DNA of 64,000 nucleotides from Lachnoclostridium sp. An181 (GTDB taxonomy: Bacteria > Bacillota > Clostridia > Lachnospirales > Lachnospiraceae). The DNA is taken from assembly GCF_002160325.1 (NCBI RefSeq), contig NZ_NFKJ01000002.1:62001-126000 (forward strand). Direction: 5' to 3'. How positions within the stretch are numbered: position 1 is the first letter of the stretch; each line of letters starts with the position of its first letter. Shown one piece after another: positions 1 through 64,000 of this stretch. The position numbers and the translations under genes are program-made. The notes beneath the pieces were generated by a model. It was not told the DNA's origin. It did no database searches and worked only from the letters and a program-made list of their open reading frames with translations.

Positions 1-588
1 ATAGAGTGCATCATAGAGCGGACGAAGATACGGATCGATCTTGCTTTGCAGATCTCCCGGAAGAAATCCTAATTTTTCCCCTGCCTCAATAGCCGGTCTT
101 GTGAGAATGATCCTTCCTACTTCATTGTTTTTAAAAGCAGTGATGGCCATAGCCATGGCAAGGTAAGTCTTCCCTGTTCCCGCAGGTCCAAGTCCGAATA
201 CGATCATATTCTTTCGGATAGCATCCACATACTGCTTTTGGCCGAATGTCTTTGGCTTGACAGGTTTCCCCTGCAGCGTGTGGCAAATAATGTCCTTATC
301 GATCTCTACCACATTTTCCCCTGTGTCCTCCATGACAAGGGAAAGGATGTAGTTGACATTCTGTTCCTGTATCTGATTCCCTCTTCTGGACAGCTCCAAA
401 AGCTGGGAGAGCACTTCAAATGCCTGCTCTACCTGGCGGCTTTCACCGAGGACTTTTACTTTTCCGTCCCTGGGAATCAGGCTTACGTGCAGTGTGCGCT
501 CAATCTTTTTCGCGTACACGTCAAACTGCCCAAAAATATTTTTTTCATGTTCCGCAGGTATTTCTATCATTTTCTCGAGAATACTCAT
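1..588 (-). CDS. phoH: PhoH-like ATPase, 3' end beyond the window
   Basis: N-terminal 196 codons of a PhoH-family protein, a cytoplasmic P-loop ATPase usually found near ybeY in Firmicutes. The translation starts MSILEKMIEIPAEHEKNIFG. It carries the PhoH Walker A region GLGPAGTGKTYLAMA at about residues 132-146, followed by the family motif RIILTRPAIEAGEKLGFLPG. The ATG at 588 directly follows the stop codon of yqfD, so the two are cotranscribed and probably coupled. The order yqfC-yqfD-phoH is conserved in spore-forming Firmicutes. The precise role of PhoH is not settled; links to RNA metabolism are known for the family. The frame runs off the left edge with no disruption. Confidence 0.93.
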   Translation of the reverse strand, partial: MSILEKMIEIPAEHEKNIFGQFDVYAKKIERTLHVSLIPRDGKVKVLGESRQVEQAFEVLSQLLELSRRGNQIQEQNVNYILSLVMEDTGENVVEIDKDIICHTLQGKPVKPKTFGQKQYVDAIRKNMIVFGLGPAGTGKTYLAMAMAITAFKNNEVGRIILTRPAIEAGEKLGFLPGDLQSKIDPYLRPLYDALY

Positions 589-1836
589 TTACGGTTCTCC
601 TTCTGTCTTGTTTTCTTTTTGTTCTACCGTCAGGATTTTTGTGTCCTGTTTTTCATCAGATGCCGGCATGTTCACTATTAACGTGCCTTTAGCACATGAA
701 ACACCATTATCCTTGTATATTTTAACATCATTTTCAAGAATTTGAACCCCCCTTTTCTTTAAATCCATGCAAAACCTGGAAAAATCATCACTTAAAATTT
801 TTTGGATTTCTTTGTCCGCGTACGCCATCTCTTTTGTTTGATATGGTATAATCCCATTTTTTTCCAGATAAATTGGAAGTTCAAAATGTTTTCCCAGTTT
901 CAGCTGTCTTTTTTCACACCAGATCTCTGCTTTGTCATAATCGTTTTTAGAACTCCCAAAAGAAAGTATCCATTTTCCAATCCTCAACCTGTATTCCTTT
1001 CGCTCTATTCCATAATATTCTTTTTCCATATATGTATTTTTTATACTGTTCTCATAAGGAATGGATGTCTCCAGAAAAATATCTGCATCCGCGACCTGAT
1101 ACTGATAGTCCACCACAGTTTTACTGTCATCCAGAACATCCACCCGTCCAAGGACCAGAATATCTCCTTTTTTCACCTCATCACCTGTCTGCACCTGCGG
1201 CGTTCCTTTTCGCGTCACAATAGACGATACCTTTCCATCGCAGGGGGCAATGATATCTTTTGGCGTAGTATCTTTTGTCACTTGTGTCTCTTTTATCGTA
1301 TCTGAATTTTCTTTTACCTGGATTTTGAGCCTGCTGCCCTCCAAAGACGCTGAAACCCAGATAATATCATCAAAATTTGCTCTCAATTCCCTGACGATTT
1401 TGGGACAGTCCACATCCGCTCTTCTCATTCCATGGCGCACATCCTGTGATTTTAAATATTCCAGTATCATTTCATCTGTCTGCGAATAATTTCCCGTGAT
1501 TTGAATATCCCAAATAAAAAGCGAAAACACATAGATGAGCAGAAGGCAGAAAAATCCTCCAAAGAAAAATATTTTGCGCTTTCTGTATCTATGCAGAAAA
1601 AACGGGATTCCTGATTTTTTTAAAATCACAACTTTTGTGCCTGTCTTTTTCAAAATCGGAGTCAGTTTCTGAAATCCGGAAACACTGATATACATTTCAT
1701 AGGCATCATTTGCGGGCACCAGCCCCCAAAGTGAGATTCTGCGATGTTTACAAAGGTTCAGAAACCGCTCCGGTGAATATCCGCTCACCCGAATTTTCAT
1801 ATATCCCTGTAGATAACGGATCAATCTGATAAGCAT
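589..1836 (-). CDS. yqfD: sporulation protein YqfD
   Basis: A 415-residue YqfD-family protein, known in Bacillus as a mother-cell (sigma-E) sporulation protein needed for efficient spore formation. The N-terminal part (1-85) is basic and soluble. One membrane segment follows at about residues 89-109, and the rest is a large domain predicted outside the membrane, containing a beta-rich stretch around residues 195-230 (IIAPCDGKVSSIVTRKGTPQ). Length matches the family. It lies 9 nt downstream of yqfC and abuts phoH, the usual order. The identification rests on the membrane topology, this beta-rich region and synteny; biochemical function is unknown for the family. Confidence 0.9.
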   Translation of the reverse strand: MLIRLIRYLQGYMKIRVSGYSPERFLNLCKHRRISLWGLVPANDAYEMYISVSGFQKLTPILKKTGTKVVILKKSGIPFFLHRYRKRKIFFFGGFFCLLLIYVFSLFIWDIQITGNYSQTDEMILEYLKSQDVRHGMRRADVDCPKIVRELRANFDDIIWVSASLEGSRLKIQVKENSDTIKETQVTKDTTPKDIIAPCDGKVSSIVTRKGTPQVQTGDEVKKGDILVLGRVDVLDDSKTVVDYQYQVADADIFLETSIPYENSIKNTYMEKEYYGIERKEYRLRIGKWILSFGSSKNDYDKAEIWCEKRQLKLGKHFELPIYLEKNGIIPYQTKEMAYADKEIQKILSDDFSRFCMDLKKRGVQILENDVKIYKDNGVSCAKGTLIVNMPASDEKQDTKILTVEQKENKTEGEP

Positions 1837-1845
1837 GAAAATCCC

Positions 1846-2154
1846 TCAATTTCTTATTTCATTTTGATATTTGATCTCTTTTATCAGTCCGTTGATCTTC
1901 ATTTCGTCGTTCATGTAGTACGCAATCCGAAGGTTTTGACCGACAACCTGCAGATTTCCTATTTTTGTCTGAACACGGATAAATGTCTCTGTGTACTCCA
2001 GAATCCCTCTGTAATTTTCTATATAAAGTTCTTCCTGTCCGGTCATTGTCAGCACCGGAACTCCAAGGACGACGTCTTTTGGCATGTTGGTCATATCTGC
2101 GACTTTTGACTTCAGCTGCTGTCTTGTTTCCCTTTTTCTCATACCCGATGCCAT
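1846..2154 (-). CDS. yqfC: sporulation protein YqfC
   Basis: A 102-residue YqfC/YabP-like protein, the small partner encoded before yqfD in spore formers. The core LTMTGQEELYIENYRGILEY, followed by the IRVQTKIGNLQVVGQNLRI region, is typical of the family. The start is uncertain: ATG at 2154 and ATG at 2142 (MRKRETRQQL) are both possible, and neither has a strong Shine-Dalgarno sequence. AATATA and CGTATAGG sequences just upstream loosely recall a sigma-E promoter, but they sit so close to the 2154 codon that I do not call a promoter. The gene is divergent from the dehydrogenase at 2266. Confidence 0.85.
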   Translation of the reverse strand: MASGMRKRETRQQLKSKVADMTNMPKDVVLGVPVLTMTGQEELYIENYRGILEYTETFIRVQTKIGNLQVVGQNLRIAYYMNDEMKINGLIKEIKYQNEIRN

Positions 2155-2210
2155 ACCTATACGTTTATTAATTCAATATATTAGAGAAAGAAACTTTTTA
2201 GAACTTCTTC

Positions 2211-2239
2211 TTTACAGCACCGCAGTAAAGTGATAGACT
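2211..2239 (+). promoter_or_regulatory. sigma-A-type promoter for the lactate/malate dehydrogenase
   Basis: TTTACA (2211-2216), a 17-nt spacer and TAGACT (2234-2239). The predicted transcript start is near 2246, about 20 nt before the ATG, and the ribosome binding site AAGGAGG lies at 2252-2258. Confidence 0.5.
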
Positions 2240-2265
2240 AATCAGCAACACAAGGAGGTATCGAC

Positions 2266-3222
2266 ATGCAAAAAATAAAAACCAGAAAAATTGTCATCAT
2301 CGGCGCCGGACATGTAGGTTCACACTGCGCCATGTGCCTGATGCTGCAAAATGAAGTGGATGAGTTGATTTTGATCGATAAGGACAAAGATAAGGCTGCC
2401 ATGCACGCGCTTGATCTGGACGATATGGCATCCAGCCTTTCTGGAAATTTCACGGTTCGCTCCGGAGATTATGAAGACTGTCAGGATGCGGACATTGTGG
2501 TGATGGCTGCCGGAAAAAGCAGAGAACCCGGGCAGACAAGACTGGATATGTTTGAGGATTCCATCCATATGATCCAGGAGATATCGAAACCTTTGAAAGC
2601 ATCCGGCTTTTGCGGCATTCTCATCAGCATTTCCAACCCTGCGGACATCATCGGTGATTACTTGAGAAAACAGCTTGGACTTCCAAGAAATCAGGTCTTC
2701 AGCACCGGGACGGCCCTTGACTCTGCCAGACTGCGGCGTATGCTTTCTGAAATTCTTGGGGTTTCCAGAACTTCCATTCATGCTTACTGCATGGGTGAAC
2801 ACGGAGACTCCCAGATGATCCCTTTCTCCCATATCACAGTGCATGGACTACCACTTACTGAATATCTTGAAAGAGACCCGGAAGTAAAGAAACGGCTGGA
2901 TTTCCAAACACTCTGTACCGATGTACGTATGTGCGGTTTCCGCATTCTGGACGGCAAAGGGTGCACAGAATTTGGAATCGGTGCGGTTTTATGCGATTTT
3001 GTCCGCGCCGTACTGCACGATGAAAAACGTATCCTTCCTGTGTCCGTTCTCCTGGAAGGTGAATACGGGGAAAGAGACATACCATCAGGTGTTCCGGCTG
3101 TGATTGGGAAAGATGGAGTGGAACACATTTTGGAAATCCAGATGACAAAAGAAGAAGAGGAGGCTTTCCACTCCTCCTGCAATGTCATACGTGGATTCGT
3201 TGAAAAAGCAGAAAAAATGTAA
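2266..3222 (+). CDS. L-lactate/malate dehydrogenase family protein
   Basis: A 318-residue NAD-dependent 2-hydroxyacid dehydrogenase of the LDH/MDH superfamily, cytoplasmic. Residues 13-18 form the Rossmann glycine motif GAGHVG, and Asp38 at the end of the second strand favours NADH. The catalytic His lies in GEHGDSQMIPFS, and the substrate-binding Arg in GTALDSARLRRML. At the position that decides substrate (Gln102 in LDH numbering) this protein has Arg86, in AAGKSREPGQTR. Arg there is the malate dehydrogenase signature, whereas the rest of the protein looks like LDH. The real substrate is therefore open: pyruvate, oxaloacetate or another 2-oxo acid. Ribosome binding site AAGGAGG at 2252-2258, own promoter, monocistronic. 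Confidence 0.85.
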   Translation: MQKIKTRKIVIIGAGHVGSHCAMCLMLQNEVDELILIDKDKDKAAMHALDLDDMASSLSGNFTVRSGDYEDCQDADIVVMAAGKSREPGQTRLDMFEDSIHMIQEISKPLKASGFCGILISISNPADIIGDYLRKQLGLPRNQVFSTGTALDSARLRRMLSEILGVSRTSIHAYCMGEHGDSQMIPFSHITVHGLPLTEYLERDPEVKKRLDFQTLCTDVRMCGFRILDGKGCTEFGIGAVLCDFVRAVLHDEKRILPVSVLLEGEYGERDIPSGVPAVIGKDGVEHILEIQMTKEEEEAFHSSCNVIRGFVEKAEKM

Positions 3223-3234
3223 GCCCCCTCTTTT

Positions 3235-3906
3235 TTATACAGGGAATGAAATTCCCGTTTTCGATATAAATTCCTTCATGCGGGCGTAGAACTGAGGATA
3301 AAAATCCTCGCCCGTATGGAATGGATATACATAAAACAGATTTAAAAAGTAAAGATTTCTTGTGCGAAGGAGCTCTTCTCCTATCTCTTTGGCATCTTCC
3401 TGCAAATACTTTATGAGGTTATGCCATTTTAAGACATATGTTTCGTATTCTCCAAACGAAGGCACTCCCATCCACTTTTGAATCTTTACTTTTGTTTTGT
3501 TTGGTTTTGGACATTCATGCACCTGAAGAATATAGTAAAACCCATCCTCTTCATACACTCTTCCAAGAGGAAACAGTCTGCAAAGTCCAGGGCGGAATGC
3601 ATGAATGGAGCATCTTTCATTTTCGTCAAGAAACGGACACCTCTCCTTGTCATCCATCCGGATATGGGGAAGGATCACCCCATCCTCCATGCCAAGTGCC
3701 GCCTCCCTTTTCAACAATGTCTCGAACCCAACGTGAAGATTCCCTTGCAGCATATAAATATCATAAGGTTCCAAAAGAATACTTTCCCCCATCTCCTGGC
3801 AGCAGGATGAACAGTCCTTGCAGTCATGACATCCTGCTTTTACCATGTCAGCGGAACGGTATTTACGCCCGTCGGAAATTTCATTTAAATCTACATTTTT
3901 TCTCAT
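3235..3906 (-). CDS. YkgJ-family cysteine-cluster protein
   Basis: A 223-residue cytoplasmic protein of the YkgJ (zinc- or iron-chelating, CxxCxxCC) family. The N-terminal cluster is GCHDCKDCSSCCQEMG at about residues 25-40. It is followed by ERCPFLDENERCSIHAFRPG and the LCRLFPLG motif, which supply the further Cys residues typical of the family. The biological role of these proteins is not established. Its ATG at 3906 overlaps the stop of the upstream helD-like gene by 4 nt (ATGA), so the two are translationally coupled. It is convergent with the dehydrogenase at 2266, with 12 nt between them. Confidence 0.85.
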   Translation of the reverse strand: MRKNVDLNEISDGRKYRSADMVKAGCHDCKDCSSCCQEMGESILLEPYDIYMLQGNLHVGFETLLKREAALGMEDGVILPHIRMDDKERCPFLDENERCSIHAFRPGLCRLFPLGRVYEEDGFYYILQVHECPKPNKTKVKIQKWMGVPSFGEYETYVLKWHNLIKYLQEDAKEIGEELLRTRNLYFLNLFYVYPFHTGEDFYPQFYARMKEFISKTGISFPV

Positions 3907-5933
3907 TGGTCATTCCCTGCCTTCTCTTCGTATTGGTACATGTACAGCTCGTGCAGTGCTCTTGTGGCGCAGATATATTCTGCCTGCCGGGTAAGCGCAT
4001 CCTCTTTTGCGGGAAACAGTCCGAATACCTGGTCAAATTCCAATCCTTTCGCCATATAAAAAGTGGTCACAGTAATTCCTTTTTGGAACGAAGAACTGTC
4101 TCTGTCCATATAAGAAACTTCCAGGCCACAGTCTTTTAAGAAACGATAAATCTGCAACGCCTCTTCTTCTGTCAAAGTGATGACTGCACATGTTTCGTAT
4201 GTTTCCGAGTTCCTTGATCTTTCCTCTATCCTTTTTAGAGCCTCTTTAAATTCAAAAAAACGTTCCTCTTCCACTGGTTTTCCATGGCGTTTTAGAAATT
4301 CTATACCTGTTATCCCGGAAAGTTTGGCCGCATATTCTGCTATCTCAATCGTATTCCGGTAGCTTTTGTTGATGACAATGGTTCGGATATCTTTCCCAAA
4401 TATTTTCGGAAGAAATGTGGTCACATCCGCCTGTCTCTCATCCATGGTCTGCGCCCTGTCCCCCAATATGGTCATTCTGCACTGAAACAGTTTCCCAAGA
4501 ATGACGTATTGAAGATAAGAATAATCCTGCATCTCATCAATGACAAGGTGACGGATATTGGCGTGCGCTTTGTTACCCAGGAGTCGGTATTTCAGATAAA
4601 GCATCGGATACACATCTTCGTACTCCAAAATCCTCTCTTTGACAGGAACATCCGGAAGAGATGCATAGCCATATGTGCAAAGAAACTGATTGTAAATTTC
4701 ATACAAATCCCTCGTCACATAAAGACTTCTAAATTTTTCTGTCACTTTTTCCCGCTCTTCTTCCGGCAATGTCCGATCGTGCAGTGTCTCATACTCGTCA
4801 ATCACATAATCTGCCACTGCCTCCATCCGAAGAAGCAGGGGAATATCCTGAAATTTAAAATAAAAAAGCCTGATCAATTCCTCTTCGGTTTTTTTCATGG
4901 AGTTGTATGTAATCTCATGAAAATCCATAAGCTCATCCTCCAGCATGGCCAGAAATCCTTCCATTTCTCCTACAAAGCCTTGGGACTGCTTTTTCTCGTG
5001 ATCACTCTTTTTTTTGCCTTCTCTTATCTGCTTTTCTATCTGATGATACTTATCCTCACAGTCCGCAGCCACCTCCAGAAGTTCCCGGTATGCAAACAGA
5101 TCAAAACTCATCTCCTGAATATGTTCCTCCCCAAGTTCGGGCAGAATATGGGAAATGTAATCGGAAAACACTCCGTTTGGGGAGAGGATCAGAATATTGG
5201 ATGAGCGCAGATACTCCCTTTCATGATACAAAAGATAGGCGATCCTGTGCAGGGCAATGGATGTCTTTCCGCTTCCGGCTGCTCCCTGAATGACCAGTAT
5301 TTTATCCAGTCGGTTCCGGATAATGGCATTTTGCTCCTTTTGAATGGTTCGTACAATATTTTTCAGCTGTACATCACCGTTTGCGCCAAGCTCCTGCTTT
5401 AAAATATCATCGTCAATCTTGATATCGCTCTCAAATGCATAGATCATCTTTCCGCCCCGGATCTTATACTGCCATTTTGCCCGGATATTCCCTTCCATTT
5501 TTCCGCCCGGCGCCATATAGAAAGCTGGTCCTTTGTCATAGTCGTAGAACAAACTGCTGACCGGGGCACGCCAGTCATAGATGAGAGGCGTGCCTCCTGT
5601 TCTGTCAGAAAAATTCCCAAGCCCAATATAGAATGGCCACTCCTCATCTTCACCATCGTAAATAAAGTCCACCCGACCGAAATATGGTGAGTCCAGCATC
5701 TTTACAAACTGCTGCCGCAAATGTATCTTCTCGTTATTGGCATTTACCTGCCCCAAAAGAGCCTGCTGATTGTCATAGTTTTCGTATCCATACTCATCCA
5801 TCTCTGTATAGTTTTCCCAATAGTACTCGTGCATGCCCTCGATGTCTTTTTGTCCTTCCACGATTTCCTCATCCAAATGCAAAATCCGTTCTTTTAATTT
5901 GTCCGTTACTGTTGTCAAAAACTTGTCTTCCAT
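3903..5933 (-). CDS. helD: HelD-like UvrD/Rep-family helicase
   Basis: A 676-residue superfamily 1 ATPase resembling HelD, the RNA polymerase-associated factor that frees stalled polymerase in Firmicutes. The N-terminal ~85 residues are charged and helical, fitting the coiled coil that enters the polymerase secondary channel. Walker A GAAGSGKT is at 217-224, the DEMQDYSYLQ segment supplies Walker B, and TTFYMAKGLEFDQVFGLFP is the C-terminal helicase motif. It is shorter than Bacillus HelD (about 770 residues). The start is supported by GGAGGCAGCA directly before the ATG. It forms an operon with the downstream YkgJ-like gene. HelD versus a general UvrD-like helicase is judged from overall layout. 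Confidence 0.85.
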   Translation of the reverse strand: MEDKFLTTVTDKLKERILHLDEEIVEGQKDIEGMHEYYWENYTEMDEYGYENYDNQQALLGQVNANNEKIHLRQQFVKMLDSPYFGRVDFIYDGEDEEWPFYIGLGNFSDRTGGTPLIYDWRAPVSSLFYDYDKGPAFYMAPGGKMEGNIRAKWQYKIRGGKMIYAFESDIKIDDDILKQELGANGDVQLKNIVRTIQKEQNAIIRNRLDKILVIQGAAGSGKTSIALHRIAYLLYHEREYLRSSNILILSPNGVFSDYISHILPELGEEHIQEMSFDLFAYRELLEVAADCEDKYHQIEKQIREGKKKSDHEKKQSQGFVGEMEGFLAMLEDELMDFHEITYNSMKKTEEELIRLFYFKFQDIPLLLRMEAVADYVIDEYETLHDRTLPEEEREKVTEKFRSLYVTRDLYEIYNQFLCTYGYASLPDVPVKERILEYEDVYPMLYLKYRLLGNKAHANIRHLVIDEMQDYSYLQYVILGKLFQCRMTILGDRAQTMDERQADVTTFLPKIFGKDIRTIVINKSYRNTIEIAEYAAKLSGITGIEFLKRHGKPVEEERFFEFKEALKRIEERSRNSETYETCAVITLTEEEALQIYRFLKDCGLEVSYMDRDSSSFQKGITVTTFYMAKGLEFDQVFGLFPAKEDALTRQAEYICATRALHELYMYQYEEKAGNDQ

Positions 5934-6003
5934 TGCTGCCTCCAGAGGGGGATTTCCAGTATCTCCCCGCTATTTAAAAATTTTTATCTCGCTAGCTTTC
6001 CCC

Positions 6004-6032
6004 ATTATACCGTCATCGATTCTTTTGGACAA
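6004..6032 (-). promoter_or_regulatory. promoter of the helD-like operon
   Basis: On the minus strand TTGTCC (6032-6027), 17-nt spacer, TATAAT (6009-6004). It lies about 70 nt upstream of the helD-like ATG and just beyond the stop of the DUF4179 gene. Confidence 0.6.
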
Positions 6033-6048
6033 GTACAATCGCAGCAAT

Positions 6049-6996
6049 CTACTTAGAAACAGGTGTTCCATTGAGTGTAACCGTTTCGATTTCATCAAGA
6101 TCGATAAATTCATCGGTCAAAATCCCAATACAGCACCTCCCCTCATTGTCTTCGGTTGTCATATATTCCCCTTTGTTTTTCCCCATTCCCAGCAAAGTGG
6201 AAAGATAGAGCTCCTCTCCATTTCTCATACGGATCCGGATATCCGCATCCTTCGATTCGTTCTCTCTTTGATAAATGCAGGTAACTCCCATAGGGGTGAT
6301 CGTAAGCTCCATAAAATCTTTACATTCCGTATACGTTTTTACTTCATCCACTTGCTCTTCAATTTCCATCTCAAGCACCAGATACGACTCATTCTCCTCT
6401 GAATCAGTGCTTTCATTGTCTTCTTTTGTCTGCAGAAAAATCTTTGCCCTCTCATATGGGGCGGTATTGTCCTGCTTTCCTTCCATACTTATCAACTGAA
6501 AATACCACGTATCCTCATCCGAATATTTTTTCAGACATTTGGTATGGGTTGCACCTCCGCTTGGAGTCCCTTCCCCGTAAAGATTCAAAGACAGATAACT
6601 TTCATATTCTCCCATCTTCCTCATCCACTCCCTGCCCTCTTGGTCCAAAGTTTCCACTTTTACAAACACATTTGCAATGTTGCCGGTAAATGCACTGCTC
6701 TCCACAGACAGTCTTAAATGTTCATTTTCCACGCTTCTGGAAGGCTCATTGACTTCTTTCTCTATAATCTTTGCCGTATCCGGATAAATCTCTTCAAACC
6801 AGTTGTATTTTACTGCAGCAGCAGTACATGCTGTGACTGCCAGCATACAGATACAAAGCGATACCATGACGGTCTTCCATTTTCTTGAACAAAAAGAGCG
6901 ATCTTGTCTCTTCTCCAGTTTTTCGTACACTCGTTTCTCCAGATGATCAGAAAAAGGAATCTCTTCATATGCTTGTTTTAAATCTTCTTTTTTCAT
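6049..6996 (-). CDS. DUF4179-type membrane protein, probable anti-sigma factor
   Basis: A 315-residue single-pass membrane protein with a short cytoplasmic N-terminus, a hydrophobic segment at about residues 42-61 (VMVSLCICMLAVTACTAAAV) and a large extracytoplasmic domain. This layout is that of the DUF4179 proteins that accompany ECF sigma factors in Firmicutes. I chose the ATG at 6996 (MKKEDLKQAY) because GGGAGGA lies 7 nt upstream and because it overlaps the sigma-factor stop as ATGA; an upstream start 15 nt earlier is possible but lacks a site. Role as an anti-sigma factor holding the neighbouring sigma factor is inferred from position and topology. Confidence 0.8.
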   Translation of the reverse strand: MKKEDLKQAYEEIPFSDHLEKRVYEKLEKRQDRSFCSRKWKTVMVSLCICMLAVTACTAAAVKYNWFEEIYPDTAKIIEKEVNEPSRSVENEHLRLSVESSAFTGNIANVFVKVETLDQEGREWMRKMGEYESYLSLNLYGEGTPSGGATHTKCLKKYSDEDTWYFQLISMEGKQDNTAPYERAKIFLQTKEDNESTDSEENESYLVLEMEIEEQVDEVKTYTECKDFMELTITPMGVTCIYQRENESKDADIRIRMRNGEELYLSTLLGMGKNKGEYMTTEDNEGRCCIGILTDEFIDLDEIETVTLNGTPVSK

Positions 6997-7466
6997 GATG
7001 ATTCCTCCCATTCTATTCTCAGTAATTTTCTGGCCCTCTGCAGCTGTGTCCCAACCGCGGTCTGGGAACGGCCAAGCAGCTCGGCGGTTTCTTTGATGGA
7101 GTATCCCTCTATGTAGTAAAGACAGATCACTTCCCGGTAATTAAGAGGAAGTGAAAGGACCATTTCCAAGATCTCGGAATGAAACGTCTCATTTGTTTTT
7201 CCTTTTTCTTCCCCAAAAACAGTTTTTCTCACCCAAGCGCTTTTCAACTCGTTCTTGCACTTATTTTTCGTCACCTTTAACAGCCATGCTTTTTCATGTT
7301 CTGCATCGCAAAAATCCGGCGCCTTTTGATAATAGGCAAGAAAAGCCTCCTGCACAACGTCCTCAGCGTCCTCCACGCGTCCCAGATAAGAATAAGCCAT
7401 GTGGAGGAGAAGTTTTTTGTAATTTTCCATTGCATCTTTCAATCTGTCTTCTTTTCTTTTTTTCAT
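6993..7466 (-). CDS. ECF-type RNA polymerase sigma factor
   Basis: A 157-residue sigma-70 family factor of the ECF group with only regions 2 and 4. Region 2 includes YLGRVEDAEDVVQEAFLAYY. Region 4 ends with the helix-turn-helix GYSIKETAELLGRSQTAVGT followed by QLQRARKLLR. It would direct RNA polymerase to a small regulon, probably in response to an envelope signal sensed by the coupled DUF4179 protein downstream. The two genes overlap by 4 nt. The ATG at 7466 is preceded by TAAGGAGAGAACG. A possible autoregulated promoter is listed separately. Confidence 0.92.
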   Translation of the reverse strand: MKKRKEDRLKDAMENYKKLLLHMAYSYLGRVEDAEDVVQEAFLAYYQKAPDFCDAEHEKAWLLKVTKNKCKNELKSAWVRKTVFGEEKGKTNETFHSEILEMVLSLPLNYREVICLYYIEGYSIKETAELLGRSQTAVGTQLQRARKLLRIEWEESS

Positions 7467-7513
7467 AGCGTTCTCTCCTTACCTAAAACACAATTGAAGA
7501 CACCATTTTTTCA

Positions 7514-7538
7514 CACGTCCAATAAATTTTTTCTTTCA
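7514..7538 (-). promoter_or_regulatory. possible ECF-type autoregulatory promoter
   Basis: Minus-strand TGAAAG (7538-7533), 15-nt spacer, CGTG (7517-7514). This resembles the TGAAAC-N16-CGT pattern of ECF promoters and lies about 50 nt before the sigma-factor ATG. A 15-nt spacer and imperfect boxes keep this tentative. Confidence 0.3.
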
Positions 7539-7616
7539 TCACAAAATCGTCAAAATTTTCCTGTATTTATATGTCGGAAATTGTTTTCAGCAATTCTGAA
7601 ACCACAACACTAAGAC

Positions 7617-7703
7617 ATGGAGAATGGCAATATGAAAAAAGGAAACCGAAAACTGGCCCAGGAACGAAAAAATCAAGAACAGATCAAAAAGATAAAGAAG
7701 TAA
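7617..7703 (+). CDS. possible small lysine-rich ORF
   Basis: A 28-codon frame reading MENGNMKKGNRKLAQERKNQ and ending in EQIKKIKK. The internal ATG at 7632 has GGAG 9 nt upstream and could be the real start, giving 23 residues. The peptide is very basic and helical. I do not recognise it. It sits between the sigma factor and the recombinase remnant, so it may belong to the decayed element. Only the ribosome binding site supports it. Confidence 0.2.
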   Translation: MENGNMKKGNRKLAQERKNQEQIKKIKK

Positions 7704-7769
7704 TAGAAGTATAAAAAATTTTGCCGTTCCTATCCGGCGCTTGGCCATTGTGTCAGATAGATTGGACGG

Positions 7770-8145
7770 TTATTCTGGCAAGTCAATCTTGCCGACAAAG
7801 CTGTCATAAATCTCAATGTCCTGCCTGCGGGTTCCGTTCTCGTCATAGCTGCACTCATGCACGACGATTTTCTCAATCATTTCCCGCAAGAGGGTGGGGT
7901 AAGTTCCTCAAAGTCAAGGTGCTTTCGGACAATCCCCATAAACTTTTCCGCGTTGACGGTGGCCCTGCGACTTGTCCAGTTCGGCCTGTAAGGCAGCTAC
8001 GCGGTCTTTCAGTTCCCGCTGCTCCTGCTCATAGCCTGCCGACAGTTCCATAAAACGCTCGTCGCTGATTTTGCCGTTCACATTGTCCTCATACAGCCGC
8101 TTGATAATGTGGCTCACTTCAGCAATGCGCTCCCTTTTAAGGGAA
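7770..8145 (-). pseudogene. remnant of a large serine recombinase (C-terminal part)
   Basis: The 5' part reads RIAEVSHIIKRLYEDNVNGK and then ISDERFMELSAGYEQEQREL. This is the coiled-coil region found near the C-terminus of transposon-type large serine recombinases. The frame breaks after LQAELDKSQ. In another frame the sequence resumes as NAEKFMGIVRKHLDFEELTP, then after a further shift LLREMIEKIVVHECSYDENG, and ends in the typical IEIYDSFVGKIDLPE before a TAA at 7770. The catalytic N-terminal domain and zinc ribbon are missing. At least two frameshifts make it non-functional. The DNA is visibly GC-richer than its flanks, consistent with an acquired conjugative or mobilisable transposon of which only this tail survives. 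No intact attachment sites were recognised. Confidence 0.8.
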
Positions 8146-8278
8146 CAGCATTTTCGGATAAAGGGCGGTAATGAAGTTTTTTCATTTTAATGGTTATCTC
8201 GTGTTTTGTGTCTGTGGGTGAAAAAATTCATTTTTATTTGGTATTATCATATCAAAATAAATACAAGGGGGAACCGAT

Positions 8279-8589
8279 ATGCTAATCAATTTCAATGAGA
8301 TACCAGAGCGTACCGTACCGGAAATGAATAACGGCACCGGCGAAATGATTGCAAAAATGTTCATGGGCAAAAATGGAAAAATTATTCCTTGCCGTATTCA
8401 TGCTGGCGGCTCAATCGGCAAACATAAGCACGAAACCAGCGACGATATAAACTATGTCCTGCCCGGGACAGGAGAGGCAATCTGTGACGGAGAAGTAGAA
8501 ACCTTGATCGCCGGTTGCTGCCATATCTGTAAGAAAGTCTCGGATCATATAATGATTTTTGCCTGCTTACCGTAGTTGTAGAACGATAA
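8279..8589 (+). pseudogene. cupin-domain protein, frameshifted near the 3' end
   Basis: A small single-domain cupin. The metal-binding motif 1 is intact in GGSIGKHKHETSDDINYVLP (HxH plus Glu), followed by GTGEAICDGEVETLIAGCCH. After HICKKVSDH the frame goes astray and ends at a TAG at 8573. In another frame the expected cupin ending LLTVVVER and a TAA at 8589 are still present. So a few codons of motif 2 have been lost with a frameshift. The ATG at 8279 has GGGGGAACC upstream. Whether the 98-residue product still folds is unclear; I treat the gene as damaged. Confidence 0.65.
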
Positions 8590-8606
8590 AATACCTCGTT
8601 GTCCCA

Positions 8607-8637
8607 GCGGCCACGTTTCCCGGCGTGGCCGCTTTTT
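8607..8637 (+). terminator. intrinsic terminator after the cupin gene
   Basis: Perfect 9-bp stem GCGGCCACG / CGTGGCCGC with an 8-nt loop, followed by TTTTT on the plus strand. It lies 18 nt after the cupin stop. Confidence 0.85.
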
Positions 8638-8639
8638 CC

Positions 8640-8946
8640 ATGTCCCGGCTTACGGCGGATAAGTCGGTATAAACTGATTTAGGTGTATCTTGGTAACGGT
8701 TTAGATATATGTGGCGACTCCAAAAGAGCCAGTATTCTTCCAAAGTATCATAGTGATAGAAATCAGCCGAATACATATCCTGAATGCCGTACTTTGCAAT
8801 AAAATCAGAGAAATTTTCCTGTATAGATAAATCCAGCAGATGTAGAGAGTCCAGCGCCTGCTCCAATTAAAATTGGATCTGCTTTCTCTATTTCATATTT
8901 TAATCAATGTGCCGCAAGACTTCAAATATTCCAGTGTTTCTTTCAT
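8640..8946 (-). pseudogene. remnant of a Sir2-like NAD-dependent deacylase gene
   Basis: Starting from an ATG at 8946 with AAAGGAGT upstream, the frame reads MKETLEYLKSCGTLIK. After a shift it reads EIEKADPILIGAGAGLSTSA, the Sir2 NAD-binding GAGAGxS motif, then GFIYTG. After a second shift it reads ENFSDFIAKYGIQDMYSADF and on to EEYWLFWSRHIYLNRY, a segment conserved in a Firmicute Sir2 subfamily. The homology stops near LSAVSRDM, where the cupin terminator begins, so the catalytic His region and the remaining C-terminus are absent. Two frameshifts plus truncation make it a pseudogene. It converges on the cupin gene. Confidence 0.7.
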
Positions 8947-9045
8947 GAGTAAGACTCCTTTCAAAATGCGGGTTATGTTTTTCATGTTTACGAGTATAAT
9001 TATATCTCATAGGATTGATCATGAGGGACTGGGCACTTTGTGCGC

Positions 9046-9086
9046 CGCCGCAATACCGCAGAGCGGGAAAATACCTCATTGCGGCG
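9046..9086. repeat. inverted repeat, 9-bp arms
   Basis: CGCCGCAAT (9046-9054) and ATTGCGGCG (9078-9086), separated by 23 nt. The inner part also holds two copies of AATACC. It lies at the edge of the decayed accessory patch and could be a transposon-end relic; function unknown. Confidence 0.5.
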
Positions 9087-9101
9087 TTGTGCATCCTTTT
9101 A

Positions 9102-9137
9102 TTCTATAAGGGGAGGCATAAGGCCTTTCTTATAGAA
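9102..9137. repeat. inverted repeat TTCTATAAG / CTTATAGAA
   Basis: Perfect 9-bp arms at 9102-9110 and 9129-9137, with a short inner AGGC/GCCT pairing. It directly abuts the dehydrogenase terminator, so both may form one extended structure. Confidence 0.45.
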
Positions 9138-9174
9138 CAAAAAACAGGCTCCACTTGGAACCTGTTTTTTGTTC
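9135..9174 (-). terminator. intrinsic terminator of the short-chain dehydrogenase gene
   Basis: A 14-bp perfect stem, GAACAAAAAACAGG (9135-9148) with CCTGTTTTTTGTTC (9161-9174), and an inner TCC/GGA pair. The A/T-rich base makes it usable in both directions. It lies 8 nt after the stop of the gene ending at 9183. Confidence 0.8.
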
Positions 9175-9182
9175 TCCTTTTC

Positions 9183-9929
9183 TTACGCACGGCATGCCCC
9201 ATCAACAGAGAGAATCTCTCCTGTCACATAACTTGCCATATCGCTTGCAAGATACAGGAAAGCATTCGCCACCTCTGCCGGTTCCCCAGGTCTTCCAAAA
9301 GGTATCTTTTCTGAAATCGCATCGATCATTTGCTGTGGAAGGGCCGCAACCATATCTGTCTTTGTCACTCCAGGTGCCACTGCATTGACCCGGATATGAT
9401 CCTTCGCCAGCTCTCTTGCGAGAGAAATCGTCAGTCCGTTTACAGCAAATTTGCTCGTCGGATACCCAACCCCTGCAGGCTGTCCGCTGATACTTACCAT
9501 GGAGCTTGTATTTATGATCGTCCCTCCGCCTTGTTCTTTCATGATCTTCACGGTAGGGAGAATCGTATAAAACAGTGCATTCACATTCAACTTCATGATC
9601 TTGTCAAAGTCTTCTGCCTTGTATTCATAAATGGAAGTGCTCTGGGAAATCCCGGCATTGTTGACAAGAATATCTATTCTTCCCAACTTCTCCTTTGCCT
9701 CCTGCACAGCTTTTTCCACATCCGATGCATCTGCCAGGTTTGGGTACATGCCATAGACTTCATAAGAAGGATGTTCCTCCTTAATTTCTTTGACAGCGGC
9801 ATCCACGGTCTCTTGCCTGGAGCCCCATAATACTACGCTTGCGCCCTGTTCCAAAAACTGTTCCACGACCGCTCGCCCGATCCCTCTTGTTCCTCCAGTC
9901 ACAATCGCTGTTTTCCCTTTTAAAAGCAT
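9183..9929 (-). CDS. short-chain dehydrogenase/reductase, BaiA- or FabG-like
   Basis: A complete 248-residue classical SDR oxidoreductase, cytoplasmic. Cofactor motif TGGTRGIG is at 11-18 and NNAG at 90-93; the catalytic tetrad is Asn115, Ser143, Tyr156 and Lys160 (GYPTSK). Arg38 after the second strand suggests NADP(H). Stretches such as GYPTSKFAVNGLT, IRVNAVAPGVTKTDM and the ending SVDGACRA recall BaiA, the bile-acid 3-alpha-hydroxysteroid dehydrogenase of gut Clostridia, as closely as FabG. The gene stands alone, not in a fatty-acid operon, which also argues against housekeeping FabG. Substrate cannot be fixed from sequence. GGAGG lies upstream of the ATG, and the gene ends in its own terminator. 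Confidence 0.85.
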   Translation of the reverse strand: MLLKGKTAIVTGGTRGIGRAVVEQFLEQGASVVLWGSRQETVDAAVKEIKEEHPSYEVYGMYPNLADASDVEKAVQEAKEKLGRIDILVNNAGISQSTSIYEYKAEDFDKIMKLNVNALFYTILPTVKIMKEQGGGTIINTSSMVSISGQPAGVGYPTSKFAVNGLTISLARELAKDHIRVNAVAPGVTKTDMVAALPQQMIDAISEKIPFGRPGEPAEVANAFLYLASDMASYVTGEILSVDGACRA

Positions 9930-10032
9930 GATGTCTCCTCCTTTTTCTCTGTAAATTGAAACAATAAAACCTATTTTTATTATAACCGAATTTTTACCCT
10001 CTGTATATGAAAAAGGTTTCTGCTCGTCATAC

Positions 10033-10566
10033 TTATTTTATCAGATATGTATAAATAATATCCAAAAGCAATACAACTGCCAATGAGCCTGACAGGACAT
10101 TTAATTTTTTTGCGGAAAGTGGACGCACAATTTTTACAAACAGCGGCTGCAACAGATATAAAAATACCATTCCTCCGATACCAAAACGAATACTTGGATT
10201 TAACGCGATTCTCCCTTCAAAATTAAAAGCAAATCTAGTATAATCCCAAAGCCATCCTCCGCTTGTAAGCTCCATGATATAACTTGCGATCAACTCTACC
10301 ACTGTGGTGATGACCACGATTCCGATAAAAACAAGCACTGGCGTAACATTGATCGTTCCAATCCTGTGTTTTTGCTCTTTCAGTTTTCCGAGCATCAAAA
10401 TCAGTAGCAATGCGCCAAACCCGTAGACCACACAGTACGGTCCGAAAAGCGCCCCTCTGTTTGAAAATCCCCACCGATACACAACTACTTCGAGAAATAC
10501 CTCATAGCACCAGCCGATCATGGAATAGAACATAAAATATAAGAAATATTCCTGTACTTTTTTCAT
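10033..10566 (-). CDS. CmpB-like (putative ABC-transporter type IV) membrane protein
   Basis: A 177-residue polytopic membrane protein with about five hydrophobic segments. The N-terminal signature YSMIGWCYEVFLEVV followed by GALFGPYCVVYGFGALLL is characteristic of the CmpB-type membrane family (annotated as putative ABC-transporter type IV). Despite that name no ATPase partner is nearby and its function is unproven. It is divergent from the ybjQ-like gene. AAGGAG sequences precede the ATG. A promoter with TATAAT is recognisable upstream. Confidence 0.75.
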   Translation of the reverse strand: MKKVQEYFLYFMFYSMIGWCYEVFLEVVVYRWGFSNRGALFGPYCVVYGFGALLLILMLGKLKEQKHRIGTINVTPVLVFIGIVVITTVVELIASYIMELTSGGWLWDYTRFAFNFEGRIALNPSIRFGIGGMVFLYLLQPLFVKIVRPLSAKKLNVLSGSLAVVLLLDIIYTYLIK

Positions 10567-10605
10567 AAATGTTTTCCTTTACTCCTTTTTCATTTGTGTC
10601 TTTCC

Positions 10606-10634
10606 ATTATAGTCGAAACTTTTGTCGATGTACA
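10606..10634 (-). promoter_or_regulatory. promoter of the CmpB-like gene
   Basis: Minus-strand TGTACA (10634-10629), 17-nt spacer, TATAAT (10611-10606), about 40 nt before the ATG. Confidence 0.5.
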
Positions 10635-10685
10635 GAAAATCTTAAGGATTTTTAAGGAATAATGTCTGTCTTTTTCTCCTGAGAA

Positions 10686-10694
10686 TGGTACAAT
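10686..10694 (+). promoter_or_regulatory. extended -10 promoter of the ybjQ-like gene
   Basis: TGGTACAAT is an extended -10 element (TGn followed by TACAAT). No good -35 is visible. The ATG lies 26 nt downstream of the -10 hexamer, leaving room for GAGGAGG at 10706-10712. Confidence 0.5.
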
Positions 10695-10720
10695 AGAAAA
10701 AAAATGAGGAGGTGTTCATT

Positions 10721-11032
10721 ATGTTGATCGCAACTACAGAAAAAATTCCCGGAACAGAATATGAAGTATTAGGATTGGTAAAAGGGAGCACTGTACAGTG
10801 TAAAAATATTGGACGCGATATCGGAAGCTCATTCAAAAATCTGATAGGTGGAGAAATGGGTTCTTATTTAGAAATGCTAAATGAGGCGCGGGATATTGCA
10901 CTTGGCCGTCTGGTCGATGAAGCAGAAATGATGCAGGCAGATGCCGTTGTCTGCCTTCGGTTTACAACCAGCGCGATTGCACCCGGAGCTGCGGAGATTA
11001 TGGCATACGGAACAGCCGTAAAATTCAAATAA
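10721..11032 (+). CDS. YbjQ/DUF74 family protein
   Basis: A 103-residue YbjQ-family protein, a small beta-alpha cytoplasmic fold that forms ring-shaped pentamers in solved relatives; function unknown, sometimes called heavy-metal binding. The family core is seen in TVQCKNIGRDIGSSFKNLIG and EMMQADAVVCLRFTT. I use the ATG at 10721 because GAGGAGG lies 8 nt before it; the GTG at 10712 overlaps that site and is unlikely. The gene has its own promoter and terminator. Confidence 0.9.
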   Translation: MLIATTEKIPGTEYEVLGLVKGSTVQCKNIGRDIGSSFKNLIGGEMGSYLEMLNEARDIALGRLVDEAEMMQADAVVCLRFTTSAIAPGAAEIMAYGTAVKFK

Positions 11033-11044
11033 ACCAATTTAAAA

Positions 11045-11093
11045 ACTCGCATATGCCGTACTGATTTCCATCACAGCATATGCGAGTCTTTTT
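11045..11093 (+). terminator. intrinsic terminator after the ybjQ-like gene
   Basis: A 12-bp perfect stem, ACTCGCATATGC (11045-11056) with GCATATGCGAGT (11076-11087), followed by CTTTTT. Confidence 0.9.
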
Positions 11094-11104
11094 CTTTCTC
11101 TATA

Positions 11105-11765
11105 TCACGATTTCCGTCCAAGCTGCCAAAAGGCTACTGCGCTGGCAGCGGCCACATTCAAGGAATCCACACCATGTGACATTGGGATGCGTACCGTGTA
11201 ATCACAGTCTGCAATCGTCTTTTTTCAAAAAAGTCCACGGTATTTGAAAAACAGTTCCCATACTCACTCTGACTGCACGGCGATAAAGGGGATTGCTGCA
11301 CCCTTGCGTGAGCAGCACCCCATCCATGCCAAGCGCTGCAGCAGAACGGAAAATGGCTCCCACATTTGTAGGGTTCATAACATTTTCCAATACAGCAATT
11401 CTTTTTGCTCCCATGCACACCTCCTCCATAGTCGGAAACTGCATGCGGCGCATCGCGCAGAGCATCCCTCTGGTAAGGCAAAATCCGGTCAGCTGTGTCA
11501 AAACATCAAATTCGGCCGTATAAACCGGAATCCGGCCGCACCGGTCGATAATTTCCTTTGCCTCCCCTTCTATCTGTTTTTTCTCAACTAAGATGGAGAG
11601 AGGGACATAACCCGCATCCAGGGCACGCGCAATTACCTTAGGACTCTCTGCGATAAACATTCCCTTTTGGGGATCATCTCGATTTAAAAGCTGGGCCTCT
11701 GTAAGTCTTGCATATACATCCAGATTGGAATCATTAAAATCTATAATTTCTATAATATTGGACAT
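11105..11765 (-). pseudogene. TrmH/SpoU-family RNA methyltransferase with internal deletion and frameshift
   Basis: The first ~178 codons are a normal SPOUT-class rRNA/tRNA 2'-O-methyltransferase: substrate-binding N-terminal domain, then VLENVMNPTNVGAIFRSAAA (motif 1). After VFQIPWTFLKKDD the frame ends at a TGA. Immediately downstream, in another frame, the family C-terminus appears: IADCDYTVRIPMSHGVDSLN, AAASAVAFWQL and a TGA at 11105. About 50 residues normally lie between these two blocks, including the GTEGxG SAM-binding motif; they are absent. A deletion of roughly 150 nt that also shifts frame has removed the active site, so the gene should be inactive. Confidence 0.82.
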
Positions 11766-11810
11766 GTTATTCTCCCTTTTATCTCATATTATCTTCCTGA
11801 TACTTCATGT

Positions 11811-12647
11811 CTATCCCTTTACAGAACCTTTTGTGATTCCAGAAATCAAATATTTTCTGAATATCAGTGCCGCAAGAGCCGGAGGGATCAATGCGATCAT
11901 CCCGGCTGCCGCGATAAGCCCGTACTGAATCGTATCTTTTGTCATGAATTCTGACACCACGATTGCCATCGGTTTGGTCTCCATCGACGATGCCAGGATC
12001 AACGGAATCTGAAACTGACTCCAGGTGTTTAAAAACATAATCAAAGTTACTGACAGGATAATGGGATAGGAAATCGGCAATATAATGCGGAAAAAAGATG
12101 CCGCTCTTCCACATCCATCGATCATGGCCGCTTCCTCCAGTTCTTTTGGAATCGTTGCAAAATAATTTGATATCAGCCAGACTGCCATTGGCAGGTATGA
12201 GCTGACATACACTATACTGAGCCAAAAAATATCATCCAACATGTCTCCCACTGCAAACATCCGGTACAGCGGAATGATCGTCGCCATCACCGGAATCACC
12301 ATAGTACAAAGAAGAAGGTTCTTGATCACTTTTCTTCCCCTAAATTCCATTCTGCTCAAAACATATGCGCTCAGCATTGCTATAGGGATTCCGATACACA
12401 ATGTGATTCCTGTTGCCCGCAGCGAATTGTACATGCTCATAAAAAATCTGTTTCCTCTCTGTCCACCGGAAAACAATTCCGCATAATTATCAAATATTAT
12501 TTTTTTCGGAAACAGATCGCTTGTCGGCGCAAACATGGCATGATCCGGTGTCACAGATATGACAAACGCCCAGATAAACGGCCCTGCTGTAACTAGCAAA
12601 AATATGATCAAGGCCATGATATAGCCTGTTCTTCTTGCATACTTCAT
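11811..12647 (-). CDS. carbohydrate ABC transporter permease, MalG-like
   Basis: A 278-residue inner-membrane permease with six predicted helices of the MalG/AraQ type (CUT1 sugar importers). The cytoplasmic EAA loop, which contacts the ATPase, is seen as EEAAMIDGCGRAASFFRIIL. Its start overlaps the stop of the partner permease by 1 nt (TGATG), so both are made together. No ATP-binding subunit is encoded here; CUT1 systems in Firmicutes often share an MsmX-type ATPase encoded elsewhere. The transported sugar is unknown. Confidence 0.9.
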   Translation of the reverse strand: MKYARRTGYIMALIIFLLVTAGPFIWAFVISVTPDHAMFAPTSDLFPKKIIFDNYAELFSGGQRGNRFFMSMYNSLRATGITLCIGIPIAMLSAYVLSRMEFRGRKVIKNLLLCTMVIPVMATIIPLYRMFAVGDMLDDIFWLSIVYVSSYLPMAVWLISNYFATIPKELEEAAMIDGCGRAASFFRIILPISYPIILSVTLIMFLNTWSQFQIPLILASSMETKPMAIVVSEFMTKDTIQYGLIAAAGMIALIPPALAALIFRKYLISGITKGSVKG

Positions 12648-13513
12648 CAGTATTCTACCTCCTTATTAAGGCTTCTTAAGTAGAAGATACCAAGGATCAG
12701 GGCAAACAGCATTACAATATATGTCATAGCACTGCCTTTTCCAAAATCCAGGAAAGTAAATGTAGTCAGGTAGCTTTCCATCAGGATGTTCTTTCCAAGG
12801 TCACTATAACCCGAAAGTGCAACAACTTCATCAAATACATTGATCGCGGTTACGGACGTGGACGTCAGCCCCACTCCCACAAACGGCAGCATCAGAGGTA
12901 GTGTAATGTGCCGGAAAATCTTCCATCCGGAACCTCCATCTATTTTTGCAGCCTCGTACAACTCTCCCGGTATGGACTGCCTTCCCGCCAGACAGACCAA
13001 TGCCATAAAAGGTACGCTCCTCCAGACCACAACAATGGAAATCACAAGTAAAAGTGACCATCTGCCTCCCAAAAATTCAATCGGCTGACTGATAAATCCT
13101 ATCCCAAGCAGCAGCTTGTTCAAGAAACCATACCCTGAAAAAAAGACAAATTTCCAGAGAATACCATTTACAAACGGAGGCAAAGCCCACGGCAAGATGG
13201 CCAGTGCCAGCAATAGCCCGGACCATTTCACATCAATCTTTAAAAAAGCAGCCACCAGGCACCCGACTATTGTCGTAAATACAACGACAAACAGCAGGAT
13301 GAAGATGGTGTTTTGCATACTGTACCAAAAGGAATCTGACTGGAGAATATCCTGATAGTTTTTGATACCAATAAATCGGATATCCCCTGGTGCCGTCAAT
13401 TTCCATTTTTTCAAGCTATATGAAAATGTAGCAATAATCGGATAAAATACTAACACACCCATGATCAAGATCATGGGTGTCAGCAATAGATAAGGTAATA
13501 TCTTTTTCTTCAT
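12647..13513 (-). CDS. carbohydrate ABC transporter permease, MalF-like
   Basis: A 288-residue permease of the MalF/UgpA type with six predicted membrane helices. The EAA loop reads YEAAKIDGGSGWKIFRHITL, just before PLMLPFVGVG. It is encoded 13 nt after the substrate-binding lipoprotein and overlaps the second permease gene by 1 nt. Together the three make the binding and translocation parts of a CUT1 sugar importer. Confidence 0.9.
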   Translation of the reverse strand: MKKKILPYLLLTPMILIMGVLVFYPIIATFSYSLKKWKLTAPGDIRFIGIKNYQDILQSDSFWYSMQNTIFILLFVVVFTTIVGCLVAAFLKIDVKWSGLLLALAILPWALPPFVNGILWKFVFFSGYGFLNKLLLGIGFISQPIEFLGGRWSLLLVISIVVVWRSVPFMALVCLAGRQSIPGELYEAAKIDGGSGWKIFRHITLPLMLPFVGVGLTSTSVTAINVFDEVVALSGYSDLGKNILMESYLTTFTFLDFGKGSAMTYIVMLFALILGIFYLRSLNKEVEY

Positions 13514-13526
13514 TTTTCTTCCTGTA

Positions 13527-14798
13527 TTATTCGTTGATCAATTCTTCTAATGCAGATGCCATTTCATCATATGCCTGTTCTGCGTTCAGTTCACCAAGCG
13601 CCATTTTATTGATCGCATTGTACATTGCACTGCTCATCTGAGCATAGTAAGAAGGTACGCCGTTCGGGAACGGAGAGGACACGATTTTAGCCTGCTCCAG
13701 CATTGCCCCGGAATTCTGGATGGTTCCGTCATTGATCAGCTCTTCCAGGACAGAATTTCGGGTTGGGATTGCGCTGTTCGTCTTATTCAGCTGTTTCTGC
13801 ATATCAGCGGAAGTATACCATTCCACAAATTTTTTTGCTGCCTCTTTGTTTTCGGAAAGTTTATTCACACCGATCGCCTCCGGCAAAGGCATTGTCTGCG
13901 CTGCTTTTCCCTCTTTGCCAGGAACCAGAATCGGTTGAATCTGACCAACTACGCTACAAAGCTCCTCATTCTGACTTCTGGAGACAAAGGATGTCGGACC
14001 TGTCAGAAAACTTGCTGTTCCGCCGCAGATTCGCATATATGCATCCATACCAGAGGATGTCTTATCTTCCGGTGCCACCAGCTCCTCATTGATCAGAGTT
14101 TCCATATATTTCAATGCTTCCAGTACAGATTCCTTATTAAATCTTCCATCCTCATTCCACACAACACCATTCATTGTATATGCCAGCCACATCAAACATG
14201 TGGAAGTTTTTTCCTCTGCATTTAACGCAATTGCAAACGGATGATCCACCGTTCCGGTTGATTTCAGTGCCCGGCAGGCTTCCAGTACATCGTCCCATGT
14301 CTGAGGCTCTTTTGTAATGCCCGCTTTTGCAAACTGCTCTGTATTATAATATGCCAGACGGTAGTCGTTTGCATATGGCATAGCGAGCACTTTGTCGTCA
14401 ATCGTAAATGTCTCGATCGTCGGCATATCAGCCTTATCCTCATCAGATACTTCCAACGGCTCCAGCCAGTCTGCTGCGTAGAACTCACCAACCCATGACC
14501 AGTCGACTTCCACTACATCTGCCGCACATTTTCCTGCAGATGCAGCGGTAGCAAGTTTCTCACGGATATCATCCCAGCCCACTTCTGCAATCTCAACTTC
14601 AATCCCGGTTTCCTCCGTAAACGAAGCAAGCTGCTCATCGGTTGGCACTCCCCAGTCAGGAACCATGAATGTGATTTTATCTCCCTCTGTTTTTGTTCCA
14701 CCTGCTGAATCTTTTTTATCTGCATTTCCAGCACATCCTGCGACCAAAGCAATACTCATAGAAAAAACCAACAGTGCACTAACCCATCTCTTTTTCAT
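13527..14798 (-). CDS. sugar ABC transporter substrate-binding lipoprotein
   Basis: A 423-residue extracellular solute-binding protein, family 1. A type II signal peptide with lipobox LVAGC puts the lipidated Cys at residue 22. The mature part has the two-lobed binding-protein pattern, including AADVVEVDWSWVGEFYAADW, DDKVLAMPYANDYRLAYYNT and FAIALNAEEKT. It delivers ligand to the two downstream permeases. The promoter with an inverted repeat listed upstream should control the three genes. A Gfo/Idh oxidoreductase gene ends 118 nt upstream on the same strand; a link to the transported sugar is possible but not shown. Confidence 0.92.
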   Translation of the reverse strand: MKKRWVSALLVFSMSIALVAGCAGNADKKDSAGGTKTEGDKITFMVPDWGVPTDEQLASFTEETGIEVEIAEVGWDDIREKLATAASAGKCAADVVEVDWSWVGEFYAADWLEPLEVSDEDKADMPTIETFTIDDKVLAMPYANDYRLAYYNTEQFAKAGITKEPQTWDDVLEACRALKSTGTVDHPFAIALNAEEKTSTCLMWLAYTMNGVVWNEDGRFNKESVLEALKYMETLINEELVAPEDKTSSGMDAYMRICGGTASFLTGPTSFVSRSQNEELCSVVGQIQPILVPGKEGKAAQTMPLPEAIGVNKLSENKEAAKKFVEWYTSADMQKQLNKTNSAIPTRNSVLEELINDGTIQNSGAMLEQAKIVSSPFPNGVPSYYAQMSSAMYNAINKMALGELNAEQAYDEMASALEELINE

Positions 14799-14819
14799 TG
14801 TTTTCCTCCTTTTTTGTCC

Positions 14820-14866
14820 ACTATAATCAATTTTTAATTATAGTATTGCACAAAAACTGCTGTCAA
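14820..14866 (-). promoter_or_regulatory. promoter with inverted-repeat operator for the sugar ABC transporter
   Basis: Minus-strand TTGACA (14866-14861), 18-nt spacer, TATAAT (14842-14837). An inverted repeat with 8-bp arms, ACTATAAT (14820-14827) and ATTATAGT (14837-14844), overlaps the -10 box and the expected start of transcription, which is a typical repressor position. The regulator is not encoded next to it. Confidence 0.65.
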
Positions 14867-14916
14867 ATAGATTGTCTCTATCACCATAGTTATATATTGA
14901 AACTTTCTATGAATTG

Positions 14917-15891
14917 TTATTCCTTTTCCTGCGGATAAATAAGTCCCCACTGTTTTCGTAGTTCATCCATGAGCTCCATGACAGTGATGCTGTCGTCAAG
15001 CGGCATGGAATGGCTTTCTTTCTCTCCGGCGCGAATGGATTCCATACATTCCCTCACCTCATACTCATATCCGCTGATCTGCTCCGGTACAACTGTATGC
15101 TGTATCAACCGATCCTCTGTATCATAGACAGAAATACTTTGAGGATTGTTGATATTTTCTACTACGATATACCCTCTCTCCCCGTAAAAGATTCCTCTCC
15201 GGTCTGACCTTCCGTAAATACCGTGAGTCAGGACAGCCATCCGCCCATCCTTGTAGAAGAGCGTGATCGATTCCATGCCATCCACACCTGTCTTTGTCAT
15301 CATCACAGAGGACTCCACCCGTTCAATGCCTGTTCCAAAGTGCATCAGCGCAAAATTCAGGCCGTACACACCTACATCCAGAAGTGCGCCTCCTGCCAGT
15401 TCCGGTTGCATGATTCTCTCTTTGTGGCTGATCGGATAGGAAAGATTTGCAGTCAGCGTGGAGACTTTCCCAATGATTCCAGATTCAAGAATCTCCTGAA
15501 TCATGTCTTTTGCTGGCATATAGCGGGTCCAGATTGCTTCTGCTATAAAGACTTGCTCCTTTCTGGCCAACTCTGTGATCTTTTTTGCCTGATCGCTGTT
15601 TAAAGTAAATGACTTCTCGCAGAGAACCGGTTTTTTGTAACGGATACAAAGCTCCATATTTTCATAATGACAGGAATGCGGAGTAGCAATATAGATCAGT
15701 TCTACTTCCGAATCTTTGCACAGCTCTTCGTAGCTGCCATATGCGTTTTTAAAACCATATTGTTTCGCAAATTCTACCGCACGTTCTTTTGTCCTCGAAG
15801 CAGCGCCGTAGCATTCAACCTCCTCCATCTGTACCAATGTCTCTGCAAATTTCTCCGCCATGGCTCCGCAGCCTAAAATACCAATCTTCAT
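14917..15891 (-). CDS. Gfo/Idh/MocA-family oxidoreductase
   Basis: A 324-residue NAD(P)-dependent oxidoreductase acting on sugars, cyclitols or their derivatives. The Rossmann motif is at the very start (MKIGILGCGAMAEKF). The family signatures are IYIATPHSCHYENMELCI and the catalytic EKSF block in KPVLCEKSFTLNSDQA. I use the ATG at 15891 because AGGAAGGAA precedes it and the Rossmann strand begins there; the frame is open 63 nt further but overlaps the upstream gene. It is the last gene of a three-gene run with the DUF3592 protein and the GNAT enzyme. Confidence 0.9.
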   Translation of the reverse strand: MKIGILGCGAMAEKFAETLVQMEEVECYGAASRTKERAVEFAKQYGFKNAYGSYEELCKDSEVELIYIATPHSCHYENMELCIRYKKPVLCEKSFTLNSDQAKKITELARKEQVFIAEAIWTRYMPAKDMIQEILESGIIGKVSTLTANLSYPISHKERIMQPELAGGALLDVGVYGLNFALMHFGTGIERVESSVMMTKTGVDGMESITLFYKDGRMAVLTHGIYGRSDRRGIFYGERGYIVVENINNPQSISVYDTEDRLIQHTVVPEQISGYEYEVRECMESIRAGEKESHSMPLDDSITVMELMDELRKQWGLIYPQEKE

Positions 15892-15904
15892 ATGTTCCTT
15901 CCTT

Positions 15905-16561
15905 CTAACACCGTTTTTTTCTTCTTTTTCTCTTCTTTCCTGAAAAGAAAACACTTTTTACACACAAGCTCAAACCTATAAGCAGGAAAAATGGAAACGC
16001 CACATGCGGAAGTTGAAAAGAAGATAGATAAACATATCCAAATGCAAAACATGTGATACCAAACATCAACCCCACAACATCTACGGTGTATTTTTTCTTT
16101 CTTTTCCGTACAAACAGGATCACACCTCCTGCCAACAGGGGAGCTGCGGCTAGTATACTTCCGACAAGTATCTTGATCTTACCATTGTCTGCCCAAAGAA
16201 TGGCTGCATCCTGTGGGTTTTGTGGATTATAATAAATCTCTGACCTGCTGCCGATTTCCGGGACTTCACGTGTGCTATCGTAAATCCTGACCTGATACTC
16301 TTGTCCGTTTACCCAGTAATCATAAATCAACTGATAGTTGGACAGCCCCTGGTTTCTCCCTGCAACCTTAGACTCTCTGGCCGGTTGCAATGTATAATCC
16401 AAAAGACGTCCTTCCACCGTCTTATAAATTTCTGCTTTTTTGTTGTACTCAATGATTTCTTTCATACCATAATAAAGAAAAAGCAGTCCAGTCAAAACAA
16501 AAATCACTAAGACAAAAAATCCGGCTATCGCCGTTTTTTTGTGTCTTGCTCTTGACCTCAT
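15905..16561 (-). CDS. DUF3592-like membrane protein
   Basis: A 218-residue membrane protein with a basic N-terminus and one helix at about 10-30. A soluble domain follows, containing EGRLLDYTL, YQLIYDYWVNGQEYQVRIYD and the GSRSEIYYNPQNPQDA motif typical of DUF3592. Three more hydrophobic segments precede a very basic C-terminal tail (GKKRKRRKKRC). Function is unknown. Its ATG overlaps the stop of the upstream GNAT gene by 4 nt. Confidence 0.75.
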   Translation of the reverse strand: MRSRARHKKTAIAGFFVLVIFVLTGLLFLYYGMKEIIEYNKKAEIYKTVEGRLLDYTLQPARESKVAGRNQGLSNYQLIYDYWVNGQEYQVRIYDSTREVPEIGSRSEIYYNPQNPQDAAILWADNGKIKILVGSILAAAPLLAGGVILFVRKRKKKYTVDVVGLMFGITCFAFGYVYLSSFQLPHVAFPFFLLIGLSLCVKSVFFSGKKRKRRKKRC

Positions 16562-17064
16562 ATCATCATTCCCATAATGTACAAATCATAGTACGTTCCA
16601 TTGAGCAAGGTAGAGTTTTTACAGCATCCTTCAATGATGAATCCAAACTTTAAGTACAGGGAAACTGCCTTTATATTGTCTGCTCTTGTGTCCAGACGGA
16701 TCCTTGTCGTCACCTTGTTCCCTTTTGCCCATGTGATCAGCCGGTCGATCAATTCTGTTCCAATCCCCTGTCCCTGATATGCTTTTGCAACGACAATGCC
16801 AAGTTCTCCCTCGTGCCTGGATTTGATTTTGTGGCTGGAATGAATGGTGGCAATTCCTGCAATTTTCTCCCCGTCCATTGCCATCAGCATAATATTGGTT
16901 TGGTTATCTTTCAGGGAACGGATTTCCTCTCTTTGTTCCTCCTCATTCATCGGATATTCATCCTTTTCAAAACTTAAGTAGCTTGTTTCTCCTCCCACTT
17001 CATTATAAAATGCAACGATTGCTTCCGCGTCTTCTTCCCTTGCTGTACGGTATGTAATATTCAT
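16558..17064 (-). CDS. GNAT-family N-acetyltransferase
   Basis: A 168-residue acetyltransferase that would move an acetyl group from acetyl-CoA to an unknown amine. The acetyl-CoA loop is seen in ELGIVVAKAYQGQGIGTELI, followed by LDTRADNIKAVSLYLKFGF, as in RimJ/RimL-like or PhnO-like enzymes. I start at the ATG at 17064 (MNITYRTARE), which has AGGAGAATAGGAAG upstream; the open frame extends further but that part lies in the 5' leader with its hairpin. First gene of an operon with the DUF3592 protein and the Gfo/Idh oxidoreductase. Confidence 0.88.
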   Translation of the reverse strand: MNITYRTAREEDAEAIVAFYNEVGGETSYLSFEKDEYPMNEEEQREEIRSLKDNQTNIMLMAMDGEKIAGIATIHSSHKIKSRHEGELGIVVAKAYQGQGIGTELIDRLITWAKGNKVTTRIRLDTRADNIKAVSLYLKFGFIIEGCCKNSTLLNGTYYDLYIMGMMI

Positions 17065-17094
17065 CTTCCTATTCTCCTTTTCTTTTGAGTAGGC

Positions 17095-17136
17095 ACAGCT
17101 GTCAATCCGATATCTTTCTTTTATCGTGACAGCTGT
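17095..17136 (-). repeat. inverted repeat in the 5' leader of the GNAT operon
   Basis: ACAGCTGTCA (17095-17104) and TGACAGCTGT (17127-17136), a perfect 10-bp pair with a 22-nt loop. It lies between the promoter and the ATG at 17064. It could be an operator or an mRNA stem; there is no T-tract, so it is not a terminator. Confidence 0.6.
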
Positions 17137-17152
17137 CCTGTGCAATGTCACT

Positions 17153-17181
17153 ATTATATCCTTATTTCATGGACAGAACAA
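17153..17181 (-). promoter_or_regulatory. promoter of the GNAT operon
   Basis: Minus-strand TTGTTC (17181-17176), 17-nt spacer, TATAAT (17158-17153). The predicted transcript would begin near 17146 and carry the inverted repeat in an ~80-nt leader. Confidence 0.6.
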
Positions 17182-17188
17182 TGAATTT

Positions 17189-18043
17189 TTATCTTTTCTT
17201 CATTTCATACTCAAACGCGGCTTTTTTTGTTTTCTTCTCAAACACAAGTTTTCCTTTATACGTCATAGAATAACTGGCATAACAGCAAACATTTTCAAGA
17301 ATCCTTCGTGTCATATTCCCTTCATCGGGCGCACGCAAAGCATAGGCTTTGTCATCTAGAAGTTTCACTTTCAGCTCATATCCTCTCTGGCGGACGAAAA
17401 GCTCTCCTTTTTCCATTTTTGTAACTGCTGCACCAAGATAGGTTGCAAACCGATACTCCCGTCCCTTCCAATGAACAATTCCAATTGTTCCTGTAAACGA
17501 AAGTCCTCCAATGGGTACGGTCGCTGCTGCAAGAACAATACATCCCTCCTCAAAGAAACTTTGCGTCCAGACATATTTGTCCGGAAACGAAACGCCGCTA
17601 TCGCCTTCCATGTATCCTTTTGCATTCTCCATGTCCAACTTTTTTGAACCAATCCAAAGATGTCCGTTGACCAGATGCTGCAAGCTGTAAACCGCATGTC
17701 TGCACTCCATCATTGGAATATGCCGAAACGGACCCATAATGTCGTACTTTGGCTTTACAAAACCATGAAATTGAAAGACGCCGCGAATTCTTGTATCTCC
17801 ATCTTTCAGATTCAGATACATACCTTTTTTTGAAAAAACATTTTCTCCAATTTTCATGATCAGTTTCTTTCTGTTGATCCGAAACTGATGAATGGGGAAT
17901 TCTACATTCCACGTTCCTTTTTCCGTAATTACCTGAACAGAACAAGACCTTTTTTGATTTGAGATATGCACGGCAGGAATCACGGCCACCGTCTCCGTTC
18001 CCGACTGACATCGAAAATACCATCCATAAAAAAACTTATTCAT
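17189..18043 (-). CDS. tocopherol-cyclase-like protein
   Basis: A 284-residue protein resembling the bacterial branch of the tocopherol cyclase family, a two-barrel lipocalin-like fold. It starts MNKFFYGWYFRCQSGTETVA. It includes VFQFHGFVKPKYDIMGPFRH and MECRHAVYSLQHLVNGHLWI, which are typical. The role in anaerobic Firmicutes is unknown; tocopherol itself is not expected. The ATG at 18043 is chosen because AGGAGGGG lies about 8 nt upstream; it overlaps the end of the FAD-Rieske gene by 8 nt, so both proteins are coupled. The longer open frame runs inside the upstream gene. Confidence 0.78.
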   Translation of the reverse strand: MNKFFYGWYFRCQSGTETVAVIPAVHISNQKRSCSVQVITEKGTWNVEFPIHQFRINRKKLIMKIGENVFSKKGMYLNLKDGDTRIRGVFQFHGFVKPKYDIMGPFRHIPMMECRHAVYSLQHLVNGHLWIGSKKLDMENAKGYMEGDSGVSFPDKYVWTQSFFEEGCIVLAAATVPIGGLSFTGTIGIVHWKGREYRFATYLGAAVTKMEKGELFVRQRGYELKVKLLDDKAYALRAPDEGNMTRRILENVCCYASYSMTYKGKLVFEKKTKKAAFEYEMKKR

Positions 18044-19469
18044 ATTGAATCCCCTCCTGTGCCGGACCATCCAGAAGATTTCCATGGCAGTCAAAACGGG
18101 AGCCATGGCAAGGACATTCCCACGTCTTTTCATCCGGATTCCAGGCCACCTGGCACCCAAGATGGCAACATGCTGATTGTACCTTACAGTCTCTTTCTCC
18201 TTCCATTTTGTAAACTCCTGCCTTCCCGGTTTTTGTCTTTACAATACCCCCATGCCCAGTCTCCAATTCCTCTCTTGCTTTTTCCGGTACCTGAAAAAAT
18301 CGTTTTGACAATCCATTCACCGCTTTTGCTCCATCCTTTAATATCTGCGGTACCTCCTCTGTGGAAAACCTTCTGGAAGAAAATGTCTTGGCATATGGAT
18401 TTTCCACACCACAGATCATATCGCATAGGATCTTGGATGCCACCATGGATGAGGTCATACCCCATTTTTGAAATCCGGTCGCGACAAACCAACCCGGCCT
18501 TGTTTTTGCATATTTTCCCACGAATGGAACCTGGTCAGATGTAATACAGTCCTGAGCAGACCAATGGGCTACCTCCTTGGCATCCGGGAAAAATTGTTTT
18601 GCTTTTTGGCGTAACATCTCATACCTTTTTCCACCTGTATTTTCTCCTGTCCTGTGTCCTTGTCCACCAAAAAGGAGATACTTCCCATACCTTCGAAATG
18701 AATACGACTCCTCTCCGTCGCCGATATACATGCCATTGATCACCCCTGCATCTTCCAACGCCAGCACATATGAGCGTTCCTGGTGCATTCTCGTAAAATA
18801 AAGCCCCGGGAAATTAACAAACGGATAGTGTGTTGCAAAAACAATTTTATCTGCCTTCACAATTCCCTGTGCAGTTTGGATAAGATTCCCCTCTACCTTT
18901 CTTACCGGAGTATTCTCGTAGATCTCCAACTGTTCTGCAATTGCTTTCATAAATTTCAACGGATGGAACTGGGCCTGTCCCTCGAATCTGACCGCCCCTG
19001 CACAAGGAACCGGTATTTCTATATGCCGGACATAAGATGCTGCAATCCCAAGTTTAGCCGCTGCCTTGGCCTCATTCCTTAATTTTTTCTCATTTTTTGA
19101 ATAGACATAAGAACTTGTCCTCTCAAAGTCACATTCAATGTTGTTTTCCTGTATGATCTGTTCATACTCTTCGATCGCTTTTTGGTTTGCCTGCACATAC
19201 TGTCCTGCAGTTTTTTGTCCCTTTTTTCGGATAAATGCATCACAAAACAGACCGTGCTGCGATGTGATCTTTGCGGTCGTATTTTTTGTCTGCCCGTTTC
19301 CTATTCTTTTTGCCTCCAATACAACTGCATGGACGCTGGCTTTTTTCAGCTGATATGCGGTCAGGAGCCCTGCCATGCCTGCACCGATGACAGCCACCTC
19401 TGTCTGTATCTCTCTATTCAGAGTTTCTCTTTCCTCTATTGTGCATGTTTTCCTCCATATAGATTCCAT
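18036..19469 (-). CDS. FAD-dependent oxidoreductase with C-terminal Rieske domain
   Basis: A 477-residue fusion. Residues 1 to about 390 form a DAO-type FAD oxidoreductase with the dinucleotide motif GAGMAG at 29-34 and a second FAD contact near WFVATGFQKWGMTSS. The C-terminal ~80 residues are a Rieske [2Fe-2S] domain with ligands Cys434, His436, Cys452 and His455 (ACCHLGC and CPCHGSRFD). No signal peptide is seen, so it is probably cytoplasmic. Electrons could pass between the flavin and the cluster, but substrate is unknown. It is coupled to the tocopherol-cyclase-like gene. AGGAGACATCAG precedes the ATG. Confidence 0.9.
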   Translation of the reverse strand: MESIWRKTCTIEERETLNREIQTEVAVIGAGMAGLLTAYQLKKASVHAVVLEAKRIGNGQTKNTTAKITSQHGLFCDAFIRKKGQKTAGQYVQANQKAIEEYEQIIQENNIECDFERTSSYVYSKNEKKLRNEAKAAAKLGIAASYVRHIEIPVPCAGAVRFEGQAQFHPLKFMKAIAEQLEIYENTPVRKVEGNLIQTAQGIVKADKIVFATHYPFVNFPGLYFTRMHQERSYVLALEDAGVINGMYIGDGEESYSFRRYGKYLLFGGQGHRTGENTGGKRYEMLRQKAKQFFPDAKEVAHWSAQDCITSDQVPFVGKYAKTRPGWFVATGFQKWGMTSSMVASKILCDMICGVENPYAKTFSSRRFSTEEVPQILKDGAKAVNGLSKRFFQVPEKAREELETGHGGIVKTKTGKAGVYKMEGERDCKVQSACCHLGCQVAWNPDEKTWECPCHGSRFDCHGNLLDGPAQEGIQYE

Positions 19470-19565
19470 CTGATGTCTCCTGTTTCCTTTTTTCTATAAG
19501 ATTTCCCATAAGAGACAATTTATTCCACCCGGAAGATTTTATTGTCTTATCTCTCCTAATAGCAT

Positions 19566-19607
19566 AAAAAATACCGCACATCTCGCACACAAGATAAACG
19601 GTACTTT
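19566..19607 (-). terminator. intrinsic terminator after the ECF S-component gene
   Basis: On the minus strand TACCG...CGGTA with flanking A/T pairs and an inner ATCT/AGAT stem, followed by TTTTTT. It lies directly after the stop at 19611. Confidence 0.65.
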
Positions 19608-19610
19608 TCT

Positions 19611-20147
19611 TTATTCCTTTATGACAACAATTCTGCATTTTTCCACTGCATACCGAAATGGCCGGTAAAGGATGAGACATAAAATAAAATTACTGATTCC
19701 ATGAATCAAATCATAAGGGATACCTGCGATCCACCACGTCAACATCATGGATGGCCCTCCTATAAAGAAATACGGGATGGCACACAATGCGCCAAAACCC
19801 AGACCATACGCACCACAAAGTATGGAATATCCCCACACGGAACGACAACCGCTTTTGCAGACCACCAGCGCGAGTAAAACCAAAAACGGCCAAATGTAGA
19901 GATAATTGATCACCCAAAGGCCCATTCCCCAGACCATGCATTCTACACCTACAAAAGCAAAGGATGCTGCCAGAGCTTTTTTCCCGAATACCGTTGTATA
20001 TACAACAAGTAAAAGCGTAACAAGTTCCACATTTGGAAGAAAGGCCAGACCAATCTTTGCTGCCTCCAAGGTAGCTGTCAATACACCAATGGTCACAATA
20101 TCCGAAACTTTCCACCCAATGCGGCTATCTTCTTTTTTCTTTCCCAT
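19611..20147 (-). CDS. ECF transporter S component (possibly corrinoid)
   Basis: A 178-residue membrane protein with about five or six helices, resembling substrate-binding S components of energy-coupling factor vitamin importers. The N-terminal KVSDIVTIGVLTATLEAAKI fits the interaction helix. The shared ATPase/EcfT module is not encoded here. Its immediate partner upstream, 3 nt away, encodes a DUF4430 protein. DUF4430 resembles the C-terminal domain of cobalamin carriers and is often paired with ECF S components, so a corrinoid substrate is the best guess. No cobalamin riboswitch was recognised upstream. Confidence 0.75.
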   Translation of the reverse strand: MGKKKEDSRIGWKVSDIVTIGVLTATLEAAKIGLAFLPNVELVTLLLVVYTTVFGKKALAASFAFVGVECMVWGMGLWVINYLYIWPFLVLLALVVCKSGCRSVWGYSILCGAYGLGFGALCAIPYFFIGGPSMMLTWWIAGIPYDLIHGISNFILCLILYRPFRYAVEKCRIVVIKE

Positions 20148-20150
20148 CTT

Positions 20151-20588
20151 CTACTCACTGTCCGTCTCATAAGAAAACCGATAGGTATCGCCGTCCGCAA
20201 CCGGCTGGTTGTCTGCACTGTTCTGTCCATACTCTCCGTTTACATAGATAGACCAGTAAGCGCCGTCCGTCTCATAATCCGCCTTCAGCCCATTGACACT
20301 TTCAATATACAGACCATATTCTCCTTCTGTTCCTTCATAAGAGAAATCTCCCTCTTCCACCAATTCATCCATGACTTCCCTTAAATATTTTGCGTCTGTG
20401 GAAATTTTATAGGATTTCACCTTATTTTGGTCATTTTCCACTTCCAAAGTGCACTGCTTTGTTCCCTCTTTAGCTTTCGGTCCTGCAATCATATACACAG
20501 CCACAAGAATAGCCGCAAAAACTGCGAGAAACGCTACTCCAATCCAGATTTTCTTCTTACTCTGTTTCAATTTTTCTTCAACTCCCAT
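20151..20588 (-). CDS. membrane-anchored DUF4430 protein
   Basis: A 145-residue protein with one N-terminal membrane anchor at about 14-35 (IWIGVAFLAVFAAILVAVYM) and an extracellular DUF4430 domain. That domain resembles the C-terminal beta domain of transcobalamin/intrinsic factor. The typical ending GAYWSIYVNGEYGQNSADNQ and GDTYRFSYE is present. It probably captures or hands over ligand for the ECF S component encoded 3 nt downstream. There is no lipobox, so anchoring is by the helix. The ribosome binding site before the ATG is weak. Confidence 0.8.
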   Translation of the reverse strand: MGVEEKLKQSKKKIWIGVAFLAVFAAILVAVYMIAGPKAKEGTKQCTLEVENDQNKVKSYKISTDAKYLREVMDELVEEGDFSYEGTEGEYGLYIESVNGLKADYETDGAYWSIYVNGEYGQNSADNQPVADGDTYRFSYETDSE

Positions 20589-20602
20589 CTAATACTTGCT
20601 GT

Positions 20603-21001
20603 CTATCGGCAGCTGCCGCCGTTTCCTGAACATCCGTGTTTATCCTCGCCACAATGATGCCCTTCGCTGTGATGCTCACACTGAATCTCTGAGTGATACA
20701 CCAGATTTCCTTCAAGAAAAGAGCTGACTGCATCATCTGCACTTCCAGATACACCCGGATACAGCTCGATTTTTGCGTCTGCCAGAGCATTCTTTGCCCC
20801 TGCTCCGATTCCTCCACAAATCAAAGCATCCACTCCCATATCTTTCAAAAATACAGCAAGAGCTCCGTGACCGCTTCCTTGGGCACTTAACACTTCCATC
20901 CCCGCTACTTTTCCGTCTTTGATATCATATAACTTAAATTGTTCTGTGTGTCCAAAATGCTGAAATACATTTCCGTTTTCATAAGTAACTGCAACTTTCA
21001 T
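20603..21001 (-). CDS. NifX/NifB-type dinitrogenase cofactor-like protein with Cys/His-rich tail
   Basis: A 132-residue protein whose first ~105 residues match the small iron-molybdenum cofactor-binding domain (MKVAVTYENGNVFQHFGHTE, then DALICGGIGAGAKNALADAK). In organisms without nitrogenase such proteins are thought to handle metal clusters; the role here is unknown. The C-terminal tail is unusual, dense in Cys and His (CEHHSEGHHCGEDKHGCSGN), suggesting metal binding. The ATG at 21001 starts the conserved domain; a GAAGGGAA sequence lies rather far upstream, so initiation may be weak. A strong promoter precedes it; the DUF4430/ECF genes 15 nt downstream may share the transcript. Confidence 0.88.
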   Translation of the reverse strand: MKVAVTYENGNVFQHFGHTEQFKLYDIKDGKVAGMEVLSAQGSGHGALAVFLKDMGVDALICGGIGAGAKNALADAKIELYPGVSGSADDAVSSFLEGNLVYHSEIQCEHHSEGHHCGEDKHGCSGNGGSCR

Positions 21002-21060
21002 AAATTTACTATTCCCTTCACTTTTTTTCGCTTTTGACAGCTGATATTCTTGCAACTATA

Positions 21061-21089
21061 ACTATATCATGCATGTAACAATTTCTCAA
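21061..21089 (-). promoter_or_regulatory. promoter of the NifX-like gene
   Basis: Minus-strand TTGAGA (21089-21084), 17-nt spacer, TATAGT (21066-21061), about 60 nt before the ATG. Confidence 0.6.
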
Positions 21090-21098
21090 TCGTATGTT

Positions 21099-21460
21099 CT
21101 ATGTTCTGTTCTTAGATATTTTTGTGTATAAAGGCATACAGCAAAATCGACTTTCATTTATCGCAAGGTCTGCAGGCAACAACGCATTGGTAAGAAGACT
21201 GGACAGGCGGACTGCACAGCCATATTTCTCTGTTACAAGCAGACAGTTTTTCCCAATCCACCCAAGACCTGCACGGGTAGCAACTGTTTTATGCGCAAGT
21301 CTTGTGCACCAATCTTCATCTGCCTTTACTACTTTGGTTGTATTTGCATATGCCTGATATCCGCATTCCTGCAAAAACAGCGCAGCACCACATGAAACAA
21401 TTTCATCCGATTTTTCATTTAAGGCATAATAAGCATCTAAATTTCCCCTTATTGTATTGC
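21099..21460 (-). pseudogene. remnant of a QueG-like 4Fe-4S protein
   Basis: The frame reads LDAYYALNEKSDEIVSCGAA, then TRLAHKTVATRAGLGWIGKN and LLVTEKYGCAVRLSSLLTNA. These are the conserved central blocks of epoxyqueuosine-reductase-like iron-sulfur proteins. No start codon with a ribosome binding site exists in frame. At the 3' end the expected cluster motif after INESR is lost: the frame reads FCCMPLYTKISKNRT and stops at 21099. The N-terminal domain and both 4Fe-4S sites are missing, so it is a fragment. Confidence 0.65.
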
Positions 21461-21536
21461 TCTCATATTCCCCTCCTCATACAATCACTGATATGTCTCT
21501 ACAAACTACTTCTTCACTATCATTGCTTTTACAATT

Positions 21537-21983
21537 TCACACCAGATTCCTCTGCAAATAAACCATGTCTATCAGCTGAACACCACATTCATATATGGGA
21601 TGATCATAATTTTCAGTGAAAAAATTTTTAATGCTGTGTGAACGGGTAAAACCACATTTTTCGTAAAAAGGGATCGTCAACGGACTGTCCCCTGTTCCAA
21701 CCTGTAAAACAGAATATCGTCCCCTGTATCTCATCGCTATAAAGTCAATCAATGCTTTCCCATATCCTTTTCCCTGATAAGCTGGTCCAACAGCAATATT
21801 CTTGATTTCAAGGATTCCATTCCCTTCATCTGTAACGATACATTCCCCTTTTATTCCGGCATCTTCCAATATATACATTACCCCTCTGTCTATATAGCGA
21901 TCAATCATATCTTCTTGCTCATCTGCAAGCAACAACAATGAAAGATACTGTTTTTTATTATCTTTGACCTCTTTTATTTTCAT
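21537..21983 (-). CDS. GNAT-family N-acetyltransferase
   Basis: A 148-residue acetyltransferase with the acetyl-CoA-binding pattern IKNIAVGPAYQGKGYGKALI and the C-terminal LTIPFYEKCGFTRSHSIKNF block, in which residues contact the acceptor. It resembles YvbK-like enzymes. I start at the ATG at 21983 (MKIKEVKDNK) with GGAG about 9 nt upstream; an in-frame ATG 15 nt earlier lies on that site. It follows the AAA ATPase gene by 28 nt and is probably in the same transcript. It appears intact, in contrast to many neighbours. Confidence 0.85.
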   Translation of the reverse strand: MKIKEVKDNKKQYLSLLLLADEQEDMIDRYIDRGVMYILEDAGIKGECIVTDEGNGILEIKNIAVGPAYQGKGYGKALIDFIAMRYRGRYSVLQVGTGDSPLTIPFYEKCGFTRSHSIKNFFTENYDHPIYECGVQLIDMVYLQRNLV

Positions 21984-22011
21984 GCTGCTTTGCTCCATCC
22001 ATCTGTAAGCT

Positions 22012-22869
22012 CTATCTAAACTCCTCATCATGTTCTTTAAAAAACTGATAATACTCCCTGACATTTTCCAGTTCTGTCCATTTCTTCACATCCACCGGAT
22101 CTTCATCCAGATCATAAATCTTAGCCCCTCTCATGGACAGAACAAACGGTGAATGTGTCGAGATGATAAATTGACATCCAAAAAAACGCGCCGAATTTTC
22201 TATAAATTGTACCAGCTCCTTTTGTCTGGCAGGCGAAAGACTGTTCTCCGGCTCGTCCAGCAAAAATAATCCATTTTCTGTAATTTTCTCCGAGAAATAC
22301 AAAAACGCACTTTCGCCGTTTGAGTATTCACGAATATTGCCCATCAGCTCTGACCGCACAAATCTGGATTGTGTCATTCTTCTTGCTTTTGTAACCTTTT
22401 TCAACATTTCGTAATCTTCCAAAGAACGCATCTGGAATTTAGCGTATTTTACGTCAAGATATTCCTCAAGAAGGGAATCCTTCTTCCGGTCTATTCCTTC
22501 ATTTATATCCCGGATATTCAACATATAATCAAAAACATCGTCACTGGTTATCACACGGCTGTTTTTCGGAATCACTTCTCTTCCCTCATAATCACACATC
22601 TTTAAATAGTCTTCAAAAAAATTGGATTTATTAAACGCACTGTCGCGCAAAATATGCAGTTTCTCCGCGATCACATTCAGTGCCGTTGTCTTTCCAGACC
22701 CATTCCCGCCATATAAAATCGTCACAGGCTCAAAATCAATCCGTCGAAATTTATGCCTCGATAGAATCTGAAACGGATAATAGGAATCATAGCATGTCCT
22801 TTTTTGATCCATAAAAAAATCAACTTCCATCTCGCTGCCTGGGAAAGTAAAATAATCCAGATACATCAT
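22012..22869 (-). CDS. AAA-family ATPase with ABC-like ATP site
   Basis: A 285-residue P-loop protein: Walker A YGGNGSGKTT near residues 53-62, Walker B LFLLDEPENSLSP, and the H-loop FIISTHSPFVLS. The compact layout, with a helical insert between the motifs, is that of the small AAA_21/OLD-like or predicted ABC-type ATPases found in defence and repair contexts. No nuclease or toxin partner is adjacent; the downstream gene is a GNAT acetyltransferase. The whole gene is intact. Function unknown. Confidence 0.82.
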   Translation of the reverse strand: MMYLDYFTFPGSEMEVDFFMDQKRTCYDSYYPFQILSRHKFRRIDFEPVTILYGGNGSGKTTALNVIAEKLHILRDSAFNKSNFFEDYLKMCDYEGREVIPKNSRVITSDDVFDYMLNIRDINEGIDRKKDSLLEEYLDVKYAKFQMRSLEDYEMLKKVTKARRMTQSRFVRSELMGNIREYSNGESAFLYFSEKITENGLFLLDEPENSLSPARQKELVQFIENSARFFGCQFIISTHSPFVLSMRGAKIYDLDEDPVDVKKWTELENVREYYQFFKEHDEEFR

Positions 22870-22922
22870 TTCGCTTATTCCTTTCTAAAATATAGTCAAA
22901 ACAAAAAAATATAGATCAAGCT

Positions 22923-23652
22923 TTACTGCCCCGGACGAAGAAACGGATAAGCAATATCATTCGATAATAAATCTTTATAGGCCTTCACTTTTCGAAATGT
23001 ATTTCCCATCATTTCACGTTCGCGATAAGAACGAATTTGTTCCATATCAAAGTCCGCATAATACAGTCTCTCTGTCATTTCATCTGCCAAAAAAATTGTA
23101 TTCTCAATACATACTCCATCTCTGTCCCAGCAAATCGGGCTAAAAGTGCACGAATTACCGCGGTCTTTCCCATTTGGATTTGCCATCACAATCCCCATCA
23201 TATTTTCATAAGCACGTGTAGAAAGTGCCTGAACTCTGGGTTTCATGGAACCGCAATCATTTGGCACAAGGACAATCTCCGCTCCTTTTAGCATTAAAAT
23301 CCTTGCACTTTCTATGTACTTTCGAATATTTCATTAAAATCTTTCCGTCCTTGTTGATCACAAAGGCTGAGTTTTGAGGTTTTATATCACCTCTCGTAAA
23401 TGCAGTGGCAACTACACCTATCTGAAACTTTTGAGCAGCCAGGCACAGATCACGAATATAATCACTGTTGTCAGTAACTGCATCCTCATTGCCAATTGGC
23501 AGCTCATACCCTGTGATAAAACATTCCGGCAGCAACAATATATCAGCATTGTTTTTGGCAGCATACTCCATATTGGCAATGATGGTATCTATATTCTTTT
23601 CTTCTTGCCTTGGCACAGATTGCTTTTGTAAAACTGCTATTTTAAAATTCAT
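22923..23652 (-). pseudogene. carbon-nitrogen hydrolase (nitrilase family) with internal deletion
   Basis: The 5' block (from ATG 23652, MNFKIAVLQKQSVPRQEEKN) has the catalytic Glu region NADILLLPECFITGYELPIG and the catalytic Lys in KYSKVH. After KVH the frame is wrong and stops. In another frame the sequence resumes at ESARILMLKGAEIVLVPNDC and continues to the end. The missing ~40-50 residues hold the catalytic Cys (normally GVMICYDxExPE). The deletion also shifts frame, so the enzyme is dead. The active-site loss and frame change together rule out a simple sequencing slip. Confidence 0.82.
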
Positions 23653-23696
23653 TATTCCAGTCTCCATAAATCCCTCTATTGCTACAACATCAACTG

Positions 23697-24107
23697 TCAT
23701 CTTTTTATGCTGTTAAATTTAATAAATTCATTCCATAATGCATCATAATTTTCAAAATTATAATATTGGTCATCAATCTTAAAATAAAGACCAGGACTTA
23801 TCTCCAAGGATTCTCCGTCTGAAAATTGCAATGAATAATAAGTGGCTGCTCCAGAAGATAATCCTTTATTTTTGTCTACTTGATCTCCAAGTTCAACTTT
23901 ATTCAGCAATTCAAGAAAATCATCCTTTTCACTATCCGTTAAAAAGTATTCCGATTCCCCTTCTTTCCCGCCTGAACTTCCTGTACGTCGGATTTCTTCC
24001 ACCTTAGATGACTCAATTTTACTTAATTCCTTTGTTTCCTTTTGTTTCGCACAACTTACACAAACTGCCAGAACTACGGTAATCAAACATAAAATCCATA
24101 TTTTCAT
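23697..24107 (-). CDS. small lipoprotein, unknown
   Basis: A 136-residue predicted lipoprotein. The signal peptide MKIWILCLITVVLAVCVSCA ends in the lipobox VCVSC. A charged linker rich in Lys, Glu and Ser follows, then a small domain (residues ~60-136) with FLELLNKVELGDQVDKNKG, LEISPGLYFKIDDQYYNFEN. I do not recognise the family. The ATG at 24107 has AAAGGA 6 nt upstream; a GTG 24 nt earlier overlaps the neighbouring remnant. The coding frame is intact. Confidence 0.7.
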   Translation of the reverse strand: MKIWILCLITVVLAVCVSCAKQKETKELSKIESSKVEEIRRTGSSGGKEGESEYFLTDSEKDDFLELLNKVELGDQVDKNKGLSSGAATYYSLQFSDGESLEISPGLYFKIDDQYYNFENYDALWNEFIKFNSIKR

Positions 24108-24127
24108 AAATCCTTTTTTCAAATATC

Positions 24128-24509
24128 TCACTCCTGTAACTTCAGATTATCCATTCCCGTTCCTTCACCTATTTTCTGAAGTTCCTGTTTTAACACTTTC
24201 CGTACCTTTTCCAAATCAGGATTTCACAACAAAGGCAGGAAATCCACCAGTTTTTCCGGTTCAAAATTCCATCATTTCAATTCCAGTAAAACTTCAATCA
24301 GCTCATCGTCAAATCAAATGTTGTGCCAGAGGCGATTGCACAAAACTTCCCAATAATCAGCCTGTCACCAAATGCCGGGTAATTAAATCGAACATTATGT
24401 TCCTCAAAACTTGTCGGATCATTATTGTCATCATAATATGTATAATCTCCAACAATAATATTAGGTGCCTGAATCACGTTTTTGATAAAACAGGATGTCT
24501 TGTATTCAT
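24128..24509 (-). pseudogene. Vat/CatB-like hexapeptide acetyltransferase with internal deletion
   Basis: The 5' part reads NVIQAPNIIVGDYTYYDDNN, then FGDRLIIGKFCAIASGTTF. This is the N-terminal block of streptogramin/xenobiotic acetyltransferases (left-handed beta-helix). It jumps directly to the family C-terminal helix, DELIEVLLELKWWNFEPEKL in the repaired frame. The hexapeptide repeats and catalytic His loop, over 100 residues, are gone. The 5' end is also frameshifted right after MNTRHPVLSK, and further shifts lie in the C-terminal part. AGGTGG precedes the old start. It was probably an acyltransferase of unknown acceptor. Confidence 0.7.
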
Positions 24510-24532
24510 AATGTAAAGACCACCTATAGGAG

Positions 24533-24643
24533 TTAGAATATCCAGCCTATCTTATTAAAAACCACAATACCTAAAATAGCACCTATCGCCAAACATAACA
24601 GATACCATCCTAATTTAGAATTTTTCATAGTCTCTTTTTCCAT
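24533..24643 (-). CDS. very small membrane protein
   Basis: A 36-residue single-helix protein, MEKETMKNSKLGWYLLCLAI followed by GAILGIVVFNKIGWIF. GAAGGGGTGA lies upstream at suitable spacing. The hydrophobic helix covers most of the length. It is 71 nt after another small membrane protein gene in the same direction. Function unknown. Confidence 0.5.
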   Translation of the reverse strand: MEKETMKNSKLGWYLLCLAIGAILGIVVFNKIGWIF

Positions 24644-24714
24644 AGAAAATTCACCCCTTCCTCTACAAACTCTGTGCACATATAATCTCCTAACACTCCG
24701 AAAACACCAGCACA

Positions 24715-24900
24715 TTACCTGCCCTGGTGTTTTTCCTTTTTCTTATCCTCTCCTAATGCGATAAATCCTCCTAATACAGCGAGCATAAACATGATGTTAT
24801 GTTCACCAATCGGATCTGTAACAATAGAATAAACTATAAATGCAGTACAAATCAACAATGCTGTCAATATAATCCCACGAATACTTCTTCTGTATTTCAT
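24715..24900 (-). CDS. small two-helix membrane protein
   Basis: A 61-residue protein with two hydrophobic segments (about 9-27 and 36-49) and a charged C-terminal tail GEDKKKEKHQGR. GGAGGGGG lies about 8 nt before the ATG, a very strong site. It resembles the many small uncharacterised membrane proteins of Firmicutes; no family is recognised. Confidence 0.6.
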   Translation of the reverse strand: MKYRRSIRGIILTALLICTAFIVYSIVTDPIGEHNIMFMLAVLGGFIALGEDKKKEKHQGR

Positions 24901-24989
24901 TGTCTAATCCCCCTCCGGCAATCCCAAGTTGCCATACCATTTTTATCTATTATACCATCCCGCCAATCCCCTGTCATATTTATAACCTT

Positions 24990-25210
24990 TTATCCTTTAC
25001 GAATATCGATCAGCCGGAGTATGTCATTATATACTTCGTCCTGGTCATCCACCTCGATCATGAGCCACTTCTGTCCATTTCCGGTCTGTGTTTGCAAATA
25101 AATATTTCTTACTTCCGGTGTATATTCGGGCAATAACGTCTGGACCATATCTTTTTCTTTCCTGACTTTTTAAATTTCACATTCCAGCCAGGTTCCCAGC
25201 TACTGGAATT
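24990..25210 (-). pseudogene. remnant of a DUF3788-type gene
   Basis: In one frame SSWEPGWNVKFKKSGK appears, and in another KEKDMVQTLLPEYTPEVRNI followed by GQKWLMIEVDDQDEVYNDIL. These look like the middle and end of DUF3788 proteins joined by an out-of-frame deletion; the 5' third is missing. The last 52 codons could be read from an ATG at 25148, with AGGAAAG upstream, but that product would lack most of the domain. Family assignment is from recall of the domain pattern and is moderate. Confidence 0.45.
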
Positions 25211-25211
25211 G

Positions 25212-25511
25212 TTATTTCCGATATGATGTTAAAAAATAAGACGATACTGCTCCAATTAACATTATGGCAGCCCATGTGAAACACTGATTTCTCACATCTC
25301 GAGAAATATAAGCTTTATCATACAATTCTTGTTCTTCTTTAGACAACGAATTAAATCCCGAAACAAATTTAGCCGCTTTTCCTTTATATATCGCAAATAA
25401 CACTTCTGTAATTGCAAAAGGAATAACCAGAACTCCACAGAGCCAAAATCCTACATTCACAATATATGCCTTCTTCACAAGTTCCAATCGATCTCTTGCG
25501 CTGTAAACCAA
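25212..25511 (-). CDS. DUF3784-like membrane protein, start uncertain or truncated
   Basis: About 99 residues with two hydrophobic segments (about 18-40 and 78-94) around the motif KFVSGFNSLSKEEQELYDKA, typical of DUF3784-like proteins. The only start codons in frame near the 5' end are TTG (25511) and GTG codons without a ribosome binding site, so the gene may have lost its true start, in keeping with its broken neighbours. It begins 5 nt after the cat remnant ends. Confidence 0.42.
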   Translation of the reverse strand: MVYSARDRLELVKKAYIVNVGFWLCGVLVIPFAITEVLFAIYKGKAAKFVSGFNSLSKEEQELYDKAYISRDVRNQCFTWAAIMLIGAVSSYFLTSYRK

Positions 25512-25515
25512 AATT

Positions 25516-26139
25516 TTATTTCAAACTTTTAATTTCTTTTTGTAAATTTTCCAAAAATCTACCCGCATGAGCACCATCCATCTGCGTATGATGGAATTGA
25601 AAAGATAATGTCAGGTAATATCGAAACCATTTCTTTTTGTATCTGCCCCAAATAATAAACGGGTTATTAAAGATACCACTATTCATTCCTACAGCGCCGT
25701 CAATATCTGTATCTATAATTGCTGATGTCCCGATCACCATACTGTCATTTGATTAATCTCTATCTTGACAGCTTTTTGCAACCTGATTGGTATATTTCAA
25801 ATACTGCTCATTGTATACATCTAAATCCTCCACATATAAAATGTCACAGGAACTGACTCCTCCATCTTTATTCTTCACAATCGTATTGACTGCAATCGTA
25901 TCATATTGTATAAGTTTATTGCCAACGGGAAGTACATAAAACTCTTTTACACTCACAGCAGCTTTACCAATGCAATAATCCAGAAGCATATTGAATTTCA
26001 TATGCTTTTTATTGCCAAACTTAATCAGGTTTGTCACGTCAAAAGTTTTAAAAAAAGTTACCATTGGATTTGGGGCTTTCATCCAAAGTTCATAGGCTGC
26101 TTCTCTTGTTGAATCTTTTGGTTGAATCTCTTTTGCCAT
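25516..26139 (-). pseudogene. CatA-type chloramphenicol acetyltransferase-like gene, frameshifted
   Basis: Start at ATG 26139 (MAKEIQPKDSTREAAYELWM) with GGAGGAAAC upstream. The N-terminal part matches type A chloramphenicol acetyltransferases (PNPMVTFFKTFDVTNLIKFG). The C-terminal part in another frame holds the catalytic site FQFHHTQMDGAHAGRFLENL (HHxxxDG). Two single-base losses near 25745, judged from the expected DINQND reading, break the frame between them with a TAA. All domains are otherwise present, so this looks recently inactivated or possibly a sequencing error. Members of this branch do not always confer resistance. Confidence 0.78.
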
Positions 26140-26170
26140 TGTTTCCTCCATTATATCTCATACCGGAAAT

Positions 26171-26401
26171 TTACTTTTCAGTACACTTAATTCCATAATT
26201 GCCACGACTCCCATTTTCATAGCCCCTATATATTTCATAAAGTTTATCGTTTATTACAACTTCGTCATCACTACTAAAAGAATACGAGTAGCCGTTTTCC
26301 TCGCAATACTTGGAAATTGCTTGGTGTGCATTTACAATTGTAGGGAAAATATCGCTTTCGTCATATGGCACCCAAAAAGCTTTTTTAAATATATTAAGCA
26401 T
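26171..26401 (-). CDS. small conserved-looking protein, unknown
   Basis: A 76-residue soluble protein, MLNIFKKAFWVPYDESDIFP, with a mixed alpha/beta pattern and no membrane segment. AAGGAGTG is 8-9 nt upstream of the ATG at 26401. Codon use is ordinary and the frame is intact. I do not recognise the family. Confidence 0.55.
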   Translation of the reverse strand: MLNIFKKAFWVPYDESDIFPTIVNAHQAISKYCEENGYSYSFSSDDEVVINDKLYEIYRGYENGSRGNYGIKCTEK

Positions 26402-26493
26402 TCATATCACTCCTTTTTAGTTTTGAACACATTCCGAACTCTTAATTGATACTATTATACTCCAACTATTCACGTTTCAAAAAATGTCATAAA

Positions 26494-27024
26494 TCATCTT
26501 CGTGTATAAACTAAATCTATCATGCCATTATAAGTTTGCGTATGAATCAATTTTAATTTCACTTCATCTTTTCCATTTTCAAAAAGTCGAATACCTGAAC
26601 CTAAAATTGTTGGAATTATAGTAACATAGTAAATATCAATCAAATTCTCGTTTACTAACTGCTGAACAATATTAGCTCCACCACAAACCCAAATTCCTTT
26701 TCCGTTTTGTTTTTTTAACTTTTTTATTAAATCACCGGGATTTTTATTTACAAATATAATTTTCTCAGAAGAAACATCCTTTTCATGCGTAATCACATAA
26801 GTGATAAAATCGTCATATACCCACACATTAGGAGAAAGCTCGGTAATAAGTTGATGATAAGTATTTCTCCCCATTAATATTGTATCTATGTCCTTTACAA
26901 ATTCAGAATAAGAATCAATGTTTTCACTATCATCACCTTGTCCTGTCAGCCAACTGACACCACCTTCGCTATCTGCTATATAGCCATCAAGACTCATTGC
27001 AATAAATAAACTGACTATTCTCAT
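26494..27024 (-). CDS. dihydrofolate reductase-like / RibD C-terminal domain protein
   Basis: A 176-residue single-domain reductase of the DHFR/RibD-C group, similar to YyaP/YwjB-type proteins. MSLDGYIADSEGGVSWLTG is the N-terminal signature, TILMGRNTYHQLI the dinucleotide-side helix, and GIWVCGGANIVQQLVNENLI the glycine-rich NADPH loop. The substrate of this branch is unknown; it is not a housekeeping DHFR. GGAGATAAG precedes the ATG. It is one of the few intact enzymes in the 21-28 kb decay zone. Confidence 0.85.
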   Translation of the reverse strand: MRIVSLFIAMSLDGYIADSEGGVSWLTGQGDDSENIDSYSEFVKDIDTILMGRNTYHQLITELSPNVWVYDDFITYVITHEKDVSSEKIIFVNKNPGDLIKKLKKQNGKGIWVCGGANIVQQLVNENLIDIYYVTIIPTILGSGIRLFENGKDEVKLKLIHTQTYNGMIDLVYTRR

Positions 27025-27059
27025 ATCTTATCTCCTTATCAACTTCTAAGCCCAGCACT

Positions 27060-27195
27060 TTATAACATTTCAAGCATTTTATCTGCAATACCCATGAAAC
27101 CGATAAAAATAAATGAGTTGTTTTCAGAACTCTCCCATACATCTAATAACTTTTGTATCAATATAGAATTTCGTTCTTTTATTTAAACTATTTTC
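27060..27195 (-). pseudogene. short remnant of a GNAT acetyltransferase
   Basis: One frame reads LLDVWESSENNSFIFIGFMG followed by IADKMLEML and a stop at 27060. The first half resembles the N-terminal region of GNAT proteins (LLxVWExSV) and the second the central FMGI...IEMLF strand, fused by deletion. GGAGGT lies upstream. Only about 40 residues survive. The assignment is tentative. Confidence 0.35.
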
Positions 27196-27224
27196 AATTG
27201 ATCTTTACCTCCGTAAATTTAGTT

Positions 27225-27556
27225 TTATCCTTTCAAATTCTTCAAAGCAGACGAGTTATTCTCTAGGATAACTCCAACTGTAGAGCATCTTTCCAGATCC
27301 AAACAGTCGCCACAAGTATCAACACCCTTTTTCAATGCACACTGGCGAATACCACACATACTATCACAGAATACGGTTTTAACTCCTTCAACACGATACC
27401 CTTGACAATTAATATGTTCAGGAAGAATAGGTGCATTATTTAATTTAGCCCATAGTTTCGCAGTTTTTTTCTCAATTCCTGGTCATCATTGATTGTTGCA
27501 AGATATGCGTCACAGTGCTCACAATTCAGCCCACAATATGCAATCATTTAATTCAT
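27225..27556 (-). pseudogene. DUF3795 protein gene, multiply frameshifted
   Basis: Reading through frameshifts gives MIAYCGLNCEHCDAYLATIN, then KLWAKLNNAPILPEHINCQG, then CDSMCGIRQCALKKG and DTCGDCLDLERCSTV. These are the cysteine-rich signature blocks of DUF3795 proteins (YCGLxCxxC). At least three shifts are present: after MN at the start, after LRKK, and after KKG. GGAGGT precedes the original ATG. The full length is still there, so decay is by small indels. Confidence 0.75.
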
Positions 27557-27582
27557 GCTTATGTACCTCCATAGTCTCTAAT

Positions 27583-27732
27583 TTATTGTTCCAATAATTT
27601 TCTTAAATTATTAACAAACTGTGTTTGTTGTTTCTTTAAGTACCATTTTATGAATGGTTTCATAAACCACTTCTTAGCTATTACATTCTCAGTAAAATCT
27701 ATTTCCCTTTTGATTATCAATCTTATTCCCAT
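27583..27732 (-). pseudogene. C-terminal remnant of an SRPBCC/polyketide-cyclase-like gene
   Basis: A 49-codon frame from ATG 27732, MGIRLIIKREIDFTENVIAK, ending WYLKKQQTQFVNNLRKLLEQ. The end resembles the C-terminal helix of SRPBCC domain proteins. It has AGGAGAGG upstream and could be translated, but it is only a third of the usual domain, so I treat it as a fragment. Confidence 0.35.
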
Positions 27733-27794
27733 AATAGCTTGCCTCTCCTACATTTTTTATTTCCAGTTCACTAAGCTGGAAGTTATCGCTCCGT

Positions 27795-27933
27795 TTAACT
27801 TCCCGAGAAAAACGATACGAATGCCAGTGAACAGGCAGGAGCAAATAAGCTATATTTTTTCTTTTTTAATGCCATACATCATCCAACCTATAACACAAAA
27901 TATTACACTCAAGATTCCGCATATAATCCACAT
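27795..27933 (-). pseudogene. remnant of a small membrane protein gene
   Basis: ATG at 27933 with a strong GGAGGTAG site. The frame reads MWIICGILSVIFCVIGWMMY and stops after KKEKI. A shift at a run of A residues gives KKYSLFAPACSLAFVSFF, the apparent continuation of a second helix, before a TAA at 27795. A one-base slip in the A-run would explain the break. Confidence 0.45.
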
Positions 27934-28028
27934 ATAACTACCTCCATAACTTCCAATCTGTCGACCTGATTTTTCTTCATTATATCATTCGTCTATTTCA
28001 CTGTCATTTTATTTCTCATTCATGCGAA

Positions 28029-28044
28029 AAGAGAGCGGAACATC
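28029..28044. repeat. 16-bp direct repeat, copy 1
   Basis: AAGAGAGCGGAACATC, repeated exactly at 28401-28416 in the same orientation, 372 bp apart. The two copies bracket the gene-free stretch between the decay zone and rlmH. Confidence 0.8.
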
Positions 28045-28060
28045 CTATTCCCACTCTCTT
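28029..28060 (-). terminator. weak hairpin, possible terminator
   Basis: AAGAGAG (28029-28035) pairs with CTCTCTT (28054-28060), with a further GG/CC pair after one mismatch. On the minus strand the stem is followed by TTTTCGC, a short T-run. Confidence 0.35.
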
Positions 28061-28400
28061 TCTATACACTTTGCATGATTCATTCTGATCGAGGATCTCA
28101 ATATACCGCCTCTTCATTTAGTCAACTATTAGATTCATTTTCTAACTAAATGTGTCTACTTGCTTGACTATACTCCACCCAATCCTCTCACTAATAAAAT
28201 CTTAGATATTATTATATACTTCTTTAATTCTTTATTTTCTCCCCTTTTCCTGATTAAGCTTTTCCCTCTATGATGTATGACTGTAAGCTTTTTTACATCC
28301 TTTTTTCATAAAATAATTCAACACCTGGCTGTGCCCGAAATACAGCATAGTTTGGGAAACCTCTTTTGCCAGCTTGAGAAGTCTACTTTCAATCCCGTGT

Positions 28401-28416
28401 AAGAGAGCGGAACATC
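28401..28416. repeat. 16-bp direct repeat, copy 2
   Basis: Exact second copy of AAGAGAGCGGAACATC; see the first copy at 28029-28044. Confidence 0.8.
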
Positions 28417-28444
28417 AACTGTCTATTTTCTTCCAAACCCGCCC

Positions 28445-28924
28445 TTATTTATGATACGGTTCATTCGACAAAATTTTATACCCTCTATATATCTGTTCCA
28501 GTAAAATCACCCGCATCAGCTGATGGGGGAATGTCATTTTGGAAAAGCTAAGAAGAAGGTCTGCCCTCTTTAAAATATTTTCATCCAGTCCAATGGAACC
28601 TCCAATGACAAAAATAATATGGCTGATCCCCTGTACTCCAAGAGAGTCCATTTTCTCTGAAAGCTCCTCCGAGGAAAGCATTTTCCCATCAATGGCCAGT
28701 GCTATAACATAGGCGCCTTCCCTGATGTATTTCTCAATCCGTTCGCCTTCTTTTTTGCGGATCTGCTTTTCCATAGTTTCACTTGCATTGTCCGGAGTTT
28801 TCTCATCAGCAACTTCTACAATTTCCATTTTACAGTAACGGCTAAGCCTTTTACTGTATTCTGAAATAGCATCTTTTAAATATTTTTCTTTTATTTTTCC
28901 TACTGTGATAATTGTTATTTTCAT
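28445..28924 (-). CDS. rlmH: 23S rRNA pseudouridine-1915 N3-methyltransferase
   Basis: A 159-residue SPOUT methyltransferase that methylates N3 of pseudouridine 1915 in helix 69 of 23S rRNA on assembled ribosomes. The family start [20 protein letters not shown], the SAM-binding [20 protein letters not shown] knot and the end [20 protein letters not shown] are all present. Length is exactly typical. It marks the return to conserved chromosome to the right of the decay zone. The downstream side is the gene-poor stretch. Confidence 0.97.
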
Positions 28925-28957
28925 TCTCTTCTTTGCTTTCCTTTTACATGTGTTACT

Positions 28958-30943
28958 TTAAATCCTTTCCAAGGCTTTCATTCCTTTTTCCTGGATAAAC
29001 AAAGGTACGTATTCTACCAAAAGGCTGGAATTTTCCAGGCCATACCATCTTGCAGGTGAACCTGCAAGATGCCGGATTGCATATTTCAGTGAAATGGCTG
29101 TCCTTCCGGACAGTGACAATTGGCTTTCCGGGATCAATGTCTTTCGGATCAGGCAGAATTTAAATGTCCCGATTTGATTCTCAGAATAAATCGAATATTT
29201 TTTCTTCTGAGGCGGCAGCTCCCCTGTTTCAATCAGCTCTGATACGATCTGTCTCAGGCACACATTGATCCGCTGGTTGATTTTAAATCCAAGATAAAGG
29301 CTCACATGAAACACAAAATCCGTTCCGTATGTTTCCACATGATATTTGGTTGTATACGGCTCATCTGTCACATGGATATGTACAAACCAATATGCATCCG
29401 CTCTTTTTGAATCCTTATCCAAAATGGAGTAAAGAACATCCCGGTCCAGATATTTTGGGTTTCCCACCTTGGTGATAAAAACCATATTTTCACACTTTTT
29501 CGGAATGGATTCATCATTTTTTAGACTTTCAAGTTTAGGAATATAATCCTGGATTTTTAATTTTACGCTCTGCATCTTTTCCACCCGGGTTCCTCTGTCC
29601 CAGATTGCCATAATGGAAAAGAGACACAGCGCAATCAGCACTGCCACATATCCTCCGGCCCAGAATTTTCCGAGACTGGATATAAAAAATACCATTTCCA
29701 ACGCCCCAAAAACTACTGCCACAATGAAACCAGCCACAACCTTTCTCTTTCTTTTTGCCAAATACACTGTAAGCAGCATGGTGGTCATCAGCATGGTTAC
29801 TGTGATCGCCAGACCGTAGGCAGCTTCCATCCTGGCGCTGGAGCGGAAATATAAAATAATAACCGAACATCCCGCCCAAAGCACAGCATTTACCAGAGAA
29901 ATGTAAAGCTGTCCTTTTGTCTTGGACGGATAAATAATCTGCATATGAGGCATTAAATCCAGGCGGATGGCCTCAGACACAAGAGTAAAGGAACCAGTGA
30001 TCAGCGCCTGTGAGGCAATAACTGCCGCCACTGCTCCAAGCACTACGGCAAACGGTCTGATTCCATCCGGGAGCATCTCGAAAAAAGGATTCATATCCGG
30101 AATTCCTGCCAGTTTCCGGTTTCCCTGATTGGCGATCAGCCATGCTCCCTGTCCAAGATAATTTAAGATCAAGCATATTTTTACAAAGGGCCAGCTAAAA
30201 TAGATATTCTTTTTTCCGACATGGCCCATGTCCGAATATAAGGCTTCCGCACCTGTAGCTGCAAGAAATACACTCCCAAGTATCATAAGCCCCTCTTTAT
30301 TTCCGGGACTTACAAGTACTTTCAAAGCCCACACAGGGTTCAATGCATGCAGTACATATGGATTCTCTGCCAGATGACAAACCCCTGCTATACCAAGAAA
30401 CAGAAACCATATTGTCATGATGGGCCCGAATATATTACCAATAGCATTGGTCCCAACCCGCTGTACCCAAAACAGCACAGCGATGATCAAGAGAGAAATA
30501 ATCACAATTTTATTCTGATCCGTTCCGATAACTTCTGCCATGGAAGGAATACTCCTAAGCCCTTCTACCGCTGTGGTGACAGTCACTGCAGGCGTCAAAA
30601 CCCCGTCTGCCAGCAGGGCCGCTCCTCCGATCATTGCAGGCCAAACAAGATAGCGTCCATATTTTTTCACAAGACTGTACAAAGAAAAAATGCCTCCCTC
30701 GCCGTGATTGTCCGCTTTCATTGCGATCACAACATACTTGATCGTAGTCAAAATAGTAATGGTCCAGATCACCAAAGACAATGCACCCAAAATAAACTCC
30801 TGGTCCACACCGGCAATCCCACCGTTTCCGCCAACTACTGATTTCATCACATACATCGGCGAAGTTCCAATATCGCCGTACACAACACCAATCGCGACCA
30901 GGATCATCCCCAGGTTTATCTTATTCCACTTTGCGACTTTCAT
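28958..30943 (-). CDS. kup: KUP-family potassium transporter
   Basis: A 661-residue potassium uptake protein of the KUP/HAK/KT family. About 12 membrane helices fill residues 10-450, starting with the signature GVVYGDIGTSPMYVMKSV. A ~200-residue cytoplasmic C-terminal domain follows. It imports K+ together with protons. It overlaps the 3' end of the DNA-alkylation-repair-like gene by 4 nt. No c-di-AMP (ydaO-type) riboswitch can be placed before it because the coding regions overlap. Confidence 0.93.
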   Translation of the reverse strand: MKVAKWNKINLGMILVAIGVVYGDIGTSPMYVMKSVVGGNGGIAGVDQEFILGALSLVIWTITILTTIKYVVIAMKADNHGEGGIFSLYSLVKKYGRYLVWPAMIGGAALLADGVLTPAVTVTTAVEGLRSIPSMAEVIGTDQNKIVIISLLIIAVLFWVQRVGTNAIGNIFGPIMTIWFLFLGIAGVCHLAENPYVLHALNPVWALKVLVSPGNKEGLMILGSVFLAATGAEALYSDMGHVGKKNIYFSWPFVKICLILNYLGQGAWLIANQGNRKLAGIPDMNPFFEMLPDGIRPFAVVLGAVAAVIASQALITGSFTLVSEAIRLDLMPHMQIIYPSKTKGQLYISLVNAVLWAGCSVIILYFRSSARMEAAYGLAITVTMLMTTMLLTVYLAKRKRKVVAGFIVAVVFGALEMVFFISSLGKFWAGGYVAVLIALCLFSIMAIWDRGTRVEKMQSVKLKIQDYIPKLESLKNDESIPKKCENMVFITKVGNPKYLDRDVLYSILDKDSKRADAYWFVHIHVTDEPYTTKYHVETYGTDFVFHVSLYLGFKINQRINVCLRQIVSELIETGELPPQKKKYSIYSENQIGTFKFCLIRKTLIPESQLSLSGRTAISLKYAIRHLAGSPARWYGLENSSLLVEYVPLFIQEKGMKALERI

Positions 30944-31632
30944 TTTTCCTCTGTTCTCCTGAATTTTTTTATCTGCTCTTTTTCTTCCTTACTCACCCGG
31001 TAAGACTCCCGGATTTTCTGTACTGCCTTATTCTGGGTAAATGTATCCAGATGGTTATTCTCCAAAAATTCTTCCGTTTCCTCTTTAAATTTTACGTAAA
31101 AAACAGAAATCGCCCACGCTACAGCCATTCTTACATAATACCCTTCATTTTGGACAGAATTAAAAATTTGAAATATTCTCTGTACATATTCCTGATCTGC
31201 AAAGTGCGAAAAAAGGGCGACAACGGCAAAGCGTATCTCAAATTCTTTCCCGCTCCCCCAATAATCCTTTAAGAAAGAGAACCATGCCTCCCTGTCCTTC
31301 TCCATAAAATGATATCCCATACAGCAGCTGTCACAGACTGCCCAATTCGTTATTTTGGGGATGAAATTTTTTAAATATTCCATCCGCTCCTCCATATCCA
31401 TCTTTGCATATCCGATTACGAGCCCTTGCAGCATCGTCTCCTCATGTGTAGTTTCGTCTGCCTCAGACAAATAAAGACGGTAATCGCCTTTTGCCAGTTC
31501 TTTGGCTATTTTTCTAAGTACGGGCAAGCGCACGCCCAGTACATTTTCTGTTCCCGGCATCAGTTTTTTGTTAAATTCCCTGTATTCTGTGTCCGCCAGT
31601 TCATAAAGCTGTTTTTTTACTTCCTGAATCAT
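30940..31632 (-). CDS. AlkD-like DNA alkylation repair protein
   Basis: A 230-residue HEAT-like all-helical protein of the AlkD/AlkC DNA glycosylase family. The start MIQEVKKQLYELADTEYREF, the region VLGVRLPVLRKIAKELAK and KITNWAVCDSCCMGYHFME, which holds the conserved Trp-Asp pair, match the family. Proteins of this group remove bulky alkylated bases from DNA, though some members lack activity. It overlaps kup by 4 nt (ATGA) and starts downstream of the rubredoxin terminator. Confidence 0.85.
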   Translation of the reverse strand: MIQEVKKQLYELADTEYREFNKKLMPGTENVLGVRLPVLRKIAKELAKGDYRLYLSEADETTHEETMLQGLVIGYAKMDMEERMEYLKNFIPKITNWAVCDSCCMGYHFMEKDREAWFSFLKDYWGSGKEFEIRFAVVALFSHFADQEYVQRIFQIFNSVQNEGYYVRMAVAWAISVFYVKFKEETEEFLENNHLDTFTQNKAVQKIRESYRVSKEEKEQIKKFRRTEEK

Positions 31633-31660
31633 TTTTATATTCCTTCACTGTGTCCATGAA

Positions 31661-31693
31661 AAAAGGTACCATACGTTTTGCACGGCACCTTTT
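31661..31693 (-). terminator. terminator after rubredoxin
   Basis: AAAAGGTACC (31661-31670) with GGCACCTTTT (31684-31693): nine pairs with one mismatch. On the minus strand the hairpin is followed by a T-run, directly after the rubredoxin stop. Confidence 0.7.
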
Positions 31694-31697
31694 ATTC

Positions 31698-31856
31698 CTA
31701 TTCTTCTACGAATACTTCTTTTCCCATTCCGCAGATTGGGCACACCCAATCTTCCGGAAGATCCTCAAAAGCTGTTCCTGGTTCAATTCCATTATCCGGA
31801 TCGCCTACTTCTGGGTCATAAACATAACCACATGGCTCACATACATATTTTTTCAT
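31698..31856 (-). CDS. rubredoxin
   Basis: A 52-residue rubredoxin, a small cytoplasmic electron carrier with one iron bound by four cysteines. Ligands are Cys6 and Cys9 in [10 protein letters not shown], and Cys39 and Cys42 in WVCPICGMG. The aromatic and [19 protein letters not shown] core is canonical. Glu7-Pro8 between the first two cysteines is slightly unusual (most have a different dipeptide). AGGTGA precedes the ATG at 31856. In anaerobes rubredoxins serve oxygen- and peroxide-detoxifying enzymes; no rubrerythrin is adjacent. It lies downstream of nfnAB, separated by 122 nt with a TATAAT box at 31893-31898. Confidence 0.95.
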
Positions 31857-31978
31857 TATATTCACCTATACCTTTCTTCAATTGATAGAGTTATTATATT
31901 TTATTTTTGTCCAAAAATCCAGACTATTATATAGATTTATGAAATTTTTATATATCAGAATATTCATTTCAAAATCTT

Positions 31979-33364
31979 TTATTTATTAGAAAGATATTCA
32001 TGAATTCCTTTTGCAGCTGCCTTTCCTGCACCCATTGCCAAAATAACAGTTGCAGCGCCTGTCACAGCATCTCCTCCGGCATAGACGCCTTCTTTTGTTG
32101 TCTTTCCATTGGATTCCTCAGCCACAATACATTTCCATTTGTTTGTTTCCAGTCCTTCTGTTGTGGAAGAGATCAAAGGGTTCGGAGATGTTCCAAGTGA
32201 CATGATGACTGTATCCACATCAATCACGTAGTCAGAATCCGGGATTTCTACCGGACGTCTTCTTCCTGATGCATCAGGCTCGCCAAGCTCCATCTTTACA
32301 ACACGCATTCCTTTTACCCATCCATTCTCATCCACAAGGATTTCTTTTGGATTTGTCAGCAAGTCAAAGACAATACCTTCTTCTTTTGCATGGTGTACTT
32401 CTTCCACTCTGGCCGGAAGTTCTGCCTCACTTCTTCTGTACACAATATGTACATCTGCTCCAAGACGAAGTGCTGTTCTTGCAGCATCCATGGCAACATT
32501 TCCACCGCCGACAACAGCTACTTTCTTTCCTGCTGCGATCGGAGTATCATAGGCATCGTCGAACGCTTTCATCAGGTTGCTTCTTGTCAGATATTCATTT
32601 GCCGAGAAAACACCATTTGCATTTTCTCCAGGAATTCCCATAAATTTCGGCAGCCCTGCACCGGAACCAATGAATACTGCCTCAAAACCTTCCTCTTCTA
32701 TGAGCTGATCGATCGTCGTAGATTTTCCGATGACAACATTTGCCTCGAATTTTACACCAAGCTCTTTTACCTTATCAATCTCTTTTGCAACAACTTTTTG
32801 TTTTGGAAGACGGAATTCCGGAATTCCATACACAAGCACTCCTCCAAGTTCATGGAGCGCTTCGAACACCGTAACTTCATATCCAAGCTTTGCAAGGTCC
32901 CCTGCGCATGTAAGTCCGGACGGACCGGAACCGATAACAGCAACTTTATGACCATTTGTCTTCTCTGGCTTTTCCGGTTTGATATCATTTTCAAGTGCAT
33001 AATCTGCGACAAAACGCTCCAGTTTTCCGATGGATACCGGTTCGCCTTTGATACCACGGATACATTTTCCCTCGCACTGGGATTCTTGTGGGCACACACG
33101 TCCGCACACAGCCGGAAGTGCGGAAGATTTTCCGATCGTCTTATATGCTTCCTCGATCTTTCCTTCCTTTACTTCCTGAATGAATTTTGGTATATCGATC
33201 GCTACAGGGCAACCCTGCACGCATTTTGCATTTTTACAGTTTAAACATCTTTGTGCTTCTTCCATCGCCTCTTCTTTATTGTAACCAAGGCATACTTCTT
33301 CAAAATTTGCTGCACGGACCTCTGGATCCTGCTCTCTTACCGGTACTTTCTTTAATACATCCAT
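31979..33364 (-). CDS. nfnB: NfnB / GltA-type NADPH-dependent glutamate synthase-like large subunit
   Basis: A 461-residue FAD and iron-sulfur protein of the GltD-like family. The N-terminal cysteine motifs CLNCKNAKCVQGCP and CGRVCPQESQCEGKC bind [4Fe-4S] clusters. An FAD site is in VAVIGSGPSGLTCAGDLAKL and an NADPH site in VAVVGGGNVAMDAARTALRL. With the adjacent NfnA-like protein it forms the pair that makes up the electron-bifurcating NADH-dependent ferredoxin:NADP+ oxidoreductase. The start codon overlaps the nfnA stop by 1 nt. The name GltA (homotetrameric glutamate synthase) is used for the same family; the nfnA partner favours Nfn. Confidence 0.88.
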   Translation of the reverse strand: MDVLKKVPVREQDPEVRAANFEEVCLGYNKEEAMEEAQRCLNCKNAKCVQGCPVAIDIPKFIQEVKEGKIEEAYKTIGKSSALPAVCGRVCPQESQCEGKCIRGIKGEPVSIGKLERFVADYALENDIKPEKPEKTNGHKVAVIGSGPSGLTCAGDLAKLGYEVTVFEALHELGGVLVYGIPEFRLPKQKVVAKEIDKVKELGVKFEANVVIGKSTTIDQLIEEEGFEAVFIGSGAGLPKFMGIPGENANGVFSANEYLTRSNLMKAFDDAYDTPIAAGKKVAVVGGGNVAMDAARTALRLGADVHIVYRRSEAELPARVEEVHHAKEEGIVFDLLTNPKEILVDENGWVKGMRVVKMELGEPDASGRRRPVEIPDSDYVIDVDTVIMSLGTSPNPLISSTTEGLETNKWKCIVAEESNGKTTKEGVYAGGDAVTGAATVILAMGAGKAAAKGIHEYLSNK

Positions 33365-34254
33365 TACTCGTCACCTCCGCAATGACCACATCCGCCGTGA
33401 TGTGTGTCGCCTTCCTGCATTTTTAATAAAGCTCTTCCCTCCTGGGTTTTGTACATCTGCTGTCTCTTCATCGCCTCATCAAAATTAATCAGGTGCCCGT
33501 CAAACTCCGGCCCATCTACACATGCAAATTTAATCTCATCTCCTACATGAAGACGGCAGGCACCGCACATACCGGTTCCATCTACCATGATCGGATTCAT
33601 GCTTACAATCGTAGGAATATTTAACTCTTTTGTCAGAAGACAGACAAACTTCATCATGATCATCGGTCCGATCGCAACGCATACATCATACTTTTTGCCT
33701 TCCTCCTGAACCAGTTTTTTGATCACATCCGTCACCATACCATGCTGTCCGTATGTACCATCGTCTGTGGCAATGTAAAGATTGCCGGAAACCTTTTCCA
33801 TCTCATCTTTCAAGATCAGCATATCTTTTGTCTTTGCTCCTACGATAACATCCACAGAAATACCGTGTTCATGCATCCATTTTACCTGTGGGTACACCGG
33901 CGCTGCTCCGACTCCTCCGGCAACAAATAAATACTTTTTATTTTTCAGTTCCTCCACGTCTTCGTGAATAAATTCGGATGCGCATCCAAGCGGACCTACA
34001 AAGTCTCTAAATGCGTCACCTTCTTTCAATAATGCCATTTTTTCTGTAGATACGCCGATGGCCTGGAAAACAATCGTTACTGTCCCGGCCTCACGGTCAT
34101 AATCACAGATTGTCAGAGGAATTCTCTCCCCTTTCTCGTCTATCTTTACAATGACAAACTGTCCAGGCTCACAATGTCTTGCGACTCTTGGAGCTTCTAC
34201 ATCCATAAGATAAATTTTATCTGCCAATTTCTCAGCTCTTCGTATTTTATACAT
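33364..34254 (-). CDS. nfnA: NfnA: ferredoxin:NADP+ oxidoreductase small subunit
   Basis: A 296-residue FAD/NAD-binding protein of the sulfide dehydrogenase / dihydroorotate dehydrogenase electron-transfer (PyrK-like) family. The flavin site is in RIPLTICDYDREAGTVTIVF, the NAD site in YLFVAGGVGAAPVYPQVKWM, and a [2Fe-2S] Cys cluster in MCGACRLHVGDEIKFACVDG. A His/Cys-rich end (HHGGCGHCGGDE) is notable. The ATG at 34254 (MYKIRRAEKL) has AGGAGGT upstream; an earlier in-frame start lacks one. It partners NfnB, balancing NADH, NADPH and reduced ferredoxin in fermentation. Confidence 0.88.
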   Translation of the reverse strand: MYKIRRAEKLADKIYLMDVEAPRVARHCEPGQFVIVKIDEKGERIPLTICDYDREAGTVTIVFQAIGVSTEKMALLKEGDAFRDFVGPLGCASEFIHEDVEELKNKKYLFVAGGVGAAPVYPQVKWMHEHGISVDVIVGAKTKDMLILKDEMEKVSGNLYIATDDGTYGQHGMVTDVIKKLVQEEGKKYDVCVAIGPMIMMKFVCLLTKELNIPTIVSMNPIMVDGTGMCGACRLHVGDEIKFACVDGPEFDGHLINFDEAMKRQQMYKTQEGRALLKMQEGDTHHGGCGHCGGDE

Positions 34255-34278
34255 GGCGTACCTCCTCAAATTCCTATA

Positions 34279-34314
34279 CTTTAACATGATAAAGCATTTT
34301 TATCTAAAAATCAA
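34279..34314 (-). promoter_or_regulatory. nfnAB promoter with dyad
   Basis: Minus-strand TTGATT (34314-34309), 17-nt spacer, TATCAT (34291-34286). The 16-bp near-palindrome CTTTAACATGATAAAG (34279-34294, seven of eight pairs) covers the -10 box and may be an operator. Confidence 0.55.
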
Positions 34315-34380
34315 CCTCATTTTTCTATCTTTTCTTTCCCTTATCGGTTATACTATTTCTGTAAAGGAGAGGACATTATA

Positions 34381-35082
34381 ATGCAAAAGACGATTTTAGT
34401 AGTAGATGACGAACAGTCCATTGCAGATTTAATAGAAGTATACTTGACTGCTGAAAATTGGCGGGTATTGAAATTTGACAATGGCACAGATGCTCTTGCC
34501 TGCATTGAGTCAGAGGAACTTTCCATGGCTATTCTGGATGTTATGCTGCCCGACATAGACGGATTCAAACTTTGTCAAAAGATAAGGGAAAATCACTATT
34601 ATCCTGTGATCATGCTCACTGCAAAAGTAGAGGATATCGATAAGATCACAGGGCTTACGATCGGAGCAGATGATTATATCACAAAACCATTCAATCCACT
34701 GGAGCTGGTTGCCAGAATCAAGACACAATTCAGGCGCTATGAAAAATACAATCATTTGGAACATACAGCCTCTAAACCCTCCAACGATATCATCGACATC
34801 CGCGGTCTTTCGATCAACCAGGACACCCACCACTGTACATTAAATGGGAAACAACTTTCCCTGACGCCGCGGGAATTTTCTATTCTTTGGTATCTGTGCC
34901 AAAACCGTGGACGGGTAATTTCCTCGGAAGAGATTTTTGAAAAAATCTGGGGAGAAGAATTTTTAAATAACAACAATACGGTCATGGCCCATATCGGGCG
35001 TATCCGGGAAAAAATGAATGATTCCGGAAGAAGGCCAAAATACATTAAAACAGTCTGGGGAGTGGGGTATCAAATTGAATAG
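34381..35082 (+). CDS. OmpR/PhoB-type response regulator, VanR-like
   Basis: A 233-residue response regulator. The receiver domain has acidic residues Asp9-Asp10, the phosphorylation site Asp53 (ILDVMLPDIDGF) and Lys in ITKPFNPLELVARIK. The C-terminal winged helix (about 135-233) ends TVWGVGYQIE, the OmpR-type DNA-binding wing. AAGGAGAGG lies upstream. It is coupled to the histidine kinase gene by an 8-nt overlap. The arrangement and sequence style are those of VanR/VanS-like envelope-sensing systems; no van resistance genes are nearby. Divergent from nfnA. Confidence 0.92.
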   Translation: MQKTILVVDDEQSIADLIEVYLTAENWRVLKFDNGTDALACIESEELSMAILDVMLPDIDGFKLCQKIRENHYYPVIMLTAKVEDIDKITGLTIGADDYITKPFNPLELVARIKTQFRRYEKYNHLEHTASKPSNDIIDIRGLSINQDTHHCTLNGKQLSLTPREFSILWYLCQNRGRVISSEEIFEKIWGEEFLNNNNTVMAHIGRIREKMNDSGRRPKYIKTVWGVGYQIE

Positions 35083-36211
35083 ACAAGAACTCAATAAATT
35101 ATCCGGAAGATTGAAATCTCTTTTGATCAAACGCTTTATTTTTTGTTATCTTCTCTATATTATGGCAGGGATCATTCTGTTCATCGGTGCCTTTTTGTAC
35201 TATCGAAGCAAAATCTGGTATGGAGATGAAACATTTTATATCCTTGCTCACCTTGCCCTGAATTTTATAACTCCCATTCTGCTAATTTATGCAATTGCAG
35301 GAGCTATTGGATTGGGCGTCTATTTTCTGCGCAGAGCATGCAGGTATCTGGATGAATTTCTTGCTGCCTCTGAAAATTTGTTTCTTGGCAAAGAAAATGA
35401 ATCTTCCTTTTCAGAAGAACTTGAGCCGGTAGCACAATATCTGGATACTGTTCAAAAGACTCTGAAAGAAAGCCAGCGCGCTGCACATGAGGCAGAACAA
35501 AAAAAGAATGATCTGGTGGTTTATCTTGCACATGACCTTAAAACACCTCTTACCTCCGTGATCGGATATCTGACGCTTTTAAACGAAGAGGAAGAAATCT
35601 CCCCTAAACTGCAGAAAAAATACCTTGGAGTATCCTTAGAAAAAGCAGAACGACTTGAAGATTTGATCAACGAATTTTTTGAAATCACCCGTTTTAACCT
35701 GACCCACCTGACTTTGGAACTGTCAGAAATCAATCTGACAAGGATGCTGGAACAGACAATCTTTGAGTTCAATCCCATGTTTCTTGAAAAAGGGTTGATT
35801 TGCAAGTTGGACGCACCTGGAAATTATTTTTATTTATGCGACCCCGATAAAATCCAAAGAGTATTTGACAATCTGCTGAGGAATGCAGTGAATTACAGTT
35901 ATCCGGACAGCCAGATACACATTGTTTTGAAGGAAACGGAAAAAACAATCCTTCTCTCAGTACAAAATGCAGGAAATACCATACCGGCCGAAAAACTGGA
36001 CCGGATTTTTGAACAGTTCTTCCGTCTGGATGTTTCGCGCAACGTAAAAAGCGGTGGCGCAGGTCTTGGACTTGCCATTGCAAAAGAAATCGTAGAATTG
36101 CATAATGGAACCATTTCTGCCAAAAGTAATGATAATCAGATCCTGTTTTCTGTGGAGCTGCCATTACATCCCAAAGCAGAACAGGCGATAAATATCTTCA
36201 GAAATTCTTAA
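35075..36211 (+). CDS. sensor histidine kinase, VanS-like
   Basis: A 378-residue membrane sensor kinase. Two membrane helices (about 20-45 and 58-90 from the TTG) flank a short external loop, followed by a HAMP-like linker. The dimerisation helix has the phosphorylated His in VVYLAHDLKTPLTSVIGYLT, and the ATPase domain shows the N box (NLLRNAVNYS) and G box (GGAGLGLAIAKEI). I start at the TTG at 35075, preceded by GGGGAGTGGGG and overlapping the regulator stop by 8 nt, a layout common in VanRS pairs; an ATG 57 nt earlier lies deep inside the regulator gene without a site. Confidence 0.9.
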   Translation: MNRQELNKLSGRLKSLLIKRFIFCYLLYIMAGIILFIGAFLYYRSKIWYGDETFYILAHLALNFITPILLIYAIAGAIGLGVYFLRRACRYLDEFLAASENLFLGKENESSFSEELEPVAQYLDTVQKTLKESQRAAHEAEQKKNDLVVYLAHDLKTPLTSVIGYLTLLNEEEEISPKLQKKYLGVSLEKAERLEDLINEFFEITRFNLTHLTLELSEINLTRMLEQTIFEFNPMFLEKGLICKLDAPGNYFYLCDPDKIQRVFDNLLRNAVNYSYPDSQIHIVLKETEKTILLSVQNAGNTIPAEKLDRIFEQFFRLDVSRNVKSGGAGLGLAIAKEIVELHNGTISAKSNDNQILFSVELPLHPKAEQAINIFRNS

Positions 36212-36317
36212 AAATTTCGTGGAAAAAAATGAGGAGTTTTGTCCGTAAATATGAGAAAAAGAAAGCATCCTTTTTGGTATTCTATTTACAACGAAGGCTA
36301 GAAAGGATGATTTTTTT

Positions 36318-37187
36318 ATGAAAACATATGCAGCAACTTCAAATCATAGGCATTCCAGATCCACGTACCCCAAAAGGCATCCATCAGGAAATCTGAAAAA
36401 GCGAAAACGTCAGAAACGAAGTTTTTTCCGTCGGATGGCCATATTGATCATAGGCTGCATTTTGGTAATAGCGGCTCTTAACATGAAAGATCTGTATCAC
36501 ACTGCGGTAACCTCCATTCCTTTTATCGGTGAGGCAAAGTTAGAAGAATATGCCGCAGAACATGGGCTTTCACTCTCTGATTACCCAAAAGAACTCATTG
36601 AACTTTACAAACGAAATCCGGAAACCAAAACATTTGTCTTTGAATATCCCTTTGCAAAGGATAACCCATCTGCTGTGGATTTGAGCGGCACGGATACTTC
36701 TTCTGTTCCACTTTTCCTGCAATGGGATCAACGCTGGGGGTATGACCAGTATGCCGGCGACCTGTTTGGTCTTAGTGGCTGCGGCCCTACCTGTCTCTCC
36801 ATGGTTGCAGTGTATCTTACCAAAGACACTTCCATGGATCCCGGCTGGATGGGTGAATTCGCCACCTCTCATGGCTATGCCTCTGAAGGCAGTGGATCTT
36901 TCTGGACTTTATTTTCCGAAGGCGGAAGGGAACTTGGCTTTGATGTGACAGAAATCCCTCTGGATGAACAGCGCATTATCAATAACCTTCAGGTTGGAAA
37001 TCCAATCGTAGCCGTCATGGGGCCTGGAGATTTTACCTCTTCCGGACACTTCATCATATTCACTGGATATGAGGATGGAAAACTAAAAGTAAATGACCCA
37101 AACAGCAAAGCAAATTCAGAAAAACTCTGGGATTTCTCGAAAATCCAGGGACAGATCAAAGACCTTTGGGTCTTTCGAAATAAATAA
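36318..37187 (+). CDS. membrane-anchored C39-family peptidase
   Basis: A 289-residue protein with a long very basic cytoplasmic N-terminus (to about residue 40) and one membrane helix (about 41-56). The extracellular C39-like cysteine peptidase domain has its likely nucleophile Cys in LFGLSGCGPTCLSMVAVYLT, His in SSGHFIIFTGYEDG, and the third residue in KVNDPNSK. It probably acts on the cell wall or on an exported peptide. It follows the VanRS-like pair by 106 nt in the same direction and may be its target. AAAGGATG precedes the ATG; a strong terminator follows. Confidence 0.85.
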   Translation: MKTYAATSNHRHSRSTYPKRHPSGNLKKRKRQKRSFFRRMAILIIGCILVIAALNMKDLYHTAVTSIPFIGEAKLEEYAAEHGLSLSDYPKELIELYKRNPETKTFVFEYPFAKDNPSAVDLSGTDTSSVPLFLQWDQRWGYDQYAGDLFGLSGCGPTCLSMVAVYLTKDTSMDPGWMGEFATSHGYASEGSGSFWTLFSEGGRELGFDVTEIPLDEQRIINNLQVGNPIVAVMGPGDFTSSGHFIIFTGYEDGKLKVNDPNSKANSEKLWDFSKIQGQIKDLWVFRNK

Positions 37188-37190
37188 TAG

Positions 37191-37231
37191 ACGGGAGCCT
37201 GTGATCTACACAAATCACAGACTCCCGTTTA
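37191..37231 (+). terminator. intrinsic terminator after the C39 peptidase gene
   Basis: ACGGGAG-C-CTGTGAT pairs with ATCACAG-A-CTCCCGT (15 positions, one mismatch), ending at 37228 and followed by TTTAT. It also lies before the stop of the convergent alcohol dehydrogenase. Confidence 0.85.
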
Positions 37232-37269
37232 TACTATTCTTATGAGTTAATAGGGGTTATGTTTCAATG

Positions 37270-38451
37270 TTAAAAATCTACTTCTTCTCCATAGTAAATG
37301 CATGTGAACAATTTTTCCATTGTAGCCGGATCGATTGCTCTTGGGTTAGAACCTGTACATGCATCTCCAACTGCATTTTTGGAAATCTCGGCAATCTTTT
37401 CTTTGAATTCTGCCTCATCGATTCCAAATTCTTTGAGTGTCTTCGGAATATTTAATTTTACATTGTACTCATCAATCTTAGCACAAAGCGCCAGCATCAA
37501 TTCTTCATCTGTATCGCCCTTAAGTCCAATGAACCTTGCGATATCGCCGTAACGTTTCAATGCAGTCGCATCTTTTGCATTGTACTTGATGACATATGGA
37601 AGATAAATGGCATTTGCGCATCCATGTGGAATGTGTCCGGTTGAGAATGCTGCACCTGTCTTGTGTGCCATGGAATGTACGATTCCCAAAAGCGCGTTGG
37701 AAAATGCCATTCCTGCCAGACATTGTGCATAGTGCATCTGCTCTCTCGCAGCCATATCTTTATTGTAGGAATCCGGCAGATATGTAAATACCATATCAAT
37801 TGCTTTGAGCGCAAGTGGATCTGTAAATGGTGAGTTCAGTGTAGACACATATGCCTCAATTGCATGTGTCAGCGCATCCATACCTGTATGAGCTGTCAAT
37901 TTTTCAGGCATTGTCTCTGCAAGAGCAGGATCTACGATTGCTACGTCCGGTGTGATATTGAAATCAGCAAGAGGATATTTGATACCTGTCTTGTAGTCTG
38001 TGATAACAGAGAATGCAGTCACTTCCGTAGCTGTTCCGGATGTAGATGGAATTGCCAAAAATTTTGCCTTTGTTCTCAATGTCGGGAATGAAAACGGCTG
38101 GATAATCTCATCAAAAGTAGTGTCAGGATATTCATAGAATACCCACATTGCTTTTGCAGCATCAATCGGTGAACCGCCGCCCATGGAAATAATCCAATCC
38201 GGCTCAAATTCTCTCATCGCTGCAGCGCCTTTCATAACAGTCTCTACGGATGGATCCGGCTCTACATTTTCAAACAACTGTACTTCGATTCCCGCTTCTT
38301 TTAAATACGCAAGCACTTTGTCAACGAATCCAAAACGTTTCATGGAGCCGCCTCCAAGCACCAGCATTGCTTTTTTCCCTTTCAAAGTTTTGAGCTGCTC
38401 CAAAGCATCCTTTCCGTAATAAATGTCTCTTGGTAATGTAAATCTCATCAT
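37270..38451 (-). CDS. iron-containing alcohol dehydrogenase
   Basis: A 393-residue group III alcohol dehydrogenase, like butanol dehydrogenases and the ADH half of AdhE. The NAD(P) site is in DWIISMGGGSPIDAAKAMW. The metal ligands are Asp in ADFNITPDVAIVDPAL and His residues in HTGMDALTHAIEAYV, GIVHSMAHKTGAAF and HIPHGCANA. It would reduce acetaldehyde or longer aldehydes to regenerate NAD(P)+ during fermentation. GGAGATGC precedes the ATG pair. The promoter and a Rex-like operator upstream suggest control by the NADH/NAD ratio through the Rex protein encoded at 54290. Confidence 0.93.
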   Translation of the reverse strand: MMRFTLPRDIYYGKDALEQLKTLKGKKAMLVLGGGSMKRFGFVDKVLAYLKEAGIEVQLFENVEPDPSVETVMKGAAAMREFEPDWIISMGGGSPIDAAKAMWVFYEYPDTTFDEIIQPFSFPTLRTKAKFLAIPSTSGTATEVTAFSVITDYKTGIKYPLADFNITPDVAIVDPALAETMPEKLTAHTGMDALTHAIEAYVSTLNSPFTDPLALKAIDMVFTYLPDSYNKDMAAREQMHYAQCLAGMAFSNALLGIVHSMAHKTGAAFSTGHIPHGCANAIYLPYVIKYNAKDATALKRYGDIARFIGLKGDTDEELMLALCAKIDEYNVKLNIPKTLKEFGIDEAEFKEKIAEISKNAVGDACTGSNPRAIDPATMEKLFTCIYYGEEVDF

Positions 38452-38479
38452 AATTATTGCATCTCCTGTCTGTGCTAGA

Positions 38480-38497
38480 TTGTTAAATTTTTACCTG
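38480..38497 (-). promoter_or_regulatory. Rex-like operator
   Basis: TTGTTAA-ATTT-TTACCTG compared with the clostridial Rex consensus TTGTTAA-N4-TTAACAA: first half perfect, second half four of seven. It lies just after the -10 box, covering the expected transcription start of the alcohol dehydrogenase. Confidence 0.5.
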
Positions 38498-38504
38498 TCT
38501 TGAA

Positions 38505-38532
38505 TTATACTACTTTTCTACATTTTACTCAA
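38505..38532 (-). promoter_or_regulatory. promoter of the iron alcohol dehydrogenase
   Basis: Minus-strand TTGAGT (38532-38527), 16-nt spacer, TATAAT (38510-38505), about 55 nt before the ATG. Confidence 0.65.
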
Positions 38533-38548
38533 TAACTTCCATAAAAAA

Positions 38549-38581
38549 AGACCATTGTTTTCGCAATGTATACAATGGTCT
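38549..38581 (-). terminator. terminator after the zinc-ribbon/TPR gene
   Basis: AGACCATTGT (38549-38558) with ACAATGGTCT (38572-38581), a perfect 10-bp stem. On the minus strand it is followed by TTTTTTT. It lies 12 nt after the stop at 38593. Confidence 0.88.
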
Positions 38582-38592
38582 GTTTCTCTAAT

Positions 38593-39795
38593 TTATCTTT
38601 CAATTGTCAATTCATAGTTTCTTTTCGTCACTTCGCTTGTCCGCTCTCCATTGATGAGCACTGCTGTGAAAATGGTATTTCCTTCCGGCATGTCGATCGG
38701 CCCGGTATACTCTTTGGATGACTTTGTAGGTGCACTTCCATCCAGGGTATAATAAGCTGTGTATCCTTCCGGAACGATAATGGAAATCTTCGTAGGCTCA
38801 CTATATTTTCCTGTCGAAGGAGTCACTGCCGGCGCATCCTGAGTTGGAAACTGAACAACATAGCTTTTTGAGATCACAGAACTTGGAATGCCTTTTGCAT
38901 TGACAGACATTGCCTTGACGATCGTTGTCCCTTCTTTCAGCGGAATCGGTTTATTATATTTTGTGCTGGCAGTTGTCGGCTCTTTTCCGTCCAGAGTATA
39001 ATAAATCTGCTCTCCTGACGAGGTAAGCTTAAGCTCCTGGACTTCTTCATAATCCCCTTCTTCAAGACTGAACTTCGGCGGGGAGGACACGTATTGTGAC
39101 AGGGCATCCGTTACCTCCGGATATGCACAATCTGCCATCAGCTCTGAAACCTTTTCCAGTTCATCATTGTCCATGTAAAATTCAATGGCTGCACGATACA
39201 ATTCCGTCTCTCCAGGATGTTCACTAACCGCATCCTCATAGACCTGTTCAGCTTTGTTCTCCTCTCCTCTTGCAAGGTATACTTTCACAAGCCCTCTATA
39301 TGCATCCACTTTCACACCATTCTTTTGAATAGCCTTTTCAAAGCATTGCTCTGCTTTCTCGTAATTTTTTGAAACCAAAGCTGAATTTCCTCTGTTTACA
39401 ATCCCTGTATAGGAATTGGAATACAGAAGATAAATTCCAAGAATAAGAACTGCCACAAAAAGAACCATACAAAGAATCAGCTTTCTCCTCCTGGCTTTTA
39501 ATTCTTTTCTTCTTTTCTCTTTTCTCTGTCTTGCCACGCGCCTTCTTCTTGCAGTCTCTCTTTCTTCGGCCTCCCTCTCCTGCTCTTCCAGCATCCTGGA
39601 TGCCGCGGACTGCCTTGTGCTTGAGTATGTATAAGAAACTCTGCCCCTATTGTATTGGCCCGATGTACCGTTCACATGTGAAGTTAAAATATCATCCAGA
39701 GGATTATAATCCGGAACCATCTGTACTTCTCTTCCGCATCGTTCACAGTATACATAGCCGTCCGGGATTTCACATCCACAATATCTACACTTCAT
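38593..39795 (-). CDS. zinc-ribbon, TPR and chitobiase-like domain membrane protein
   Basis: A 400-residue multi-domain protein. Residues 1-22 are a zinc ribbon (CRYCGCEIPDGYVYCERCG). A disordered, extremely Arg/Lys/Glu-rich segment follows (65-106), then one membrane helix (about 107-126). Tetratricopeptide repeats come next (ALVSKNYEKAEQCFEKAIQK and DAYRGLVKVYLARGEENKAE). The C-terminus holds two chitobiase C-terminal-like beta domains, each with IYYTLDGKEPT or AYYTLDGSAPT. The membrane domain divides a cytoplasmic zinc part from an external part. Function is unknown; such proteins are common in Lachnospiraceae. It follows folD by 12 nt and ends in a terminator, so it closes that transcript. 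Confidence 0.82.
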   Translation of the reverse strand: MKCRYCGCEIPDGYVYCERCGREVQMVPDYNPLDDILTSHVNGTSGQYNRGRVSYTYSSTRQSAASRMLEEQEREAEERETARRRRVARQRKEKRRKELKARRRKLILCMVLFVAVLILGIYLLYSNSYTGIVNRGNSALVSKNYEKAEQCFEKAIQKNGVKVDAYRGLVKVYLARGEENKAEQVYEDAVSEHPGETELYRAAIEFYMDNDELEKVSELMADCAYPEVTDALSQYVSSPPKFSLEEGDYEEVQELKLTSSGEQIYYTLDGKEPTTASTKYNKPIPLKEGTTIVKAMSVNAKGIPSSVISKSYVVQFPTQDAPAVTPSTGKYSEPTKISIIVPEGYTAYYTLDGSAPTKSSKEYTGPIDMPEGNTIFTAVLINGERTSEVTKRNYELTIER

Positions 39796-39807
39796 CTTAC
39801 GCGCCTC

Positions 39808-40647
39808 CTAATTCCGTATTGTCTCTACGCAATTATTCATCAGCATCGCTATCGTCATTGGTCCTACTCCTCCCGGCACTGGTGTGATCGCTGACGCTTT
39901 TTCCTTTACGGAATCAAAATCCACGTCCCCACACAATTTATTTTCATTATTCCTGTGTATTCCAACGTCAATGACTACAGCTCCTTCTTTTACAAAATCA
40001 GCCGTAATAAATTTGGGTTTTCCGACAGCAACCACAAGAATATCCGCTCTCTTAGCAACTTCTTTGAGGTTCTTTGTCCTGGAATGTGCGATGGTAACAG
40101 TTCCATTTTCCCTAAGCAACAGCATCTGCATTGGTTTTCCAACGATATTGCTGCGCCCTATCACCACACACTCTTTTCCCTCAATCTCCACTCCTGAGCG
40201 TTTTAAAAGCTGGATAATGCCCGCAGGTGTACAAGGCAGAAATCCTTTTCTTCCGATACATAAATTTCCTACATTCACAGGATGGAATCCATCCACATCC
40301 TTGGAAGGAGAGATTGCATTGATCACGCGCTCCTCTGAAATATGTTCCGGCAAAGGAAGCTGAACCAAAATCCCATTCACCTTTTCGTCCTGATTTAGTT
40401 TCTCGATGAGTAAAAGCAGTTCCTCCTCTGAAACTGTTTCTTCCAACTCATAGGCAAGGGATTTGATTCCAACAAATGCGCATGCCTTCTTTTTGTTATT
40501 TACATACACGCAGGATGCCGCATCATTTCCCACCTGTACCACCGCCAGGCAGATTTCTTTTCCCTCTTCTTTTTTTTGGCCAACTTCCGCTTTTAACTCT
40601 TCCTTTATCTTTGCTGAAATCGCCTTTCCATCTATCATCTGTGTCAT
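39808..40647 (-). CDS. folD: methylenetetrahydrofolate dehydrogenase / cyclohydrolase
   Basis: A 279-residue FolD, which interconverts methylene-, methenyl- and 10-formyl-tetrahydrofolate. The active-site block is [20 protein letters not shown]. The second signature, [20 protein letters not shown] followed by [14 protein letters not shown], gives the NADP site, and [17 protein letters not shown] closes the domain. Length is typical. It lies downstream of fhs, 38 nt apart, so both steps of the formate branch of one-carbon metabolism are made together. Confidence 0.97.
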
Positions 40648-40685
40648 ACTATCCGCACCTTTTCTTTTGATTTCTGTTTATTTTC

Positions 40686-42359
40686 TTAAAACAGCCCTAC
40701 GATCGTGCCGTTTTCATCCACATCAATATTGTTCGCTGCAGGAACTTTCGGAAGTCCAGGCATTGTCATGACTGTTCCCGTCAGGGCAACAACAAAGCCC
40801 GCCCCGGCATTGACATAGACTTCACGGATATGGATCTTAAATCCTTCCGGACGTCCAAGTAAGGTGGCATCATCGGAGAGAGAATACTGGTTTTTCGCCA
40901 TACAAACAGGCAGATTTGCAAATCCCATGCCCTCAATTTTCTCCAGCTGTTTTTTTGCTGCAGCGCTAAATTCCACTCCGTCTGCTCCGTAGATTTCTTT
41001 TGCAATGGTCTCTATCTTTTTATCCAGAGACATTTCATCCGGATAGAGAACCTGGAAATCATTCTCTTTTGTATTATCCAGTACGTCCAGCACTTTCTTT
41101 GCCAGCTCGATTCCTCCTTCTCCGCCTTTTTCCCAGACTTTTGCTAACGCAAATTCGCATCCTCTTTCCTTACAGTACTCTTCTACAAATGCGATCTCCA
41201 TTTCCGTGTCCGCGGAAAATGCATTCAAAGTGACAATGACGGGAAGATGATATTTCTGAATATTCTCAATATGTTTTCCAAGATTGACAATTCCCTTTTT
41301 CAAAGCGTCAAGATTTTCATTGGATAAATCGGCCTTTGCCACGCCTCCGTTGTATTTCAATGCCCGGACAGTTGCCACGAGTACAACAGCATCCGGTTTC
41401 AGTCCGGCCTTTCTGCACTTGATGTCAAAGAATTTCTCAGCGCCAAGGTCTGCCCCGAATCCGGCCTCTGTAATGGCAATATCACTCAATTTCAAAGCCA
41501 TTTTTGTAGCACGCACACTGTTACATCCGTGCGCGATGTTTGCAAAAGGTCCACCATGCACAAGCGCCGGTGTGTGCTCTAATGTCTGGATCAAGTTTGG
41601 TTTGATGGCATCCTTCAAAAGCGCAGTCATCGCCCCAACTGCATGAAGATCTTCTGCGGTTACCGGTTCGCCCTGGTAATTATAGGCAACAATAATTTTA
41701 GAAAGTCTTTGTTTCAGATCATTGATATCATCTGCAAGACATAGGATTGCCATGATCTCTGAAGCAACAGTGATGACAAAGTGGTCTTCTCTCACCACAC
41801 CGTCCGCTTTTGCGCCAAGACCTACCACCACATTCCGAAGAACCCTGTCATTCATATCAAGGCAGCGTTTCCATACCACCTGTCTTGGGTCGATTCCGAG
41901 AGTATTTCCCTGCTGAATATGGTTGTCAAGCAATGCTGCCAGAAGATTATTGGCTGAAGTAATAGCGTGGAAATCACCGGTAAAGTGTAAATTCAATTCC
42001 TCCATCGGCACAACCTGTGCATACCCGCCACCTGCAGCTCCGCCTTTGATCCCAAAGCAAGGTCCAAGGGAAGGCTCTCTAAGCGCTATCATAGCTTTTT
42101 GCCCAAGTTTTGCCATGGCTTGTCCAAGCCCAACTGTGATCGTTGTCTTTCCCTCCCCTGCAGGCGTAGGATTGATCGCAGTCACAAGGACAAGTTTTCC
42201 GTTAGGATTGTCCCTTGTCTTTTCCTCAAGCTCATCGGAAAGCTTTGCCTTATATTTTCCATATAATTCCAGCTCATCCTCTGCAATACCGATGCTTGCC
42301 GCTACATTTTTGATAAGTTCCATTTTGTTTTCCTGTGCAATCTGAATATCTGTCTTCAT
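40686..42359 (-). CDS. fhs: formate--tetrahydrofolate ligase
   Basis: A 557-residue formyltetrahydrofolate synthetase, which uses ATP to join formate and tetrahydrofolate. The P-loop region is [20 protein letters not shown] and the signature [20 protein letters not shown] is complete. In anaerobes it feeds purine and serine synthesis or the Wood-Ljungdahl methyl branch. No other Wood-Ljungdahl genes are in the window, so a full pathway is not implied. It is followed by folD and preceded by ftsK. Confidence 0.97.
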
Positions 42360-42396
42360 CTGTCAATCCCTTTCTTTCTCTGAACTTTTGGTAACT

Positions 42397-44922
42397 CTAA
42401 ACATAATCTTCAATATATCTTTCAAACTCCTCCATTGTCATAAGTACTTTTCTTGGTTTTGTTCCTTCCTCTTCACCCACCACGCCGGCTTCGCAAAGCT
42501 GGTCCATAATTCTGGCAGCACGGTTGAAACCAATCTTAAATACTCTCTGAAGCATTCCGATGCTTGCTTTATCCTTTTCAATGATAAACTTCCCTGCATC
42601 AACAAAGTAGACATCCCGATCGTTTTGACTTCCTGATACGCCAGCTGCAGCTGTCCCCTGGGACACTTGATCCATGTGGCTGGAAATTTCTTCATCATAA
42701 TGCACATCTCCGTTTTGTTTCAGCAGATAATTTACCACTTTTTGGACTTCCTTGTCGGAAACAAACGCCCCCTGTACACGCGCCGGTTTTTGATAACCAG
42801 CAGGATAGAAAAGCATGTCCCCTTTTCCAAGCAATTTTTCAGCTCCATTCATATCGATAATGGTTCGGGAATCCACGCCTGAAGTCACAGAGAATGCGAT
42901 TCTGGACGGCATGTTAGCCTTGATAAGGCCTGTGATAACATTTACAGACGGACGCTGGGTCGCGATCACAAGGTGGATACCCGCTGCCCTCGCAAGCTGG
43001 GCCAGTCTGCAGATCGCCTCCTCCACATCTCCAGGAGCCACCATCATAAGGTCTGCAAGCTCATCGACAATGATGACAATCTGCGGCATTTTTCTTGGTT
43101 TGCCGCTCTCCTGTCCGTCTTTTTTTATCGTCTCGATCTTGTCATTGTATCCTTTTAAATCTCTGACATTGTATTCCGCAAACAGCTGGTACCTTTTTGT
43201 CATCTCGATAACCGCCCAATTGAGAGCTCCTGCTGCCTTCTTCGGATCTGTTACAACTGGGATCATCAAATGCGGAATCCCATTGTAAACGCTCAGCTCC
43301 ACGACTTTTGGGTCTATCATGATCAATTTAACGTCTTCCGGGCTCGCTTTATATAGGATACTTATGATCAGAGTGTTGATACACACTGACTTTCCTGACC
43401 CCGTTGCTCCTGCGATCAAAAGATGGGGCATCTTCTGGATATCCGCCACAACCACCTTCCCGGCAATGTCTCTTCCTGCTGCAAATGCAATGTTTGAAGG
43501 ATGATTTTTAAACTCCCTGCTCTCAAGAAGGTCTCTGAGCATCACGGCTGTGTTCTCTTTGTTCGGAACCTCAATCCCTACCGCAGCCTTCCCCGGAATC
43601 GGCGCCTCAATACGGATGTCCGGAGCCGCAAGATTCAGCTTGATGTCATCGGAAAGCCCAACGATCTTACTGACCTTTACTCCCTGCTCCGGCTGAATCT
43701 CATAGCGTGTCACAGAAGGTCCGCAGCTTACATTTGTGACAGAAACCTTCACACCAAAACTCTCCAGTGTCTGTTCCAGTTTTAAGGCCGTATCCCTTAA
43801 ATGGGAATCCGAATCCCCGCCCGAATGTTTCCCTTTTGTGAGAAGAGAGACCGGCGGAAATCGATAGATTTTTTTCACCGGAATAACTTCTTTTGGTACA
43901 ACCTCCACTGCGCTTTCCTTCTCATCCACAGGTATTGTGGCACTTCTGTTTTCCTTCACACTCTGCGTATTTTCCTCTTCAGCAATATCATCCAAAAATC
44001 CTTCTTCTGATTTGTCGTCTCCAATCCCTGCATCTTCCACGGATGGGAACGCCCGGTTGATGACAAAAGACTCTCCTTCTTTTTCGTCCAGTGTACTGGA
44101 AAAAGAGACATCCTGGAACACATTTTCCTGTTTCTTTTCCTCCTCTACAGGCAGGATCTCGTGCATCTGTCCATTCTTCTTTTTCAATGTTGTATTTTGA
44201 AGGCTTGCCTCGGATATTTTTCTGGCCTCCTCTTCTTTCTTCTCCTCCAAAAGCTGCTGCTTTCTGGCACGTTTCTCCATACGCTCCTCTTTTTTGCGTT
44301 TTGCATCTTGCTTTGCCGCATGATATACATTTGTTCCGTGAAACTGTATGATTTTTAAAAATGATTTTTCCGTGATCACGATAGCGCAAATGAGAATCAC
44401 AAGGACAACGATAATGTACGCGCCAACCACTCCGATAGCCGGGCAGAAAAGCTTGGCAAACATACCGCCCACAATACCGCCCTCTGTGCGGTATCTTTTT
44501 GATATGTCAAAATACTCCAAAAGCGTCCTGGAGGCACGGAATCCATCCATCACAAGCTGCATAAAGGTACAGATCATGCACAAACATACCGTTCCTGCAG
44601 TCAGTTTTATGTACGCGGATGAATTCCCTCTGTTGGATATGAAAAAGGCAATTCCGATAAACAGAAGAAACGGCATGACATAAGCCATGACTCCGAATAC
44701 TCCGAACATGAATCCGGACAGAGCATCTCCAAAAGCTCCTCCGAATCCGAAATTGCCGATCAGCAATAATATACAAAAGCCAAGAGAGCACAGCAGGATG
44801 ATCTCATCTTTCATAAAATTCTGCTGTGCTGTTTTTCCCTTTCCCCTGGCATTATTTTTTCTTTTCGTCTGCGTTTTTTTTGCAGAAGTCTTTCTTTTCC
44901 CCTTTGTTGACTTTGAAGTCAT
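42397..44922 (-). CDS. DNA translocase FtsK/SpoIIIE
   Basis: An 841-residue septal DNA pump. Four N-terminal membrane helices (about 35-180) and a charged linker precede the motor domain. That domain shows the Walker [16 protein letters not shown], Walker [18 protein letters not shown] and [18 protein letters not shown]. The C-terminal gamma domain ([20 protein letters not shown]) reads DNA orientation. In spore formers the same family moves the chromosome into the forespore. The ATG at 44922 has AGGGGGAAG upstream; an earlier in-frame start is unsupported. Confidence 0.93.
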
Positions 44923-45001
44923 TAAAAACTTCCCCCTTATTTCAAATAAAAGACATACATATATTATTATAGCATTGGCGGGAAAAGCTGTCATTATATT
45001 T

Positions 45002-45703
45002 TTAATTGTCTTTTTTCACAGTTTTTTCCTGAGAATCAATCAATTCATGCAGCTTTTGTAGTGCTTCCCGGATTCCACCCACTTCATCGATGATTCCTTC
45101 CCGGACCGCCTCCTCTCCTTCCAGCAAAGTTCCTACATCCTTGACAAGCTGTCTGGAGTCCAGCATCAACTCCTCAAGCCTTCTCTGGCTGATGTGGGAA
45201 TGTCCTGCGATAAACCCGGTGATGCGGTCCTGTGTGCGCTCCATATTCCTCAGACTTTGCATGACACCGATGAACATGCCGGAAGACCGGACCGGATGCA
45301 CGATCATTGTGCCAGTCGGGACAATGAATGAATAGTCTGCCGAAACCGCAAGCGGGCCTCCGATGGAATGGCTGCCTCCAAGGACAAGCGACACCGTGGG
45401 TTTACTCAAAGATGCGATCATCTCTGCAATGGCAAGCCCTGCCTCCACGTCTCCGCCCAATGTATTCAGCAAGATCAGTACTCCCTGAATTTCACTGCTC
45501 TCCTCTATCTCCGCCAGTTTTGGCAGAAGATGTTCATACTTTGTTGCTTTTGTATTGCCCGAAACCGCCTCGTGCCCTTCTATTTCACCGATGATCGTCA
45601 AAAGCTGGATGTGATACTTGTTCCCCTGTTCGTCCAGCTCAAGACTTCCCACTTCTTTAATCTGTTCTGTCTCCTGTTGTTCTTTTTCTCTGTCCTGACC
45701 CAT
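45002..45703 (-). CDS. tepA: ClpP-fold protease, TepA/YmfB-like
   Basis: A 233-residue protein of the ClpP/crotonase fold, similar to Bacillus TepA (YmfB), which lies next to ftsK (spoIIIE) there as here. The catalytic Ser is in [20 protein letters not shown] and the His in [16 protein letters not shown]. It has no signal peptide. TepA has been linked to protein export and to degradation of spore proteins; the true role is uncertain. The ATG at 45703 follows GGAGGTG. That ribosome binding site is part of the terminator-like hairpin 45710-45744, and a run of six T separates the two. Confidence 0.87.
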
Positions 45704-45704
45704 G

Positions 45705-45744
45705 AAAAAACACCTCCACATTTTTCATTATTATGTGGAAGTGT
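45705..45744 (-). terminator. terminator-like hairpin containing the tepA ribosome binding site
   Basis: On the minus strand ACACTTCCACAT (45744-45733) pairs with ATGTGGAGGTGT (45721-45710): 12 pairs including one G-U, 11-nt loop, followed by TTTTTT and then the tepA ATG. The 3' arm contains GGAGGTG, the tepA Shine-Dalgarno. It lies 15 nt after the sulfhydrylase stop, so it can end that transcript or block tepA translation. Confidence 0.75.
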
Positions 45745-45759
45745 CTTTTGTTTTATTCT

Positions 45760-47046
45760 CTATTTTACTGCATCCAAAGCCTGTTTTAAATCTGCAATAA
45801 TGTCGTCTGCGTTTTCCGTGCCCACGCTGAAACGGATCAGATCCGGCTGAACGCCAGCCTCAAGAAGCTCTTTATCGTTCATCTGTCTGTGTGTGTGGCT
45901 TGCAGGGTGAAGGACACAAGTACGGGAATCCGCCACATGTGTCACGATCGCAGCAAGTTTCAGATTATCCATCATGGTCACTGAAGCATCTCTTCCGCCT
46001 TTCAGCCCAAAGGTGATGACACCGCAGGTTCCGTTTGGCATATATTTCTGTGCAAGCGCATACTGTGCATCATCCGGAAGCATCGGGCAGTTGACCCATG
46101 CCACTTTATCCTGTGTCTTTAAAAACTCAGCCACTTTTTTTGCATTCTCGCAATGTCTTGGCACTCTTAAATGTAATGTCTCAAGTCCAAGATTCAAAAG
46201 AAATGCATTCTGCGGGGAAGGGATGGAGCCCAAATCCCTCATCAGCTGAGCAGTTGCCTTTGTAATATAGGCACCTTTTCCAAATTTTTCTGCATAAACA
46301 ATGCCATGGTATGTTTCATCCGGTGCAGTAAGTCCCGGGAATTTTTCTTTGTGTGCCATCCAGTCAAAGTTTCCGCTGTCCACGATCGCTCCACCAACTG
46401 CAACCGCATGTCCGTCCATGTATTTTGTCGTGGAATGGGTGACAATATCTGCTCCCCACTCAAAAGGCCTGCAATTGATCGGCGTTGCAAATGTGTTGTC
46501 TATGATCAGAGGAACTCCATGTGCGTGTGCGGCTTCTGCAAATTTTTCAATGTCAAGCACCACCAGTGCAGGGTTGGCAATCGTCTCCCCAAACACTGCT
46601 TTTGTATTTTCGCGGAAAAGAGCATTTAACTCTTCTTTGGAAATATCAGGCTCAACAAACGTAGCCTCCACACCCATCTTACGGATCGTGTGAGCGTAAA
46701 GATTATAAGTACCTCCGTATACGGCTGAAACACAGATAATATGATCCCCTGCCTCCGCGATATTCATGATTGCATAAAAGTTTGCAGCCTGTCCGGAGGA
46801 AGTAAGCATTGCCGCATATCCGCCCTCCAGATCGCAGATCTTTGCTGCCACTGCATCGTTTGTCGGATTCTGAAGACGTGTGTAAAAATATCCCTCATCC
46901 TCCAGATCAAAGAGACGTCCCATCTGTTCACTTGTATCGTATTTAAACGTTGTGCTCTGATAAATCGGAATAACCCTTGATTCCCCTTTTTTCGGCTGCC
47001 ACCCGGACTGGATACATTTTGTCTCGATTTTAAAATTACTGCCCAT
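45760..47046 (-). CDS. O-acetylhomoserine aminocarboxypropyltransferase / cysteine synthase family
   Basis: A 428-residue PLP enzyme of the Cys/Met metabolism family. It probably joins sulfide to O-acetylhomoserine to give homocysteine. The PLP Lys lies in IVTHSTTKYMDGHAVAVGGA; ETIANPALVVLDIEKFAEAA and IDNTFATP are also typical, as is the length above 420. The ATG at 47046 (MGSNFKIETK) has GGAGGAGAAC upstream and overlaps the end of the preceding gene by 11 nt; an earlier in-frame start lies inside that gene. No S-box or T-box is visible, which fits its internal position. Confidence 0.93.
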   Translation of the reverse strand: MGSNFKIETKCIQSGWQPKKGESRVIPIYQSTTFKYDTSEQMGRLFDLEDEGYFYTRLQNPTNDAVAAKICDLEGGYAAMLTSSGQAANFYAIMNIAEAGDHIICVSAVYGGTYNLYAHTIRKMGVEATFVEPDISKEELNALFRENTKAVFGETIANPALVVLDIEKFAEAAHAHGVPLIIDNTFATPINCRPFEWGADIVTHSTTKYMDGHAVAVGGAIVDSGNFDWMAHKEKFPGLTAPDETYHGIVYAEKFGKGAYITKATAQLMRDLGSIPSPQNAFLLNLGLETLHLRVPRHCENAKKVAEFLKTQDKVAWVNCPMLPDDAQYALAQKYMPNGTCGVITFGLKGGRDASVTMMDNLKLAAIVTHVADSRTCVLHPASHTHRQMNDKELLEAGVQPDLIRFSVGTENADDIIADLKQALDAVK

Positions 47047-47821
47047 TGTTCTCCTCCTCTTTCTTTGTGTATAAATATTGTTCACGGAGATTTGTGACCA
47101 TCTTCGTATAAAGACCGCGGCACTCCTCCATCTTTCCCTCTTCTATAAAAGACACACAAGGCCGCAGATAAGTCTCCCAAATGTTCTGATAGATTTCTTT
47201 TGCATTTTTCTCCCGATTGATCCGGTTGACGATCGTAGGGGCCATATTATAATAGCTTTTGACAAGCTCTTCCTCATGGCACTCTTTCACCAGATATTCA
47301 TCTCTGTATCTTCTAAGCATTCCTAGCTCACGGCAGTCATCAGCCTTTCCAACACCCTGACATACTGCTGTTGTCACATAGCAGAGCCTTTCACGAAAAG
47401 TACCGAGAATGGTCTCGGGCCCTACGATCTTCAACTTTTGCCCGAACATCTCCTGCCATGCTTGTACCATTTTTTTCGATACTATCTCAAATACAGGCTC
47501 CTTCTGTCCGCAAAATGCAGGGAGCACAAACACTGACATCGCCATATTATATTTCAACAACTCTTGGTTTTGTTCTGCCTTTGTGCTGCACACATCAAGC
47601 AATCGCGCTGCTTTTTGCGGGATGATGCGGCTGACCTTGTCCATCCATTTCCCATCTGTCTCTTTCCCGCATGGACAGATAAGCTGTTCATTTAAAAATG
47701 TTTTGTAAGTTTCTTTATAATCACAAAATGATTGTCGGTATTCTTCTCGGTTAAAATTCTCCAGCAATGACAGCCCTTTTTCAAACATTTCCTCCAGAGT
47801 TTCTTTTAAATTCTGGTACAT
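47036..47821 (-). CDS. CFI-box-type helical protein, unknown function
   Basis: A 261-residue soluble helical protein. The last ~90 residues, RYRDEYLVKECHEEELVKSY and following YNMAPTIVNRIN, match the CFI-box C-terminal module seen in many Clostridia proteins of unknown function. Cysteines are frequent (CPCGKETDGKW, DVCSTK, VCQGVG, CHEE, PCVSF). It overlaps the sulfhydrylase gene by 11 nt and is therefore translated with it, hinting at a role near sulfur metabolism, but this is only context. Confidence 0.65.
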   Translation of the reverse strand: MYQNLKETLEEMFEKGLSLLENFNREEYRQSFCDYKETYKTFLNEQLICPCGKETDGKWMDKVSRIIPQKAARLLDVCSTKAEQNQELLKYNMAMSVFVLPAFCGQKEPVFEIVSKKMVQAWQEMFGQKLKIVGPETILGTFRERLCYVTTAVCQGVGKADDCRELGMLRRYRDEYLVKECHEEELVKSYYNMAPTIVNRINREKNAKEIYQNIWETYLRPCVSFIEEGKMEECRGLYTKMVTNLREQYLYTKKEEENNGQ

Positions 47822-47929
47822 GCTGCCAGCTCCTTCCTGGGTAGTTTATAAAAATTTTACATTATGAATGATAGTATAGCATTGTTATTATGTCTTAGCA
47901 ATAATAAATATTGCAGGATTCCACAAGAT

Positions 47930-48814
47930 TTACGGTCTGCACATGCCGCACGGACTGTATCCATCCTTGATCAGGCTCTCTCTTTTCCCTGTAAAACTCT
48001 TTTTATTTTTCTCTTTCATATCCCGTATCCCCGGACAGAACGGCTTGTGAAATTTCTTTGTGCTTGTATTTAGTATGTAGTCTGTCTCATCGACAGTATC
48101 CCTCTTTTCATCTTCTGCCGGCCAATTGTCCCCGGTCTTATAGTCAATTTCCACGCCCGGCTGCACATTGTACACATATACATTAAAGGAGATGCTCTCC
48201 CCTTTGTCCTCCACGGATTCTGCCTCCATCTGTACTCCGCTTGCCACAAGATTGTCTCCTTCATATATAGGAGTCACCCGGTACAGCACATGGTTTCCTG
48301 TTTCTTTTATATAATCTGCCACCATATTTTCAAAAGGCAGCATTCCTTCTGTATTCATGTACCTCGTTCCGGTGATAAGATTTTTTTCGTTTGCATTCTC
48401 TGCTGTGAGCTGAAATCCGATCAGATGACATCGGTTATAGAGATATCCACCGTCCACATTATCGTACTTTTTGTTTTTCCATCCGCTTGGTTTCACCTCG
48501 GATATGCTCTCCCTTTTCTCTGTGGGCATCAGGTCCTCTCCAATATTTGCCTTTGCAACTTGGCACCTTCCAAGCCCGTCCAGGCTGCTGTACTCTTCAT
48601 AAGATGTCTTCTGTCGCTCACTGTCCGAAAACTCAGGTTCGTTTCCATTTATGGCAACATACGGTGCCCCTTCATACTCCGGCACCTCATCCAGAGACTC
48701 TGCATTTGCCACATTGTATTTGGCTGCTCCATTGTTTTCCTGCGCACATGAACACAACAAGACTGTCAATGCAAATATGGGCAGTAACAATCCCTTTTTC
48801 CATTTTCTTATCAT
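47930..48814 (-). CDS. secreted lipoprotein nuclease, DNA/RNA non-specific endonuclease family
   Basis: A 294-residue exported nuclease. The signal peptide ends in a lipobox (VLLCSC, Cys23). The central domain has the beta-beta-alpha-metal nuclease core: NVDGGYLYNRCHLIGFQLTA with the catalytic His, and ENANEKNLITGTRYMNTEGM with the metal-binding Asn. A C-terminal Cys/His block, STKKFHKPFCPGIRDM to SPCGMCRP, may bind zinc. It may scavenge nucleic acids or take part in DNA uptake. The ATG has AGGAGAG upstream and overlaps the preceding gene by 4 nt. Confidence 0.88.
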   Translation of the reverse strand: MIRKWKKGLLLPIFALTVLLCSCAQENNGAAKYNVANAESLDEVPEYEGAPYVAINGNEPEFSDSERQKTSYEEYSSLDGLGRCQVAKANIGEDLMPTEKRESISEVKPSGWKNKKYDNVDGGYLYNRCHLIGFQLTAENANEKNLITGTRYMNTEGMLPFENMVADYIKETGNHVLYRVTPIYEGDNLVASGVQMEAESVEDKGESISFNVYVYNVQPGVEIDYKTGDNWPAEDEKRDTVDETDYILNTSTKKFHKPFCPGIRDMKEKNKKSFTGKRESLIKDGYSPCGMCRP

Positions 48815-49251
48815 CGATCTTCTCTCCTGATATATAATTGTTTCGTAATTTTCTCATGGGAATTACCCGGAAACTCTGTTTGCCCTTCAAGTTTCCACTT
48901 ATCCCAGTCAAGGTTCAGCTGGATGTCCGACGGATATTTGCGATTCCAACAATAGAGTATGATCTTGGACATCCTCTCTTCGTACACCCCAATTTTTCGA
49001 TCCTCAAGGAAACAAAAGTCCGATTCCCCGCAAAGGTTCAGAAATTCTTCTGAAATCTGAATATGAACCTTGTATTCTTTGAAAAGTTTTTCGGAATAAG
49101 GTGCAGTCCAAAGTTTCGCCCCGTCACACATCTGTCCAATATCCTCCAAAACACGTTTGTCCTGGCTTAATCTCCTTCGATTGAACATCATCCCCATGGC
49201 GTCGTCCACGCATGCAATCAATGTCCTCTTCTTTCCTTTCATCTCCTGCAT
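48811..49251 (-). CDS. unknown protein coupled to the nuclease gene
   Basis: A 146-residue soluble protein that begins LIACVDDAMGMMFNRRRLSQ shortly after the start and ends FPGNSHEKITKQLYIRRED. I recall similar Lachnospiraceae proteins carrying the name ribonuclease Z, but there is no metallo-beta-lactamase HxHxDH motif, so that name is not supported. It overlaps the secreted nuclease gene by 4 nt (ATGA). GAGGTG precedes the ATG. Function unknown. Confidence 0.65.
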   Translation of the reverse strand: MQEMKGKKRTLIACVDDAMGMMFNRRRLSQDKRVLEDIGQMCDGAKLWTAPYSEKLFKEYKVHIQISEEFLNLCGESDFCFLEDRKIGVYEERMSKIILYCWNRKYPSDIQLNLDWDKWKLEGQTEFPGNSHEKITKQLYIRREDR

Positions 49252-49376
49252 CCTTTTTACACCTCTTTTTTACAGCCCATACTCCCGGCATTTAATAAAG
49301 ACTGATAACATATCTGTCTTTGATACGCTACCAGTCTTTTGGTTTGCAAATTTATAGATTCCTCTTTCCTGATCTT

Positions 49377-50108
49377 TTATTCATCCCAGTTATGGTATAC
49401 TTCCTGGACATCATCGTCTTCCTCCAGAAGATCCAGTGTCTTCTGAATATTTTTGATGTCTGTTTCATCAGAAAGCTCTACCCATGTCTGCGGGATCATA
49501 GTAACCTCTGCGGCTGCCATGCTGATTCCCTGCTCTTCTAAATTAAGACGTACATCGCTGAAATTATCCGGATCTGTGAGAATCTCAAAACTGTCCTCTT
49601 CCTCAGAAAAGTCTTCTGCGCCTGCGTCGAGAGCCAGCATCATAAGCTCATCTGCATCCATCCCGCAATCTTCTTTTGCAACGATGATCTGTCCTTTTTT
49701 GTCAAACATGAAAGAAACACATCCAGGTGTCCCTACATTCCCGTTTCCCTTTGTAAATGCATTTCTTACATTGGATGCCGTACGGTTTTTATTGTCTGTA
49801 AGCGCCTCTACAATGATCGCTGTTCCGTTCGGGCCATATCCTTCATATGTAACACGCTCGTAATTGGATGCATTGGCATCCCCTGCCGCTTTTTTGATAC
49901 TTCTTTCGATATTGTCGTTCGGCATGTTGTTTGCTTTTGCTTTCGCAATGACATCGCGCAGCCTGCTGTTGTTTGCCGGATCGCTTCCACCGCCTTCTTT
50001 TACTGCCACAGCGATCTCACGGCCAATCTTTGTAAAGATTTTTCCCTTTGCTGCATCATTCTTTTCTTTTTTATGTTTAATATTCGCAAATTTTGAATGT
50101 CCTGACAT
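49377..50108 (-). CDS. yebC: YebC/PmpR-family regulator or translation factor
   Basis: A 243-residue YebC/TACO1-family protein. The start [20 protein letters not shown] and the block [20 protein letters not shown] followed by [15 protein letters not shown] are diagnostic. Members bind DNA in some bacteria, and recent work on the family links them to translation of proline stretches. GAGGGATT precedes the ATG. It has no tight neighbours; gaps of about 95-125 nt lie on both sides. Confidence 0.95.
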
Positions 50109-50201
50109 TTGTTAATCCCTCACTTATCTTTCCTGAAATTACGAACTTTGTATATTCTATCACTGTTTCCTGCATCTGACAAGAGCGAAGAAACGCAATC
50201 T

Positions 50202-51053
50202 TTACACTTCTTTTCTGACACACACTTCCTGTATCACATTGTCCACTACATGGACAACCTCAAAAAGATACCCCTTATATGAAACCCTGCACTTTTCATC
50301 TTCCGAAGGAATTTTGTCCAGCTGGTATACAAGAAAACCGTTCAGTGTCTCATACTCATCGTCCTCCTCGTCAAACTCAAACGTAATGCCAAGACTTCTT
50401 CCAAGTTCATCTAATTCTATCTTTCCCTGGACAATGTAAGAGCCGTCTGTGTCCGGAACGATGAGATATTCTTCTTTATCATATTCATCCAAAATATCTC
50501 CGACAATCTCCTCCACCAGGTCTTCCATAGTGATCAGCCCAGACGTCTGGCCATACTCATCAAGTACAACTGCCATATGCATTTTCCCCTTCTGCATCTG
50601 GGACATCATTTTTTCTGCACTGCGCGTCTCCGGCACGAAATTCACCTTCTGAATGCAGGCTCCAAGCTCCTTTAAAGGACGCCTTTGACACCCCGGTATC
50701 AGGTACATGCGCATGGCATCCCTGATATGAAGAATCCCTTTGATATTGTCAATATCCTCCTCATAAATTGGAAATCTGGAATACCGCTCTTTTAACATAA
50801 AACGGATGGCATCCTCCAAAATCGTCTCCTCATCGATTCCGACAATATCTTTGCGGTGGCTCATGGCATCCTTTACGTCTTTCTCGCAAAACATCAGGAT
50901 ATTTCTTAATCTCTCCACTTCGGCTGCACTTAATTTCTGCTGCTCTTTTGCCACTCTGGCCAAAGCCATGATCTCTTCTGAGACATTTTCTTCATCATCG
51001 TCATCTGAAAACATTTCCGCCATCTTTTTCAGAAGACTTTTTTCTTCTTCCAT
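50202..51053 (-). CDS. CBS-pair / CorC-like protein lacking the membrane domain
   Basis: A 283-residue cytoplasmic protein of the hemolysin-related CorC/TlyC family. Two CBS domains (about 62-185) include KDAMSHRKDIVGIDEETILE and MHMAVVLDEYGQTSGLITME. The transporter-associated C-terminal domain follows (205-280). The DUF21/CNNM membrane part of full-length relatives is absent; CorC-type short forms exist naturally. Role probably in divalent cation handling through an unlinked partner. AAGGAG lies before the ATG; the gene follows mazF by 15 nt. Confidence 0.85.
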   Translation of the reverse strand: MEEEKSLLKKMAEMFSDDDDEENVSEEIMALARVAKEQQKLSAAEVERLRNILMFCEKDVKDAMSHRKDIVGIDEETILEDAIRFMLKERYSRFPIYEEDIDNIKGILHIRDAMRMYLIPGCQRRPLKELGACIQKVNFVPETRSAEKMMSQMQKGKMHMAVVLDEYGQTSGLITMEDLVEEIVGDILDEYDKEEYLIVPDTDGSYIVQGKIELDELGRSLGITFEFDEEDDEYETLNGFLVYQLDKIPSEDEKCRVSYKGYLFEVVHVVDNVIQEVCVRKEV

Positions 51054-51068
51054 TGTTTCTCCTTTTTT

Positions 51069-51416
51069 CTATGTATGAAGCTCAAAACTGACTTTCAGAG
51101 CCTCATCAACTTTCTCCATCAGTTCTCCATCCACATGGCAGACCATCTCGCGAAGCCGCCGTTTATCAATAGTACGTATCTGCTCCAGCAAGATTACCGA
51201 ATTTTTTACAATATGGTACCTGGACGCATCCACTTCCACATGGGTGGGCAGTTTTGCCTTGTTCATCCTGGACGTGATCGCGGCGCAGATCACAGTCGGA
51301 CTGTGCCTGTTCCCCACGTCGTTTTGGATGATCAGCACCGGGCGCACACCTCCTTGTTCTGAGCCGACGACCGGACTTAAATCTGCATAGAATATATCTC
51401 CCCTTTTAATCTGCAC
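51069..51416 (-). CDS. mazF: MazF/NdoA-type endoribonuclease toxin
   Basis: A 115-residue PemK/MazF mRNA interferase. The core [40 protein letters not shown] and [18 protein letters not shown] is canonical; such enzymes cut RNA at short sequences. I start at the GTG at 51416 since GGAGA lies about 10 nt upstream and the length fits; a GTG 9 nt earlier is too close to that site. Upstream is alr, as in Bacillus, but the MazE-like antitoxin gene that normally lies between alr and mazF is missing: only about 80 nt separate them. Confidence 0.9.
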
Positions 51417-51504
51417 TGTTTTCACTCTCCGATTTTATTTAAGATATAAAAAGTATCTCCATCTTTTCGGGATGTATTCCATGCACATCTTTCTTTATCC
51501 TGTT

Positions 51505-52671
51505 TTATTCAAAATAATCGATCTGCTCCGTAACCTTTCCGTTTTGAACATATACTCTTGGAATACGTTTGCCCAAATTGCAGATAAATTCATACGGAAA
51601 TCGTCCGGAGAGCTCGCTTAGCGTCTCTACAGGAAGGATTTCTCCTCCGCTTTTGCCGACTAAGACGACCTCATCTCCAAAACGGACATCCTCAATATCA
51701 GAGACATCCACCATAAACTGGTCCATGCATACTCTTCCGATGATCGGCGCCCTCTTGCCTTTGATCAGAACATAGCCCTTATTGGAAAGGCTCCTTGGAT
51801 ATCCGTCCCCATACCCAACCGGAATGGTTGCTATATTCATCCTGTTCTTGGCAACGAACGTACCACCGTAGCTTACCGGAGTTCCCTTGTCAATGGACTT
51901 TACGAACGCCACATGGGACTTGAGCTCCAAAGCAGGTTTCAAAGGGACATTTTCTTTTTTTACCTCATTGGAAGGATAAAGCCCATAGAGGGAAATCCCT
52001 GCCCGCACCAACTCCTTATTTGTCGCGTTTAAATCTATGATCCCTGCACTGTTGGAACAGTGGTGGTATGGGAACTCCACTCCTTCTTCCTTCAGTCTTT
52101 TCACCATCCAGTCATACTTCTCTATCTGACTGTATGTAAAAGTTTTGTCTTCTTCATCTGCACGCGCAAAATGCGTAAAAATCCCTTCCATACAGATGTT
52201 TGGAAGTTTTTGTATCCTCTTGATACTCTCAATGCTCTCCTCGTTGATATCAAACCCAAGCCTTGCCATGCCTGTCTCCAGCTTGATATGGATGTATGCT
52301 GTTTTTCCGAGTTTCTGTGCCAAATAGGAAATAGCCTGTGCCATCTCTTCTTCATAGACATTCATACGGATTTCATCGTTGAGCATCATAACATACTGGT
52401 CCGGAAAAATGCACCCAAGAACCAATATGGGTTTTTCAATATGATTGATGCGAAGCTGTGCCGCCTCATCAAGCGTTGCCACAGCATATCCCCAGACATA
52501 ATCCGCGCTTTCCAGTGCAACTGCTATAGGGACTGCGCCATGACCATAACCATCCGCTTTGATGACTGCCACAATCCCGGCCTTTTTGCCGACATTTCTC
52601 TTCATTTGCTCCATATTGAAGAAAATGGCGTCCAAATCTATTTTTGCGTATACTCTGCTGTAAGTCTTCAC
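51505..52671 (-). CDS. alr: alanine racemase
   Basis: A 388-residue PLP enzyme that makes D-alanine for peptidoglycan. The PLP Lys38 sits in VAVIKADGYGHGAVPIAVAL, and the catalytic Tyr in the C-terminal barrel region is in VSYGGTFVAKNRMNIATIPV. Length is normal. The start is GTG at 52671 with AAGGTAG upstream, one base after the nnr stop. Operon order nnr-alr-mazF is common in Firmicutes. Confidence 0.95.
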   Translation of the reverse strand: MKTYSRVYAKIDLDAIFFNMEQMKRNVGKKAGIVAVIKADGYGHGAVPIAVALESADYVWGYAVATLDEAAQLRINHIEKPILVLGCIFPDQYVMMLNDEIRMNVYEEEMAQAISYLAQKLGKTAYIHIKLETGMARLGFDINEESIESIKRIQKLPNICMEGIFTHFARADEEDKTFTYSQIEKYDWMVKRLKEEGVEFPYHHCSNSAGIIDLNATNKELVRAGISLYGLYPSNEVKKENVPLKPALELKSHVAFVKSIDKGTPVSYGGTFVAKNRMNIATIPVGYGDGYPRSLSNKGYVLIKGKRAPIIGRVCMDQFMVDVSDIEDVRFGDEVVLVGKSGGEILPVETLSELSGRFPYEFICNLGKRIPRVYVQNGKVTEQIDYFE

Positions 52672-52672
52672 A

Positions 52673-54181
52673 CTATCTACCTTCTCTCGCTGTTTTTATG
52701 ACATTCCCGATTCCATCTATCAGATCATCTGAAAGTACAGAATAGTCGCCGCGCCTTTCACTGGCATCGTCCCCTGCCAGCCCGTGCAGATATACTCCTG
52801 CCGTGGCAGCAAAATACTCCTTCATTCCCTGTGCCAAAAAGGCTCCTATCATTCCCGTCAGAACATCCCCGGAGCCTGCTTTTGCCATGGACGCATTTCC
52901 TGATGTATTGATGTAAAGCCTTTCATCTTTTGCCGATGCAACTGTGACAGCATCTTTTAAGACGCAGATAACCTCATGCTCAGATGCAAATGTTTCCACT
53001 ATTTTCTTTCTATCCTTTTGGATGTCAAACACATCCTTTTTGGTAAGCCTGCTCATCTCCTTGATGTGCGGAGTCAACACCCACTTGTTTTCTGATATTT
53101 TTGAGCGTTTCATCCACCCTTCGTGCCTGCTCAAAAGATTGAGTCCGTCCGCGTCGATAACGCACGGCCTCCGGTTATACTTCAGCACCTGATCCATCAC
53201 CTGCTCAGATAACTCCTCTGTTCCAAGTCCAGGTCCTACGGCGACTGCATCTGCCCATTCGCACAATTGGTTGATCTGCTCCTCGTCAATCTCCTGGTAG
53301 GACGATACGATTGCCTGCGGGATAAGGCTTTGCAGAATCTGTCGGTTATCCTCATGCGTATAAATCTGCACAAGACCCGCTCCGGATGCATAGGCTGCTT
53401 TTGCCGAGAGGTAGGCTGCCCCGGCCATTCCCCTGCTGCCGGCCACAAGAAGAAGTTTTCCGAAACTTCCCTTGTGCGTATTTCCTTTTCGTTTCGGAAA
53501 CATCATACCGATATCCTGTTTGTCATAGCAAAACGGTACTTTTTTGTCCTTCTGAAATATACGGCTTGTGATTCCAATATCCAAAGTCTCTACTCTGCCC
53601 GTATACAGACACCCTGGGAAAAATGTCATTCCCATCTTTTCAAATCCATAGGAAACAGTCAGATCCGCTTTAAATGCAATACCCATGATCTCCCCTGTGT
53701 CCGAATTGACACCGGATGGAATATCCATGGCTACCTTGAACCCGTCCAGCTCATTCATCTGGCGGATATGTTTTGCATAAGGCCCTTCAATTCTCCTGCT
53801 AAGCCCAATACCGAAAACTGCATCGATTACTATATCATATTCAAAGTACTCGATCTGTTTACGGATTCGCCCCCCGCAATTTCTGAAAATCGCCATCTGC
53901 CTTTTTGTCTCTTTTGTGCAGGATTCCTTTTTTCCGACAAACACCGTATGTACCATATGCCCTCTCCCGAGCAGGATCCTGGCTGCGGCAAATCCATCTC
54001 CCCCGTTGTTTCCGCTGCCACACACAATTAAAATCCTTGAGTTTTCTTTCAGTCTGTCTTCCAATGCCTGCACAGTCCCGTACGCAGCTCTTTCCATCAG
54101 CACAAGGGAGGGAATTCTTATCTCTTCAATTGTATATGTATCGGCAGCTTTCGCCTGAGCTGCCCCTGGTAAATATCTCAT
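52673..54181 (-). CDS. nnr: bifunctional NAD(P)H-hydrate epimerase / dehydratase
   Basis: A 502-residue metabolite-repair enzyme. The N-terminal epimerase domain (1-210) has ILIVCGSGNNGGDGFAAARI and AMDIPSGVNSDTGEIMG. The C-terminal ADP-dependent dehydratase domain (225-500) has GKLLLVAGSRGMAGAAYLSA, AVAVGPGLGTEELSEQVMD and NASMAKAGSGDVLTGMIGAF. It restores NAD(P)H damaged by hydration. AAAGGGGAG precedes the ATG. It is the first gene of the alr operon and lies downstream of rex. Confidence 0.95.
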   Translation of the reverse strand: MRYLPGAAQAKAADTYTIEEIRIPSLVLMERAAYGTVQALEDRLKENSRILIVCGSGNNGGDGFAAARILLGRGHMVHTVFVGKKESCTKETKRQMAIFRNCGGRIRKQIEYFEYDIVIDAVFGIGLSRRIEGPYAKHIRQMNELDGFKVAMDIPSGVNSDTGEIMGIAFKADLTVSYGFEKMGMTFFPGCLYTGRVETLDIGITSRIFQKDKKVPFCYDKQDIGMMFPKRKGNTHKGSFGKLLLVAGSRGMAGAAYLSAKAAYASGAGLVQIYTHEDNRQILQSLIPQAIVSSYQEIDEEQINQLCEWADAVAVGPGLGTEELSEQVMDQVLKYNRRPCVIDADGLNLLSRHEGWMKRSKISENKWVLTPHIKEMSRLTKKDVFDIQKDRKKIVETFASEHEVICVLKDAVTVASAKDERLYINTSGNASMAKAGSGDVLTGMIGAFLAQGMKEYFAATAGVYLHGLAGDDASERRGDYSVLSDDLIDGIGNVIKTAREGR

Positions 54182-54207
54182 AGCTTTTCTCCCCTTTATA
54201 TCAAAAG

Positions 54208-54261
54208 AAAAGCAGCGCAGCCCACAATCTGCCCTGCCGCATCATGCAAAGCGCTACTTTT
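54208..54261 (-). terminator. possible terminator after rex
   Basis: AAAAG-C-AGCGC (54208-54218) pairs with GCGCT-A-CTTTT (54251-54261): ten pairs with one mismatch around a 32-nt loop, followed on the minus strand by CTTTTG. It lies 28 nt after the rex stop. Confidence 0.5.
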
Positions 54262-54289
54262 CGCATTCGTGAAAATCGACATCCTGTTG

Positions 54290-54934
54290 TTATTTTGTAT
54301 GCTCTCTGTTATAACTGGAGATGTTATAAGATAAACGCATCAGACTCTCCGACAGATGCACATTCTCCACAATGATCTCTTCCGGCAGATTAAGATCTGT
54401 GTGTGCAAAGTTCCAGATGGCTTTCACACCGTTTTCCACAAGGAAATTCGCCACCTCCACTGCCTTTGTCTTTGGAATGGTCAATACAGCAATTTCGATG
54501 TTATTTTTCTCAAGAAATCTCTTCAATTCATCCATCATCTGAACAGGCACTCCCCGGATAGTCATACCTTCAAGTCTAGGATTTACATCGAAAATTCCCT
54601 TCAGCATAAACCCCCTCTTCTCAAAAGCAGCATAATTGGCGAGCGCCTGTCCTAAGTTTCCTGCACCGATGATAACGATATTGTGAGTCTCGTCCAGCCC
54701 CAGGATCTTTCCAATCTCCGTATATAAAAATTTTACATTGTAACCATAGCCCTGCTGACCGAATCCTCCAAAATTATTTAAATCCTGCCGGATCTGGGAG
54801 GCGGTCACATTCATCTTTTTGCTCAAGTCGTTTGACGAAATCCTCTCTACCCCATTCTCCAAAAGCTCGCCAAGATACCGGTAATATCTTGGAAGGCGTC
54901 GGATTACCGCCTGGGAAATTTCTCTTTCTTCCAA
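54290..54934 (-). CDS. rex: redox-sensing transcriptional repressor Rex
   Basis: A 214-residue NADH-sensing repressor. The N-terminal winged helix (to about 80) includes QAVIRRLPRYYRYLGELLEN and SSNDLSKKMNVTASQIRQDL. The Rossmann domain has VIIGAGNLGQALANYAAF, and a C-terminal domain-swapped helix closes the protein. High NADH releases Rex from its sites upstream of fermentation genes. The start is TTG at 54934, with AAGGGG upstream. A strong promoter precedes it. The best target in the window is the alcohol dehydrogenase at 37270. Confidence 0.96.
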   Translation of the reverse strand: MEEREISQAVIRRLPRYYRYLGELLENGVERISSNDLSKKMNVTASQIRQDLNNFGGFGQQGYGYNVKFLYTEIGKILGLDETHNIVIIGAGNLGQALANYAAFEKRGFMLKGIFDVNPRLEGMTIRGVPVQMMDELKRFLEKNNIEIAVLTIPKTKAVEVANFLVENGVKAIWNFAHTDLNLPEEIIVENVHLSESLMRLSYNISSYNREHTK

Positions 54935-54975
54935 TTTTAATGCCCCTTCCCTTGTCTAAACTCGTTCTAGGAAAC

Positions 54976-55004
54976 ATTATATAAAATAGTCAGTTTAATG
55001 TCAA
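54976..55004 (-). promoter_or_regulatory. rex promoter
   Basis: Minus-strand TTGACA (55004-54999), 17-nt spacer, TATAAT (54981-54976): perfect boxes with ideal spacing. Confidence 0.8.
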
Positions 55005-55030
55005 ACTTTTAACTATATTTTATCTTCTTA

Positions 55031-55058
55031 TTGTTTTTTGCGGGAAATCCGATATAAT
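55031..55058 (+). promoter_or_regulatory. promoter of the ABC-F gene
   Basis: TTGTTT (55031-55036), 16-nt spacer, TATAAT (55053-55058), 33 nt before the ATG. It is divergent from the rex promoter, with 26 nt between the two -35 boxes. Confidence 0.7.
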
Positions 55059-55091
55059 CAATTATGCATGACTTTATACAGGAGGTATCAC

Positions 55092-57005
55092 ATGATATTA
55101 GCTTGTCACAACATTACAAAATATTTTGGGGAGCAGCGGATCGTGGAAAAAGGCTCCTTTCATATAGAAGACCGTGAAAAGGCTGCTCTTGTCGGTATCA
55201 ACGGGACCGGAAAGTCCACCCTTTTAAAAATCATCATGGGGGAACTTACCGCTGATGACGGGGAGGTCATTCTTGCAAAAGGAAAAAGTATCGGTTATCT
55301 TTCCCAGCACCAGGAACTGAATACAGGAAACACGATTTTGGAGGAGCTTCGCACAGCAAAGGCAGATATCATTGAGCTGGAAAAACAGATTCGCTCTATT
55401 GAACTGGAATTGAAATCTCTGGACAGCGATGAACTGGAGGAAAGACTGAAAACTTATCATCTTCTGACCGAAAAATTTGAACTGGCAAACGGATACTCCT
55501 ATCAAAGCGAGATTATCGGAGTACTCAAAGGCCTTGGATTTTCGGAACAGGATTTTCAAAAAAAGGTGGATGCCCTCTCAGGGGGACAAAAAACACGGGT
55601 CTCCCTTGGAAAACTTCTGGTGACCAAACCGGATGTCCTGCTTTTGGATGAGCCGACCAACCATCTGGATTTATCATCTATCACATGGCTGGAGACCTAT
55701 CTTCAGAATTATTCCGGAGCAGTTCTCATCGTATCCCATGACCGTTATTTTCTCAACCGGGTCGTTACAAAAGTGGTTGAGCTGGAAAGCGGCAGTCTTA
55801 CAACTTACCTTGGAAACTATTCGGACTACTCCGTGAAAAAGCAGCAGCTTAGAGCTGCCAGACTGAAAGAATACATGAATCAGCAGCAGGAAATCAAGCA
55901 CCAGGAAGAAGTCATCGCAAAACTGCGCTCTTTTAACCGTGAAAAATCGATCAAACGTGCAGAAAGCCGGGAGAAAATGCTTGCCAAGATGACTCCCGTA
56001 GAAAAGCCACAGGAGGAAACCTCTGCTTTTCATCTGGAGCTCTCCCCTTCCTGCACAAGCGGGAATGATGTGCTCTCCATATCTGACCTTGGTAAATCAT
56101 TTGGAACGCAAAATCTGTTCCAGCATGTGGATATGGAAATCAAGCGCGGAGAACACGTGGCTGTCATCGGCGACAATGGGACAGGAAAAACCACCCTTTT
56201 AAAGATTTTAAACGGACTGATCCCTGCGGACCACGGAAGTTTCCTTCTTGGCACAAATGTACATATCGGCTACTATGACCAGGAGCACCACGTGCTCCAC
56301 TCGGAGAAAAATATTTTTGATGAAATTTCCGATGATTATCCGGATCTGACAAACACGGAAATCCGCAATACCCTGGCTGCATTTTTATTCACGGGCGATG
56401 ATGTGTATAAACAAATCCAGGATTTAAGCGGCGGAGAACGCGGAAGAGTCTCCCTTGCCAAACTGATGTTGTCTGAGGCAAACTTCTTGATCCTGGATGA
56501 GCCGACCAACCATCTGGACATCCAGTCCAAGGAAATCTTGGAGGAAGCGCTCAACCATTACAGCGGCACTGTGCTCTATGTCTCCCATGACCGCTATTTT
56601 ATCAACCAGACAGCCACAAGGATTCTGGAGCTTTCCAACCATACCTTTATCAATTATATTGGAAATTATGATTATTATCTTGAGAAAAAGGATCTTCTCA
56701 ACCAGCTCCATGCACAGGAGTCCACAAGAAAAGAAGAAATGGTTCCATCTGCCTCTTCCAATAAACTGGACTGGCAGGCGCAAAAAGAGGCGCAGGCAAA
56801 AGAACGAAAACGACAAAATGATTTGAAACGCACAGAAACGACGATTTCCGAACTGGAAGAACGTGACTCCGCCATCGATCAGCTCATGGCCCAGGAGGAT
56901 ATCTATACAGATGCCGGAAAATGCCGGGAGCTTTCCGAGGAAAAAGCTGAAATCCAGAAAAAACTGGAAGAGCTTTATGAGCTCTGGGAAAGCCTCGCAG
57001 AGTAA
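55092..57005 (+). CDS. ABC-F family ATPase
   Basis: A 637-residue soluble protein with two ABC ATPase domains and no membrane part. Walker A sites are GINGTGKSTLLKI and GDNGTGKTTLLKI. Signatures are ALSGGQKTRVSLGKLL and DLSGGERGRVSLAKLM, each followed by LLDEPTNHLDL or ILDEPTNHLDI. The interdomain linker is highly charged, and a C-terminal coiled coil ends the protein, as in Uup/YfmR-like ribosome-acting ABC-F factors. Some ABC-F proteins protect ribosomes from antibiotics; this one is more like housekeeping types. I start at the ATG at 55092, with AGGAGGT upstream; earlier in-frame codons lie in the promoter. Confidence 0.93.
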   Translation: MILACHNITKYFGEQRIVEKGSFHIEDREKAALVGINGTGKSTLLKIIMGELTADDGEVILAKGKSIGYLSQHQELNTGNTILEELRTAKADIIELEKQIRSIELELKSLDSDELEERLKTYHLLTEKFELANGYSYQSEIIGVLKGLGFSEQDFQKKVDALSGGQKTRVSLGKLLVTKPDVLLLDEPTNHLDLSSITWLETYLQNYSGAVLIVSHDRYFLNRVVTKVVELESGSLTTYLGNYSDYSVKKQQLRAARLKEYMNQQQEIKHQEEVIAKLRSFNREKSIKRAESREKMLAKMTPVEKPQEETSAFHLELSPSCTSGNDVLSISDLGKSFGTQNLFQHVDMEIKRGEHVAVIGDNGTGKTTLLKILNGLIPADHGSFLLGTNVHIGYYDQEHHVLHSEKNIFDEISDDYPDLTNTEIRNTLAAFLFTGDDVYKQIQDLSGGERGRVSLAKLMLSEANFLILDEPTNHLDIQSKEILEEALNHYSGTVLYVSHDRYFINQTATRILELSNHTFINYIGNYDYYLEKKDLLNQLHAQESTRKEEMVPSASSNKLDWQAQKEAQAKERKRQNDLKRTETTISELEERDSAIDQLMAQEDIYTDAGKCRELSEEKAEIQKKLEELYELWESLAE

Positions 57006-57030
57006 TCTAATCAGCCTTAAAAAACAAAAT

Positions 57031-57072
57031 CACCGGGAAGTACAAGTTTTCTTGTATCCCGGTGTTTCTTTT
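57031..57072. terminator. bidirectional terminator between the ABC-F gene and icd
   Basis: CACCGGG-aag-TACAAG pairs with CTTGTA-t-CCCGGTG around a TTTT loop, 13 pairs in two blocks. It is followed by TTTCTTTT on the plus strand and preceded by an A-run that gives T on the minus strand. Confidence 0.85.
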
Positions 57073-58270
57073 ATGCTAATCTGGATGCAATGGCTTTGAT
57101 AAATTCTTCGCTGTTCAACACTTTTGGATTCTCAAGTGTTGTGATAAGCGCAAGGTCTTTAGTCATCTCGCCCGCCTCAATGGTATCGATCGTTGCCTTT
57201 TCCAAGCGTTCTGCAAATTCCATTAATTCTTTGTTGCCATCCAGTTCTCCTCTTTTTCTTAAGGCGCCTGACCATGCAAAAATGGTAGCCACTGAGTTTG
57301 TGGAAGTCTCCTCACCTTTTAGGTGTTTGTAATAGTGGCGCTGTACAGTTCCGTGAGCTGCTTCGTATTCGTAATATCCGTCCGGTGAAACAAGGACAGA
57401 TGTCATCATGGCAAGAGAACCGAATGCGGAGGAGATCATATCGCTCATGACATCCCCGTCATAGTTTTTACATGCCCAAATATATCCGCCTTCTGACTTC
57501 ATCACTCTGGCAACCGCATCATCGATAAGTGTGTAAAAATATGTAATACCTGTTTCGTCAAACTTTTCTTTATACTCCGCGTCAAAAATATCCTGGAAGA
57601 TATCTTTGAATGTATGGTCATATTTTTTTGAAATCGTATCCTTTGTCGCAAACCACAAATCCTGCTTTACATCCAGCGCGTAGTTGAAACAGCTTCTCGC
57701 AAAACTTGCGATGGATCCATTCAAATTGTGCATCCCCTGTACAATTCCGGCGTCCTTGAATTCATGTACCAGCTCTTTTGTCTGTGTCCCATCCTCTGCT
57801 GTATAGACAAGCTCCACTTTCCCTTTACCAGGAATTTTCATCTCAGTTCCCTTGTATACATCGCCGTACGCATGTCTTGCAATGGTAATCGGTTTCTTCC
57901 AGTTTTTTACGCAAGGTTCGATCCCTTTTACTACAATTGGGGCACGAAAAACTGTACCGTCAAGAATCGCACGGATGGTACCGTTCGGGCTCTTCCACAT
58001 TTCTTTGAGATCATACTCTTTCACGCGCGCTGCATTTGGAGTGATCGTAGCGCATTTGACCGCTACTTTATACTTCTTTGTCGCATTCGCAGAGTCCACT
58101 GTCACCTGGTCATTTGTCTCATTGCGGTGCTCCAGCCCCAAGTCATAATACTCGGTTTTTAAATCTACAAATGGAAGAATTAAATCCTCTTTGATCATCT
58201 TCCACAAAATCCTTGTCATCTCATCTCCGTCCATCTCCACCAACGGAGTTGTCATTTTAATTTTTTCCAT
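57071..58270 (-). CDS. icd: NADP-dependent isocitrate dehydrogenase
   Basis: A 399-residue isocitrate dehydrogenase of the eukaryotic-like homodimeric type, which converts isocitrate to 2-oxoglutarate. The start [20 protein letters not shown] and the segment [20 protein letters not shown] (isocitrate-binding) are diagnostic; [20 protein letters not shown] and [20 protein letters not shown] form the cofactor side. It supplies 2-oxoglutarate for glutamate. It overlaps the GntR gene by 14 nt and is the last gene of the operon with the Re-citrate-synthase-like enzyme. GGAGGACC lies before the ATG. Confidence 0.95.
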
Positions 58271-58931
58271 TTTTCTGGTCCTCCTTCGCCTCTTTTGCCT
58301 GAAGATTCTGCATCACATGAAGAATGTGATTGTTTGCAAGCATCTCTGCCTTTTTTGCATCTTTTTCTTTTATCGCCTGAAGAATCGCTTTATGCTCTTC
58401 CACGGATCGTTTGGCCCTGTCAGCCTTATGCACAGATGTCTTTCTGGCTATACGCACATATTTATGAAAATCCGAGAGCAGATGCTCCAGCATCCTGCTG
58501 TTTGATGCTTCATAAAGAATTTCATGAAAGCTGCCATCCAGCTCCACAACCTGCTCTTCCTTTTCCTTGCCAAGATGAAATTCTGAGAGCAGCACAATTT
58601 CCTCCATCCGGTTAATCTGCTCTTCCGTGATATGTTCCGTCGCCCATCTCGCACAGAGCCCTTCCAGCAGGGAACGGATGGTGTAGATATCCTCCACATC
58701 TTTTTCCGTAATGCTCGTCACATAGGCTCCTTTATTTGGGATAATACTCACTAGACCTTCCAGTTCCAGCTGCCTTAATGCCTCGCGGACCGGCGTTCTG
58801 CTCACTCCCATTTCTTTGCTGAGCGCCAGCTCCCTCAGCTCTTCCCCTTGTTGATAGCGCCCTCCCAGGATATCATCCTGCATTTTTTGAAACACACGCC
58901 TTCTCAGTGAATAACTTTGATGTTCCTCCAT
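58257..58931 (-). CDS. GntR-family (FCD) transcriptional regulator
   Basis: A 224-residue FadR-type GntR regulator. The N-terminal winged helix contains [20 protein letters not shown] and [15 protein letters not shown]. The C-terminal all-helical FCD domain would bind an organic-acid ligand and a metal. I use the ATG at 58931 ([10 protein letters not shown]) with GGGAGATGGGC upstream. It lies between the citrate-synthase-like gene and icd on one transcript and very probably controls it through the 32-bp palindrome at 60360; a tricarboxylate or 2-oxoglutarate ligand is a reasonable guess. Confidence 0.9.
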
Positions 58932-58949
58932 AAGCCCATCTCCCATTTA

Positions 58950-60338
58950 TTATAATACCATATTCCATTCTCTGCAAAGGTCTGTTATCTTCTGTACCAA
59001 TTCATTGTCCGTCATGACCGTCACACGTCCATCTTCATACTCTTTGTCCACCCATTCTTTCAATGTTGTCACAAGCCTGCAATCCTTTGTGACCTGCCGA
59101 TCCTTTGGCAGCTTGTAATAGGTGTTGATCCAATGGGCAATTCCTGCCACGCCGGATGTGTTGGAAACGGACACAAGCGGAGGCCTTTTTAAAAATTTTT
59201 CCGTGTCAAAAATATTATAGATCTCTTCATTTTTTAAAAGTCCGTCCGCATGGATCCCAGCTCTTGTCACATTGAAGTTCTTTCCGACAAACGGGGTCCT
59301 TGAAGGAATATGGAATCCAATTTCCTTTTCATAGTATTCTGCAAGCTCTGTGATCACGGTTGTATCCATGCCGTCCAGGCTGCCTCTAAACTGTGCATAC
59401 TCAAACACCATGGCCTCAAGCGGGGTGTTTCCGGTTCTCTCCCCGATGCCGAACAGGGAACAATTGACGCCGCTTGCACCGTAGAGCCACGCTGTAGATG
59501 CGTTGCTCACTGCTTTGTAAAAATCATTGTGCCCGTGGAATTCAATCAGTTCACTTGGAACACCTGCGTGCACCATCAGACCGTAAATAATACCCGGAAT
59601 GGAGCGTGGAATCACAGCTCCCGGATAGTTGACCCCATATCCCATGGTATCGCAGACACGTACTTTGATCGGTATCTGATACTCTTCCATCAATTTCATA
59701 AGCTCCAGACAGAACGGAATGACAAAACCATAAATATCTGAACGGGTGATGTCCTCCAGATGGCATCTTGGGCGGATTCCAGTCTCCAGACACTCCCTTA
59801 TTACAGACAGATAGTGCTCCAAAGCCTCTTTTCTTGTCATTTTCAATTTATAAAAAATGTGGTAATCAGAACAGCTGACCAATACCCCCGTCTCTGCAAG
59901 GCCAATCTCTTTTACAAGCTGGAAATCTTTTTTGTTCGCGCGTATCCAGCTTGTGATCTCCGGGAATTCATACCCTCGTTCCAGGCACTTGTACACAGCC
60001 TCACGGTCTTTTTTGCTGTACAAGAAGAACTCTGACTGTTTGATCCTTCCGTTCGGGCCTCCAAGGCGGTGGAGATAATCAAAAATTGTCACAATCTGCT
60101 CCGGTGTATACGGAGCTCTGGACTGCTGGCCATCCCGAAAGGTTGTATCCGTAATCCAGATATCATCCGGCATATTGTGGGGCACAATTCTGTCATTGAA
60201 CGCAATTTTCGGAATCTGGTCATAGCGGAAAAGACTGTAAAAAACATTTGGTTCTTTTACGTCTACCAATGGATACATATGTTCTTCCAGCTGCAGCAAG
60301 TTATTGTGATAATTCATGAATACTCTTCTGTTTTCCAT
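58950..60338 (-). CDS. Re-citrate synthase-like / homocitrate synthase-family enzyme
   Basis: A 462-residue enzyme of the DRE-TIM metallolyase family (isopropylmalate/homocitrate synthases). The family motif is WITDTTFRDGQQSRAPYTPE, with metal-binding His pair in EFHGHNDFYKAVSNASTAWL and GIGERTGNTPLEAMVFEYAQ. The long N-terminal extension and direct coupling with isocitrate dehydrogenase fit the Re-type citrate synthase of Clostridia, which replaces ordinary citrate synthase in making 2-oxoglutarate; no lysine or leucine genes are nearby. Homocitrate or citramalate synthase remain possible. The ATG at 60338 has GGAGTGACG upstream. Confidence 0.85.
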   Translation of the reverse strand: MENRRVFMNYHNNLLQLEEHMYPLVDVKEPNVFYSLFRYDQIPKIAFNDRIVPHNMPDDIWITDTTFRDGQQSRAPYTPEQIVTIFDYLHRLGGPNGRIKQSEFFLYSKKDREAVYKCLERGYEFPEITSWIRANKKDFQLVKEIGLAETGVLVSCSDYHIFYKLKMTRKEALEHYLSVIRECLETGIRPRCHLEDITRSDIYGFVIPFCLELMKLMEEYQIPIKVRVCDTMGYGVNYPGAVIPRSIPGIIYGLMVHAGVPSELIEFHGHNDFYKAVSNASTAWLYGASGVNCSLFGIGERTGNTPLEAMVFEYAQFRGSLDGMDTTVITELAEYYEKEIGFHIPSRTPFVGKNFNVTRAGIHADGLLKNEEIYNIFDTEKFLKRPPLVSVSNTSGVAGIAHWINTYYKLPKDRQVTKDCRLVTTLKEWVDKEYEDGRVTVMTDNELVQKITDLCREWNMVL

Positions 60339-60359
60339 TTTCGTCACTCCTTGGTTTTT

Positions 60360-60391
60360 ATTCTGTATAATTGTATACAATTATACAGAAT
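60360..60391. promoter_or_regulatory. 32-bp perfect palindrome, probable GntR operator
   Basis: ATTCTGTATAATTG-TATA-CAATTATACAGAAT reads identically on both strands. Its centre TTGTATACAA fits the GntR-type half-site pattern TNGT...ACNA. It covers the -10 box and most of the spacer of the operon promoter, the classic position for a repressor. Confidence 0.85.
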
Positions 60392-60398
60392 ATGTCAA
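60370..60398 (-). promoter_or_regulatory. promoter of the citrate-synthase-like / gntR / icd operon
   Basis: Minus-strand TTGACA (60398-60393), 17-nt spacer, TACAAT (60375-60370), about 30 nt before the ATG and embedded in the palindrome. Confidence 0.8.
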
Positions 60399-60416
60399 TA
60401 CTTTCCCCAGGAAACC

Positions 60417-60460
60417 AAAAAAGCCCGAAAGTGCAGGATGATCATCCTGTACTTTCGGGC
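60417..60460 (-). terminator. strong terminator of the DUF1653 gene
   Basis: GCCCGAAAGT (60423-60432) pairs with ACTTTCGGGC (60451-60460), and within it CAGGATGATCATCCTG is itself a perfect palindrome; one mismatch separates the two. On the minus strand TTTTTT follows. Confidence 0.93.
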
Positions 60461-60473
60461 CATCAAAAACAAT

Positions 60474-60941
60474 CTATCCCCGTCTTCCCTCATATCTGGC
60501 AACGGTGTGCAGATAATCGAGAATTGCCTCATACCGAAATTCCGTATCTTTCTGCGACTCAACAAACTCCAGACTCTCCGCGATCACACTTAAAACTTCC
60601 TCTGTCATATCCTCCCGGTGTCTTTGCATAAAACGGATTTTCTCCTCTGCATCTGAAAGCTCAAGAAACGCAAAGATGATTGACTGTCCTTTTTCCATCT
60701 CTTCTTTGGACGTTTCAAGTACAAAACAATATTCATACCCAGTTTTTTCATAAGTTTCTCTGTCCGTCTTTTCCAAAAATACAGAAGTGGGACATACAAA
60801 AATCTCCTCTTCCTTATCTGCATTTTGATACACAATCATCTCTTCCTTTGTTCTGCTTTCACGCGCCAGCGCCAGAATCACATACCGTCCACCCTCAAAG
60901 TGGCGATAGTATTCTCCTTTTTTTGGGAAGTGTCGTTCCAT
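60474..60941 (-). CDS. DUF1653 domain protein
   Basis: A 155-residue cytoplasmic protein. Residues 5-60 match DUF1653 (GEYYRHFEGGRYVILALARE, then EEMIVYQNADKEEEIFVCPT), a small beta domain of unknown role. The C-terminal half is helical and acidic, including ELSDAEEKIRFMQRHREDMT. I use the ATG at 60941, 9 nt after AGGAGG; a TTG 6 nt earlier is too close to it. It follows the threonine ammonia-lyase gene by 14 nt and ends in a strong terminator. Confidence 0.82.
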   Translation of the reverse strand: MERHFPKKGEYYRHFEGGRYVILALARESRTKEEMIVYQNADKEEEIFVCPTSVFLEKTDRETYEKTGYEYCFVLETSKEEMEKGQSIIFAFLELSDAEEKIRFMQRHREDMTEEVLSVIAESLEFVESQKDTEFRYEAILDYLHTVARYEGRRG

Positions 60942-60955
60942 AGGCAAATGCCTCC

Positions 60956-62170
60956 TTAATATAATTTCACACCGATCACTCTCGGACTGTACCCTTCTTT
61001 TTTCAGTGCAGCCAAAATCTCATTCTTGTGTTCAGTGCCAAATGCTTCAATGGTGATCCTAAGCTCCACAGCAGCATTTCTGTTTGTGTTTACAAACTGG
61101 TTGTGCTCCAGCTTTATCACATTGCCCTGTGCATCCGCAATGGTCTTTGCCACGTGCACCAATTCACCCGGCTTGTCCGGCATGAGAACAGAGATGGAGA
61201 AAATACGATCCCTCTGTACAAGCCCATGCTGTACGATGGAGGACATGGTGATAACATCCATATTTCCTCCGCTCAAAATGCTGACCACTTTTTTGCCCTT
61301 CAAATTCAGATGTTTCAGTGCCGCCACGCTCAAAAGCCCGGAATTTTCGACTATCATCTTATGGTTCTCCACCATGTCAAGGAATGCTCCGATAAGTTCG
61401 TCATCCTCTATCGTCACAATCTCATCCACATTGTTTTTTACATACTCCAATGTGAGATCCCCGACAGTTTTTACTGCAGTGCCATCAGCAATTGTATTGG
61501 CGCTTGGCAGTGTTACCGGATGCCCTTCCTTTAAAGCCGCCTGCATACTGGCTGCCTGAGCAGGTTCCACACCGATCACTTTTATGTTCGGATTGAGCAT
61601 CTTGGCAAGGGTGGACACTCCTGTGATCAGGCCGCCTCCCCCAATCGGTGCAAGAATATAGTCCACAGTTGGAAGCTCCTGCACAATCTCCATAGTGATA
61701 GTGCCCTGTCCGGTTGCCACATCCAGATCATTAAACGGATGTACAAAGGTGTAACCGTGTTCCTCTGCAAGCTCATAGGCTTTTGCGCACGCATCGTCGA
61801 ACACATCCCCATAGAGTACCACTTCAGCGCCAAGCGCCTTTGTGCGGTTGACTTTGATAAGCGGAGTTACTGTCGGCATTACAATGACTGCTTTGCATCC
61901 GCATGCTTTTGCTGCAAACGCAACACCCTGTGCATGGTTTCCTGCAGAAGCAGTGATCAGCCCTTTTTGTTTCTCCTCCTCTGAAAGCGTGTGGATTTTG
62001 TAGTATGCTCCGCGGATTTTATAAGCCCCGGTATGCTGCATATTTTCCGGTTTTAAATATACCTTTGCCCCTGTCTGTTCACTCAGATATTCACTGTAGA
62101 TCAGTTTTGTCGGGAGCGTCACCTCTTTTACCAGCTCGCTTGCCTCTTCAAATTTTTCCAGTGTCAACAT
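60956..62170 (-). CDS. ilvA: threonine ammonia-lyase
   Basis: A 404-residue PLP enzyme that deaminates threonine to 2-oxobutyrate. The PLP Lys51 is in MQHTGAYKIRGAYYKIHTLS, the phosphate loop is IGGGGLITGVSTLAKM, and SAGNHAQGVAFAAKACGCKA matches the family. A C-terminal ACT-like domain (from about 325, ISVLMPDKPGELVHVAKTIA) suggests ligand control. The short single-ACT form is found in both catabolic (TdcB-like) and biosynthetic enzymes, so the gene symbol is provisional. No T-box leader is seen. Confidence 0.9.
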   Translation of the reverse strand: MLTLEKFEEASELVKEVTLPTKLIYSEYLSEQTGAKVYLKPENMQHTGAYKIRGAYYKIHTLSEEEKQKGLITASAGNHAQGVAFAAKACGCKAVIVMPTVTPLIKVNRTKALGAEVVLYGDVFDDACAKAYELAEEHGYTFVHPFNDLDVATGQGTITMEIVQELPTVDYILAPIGGGGLITGVSTLAKMLNPNIKVIGVEPAQAASMQAALKEGHPVTLPSANTIADGTAVKTVGDLTLEYVKNNVDEIVTIEDDELIGAFLDMVENHKMIVENSGLLSVAALKHLNLKGKKVVSILSGGNMDVITMSSIVQHGLVQRDRIFSISVLMPDKPGELVHVAKTIADAQGNVIKLEHNQFVNTNRNAAVELRITIEAFGTEHKNEILAALKKEGYSPRVIGVKLY

Positions 62171-62201
62171 TTTGCATCCCTCTTTCTTTTCTCACTGTTT
62201 T

Positions 62202-63137
62202 CTATTCCTCTTCCTTTTCCTCAGAAGTAAATAAAGCATTTACAAATTCATTGGAGTCGAATTTCTGCAAGTCATCGATCGTCTCCCCGACTCCGATATA
62301 TTTTACAGGAATTCCAAGCTCTGCCTGAATCGCAACTGCAATACCTCCTTTTGCCGTGCCGTCCATCTTTGTGAGGATAATTCCTGTGATGTCCGCCACC
62401 TCGCTGAACTCTTTTGCCTGAGCCAGCGCATTCTGTCCGGTCGTGGCATCCAGGACAACAAGCGTTTCCCTGTATGCTTCCGGATATTCTCTCTCCAGAA
62501 TTCTGTTGATCTTTTTCAACTCTTCCATGAGATTCTTTTTATTGTGAAGGCGCCCTGCTGTATCACACAGCAGGATATCCGCATGCCTTGCCTTTGCAGC
62601 CGCAACCGCATCGTACACAACAGATGCAGGATCTGAGCCTTCCTGGCCTCCGATCAACTCCGCATTCGCTCTGTTTGCCCATTCTTTGAGCTGTTCACCT
62701 GCTGCTGCACGGAACGTATCTGCTGCTGCCAGCACCACTTTTTTGCCCTCTGCGCGCATTTTTCCTGCAAGTTTTCCGATCGTTGTCGTCTTGCCCACTC
62801 CATTGACGCCAATGACGAGCACGACAGATGTACGGTTTTCAAATTCATATTCCGCCTCCCCCACATCCATCTGCTCTTTGATGCTGTCTATCAAAAGCTG
62901 ACGGCAGTCCGCCGGCTCTTTGATGTGCTGCTCTTTAACCTTTTTCCTCAAATCTTCCAGAATATTCATGGTCGCCCGCACACCGAGATCTCCCATGATC
63001 AGCACTTCCTCGAGCTCTTCGTAAAAATCCTCGTCTATTTTGCTAAAACCACGAAAAATACTGTCCATTCCGGCCACAATATTATCTCTTGTTTTTGTAA
63101 GACCTGAAACCAGGCGCTTAAAAAATCCTCCCGCCAT
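62202..63137 (-). CDS. ftsY: signal recognition particle receptor FtsY
   Basis: A 311-residue SRP GTPase at the membrane that docks ribosome-SRP complexes with the translocon. An N domain (about 20-95) is followed by the G domain: [18 protein letters not shown] (G1), [15 protein letters not shown] (G2), [16 protein letters not shown] (G3) and [10 protein letters not shown] (G4). The acidic A domain of some relatives is absent, common in Firmicutes. It lies directly after smc, the conserved rnc-smc-ftsY order. Confidence 0.97.
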
Positions 63138-63159
63138 TTCCTGACTCCTTCCTTTTCTT

Positions 63160-64000
63160 CTATTTTGTCAAATCATTTTCCAGCAGATCCACAGATACAA
63201 GTGTAGAGATTCCTTTTTCCTGCATTGTGATGCCGTAAAGCCTGTCCGCCGCAGTCATGGTCCCCCTTCTGTGTGTGATGACGATAAACTGGGTGTTTTT
63301 CGTAAGCTTGTGCAGATACTGCGCAAACCGGCTGACATTGCTGTCATCCAGAGCAGCTTCTATCTCATCGAGAAGACAAAACGGAGACGGCTTTAAATTT
63401 TGAATGGCAAACAAAAGAGAAATCGCTGCCAGCGCTTTTTCTCCACCGGAAAGCTGCATCATGTTCTGCAATTTCTTTCCCGGAGGCTGCGCGATGATAC
63501 GTATTCCTGCCTCCAAAATGTCCTCATCCTCCTGAAGCTCCAAAGTTCCCTTTCCTCCTCCGAAAAGCTGTTTGAAGACTTTGTCATACTCTGTCCGTAT
63601 TTTCTCAAATTGTTCGGTAAACTGCCTTCTCATCGCCTCGTCAAGCTCTGCGATGATCTGCATCAAGGTAGCCTCTGCCTCCACCAAATCTTTTTGCTGG
63701 GTACTCATGAACTCATATCTCTCTGACACCTCTTTGTAATCTTCGATCGCATTGACATTGACATTGCCAAGCCCTCTGATCTCCTGGCGCAGACTGGAAA
63801 TCTTCTTTTTCATCACAGCAAGTTCACCCAATGCATTGTCCTTGAGCTCTTTTGCATGGTTGAAGGTGATCTCATACTCTTCCCACATATAATCCATCTG
63901 TTTTTCGACCGCGTCTTCATTATTCTTCAACTGACTTTCCAAGCGATACACTTCCCTGTCCAGATCCGAAATCCTTTTGGAGAGTCGCTCCCTCTCTTCA
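63160..64000 (-). CDS. smc: chromosome partition protein SMC, 5' part beyond the window
   Basis: C-terminal ~279 residues of SMC, the condensin ATPase that organises and separates chromosomes. The end of the coiled coil (VNVNAIEDYKEVSERYEFMS) leads into the C-terminal ATPase lobe: signature QLSGGEKALAAISLLFAIQ, Walker B FCLLDEIEAALDDSNVSRFA and FIVITHRRGTM. The frame stays open to the right edge (EERERLSKRISDLDREVYRL), so the gene continues outside. It is 22 nt upstream of ftsY. Confidence 0.96.
   Translation of the reverse strand, partial: EERERLSKRISDLDREVYRLESQLKNNEDAVEKQMDYMWEEYEITFNHAKELKDNALGELAVMKKKISSLRQEIRGLGNVNVNAIEDYKEVSERYEFMSTQQKDLVEAEATLMQIIAELDEAMRRQFTEQFEKIRTEYDKVFKQLFGGGKGTLELQEDEDILEAGIRIIAQPPGKKLQNMMQLSGGEKALAAISLLFAIQNLKPSPFCLLDEIEAALDDSNVSRFAQYLHKLTKNTQFIVITHRRGTMTAADRLYGITMQEKGISTLVSVDLLENDLTK

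Follow-up and report, generated by a model that had tools for sequence, protein, structure and literature searches.

A 34-bp palindrome over the promoter of a citrate-synthase/gntR/icd operon as the very probable operator of its own FCD-GntR regulator in Clostridia

Within the window, that is, the whole stretch of 64,000 nucleotides that was analysed, a long perfect palindrome covers the promoter of an operon coding for a citrate-synthase-type enzyme, a GntR regulator and isocitrate dehydrogenase, which raises the question of which protein reads this element and which genes it controls. 2-Oxoglutarate is the precursor of glutamate and, to our knowledge, the control of flow from oxaloacetate to these two compounds is poorly known in strictly fermentative Clostridia, many of which are gut commensals. 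Our comparison of genomes indicates that the GntR regulator encoded in the operon very probably uses the palindrome as its control site and so would govern its own operon.

A long palindrome over a promoter, and its conservation

The element TATTCTGTATAATTGTATACAATTATACAGAATA is a gap-free perfect palindrome of 34 bp (17+17 bp), and no other perfect, ungapped one in the 64-kb window reaches 18 bp. The longest palindrome in 60 dinucleotide-preserving shuffles measured 22 bp, so the 34-bp dyad far exceeds chance. The first-pass annotation had described a flawless 32-bp dyad within 60360-60398; its perfection holds, while its length becomes 34 bp (60359-60392) and the range given also takes in the -35 box. 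The placement of the dyad over the -10 box and spacer of a near-consensus promoter was borne out by the promoter scan, in which TTGACA-17-TACAAT agrees with the consensus at 11 of 12 positions. The 17-nt spacer occupies 60392-60376 on the minus strand, and the dyad spans it and the -10 box in their entirety. The core can be parsed as TGTATAAT TGTATACA ATTATACA, with an outer box flanking the central palindrome on each side at a period of 8 bp; the conserved part measures 24-26 bp and comprises four half-sites (Table 1).

Table 1. Coordinates of the operon and of its control region in the window
Feature	Position	Strand	Evidence or remark
Putative operator, 34-bp perfect palindrome	60359..60392	.	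sequence, chance shuffles, conservation, single good site in own genome
Operator core TGTATAATTGTATACAATTATACA	60364-60387		within the 34-bp palindrome
Conserved dyad	about 60363-60388		central TTGTATACAA plus an outer TGTATA/TATACA box per side, 8-bp period
-35 box TTGACA	60393..60398	-	promoter scan; same register to operator in 101 aligned loci, 1.7-1.9 bits per base
-10 box TACAAT, within operator	60370..60375	-	promoter scan; invariant or nearly so in 101 loci
Ribosome-binding site AAGGAG	60347..60352	-	sequence; precedes ATG at 60338
Inverted repeat (19+19 nt), then T-run	60423..60460	-	between DUF1653 gene and operon; 95% complementary, gapless arms
Citrate-synthase-type enzyme, 462 aa, HMGL-like/DRE-TIM family	58950..60338	-	domain matches, gene context
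GntR regulator with FCD domain, 224 aa	58257..58931	-	domain, structure model, ortholog alignment
NADP-dependent isocitrate dehydrogenase, 399 aa	57071..58270	-	start overlaps gntR stop

The upstream neighbour of the operon encodes a DUF1653 domain and ends ahead of an inverted repeat that is probably its terminator and lies outside the switch; a consensus scan of the window gave no flag for this repeat.

The operator was present upstream of the orthologous citrate synthase in 106 of the 109 relatives that each offered between 29 and 450 bp to search ahead of the gene, and one of the three relatives in which it was absent (L064) had only 29 bp to search. Across 101 distinct aligned sites, core bases reach up to 2 bits and the flanks mostly carry 0.1-0.7 bits. 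The TTGACA-N5-operator register is fixed as the flanks drift and the start of the site ranges from 45 to 282 bp ahead of the ATG; the conserved module is thus the -35 box plus an operator that contains the -10 box. A reversed control pattern matched 2 genomes, compared with 101 of 299 for the operator pattern. Aligning the regions upstream of orthologous citrate-synthase/gntR operons had been proposed as a check on the dyad, which is indeed kept among drifting flanks.

Pairing in excess of column composition is clear at positions ±12 and ±13, weak at ±15 and absent at ±14 and ±17. In the outermost 4 bp per side of the 34, pairing across relatives is on the whole little above chance, and most of these outer bases are therefore probably fortuitous. 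In some Mediterraneibacter-type loci (L048, L065, L070 and L076), drift in the left half is accompanied by a second dyad axis lying 4 bp downstream; co-variation about the shifted axis was not clearly above that of shuffles, and we set this candidate aside.

Inheritance with the regulator and through enzyme replacement

To relate the site to the regulator, we compared 116 genomes, mostly one per genus, counting operators with up to 3 mismatches and assigning membership of the gntR clade to best matches with an E-value of 1e-49 or lower, a threshold set at a clear score gap. Both elements occurred in 34 genomes, the regulator alone in 8, the operator alone in 1 and neither in 73 (Fisher p=1.5e-20); among the 53 synthase-bearing genomes, the corresponding counts were 30, 5, 0 and 18 (p=5e-10), both p-values being optimistic because the test treats genomes of shared ancestry as independent. 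The operator was absent in all 18 genomes that carry the synthase and lack a member of the gntR clade. In a midpoint-rooted tree, 44 operator-linked regulators separate from 18 paralogs (node support 0.71 on the operator-linked side and 1.0 on the paralog side), and no operator was found at 19 examined paralog loci, where the best match reached 24/34 as opposed to at least 27 in the linked group. Lack of conservation beside orthologous gntR genes, which the first-pass annotation had named as grounds for rejection, did not materialise: the dyad follows the gntR clade. Judged from these genomes, the predicted site and the regulator co-occur across the class Clostridia, mostly ahead of enzymes that make 2-oxoglutarate.

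The association extends to rearranged loci. The operator lies ahead of the operon that contains gntR, including cases in which gntR comes first or stands apart; operator-like sites precede gntR where it is separated from the synthase (L334, L335), and in G072 and G096 gntR does not adjoin the synthase, yet operators or operator-like sites lie ahead of both genes. The rule is broken at L025 (G067), which has synthase and gntR and no site; at L014 (G047), where the site is degraded; and at L192 (G044), where gntR lacks a site. Operator matches in G009 and G017, genomes without a member of the clade, are likely due to chance.

The enzymes under the operator change more than the operator does. Operator and gntR are kept with a citrate synthase of the PF00285 type at L189, L190, L300 and L315, with the gene order operator-gntR-icd-gltA in G026 and G036 and gntR-gltA in G407 and G434, and in G084 a separate PF00285 gene bears an operator of its own. 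Similarly, a NifV-like synthase occurs in G364, operator and gntR are kept with a NifV-like synthase at L296, and the operator persists beside an isocitrate dehydrogenase of another family at L188, L210 and L304, so that the isocitrate dehydrogenases under it have three different best family matches. Several lineages carry aconitase inside the operon or under its own site. This retention through enzyme replacement is the strongest argument that the regulator serves the route from oxaloacetate to 2-oxoglutarate, and it also supports changing the label of the first enzyme from homocitrate synthase to citrate synthase.

That enzyme matches PF00682 (E 9.4e-34), as expected of the DRE-TIM/HMGL-like superfamily, and we infer that it is Re-citrate synthase-like; its presumed synthesis of citrate follows from the gene context and from its replacement by PF00285 enzymes. 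Re-citrate synthases, which often carry the wrong label of homocitrate synthase, belong to the same superfamily (PMC12016533). One of them, HM1_2993 of Heliomicrobium modesticaldum, is of a type that likewise feeds 2-oxoglutarate synthesis, although it is described as a stand-alone gene rather than part of an operon (PMC12016533); the likeness is one of superfamily. The An181 genome has a second citrate synthase, of the PF00285 type (L274/C5; G000 contig 5, 55843-57018), with no operator nearby. Since the two coexist, the operon is not the sole route to citrate.

The regulator, its relatives and the proposed switch

The regulator combines a GntR winged helix (PF00392, E 2.9e-18) with an FCD domain (PF07729, E 2.3e-28). 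Its structure model (mean pLDDT 83.6) has six helices from residue 76 onward; six FCD helices rather than seven are typical of the VanR group. Its closest solved relatives are PmiR, Atu1419/VanR, DhdR and TM0439, the first of which comes from another group of organisms and governs other target genes. The operon itself is as the first-pass annotation had read it; the regulator had been called FadR-type, and these closest relatives are FCD proteins other than FadR. A fusion of GntR to isocitrate dehydrogenase had been flagged at five loci; at L092 the alignment had overrun a stop at 6067, and gntR frames read to the first stop encode 215-231 aa in 80 of 80 loci examined, ruling out a fusion.

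PmiR was the top match among solved structures in both fold (VIA-align) and sequence (phmmer; PDB 7xp0, 7xp1), with Z 22.4 and an rmsd of 2.2 A over 199 residues at 30% identity, followed by Atu1419 (Z 20.7, 3.7 A over 210 residues) and the inducer-binding domain of DhdR (Z 20.4, 1.5 A over 135 residues). One DhdR entry is titled with the inducer L2HG, which we take to be 2-hydroxyglutarate. PmiR of Pseudomonas aeruginosa is called a 2-methylisocitrate sensor in a title cited in PMC13086498, and by that title its reported ligand is a tricarboxylate near isocitrate. Residues D132, H136, H180 and H202, together with R45, are invariant in 48 orthologs; the first four are putative metal-site residues and R45 a putative DNA-reading one. 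The regulator thus has the Asp/Asn plus three His ligand pattern of metal-binding FCD members, and the metal ligands of Atu1419 are Asn137, His141, His192 and His214 (PMC7797058).

Atu1419, a VanR-type FCD-GntR repressor of Agrobacterium fabrum (PDB 6z74, 6za3, 6za7), shares the FCD fold and offers a close comparison at the DNA. Its site ATGTATACAT overlaps a -10 box, with Arg45 reading a G (PMC7797058), and matches TTGTATACAA except for the outermost base in each half. The protein has a three-histidine zinc site, and a fortuitous citrate occupies its pocket in the crystal (PMC7797058). In contrast to the compact four-box operator and 2-oxoglutarate-pathway genes found here, Atu1419 acts through distant palindromes on hydroxycinnamic-acid genes, with folate as effector (PMC7797058). 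The GTATAC centre stands at a fixed place in the 101 aligned loci and has the GT...AC form of an operator core; the earlier statement that it fits the GntR half-site rule agrees with the published palindrome rule, and extra half-sites have been reported 7-12 nt from the centre of GntR sites (PMC4494728). The TGTATA boxes also resemble the array of GGTATA boxes on which three dimers of the E. coli GntR repressor NanR sit side by side (PMC8012715). However, NanR binds direct repeats, controls sialic-acid genes and cooperates through a 32-residue N-terminal extension, whereas in our model helix 1 of the DNA-binding domain already begins at residue 9, leaving no such extension.

We infer binding, repression, number of dimers and ligand, and propose the following scheme. 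A dimer of the regulator would bind over the central TTGTATACAA and further dimers would probably occupy the two outer TGTATA boxes, the seating of several dimers being suggested by analogy. The operator includes the -10 box and the spacer, and the bound regulator would consequently block RNA polymerase, repressing its own gene together with those for citrate synthase and isocitrate dehydrogenase. The most likely mode is repression through occupation of the -10 box and spacer, which the overlap suggests without proving. At aspartate aminotransferase genes elsewhere, the site tends to follow closely a -10-like box of the TAGAAT type (judged by eye), an arrangement that also suits blocking. DNA binding would probably be altered by a metal-coordinated small acid of the oxaloacetate-to-2-oxoglutarate pathway. 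By analogy, the ligand is probably a metal-bound hydroxy- or oxo-di- or tricarboxylate, given the L2HG of DhdR, the 2-methylisocitrate of PmiR, the citrate in Atu1419 and the invariant metal-site residues. Taken as a whole, we regard it as highly likely that the palindrome is the operator of an FCD-GntR autorepressor of citrate synthase and isocitrate dehydrogenase acting by obstruction of RNA polymerase.

An autoregulated operator-promoter module of an FCD-GntR protein is a mechanism type already known, and an RNA or DNA structure, another protein, or activation could each be set against it. A perfect 34-bp dyad could fold on one strand, as an attenuator, another leader element or a cruciform. 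The predicted transcription start would fall near the downstream edge of the operator, so that the dyad would hardly be transcribed and a transcribed hairpin is unlikely; in addition, an Rfam search gave no match and base identity is conserved, not pairing alone. The self-complementary flanks were also rejected as a DNA or RNA hairpin signal, since co-variation beyond the core is clear only at ±12/±13, weak at ±15 and hardly present farther out. We therefore hold a hairpin or cruciform to be extremely improbable. That the palindrome serves some other transcription factor and is tied to gntR merely by operon linkage is also very unlikely: neighbours in an operon are co-inherited in any case, but operator-like sites accompany gntR even at loci away from the synthase, operator and gntR remain together when the enzymes belong to other families, the operator is missing from all synthase genomes without the clade, and the motif agrees with the GntR rule (PMC4494728).

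The case for an activator, or for a regulator that works in both directions depending on ligand, comes from CitO of Enterococcus faecalis, an FCD-GntR regulator of citrate metabolism in which citrate and metal lead to DNA binding and activation, a divalent metal aiding the binding of citrate (PMC4746285). CitO governs citrate breakdown rather than synthesis and binds upstream of its promoters, at -41 to -65 and -51 to -74 (PMC4746285), whereas the operator of the present operon includes the -10 box in fixed register, and its position, like that of the sites at aspartate aminotransferase genes, suits occlusion better; we consider activation unlikely. Alternatively, the operator may belong to the regulator while the first enzyme is a homocitrate or other DRE-TIM synthase. 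The NCBIfam matches to homocitrate, isopropylmalate and citramalate synthases all fall below cut-off and the genome has another citrate synthase, both of which leave room for this idea; it nevertheless appears improbable, as PF00285 citrate synthases take the place of the enzyme under the operator in G026, G036, G407 and G434, its neighbours are aconitase and isocitrate dehydrogenase, and homocitrate synthase is a known misannotation of Re-citrate synthases (PMC12016533).

Sites beyond the operon

The first-pass annotation had proposed a self-contained switch, and this description fits the An181 genome, which has one good extended operator; several sites occur in some relatives, whose predicted regulon reaches aconitase, amino-acid and ammonium genes. 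The central TTGTATACAA alone occurs 16 times in the An181 genome, compared with 3 for a control, and the extended operator once; target prediction therefore did not rely on the 10-mer by itself. Two matches with 3 mismatches, on contig 7, were discarded because the control gave as many, and the aconitase gene (C34) showed no site in the 6 kb examined. With a single good site in this genome, the extra targets are predictions for other lineages.

In regulator-bearing relatives within the same order, we read 21 sites outside citrate-synthase/gntR/icd operons and grouped them by hand. Thirteen precede aspartate aminotransferase-type genes of two families and two precede asparagine synthetases; the others lie, one each, ahead of an ammonium transporter with a PII domain, the 5-oxoprolinase subunit PxpB, a DUF4914 gene, a PF00285 citrate synthase, a sodium:alanine symporter and a PFL-like gene. 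As putative targets, those with a single example are weak. At the level of the class, 29 of 157 genomes have a site, and 26 of the 29 sites read precede genes for citrate synthase, aconitase, isocitrate dehydrogenase or GntR; the remaining three lie ahead of an aminotransferase, ahead of a gamma-glutamyltransferase-like gene and at a position cut by a contig end.

These distributions invite a broader reading, which we offer tentatively and with rather more doubt than conviction: that the gntR clade is a Clostridia-wide regulator tying 2-oxoglutarate synthesis to the amino-acid and ammonium economy (with aspartate aminotransferase, asparagine synthetase, the ammonium transporter and 5-oxoprolinase as targets), with a metal-bound acid (2-oxoglutarate, citrate or isocitrate, for example) as its signal, and using a compact operator that may seat up to three dimers. 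A search confined to the open-access literature returned no description of this regulon, and a text search for the motif gave no paper on it among the 25 matches listed of 315; it looks like a widespread regulator that apparently lacks a published description, though silence in the literature is no proof of novelty. The analysis thus puts names to a regulator, its putative operator and a group of targets open to experiment; these recur across many clostridial families and survive enzyme replacement, which makes ligand and logic directly testable and provides the operator as a search motif for genome annotation.

Two further observations concern individual targets. The DUF4914 protein (L178:3410-5293, in G045), of 628 aa and with no known function, is preceded by a near-perfect operator (1 mismatch), which suggests a possible tie to 2-oxoglutarate or amino-acid metabolism. 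Terminator-like hairpins followed by T-runs were seen by eye downstream of the operator at three loci (L236 after 2489, L253 before 2488 and L185 before 3500), in the leaders of asparagine synthetase and ammonium transporter genes, where they perhaps represent a second layer of control.
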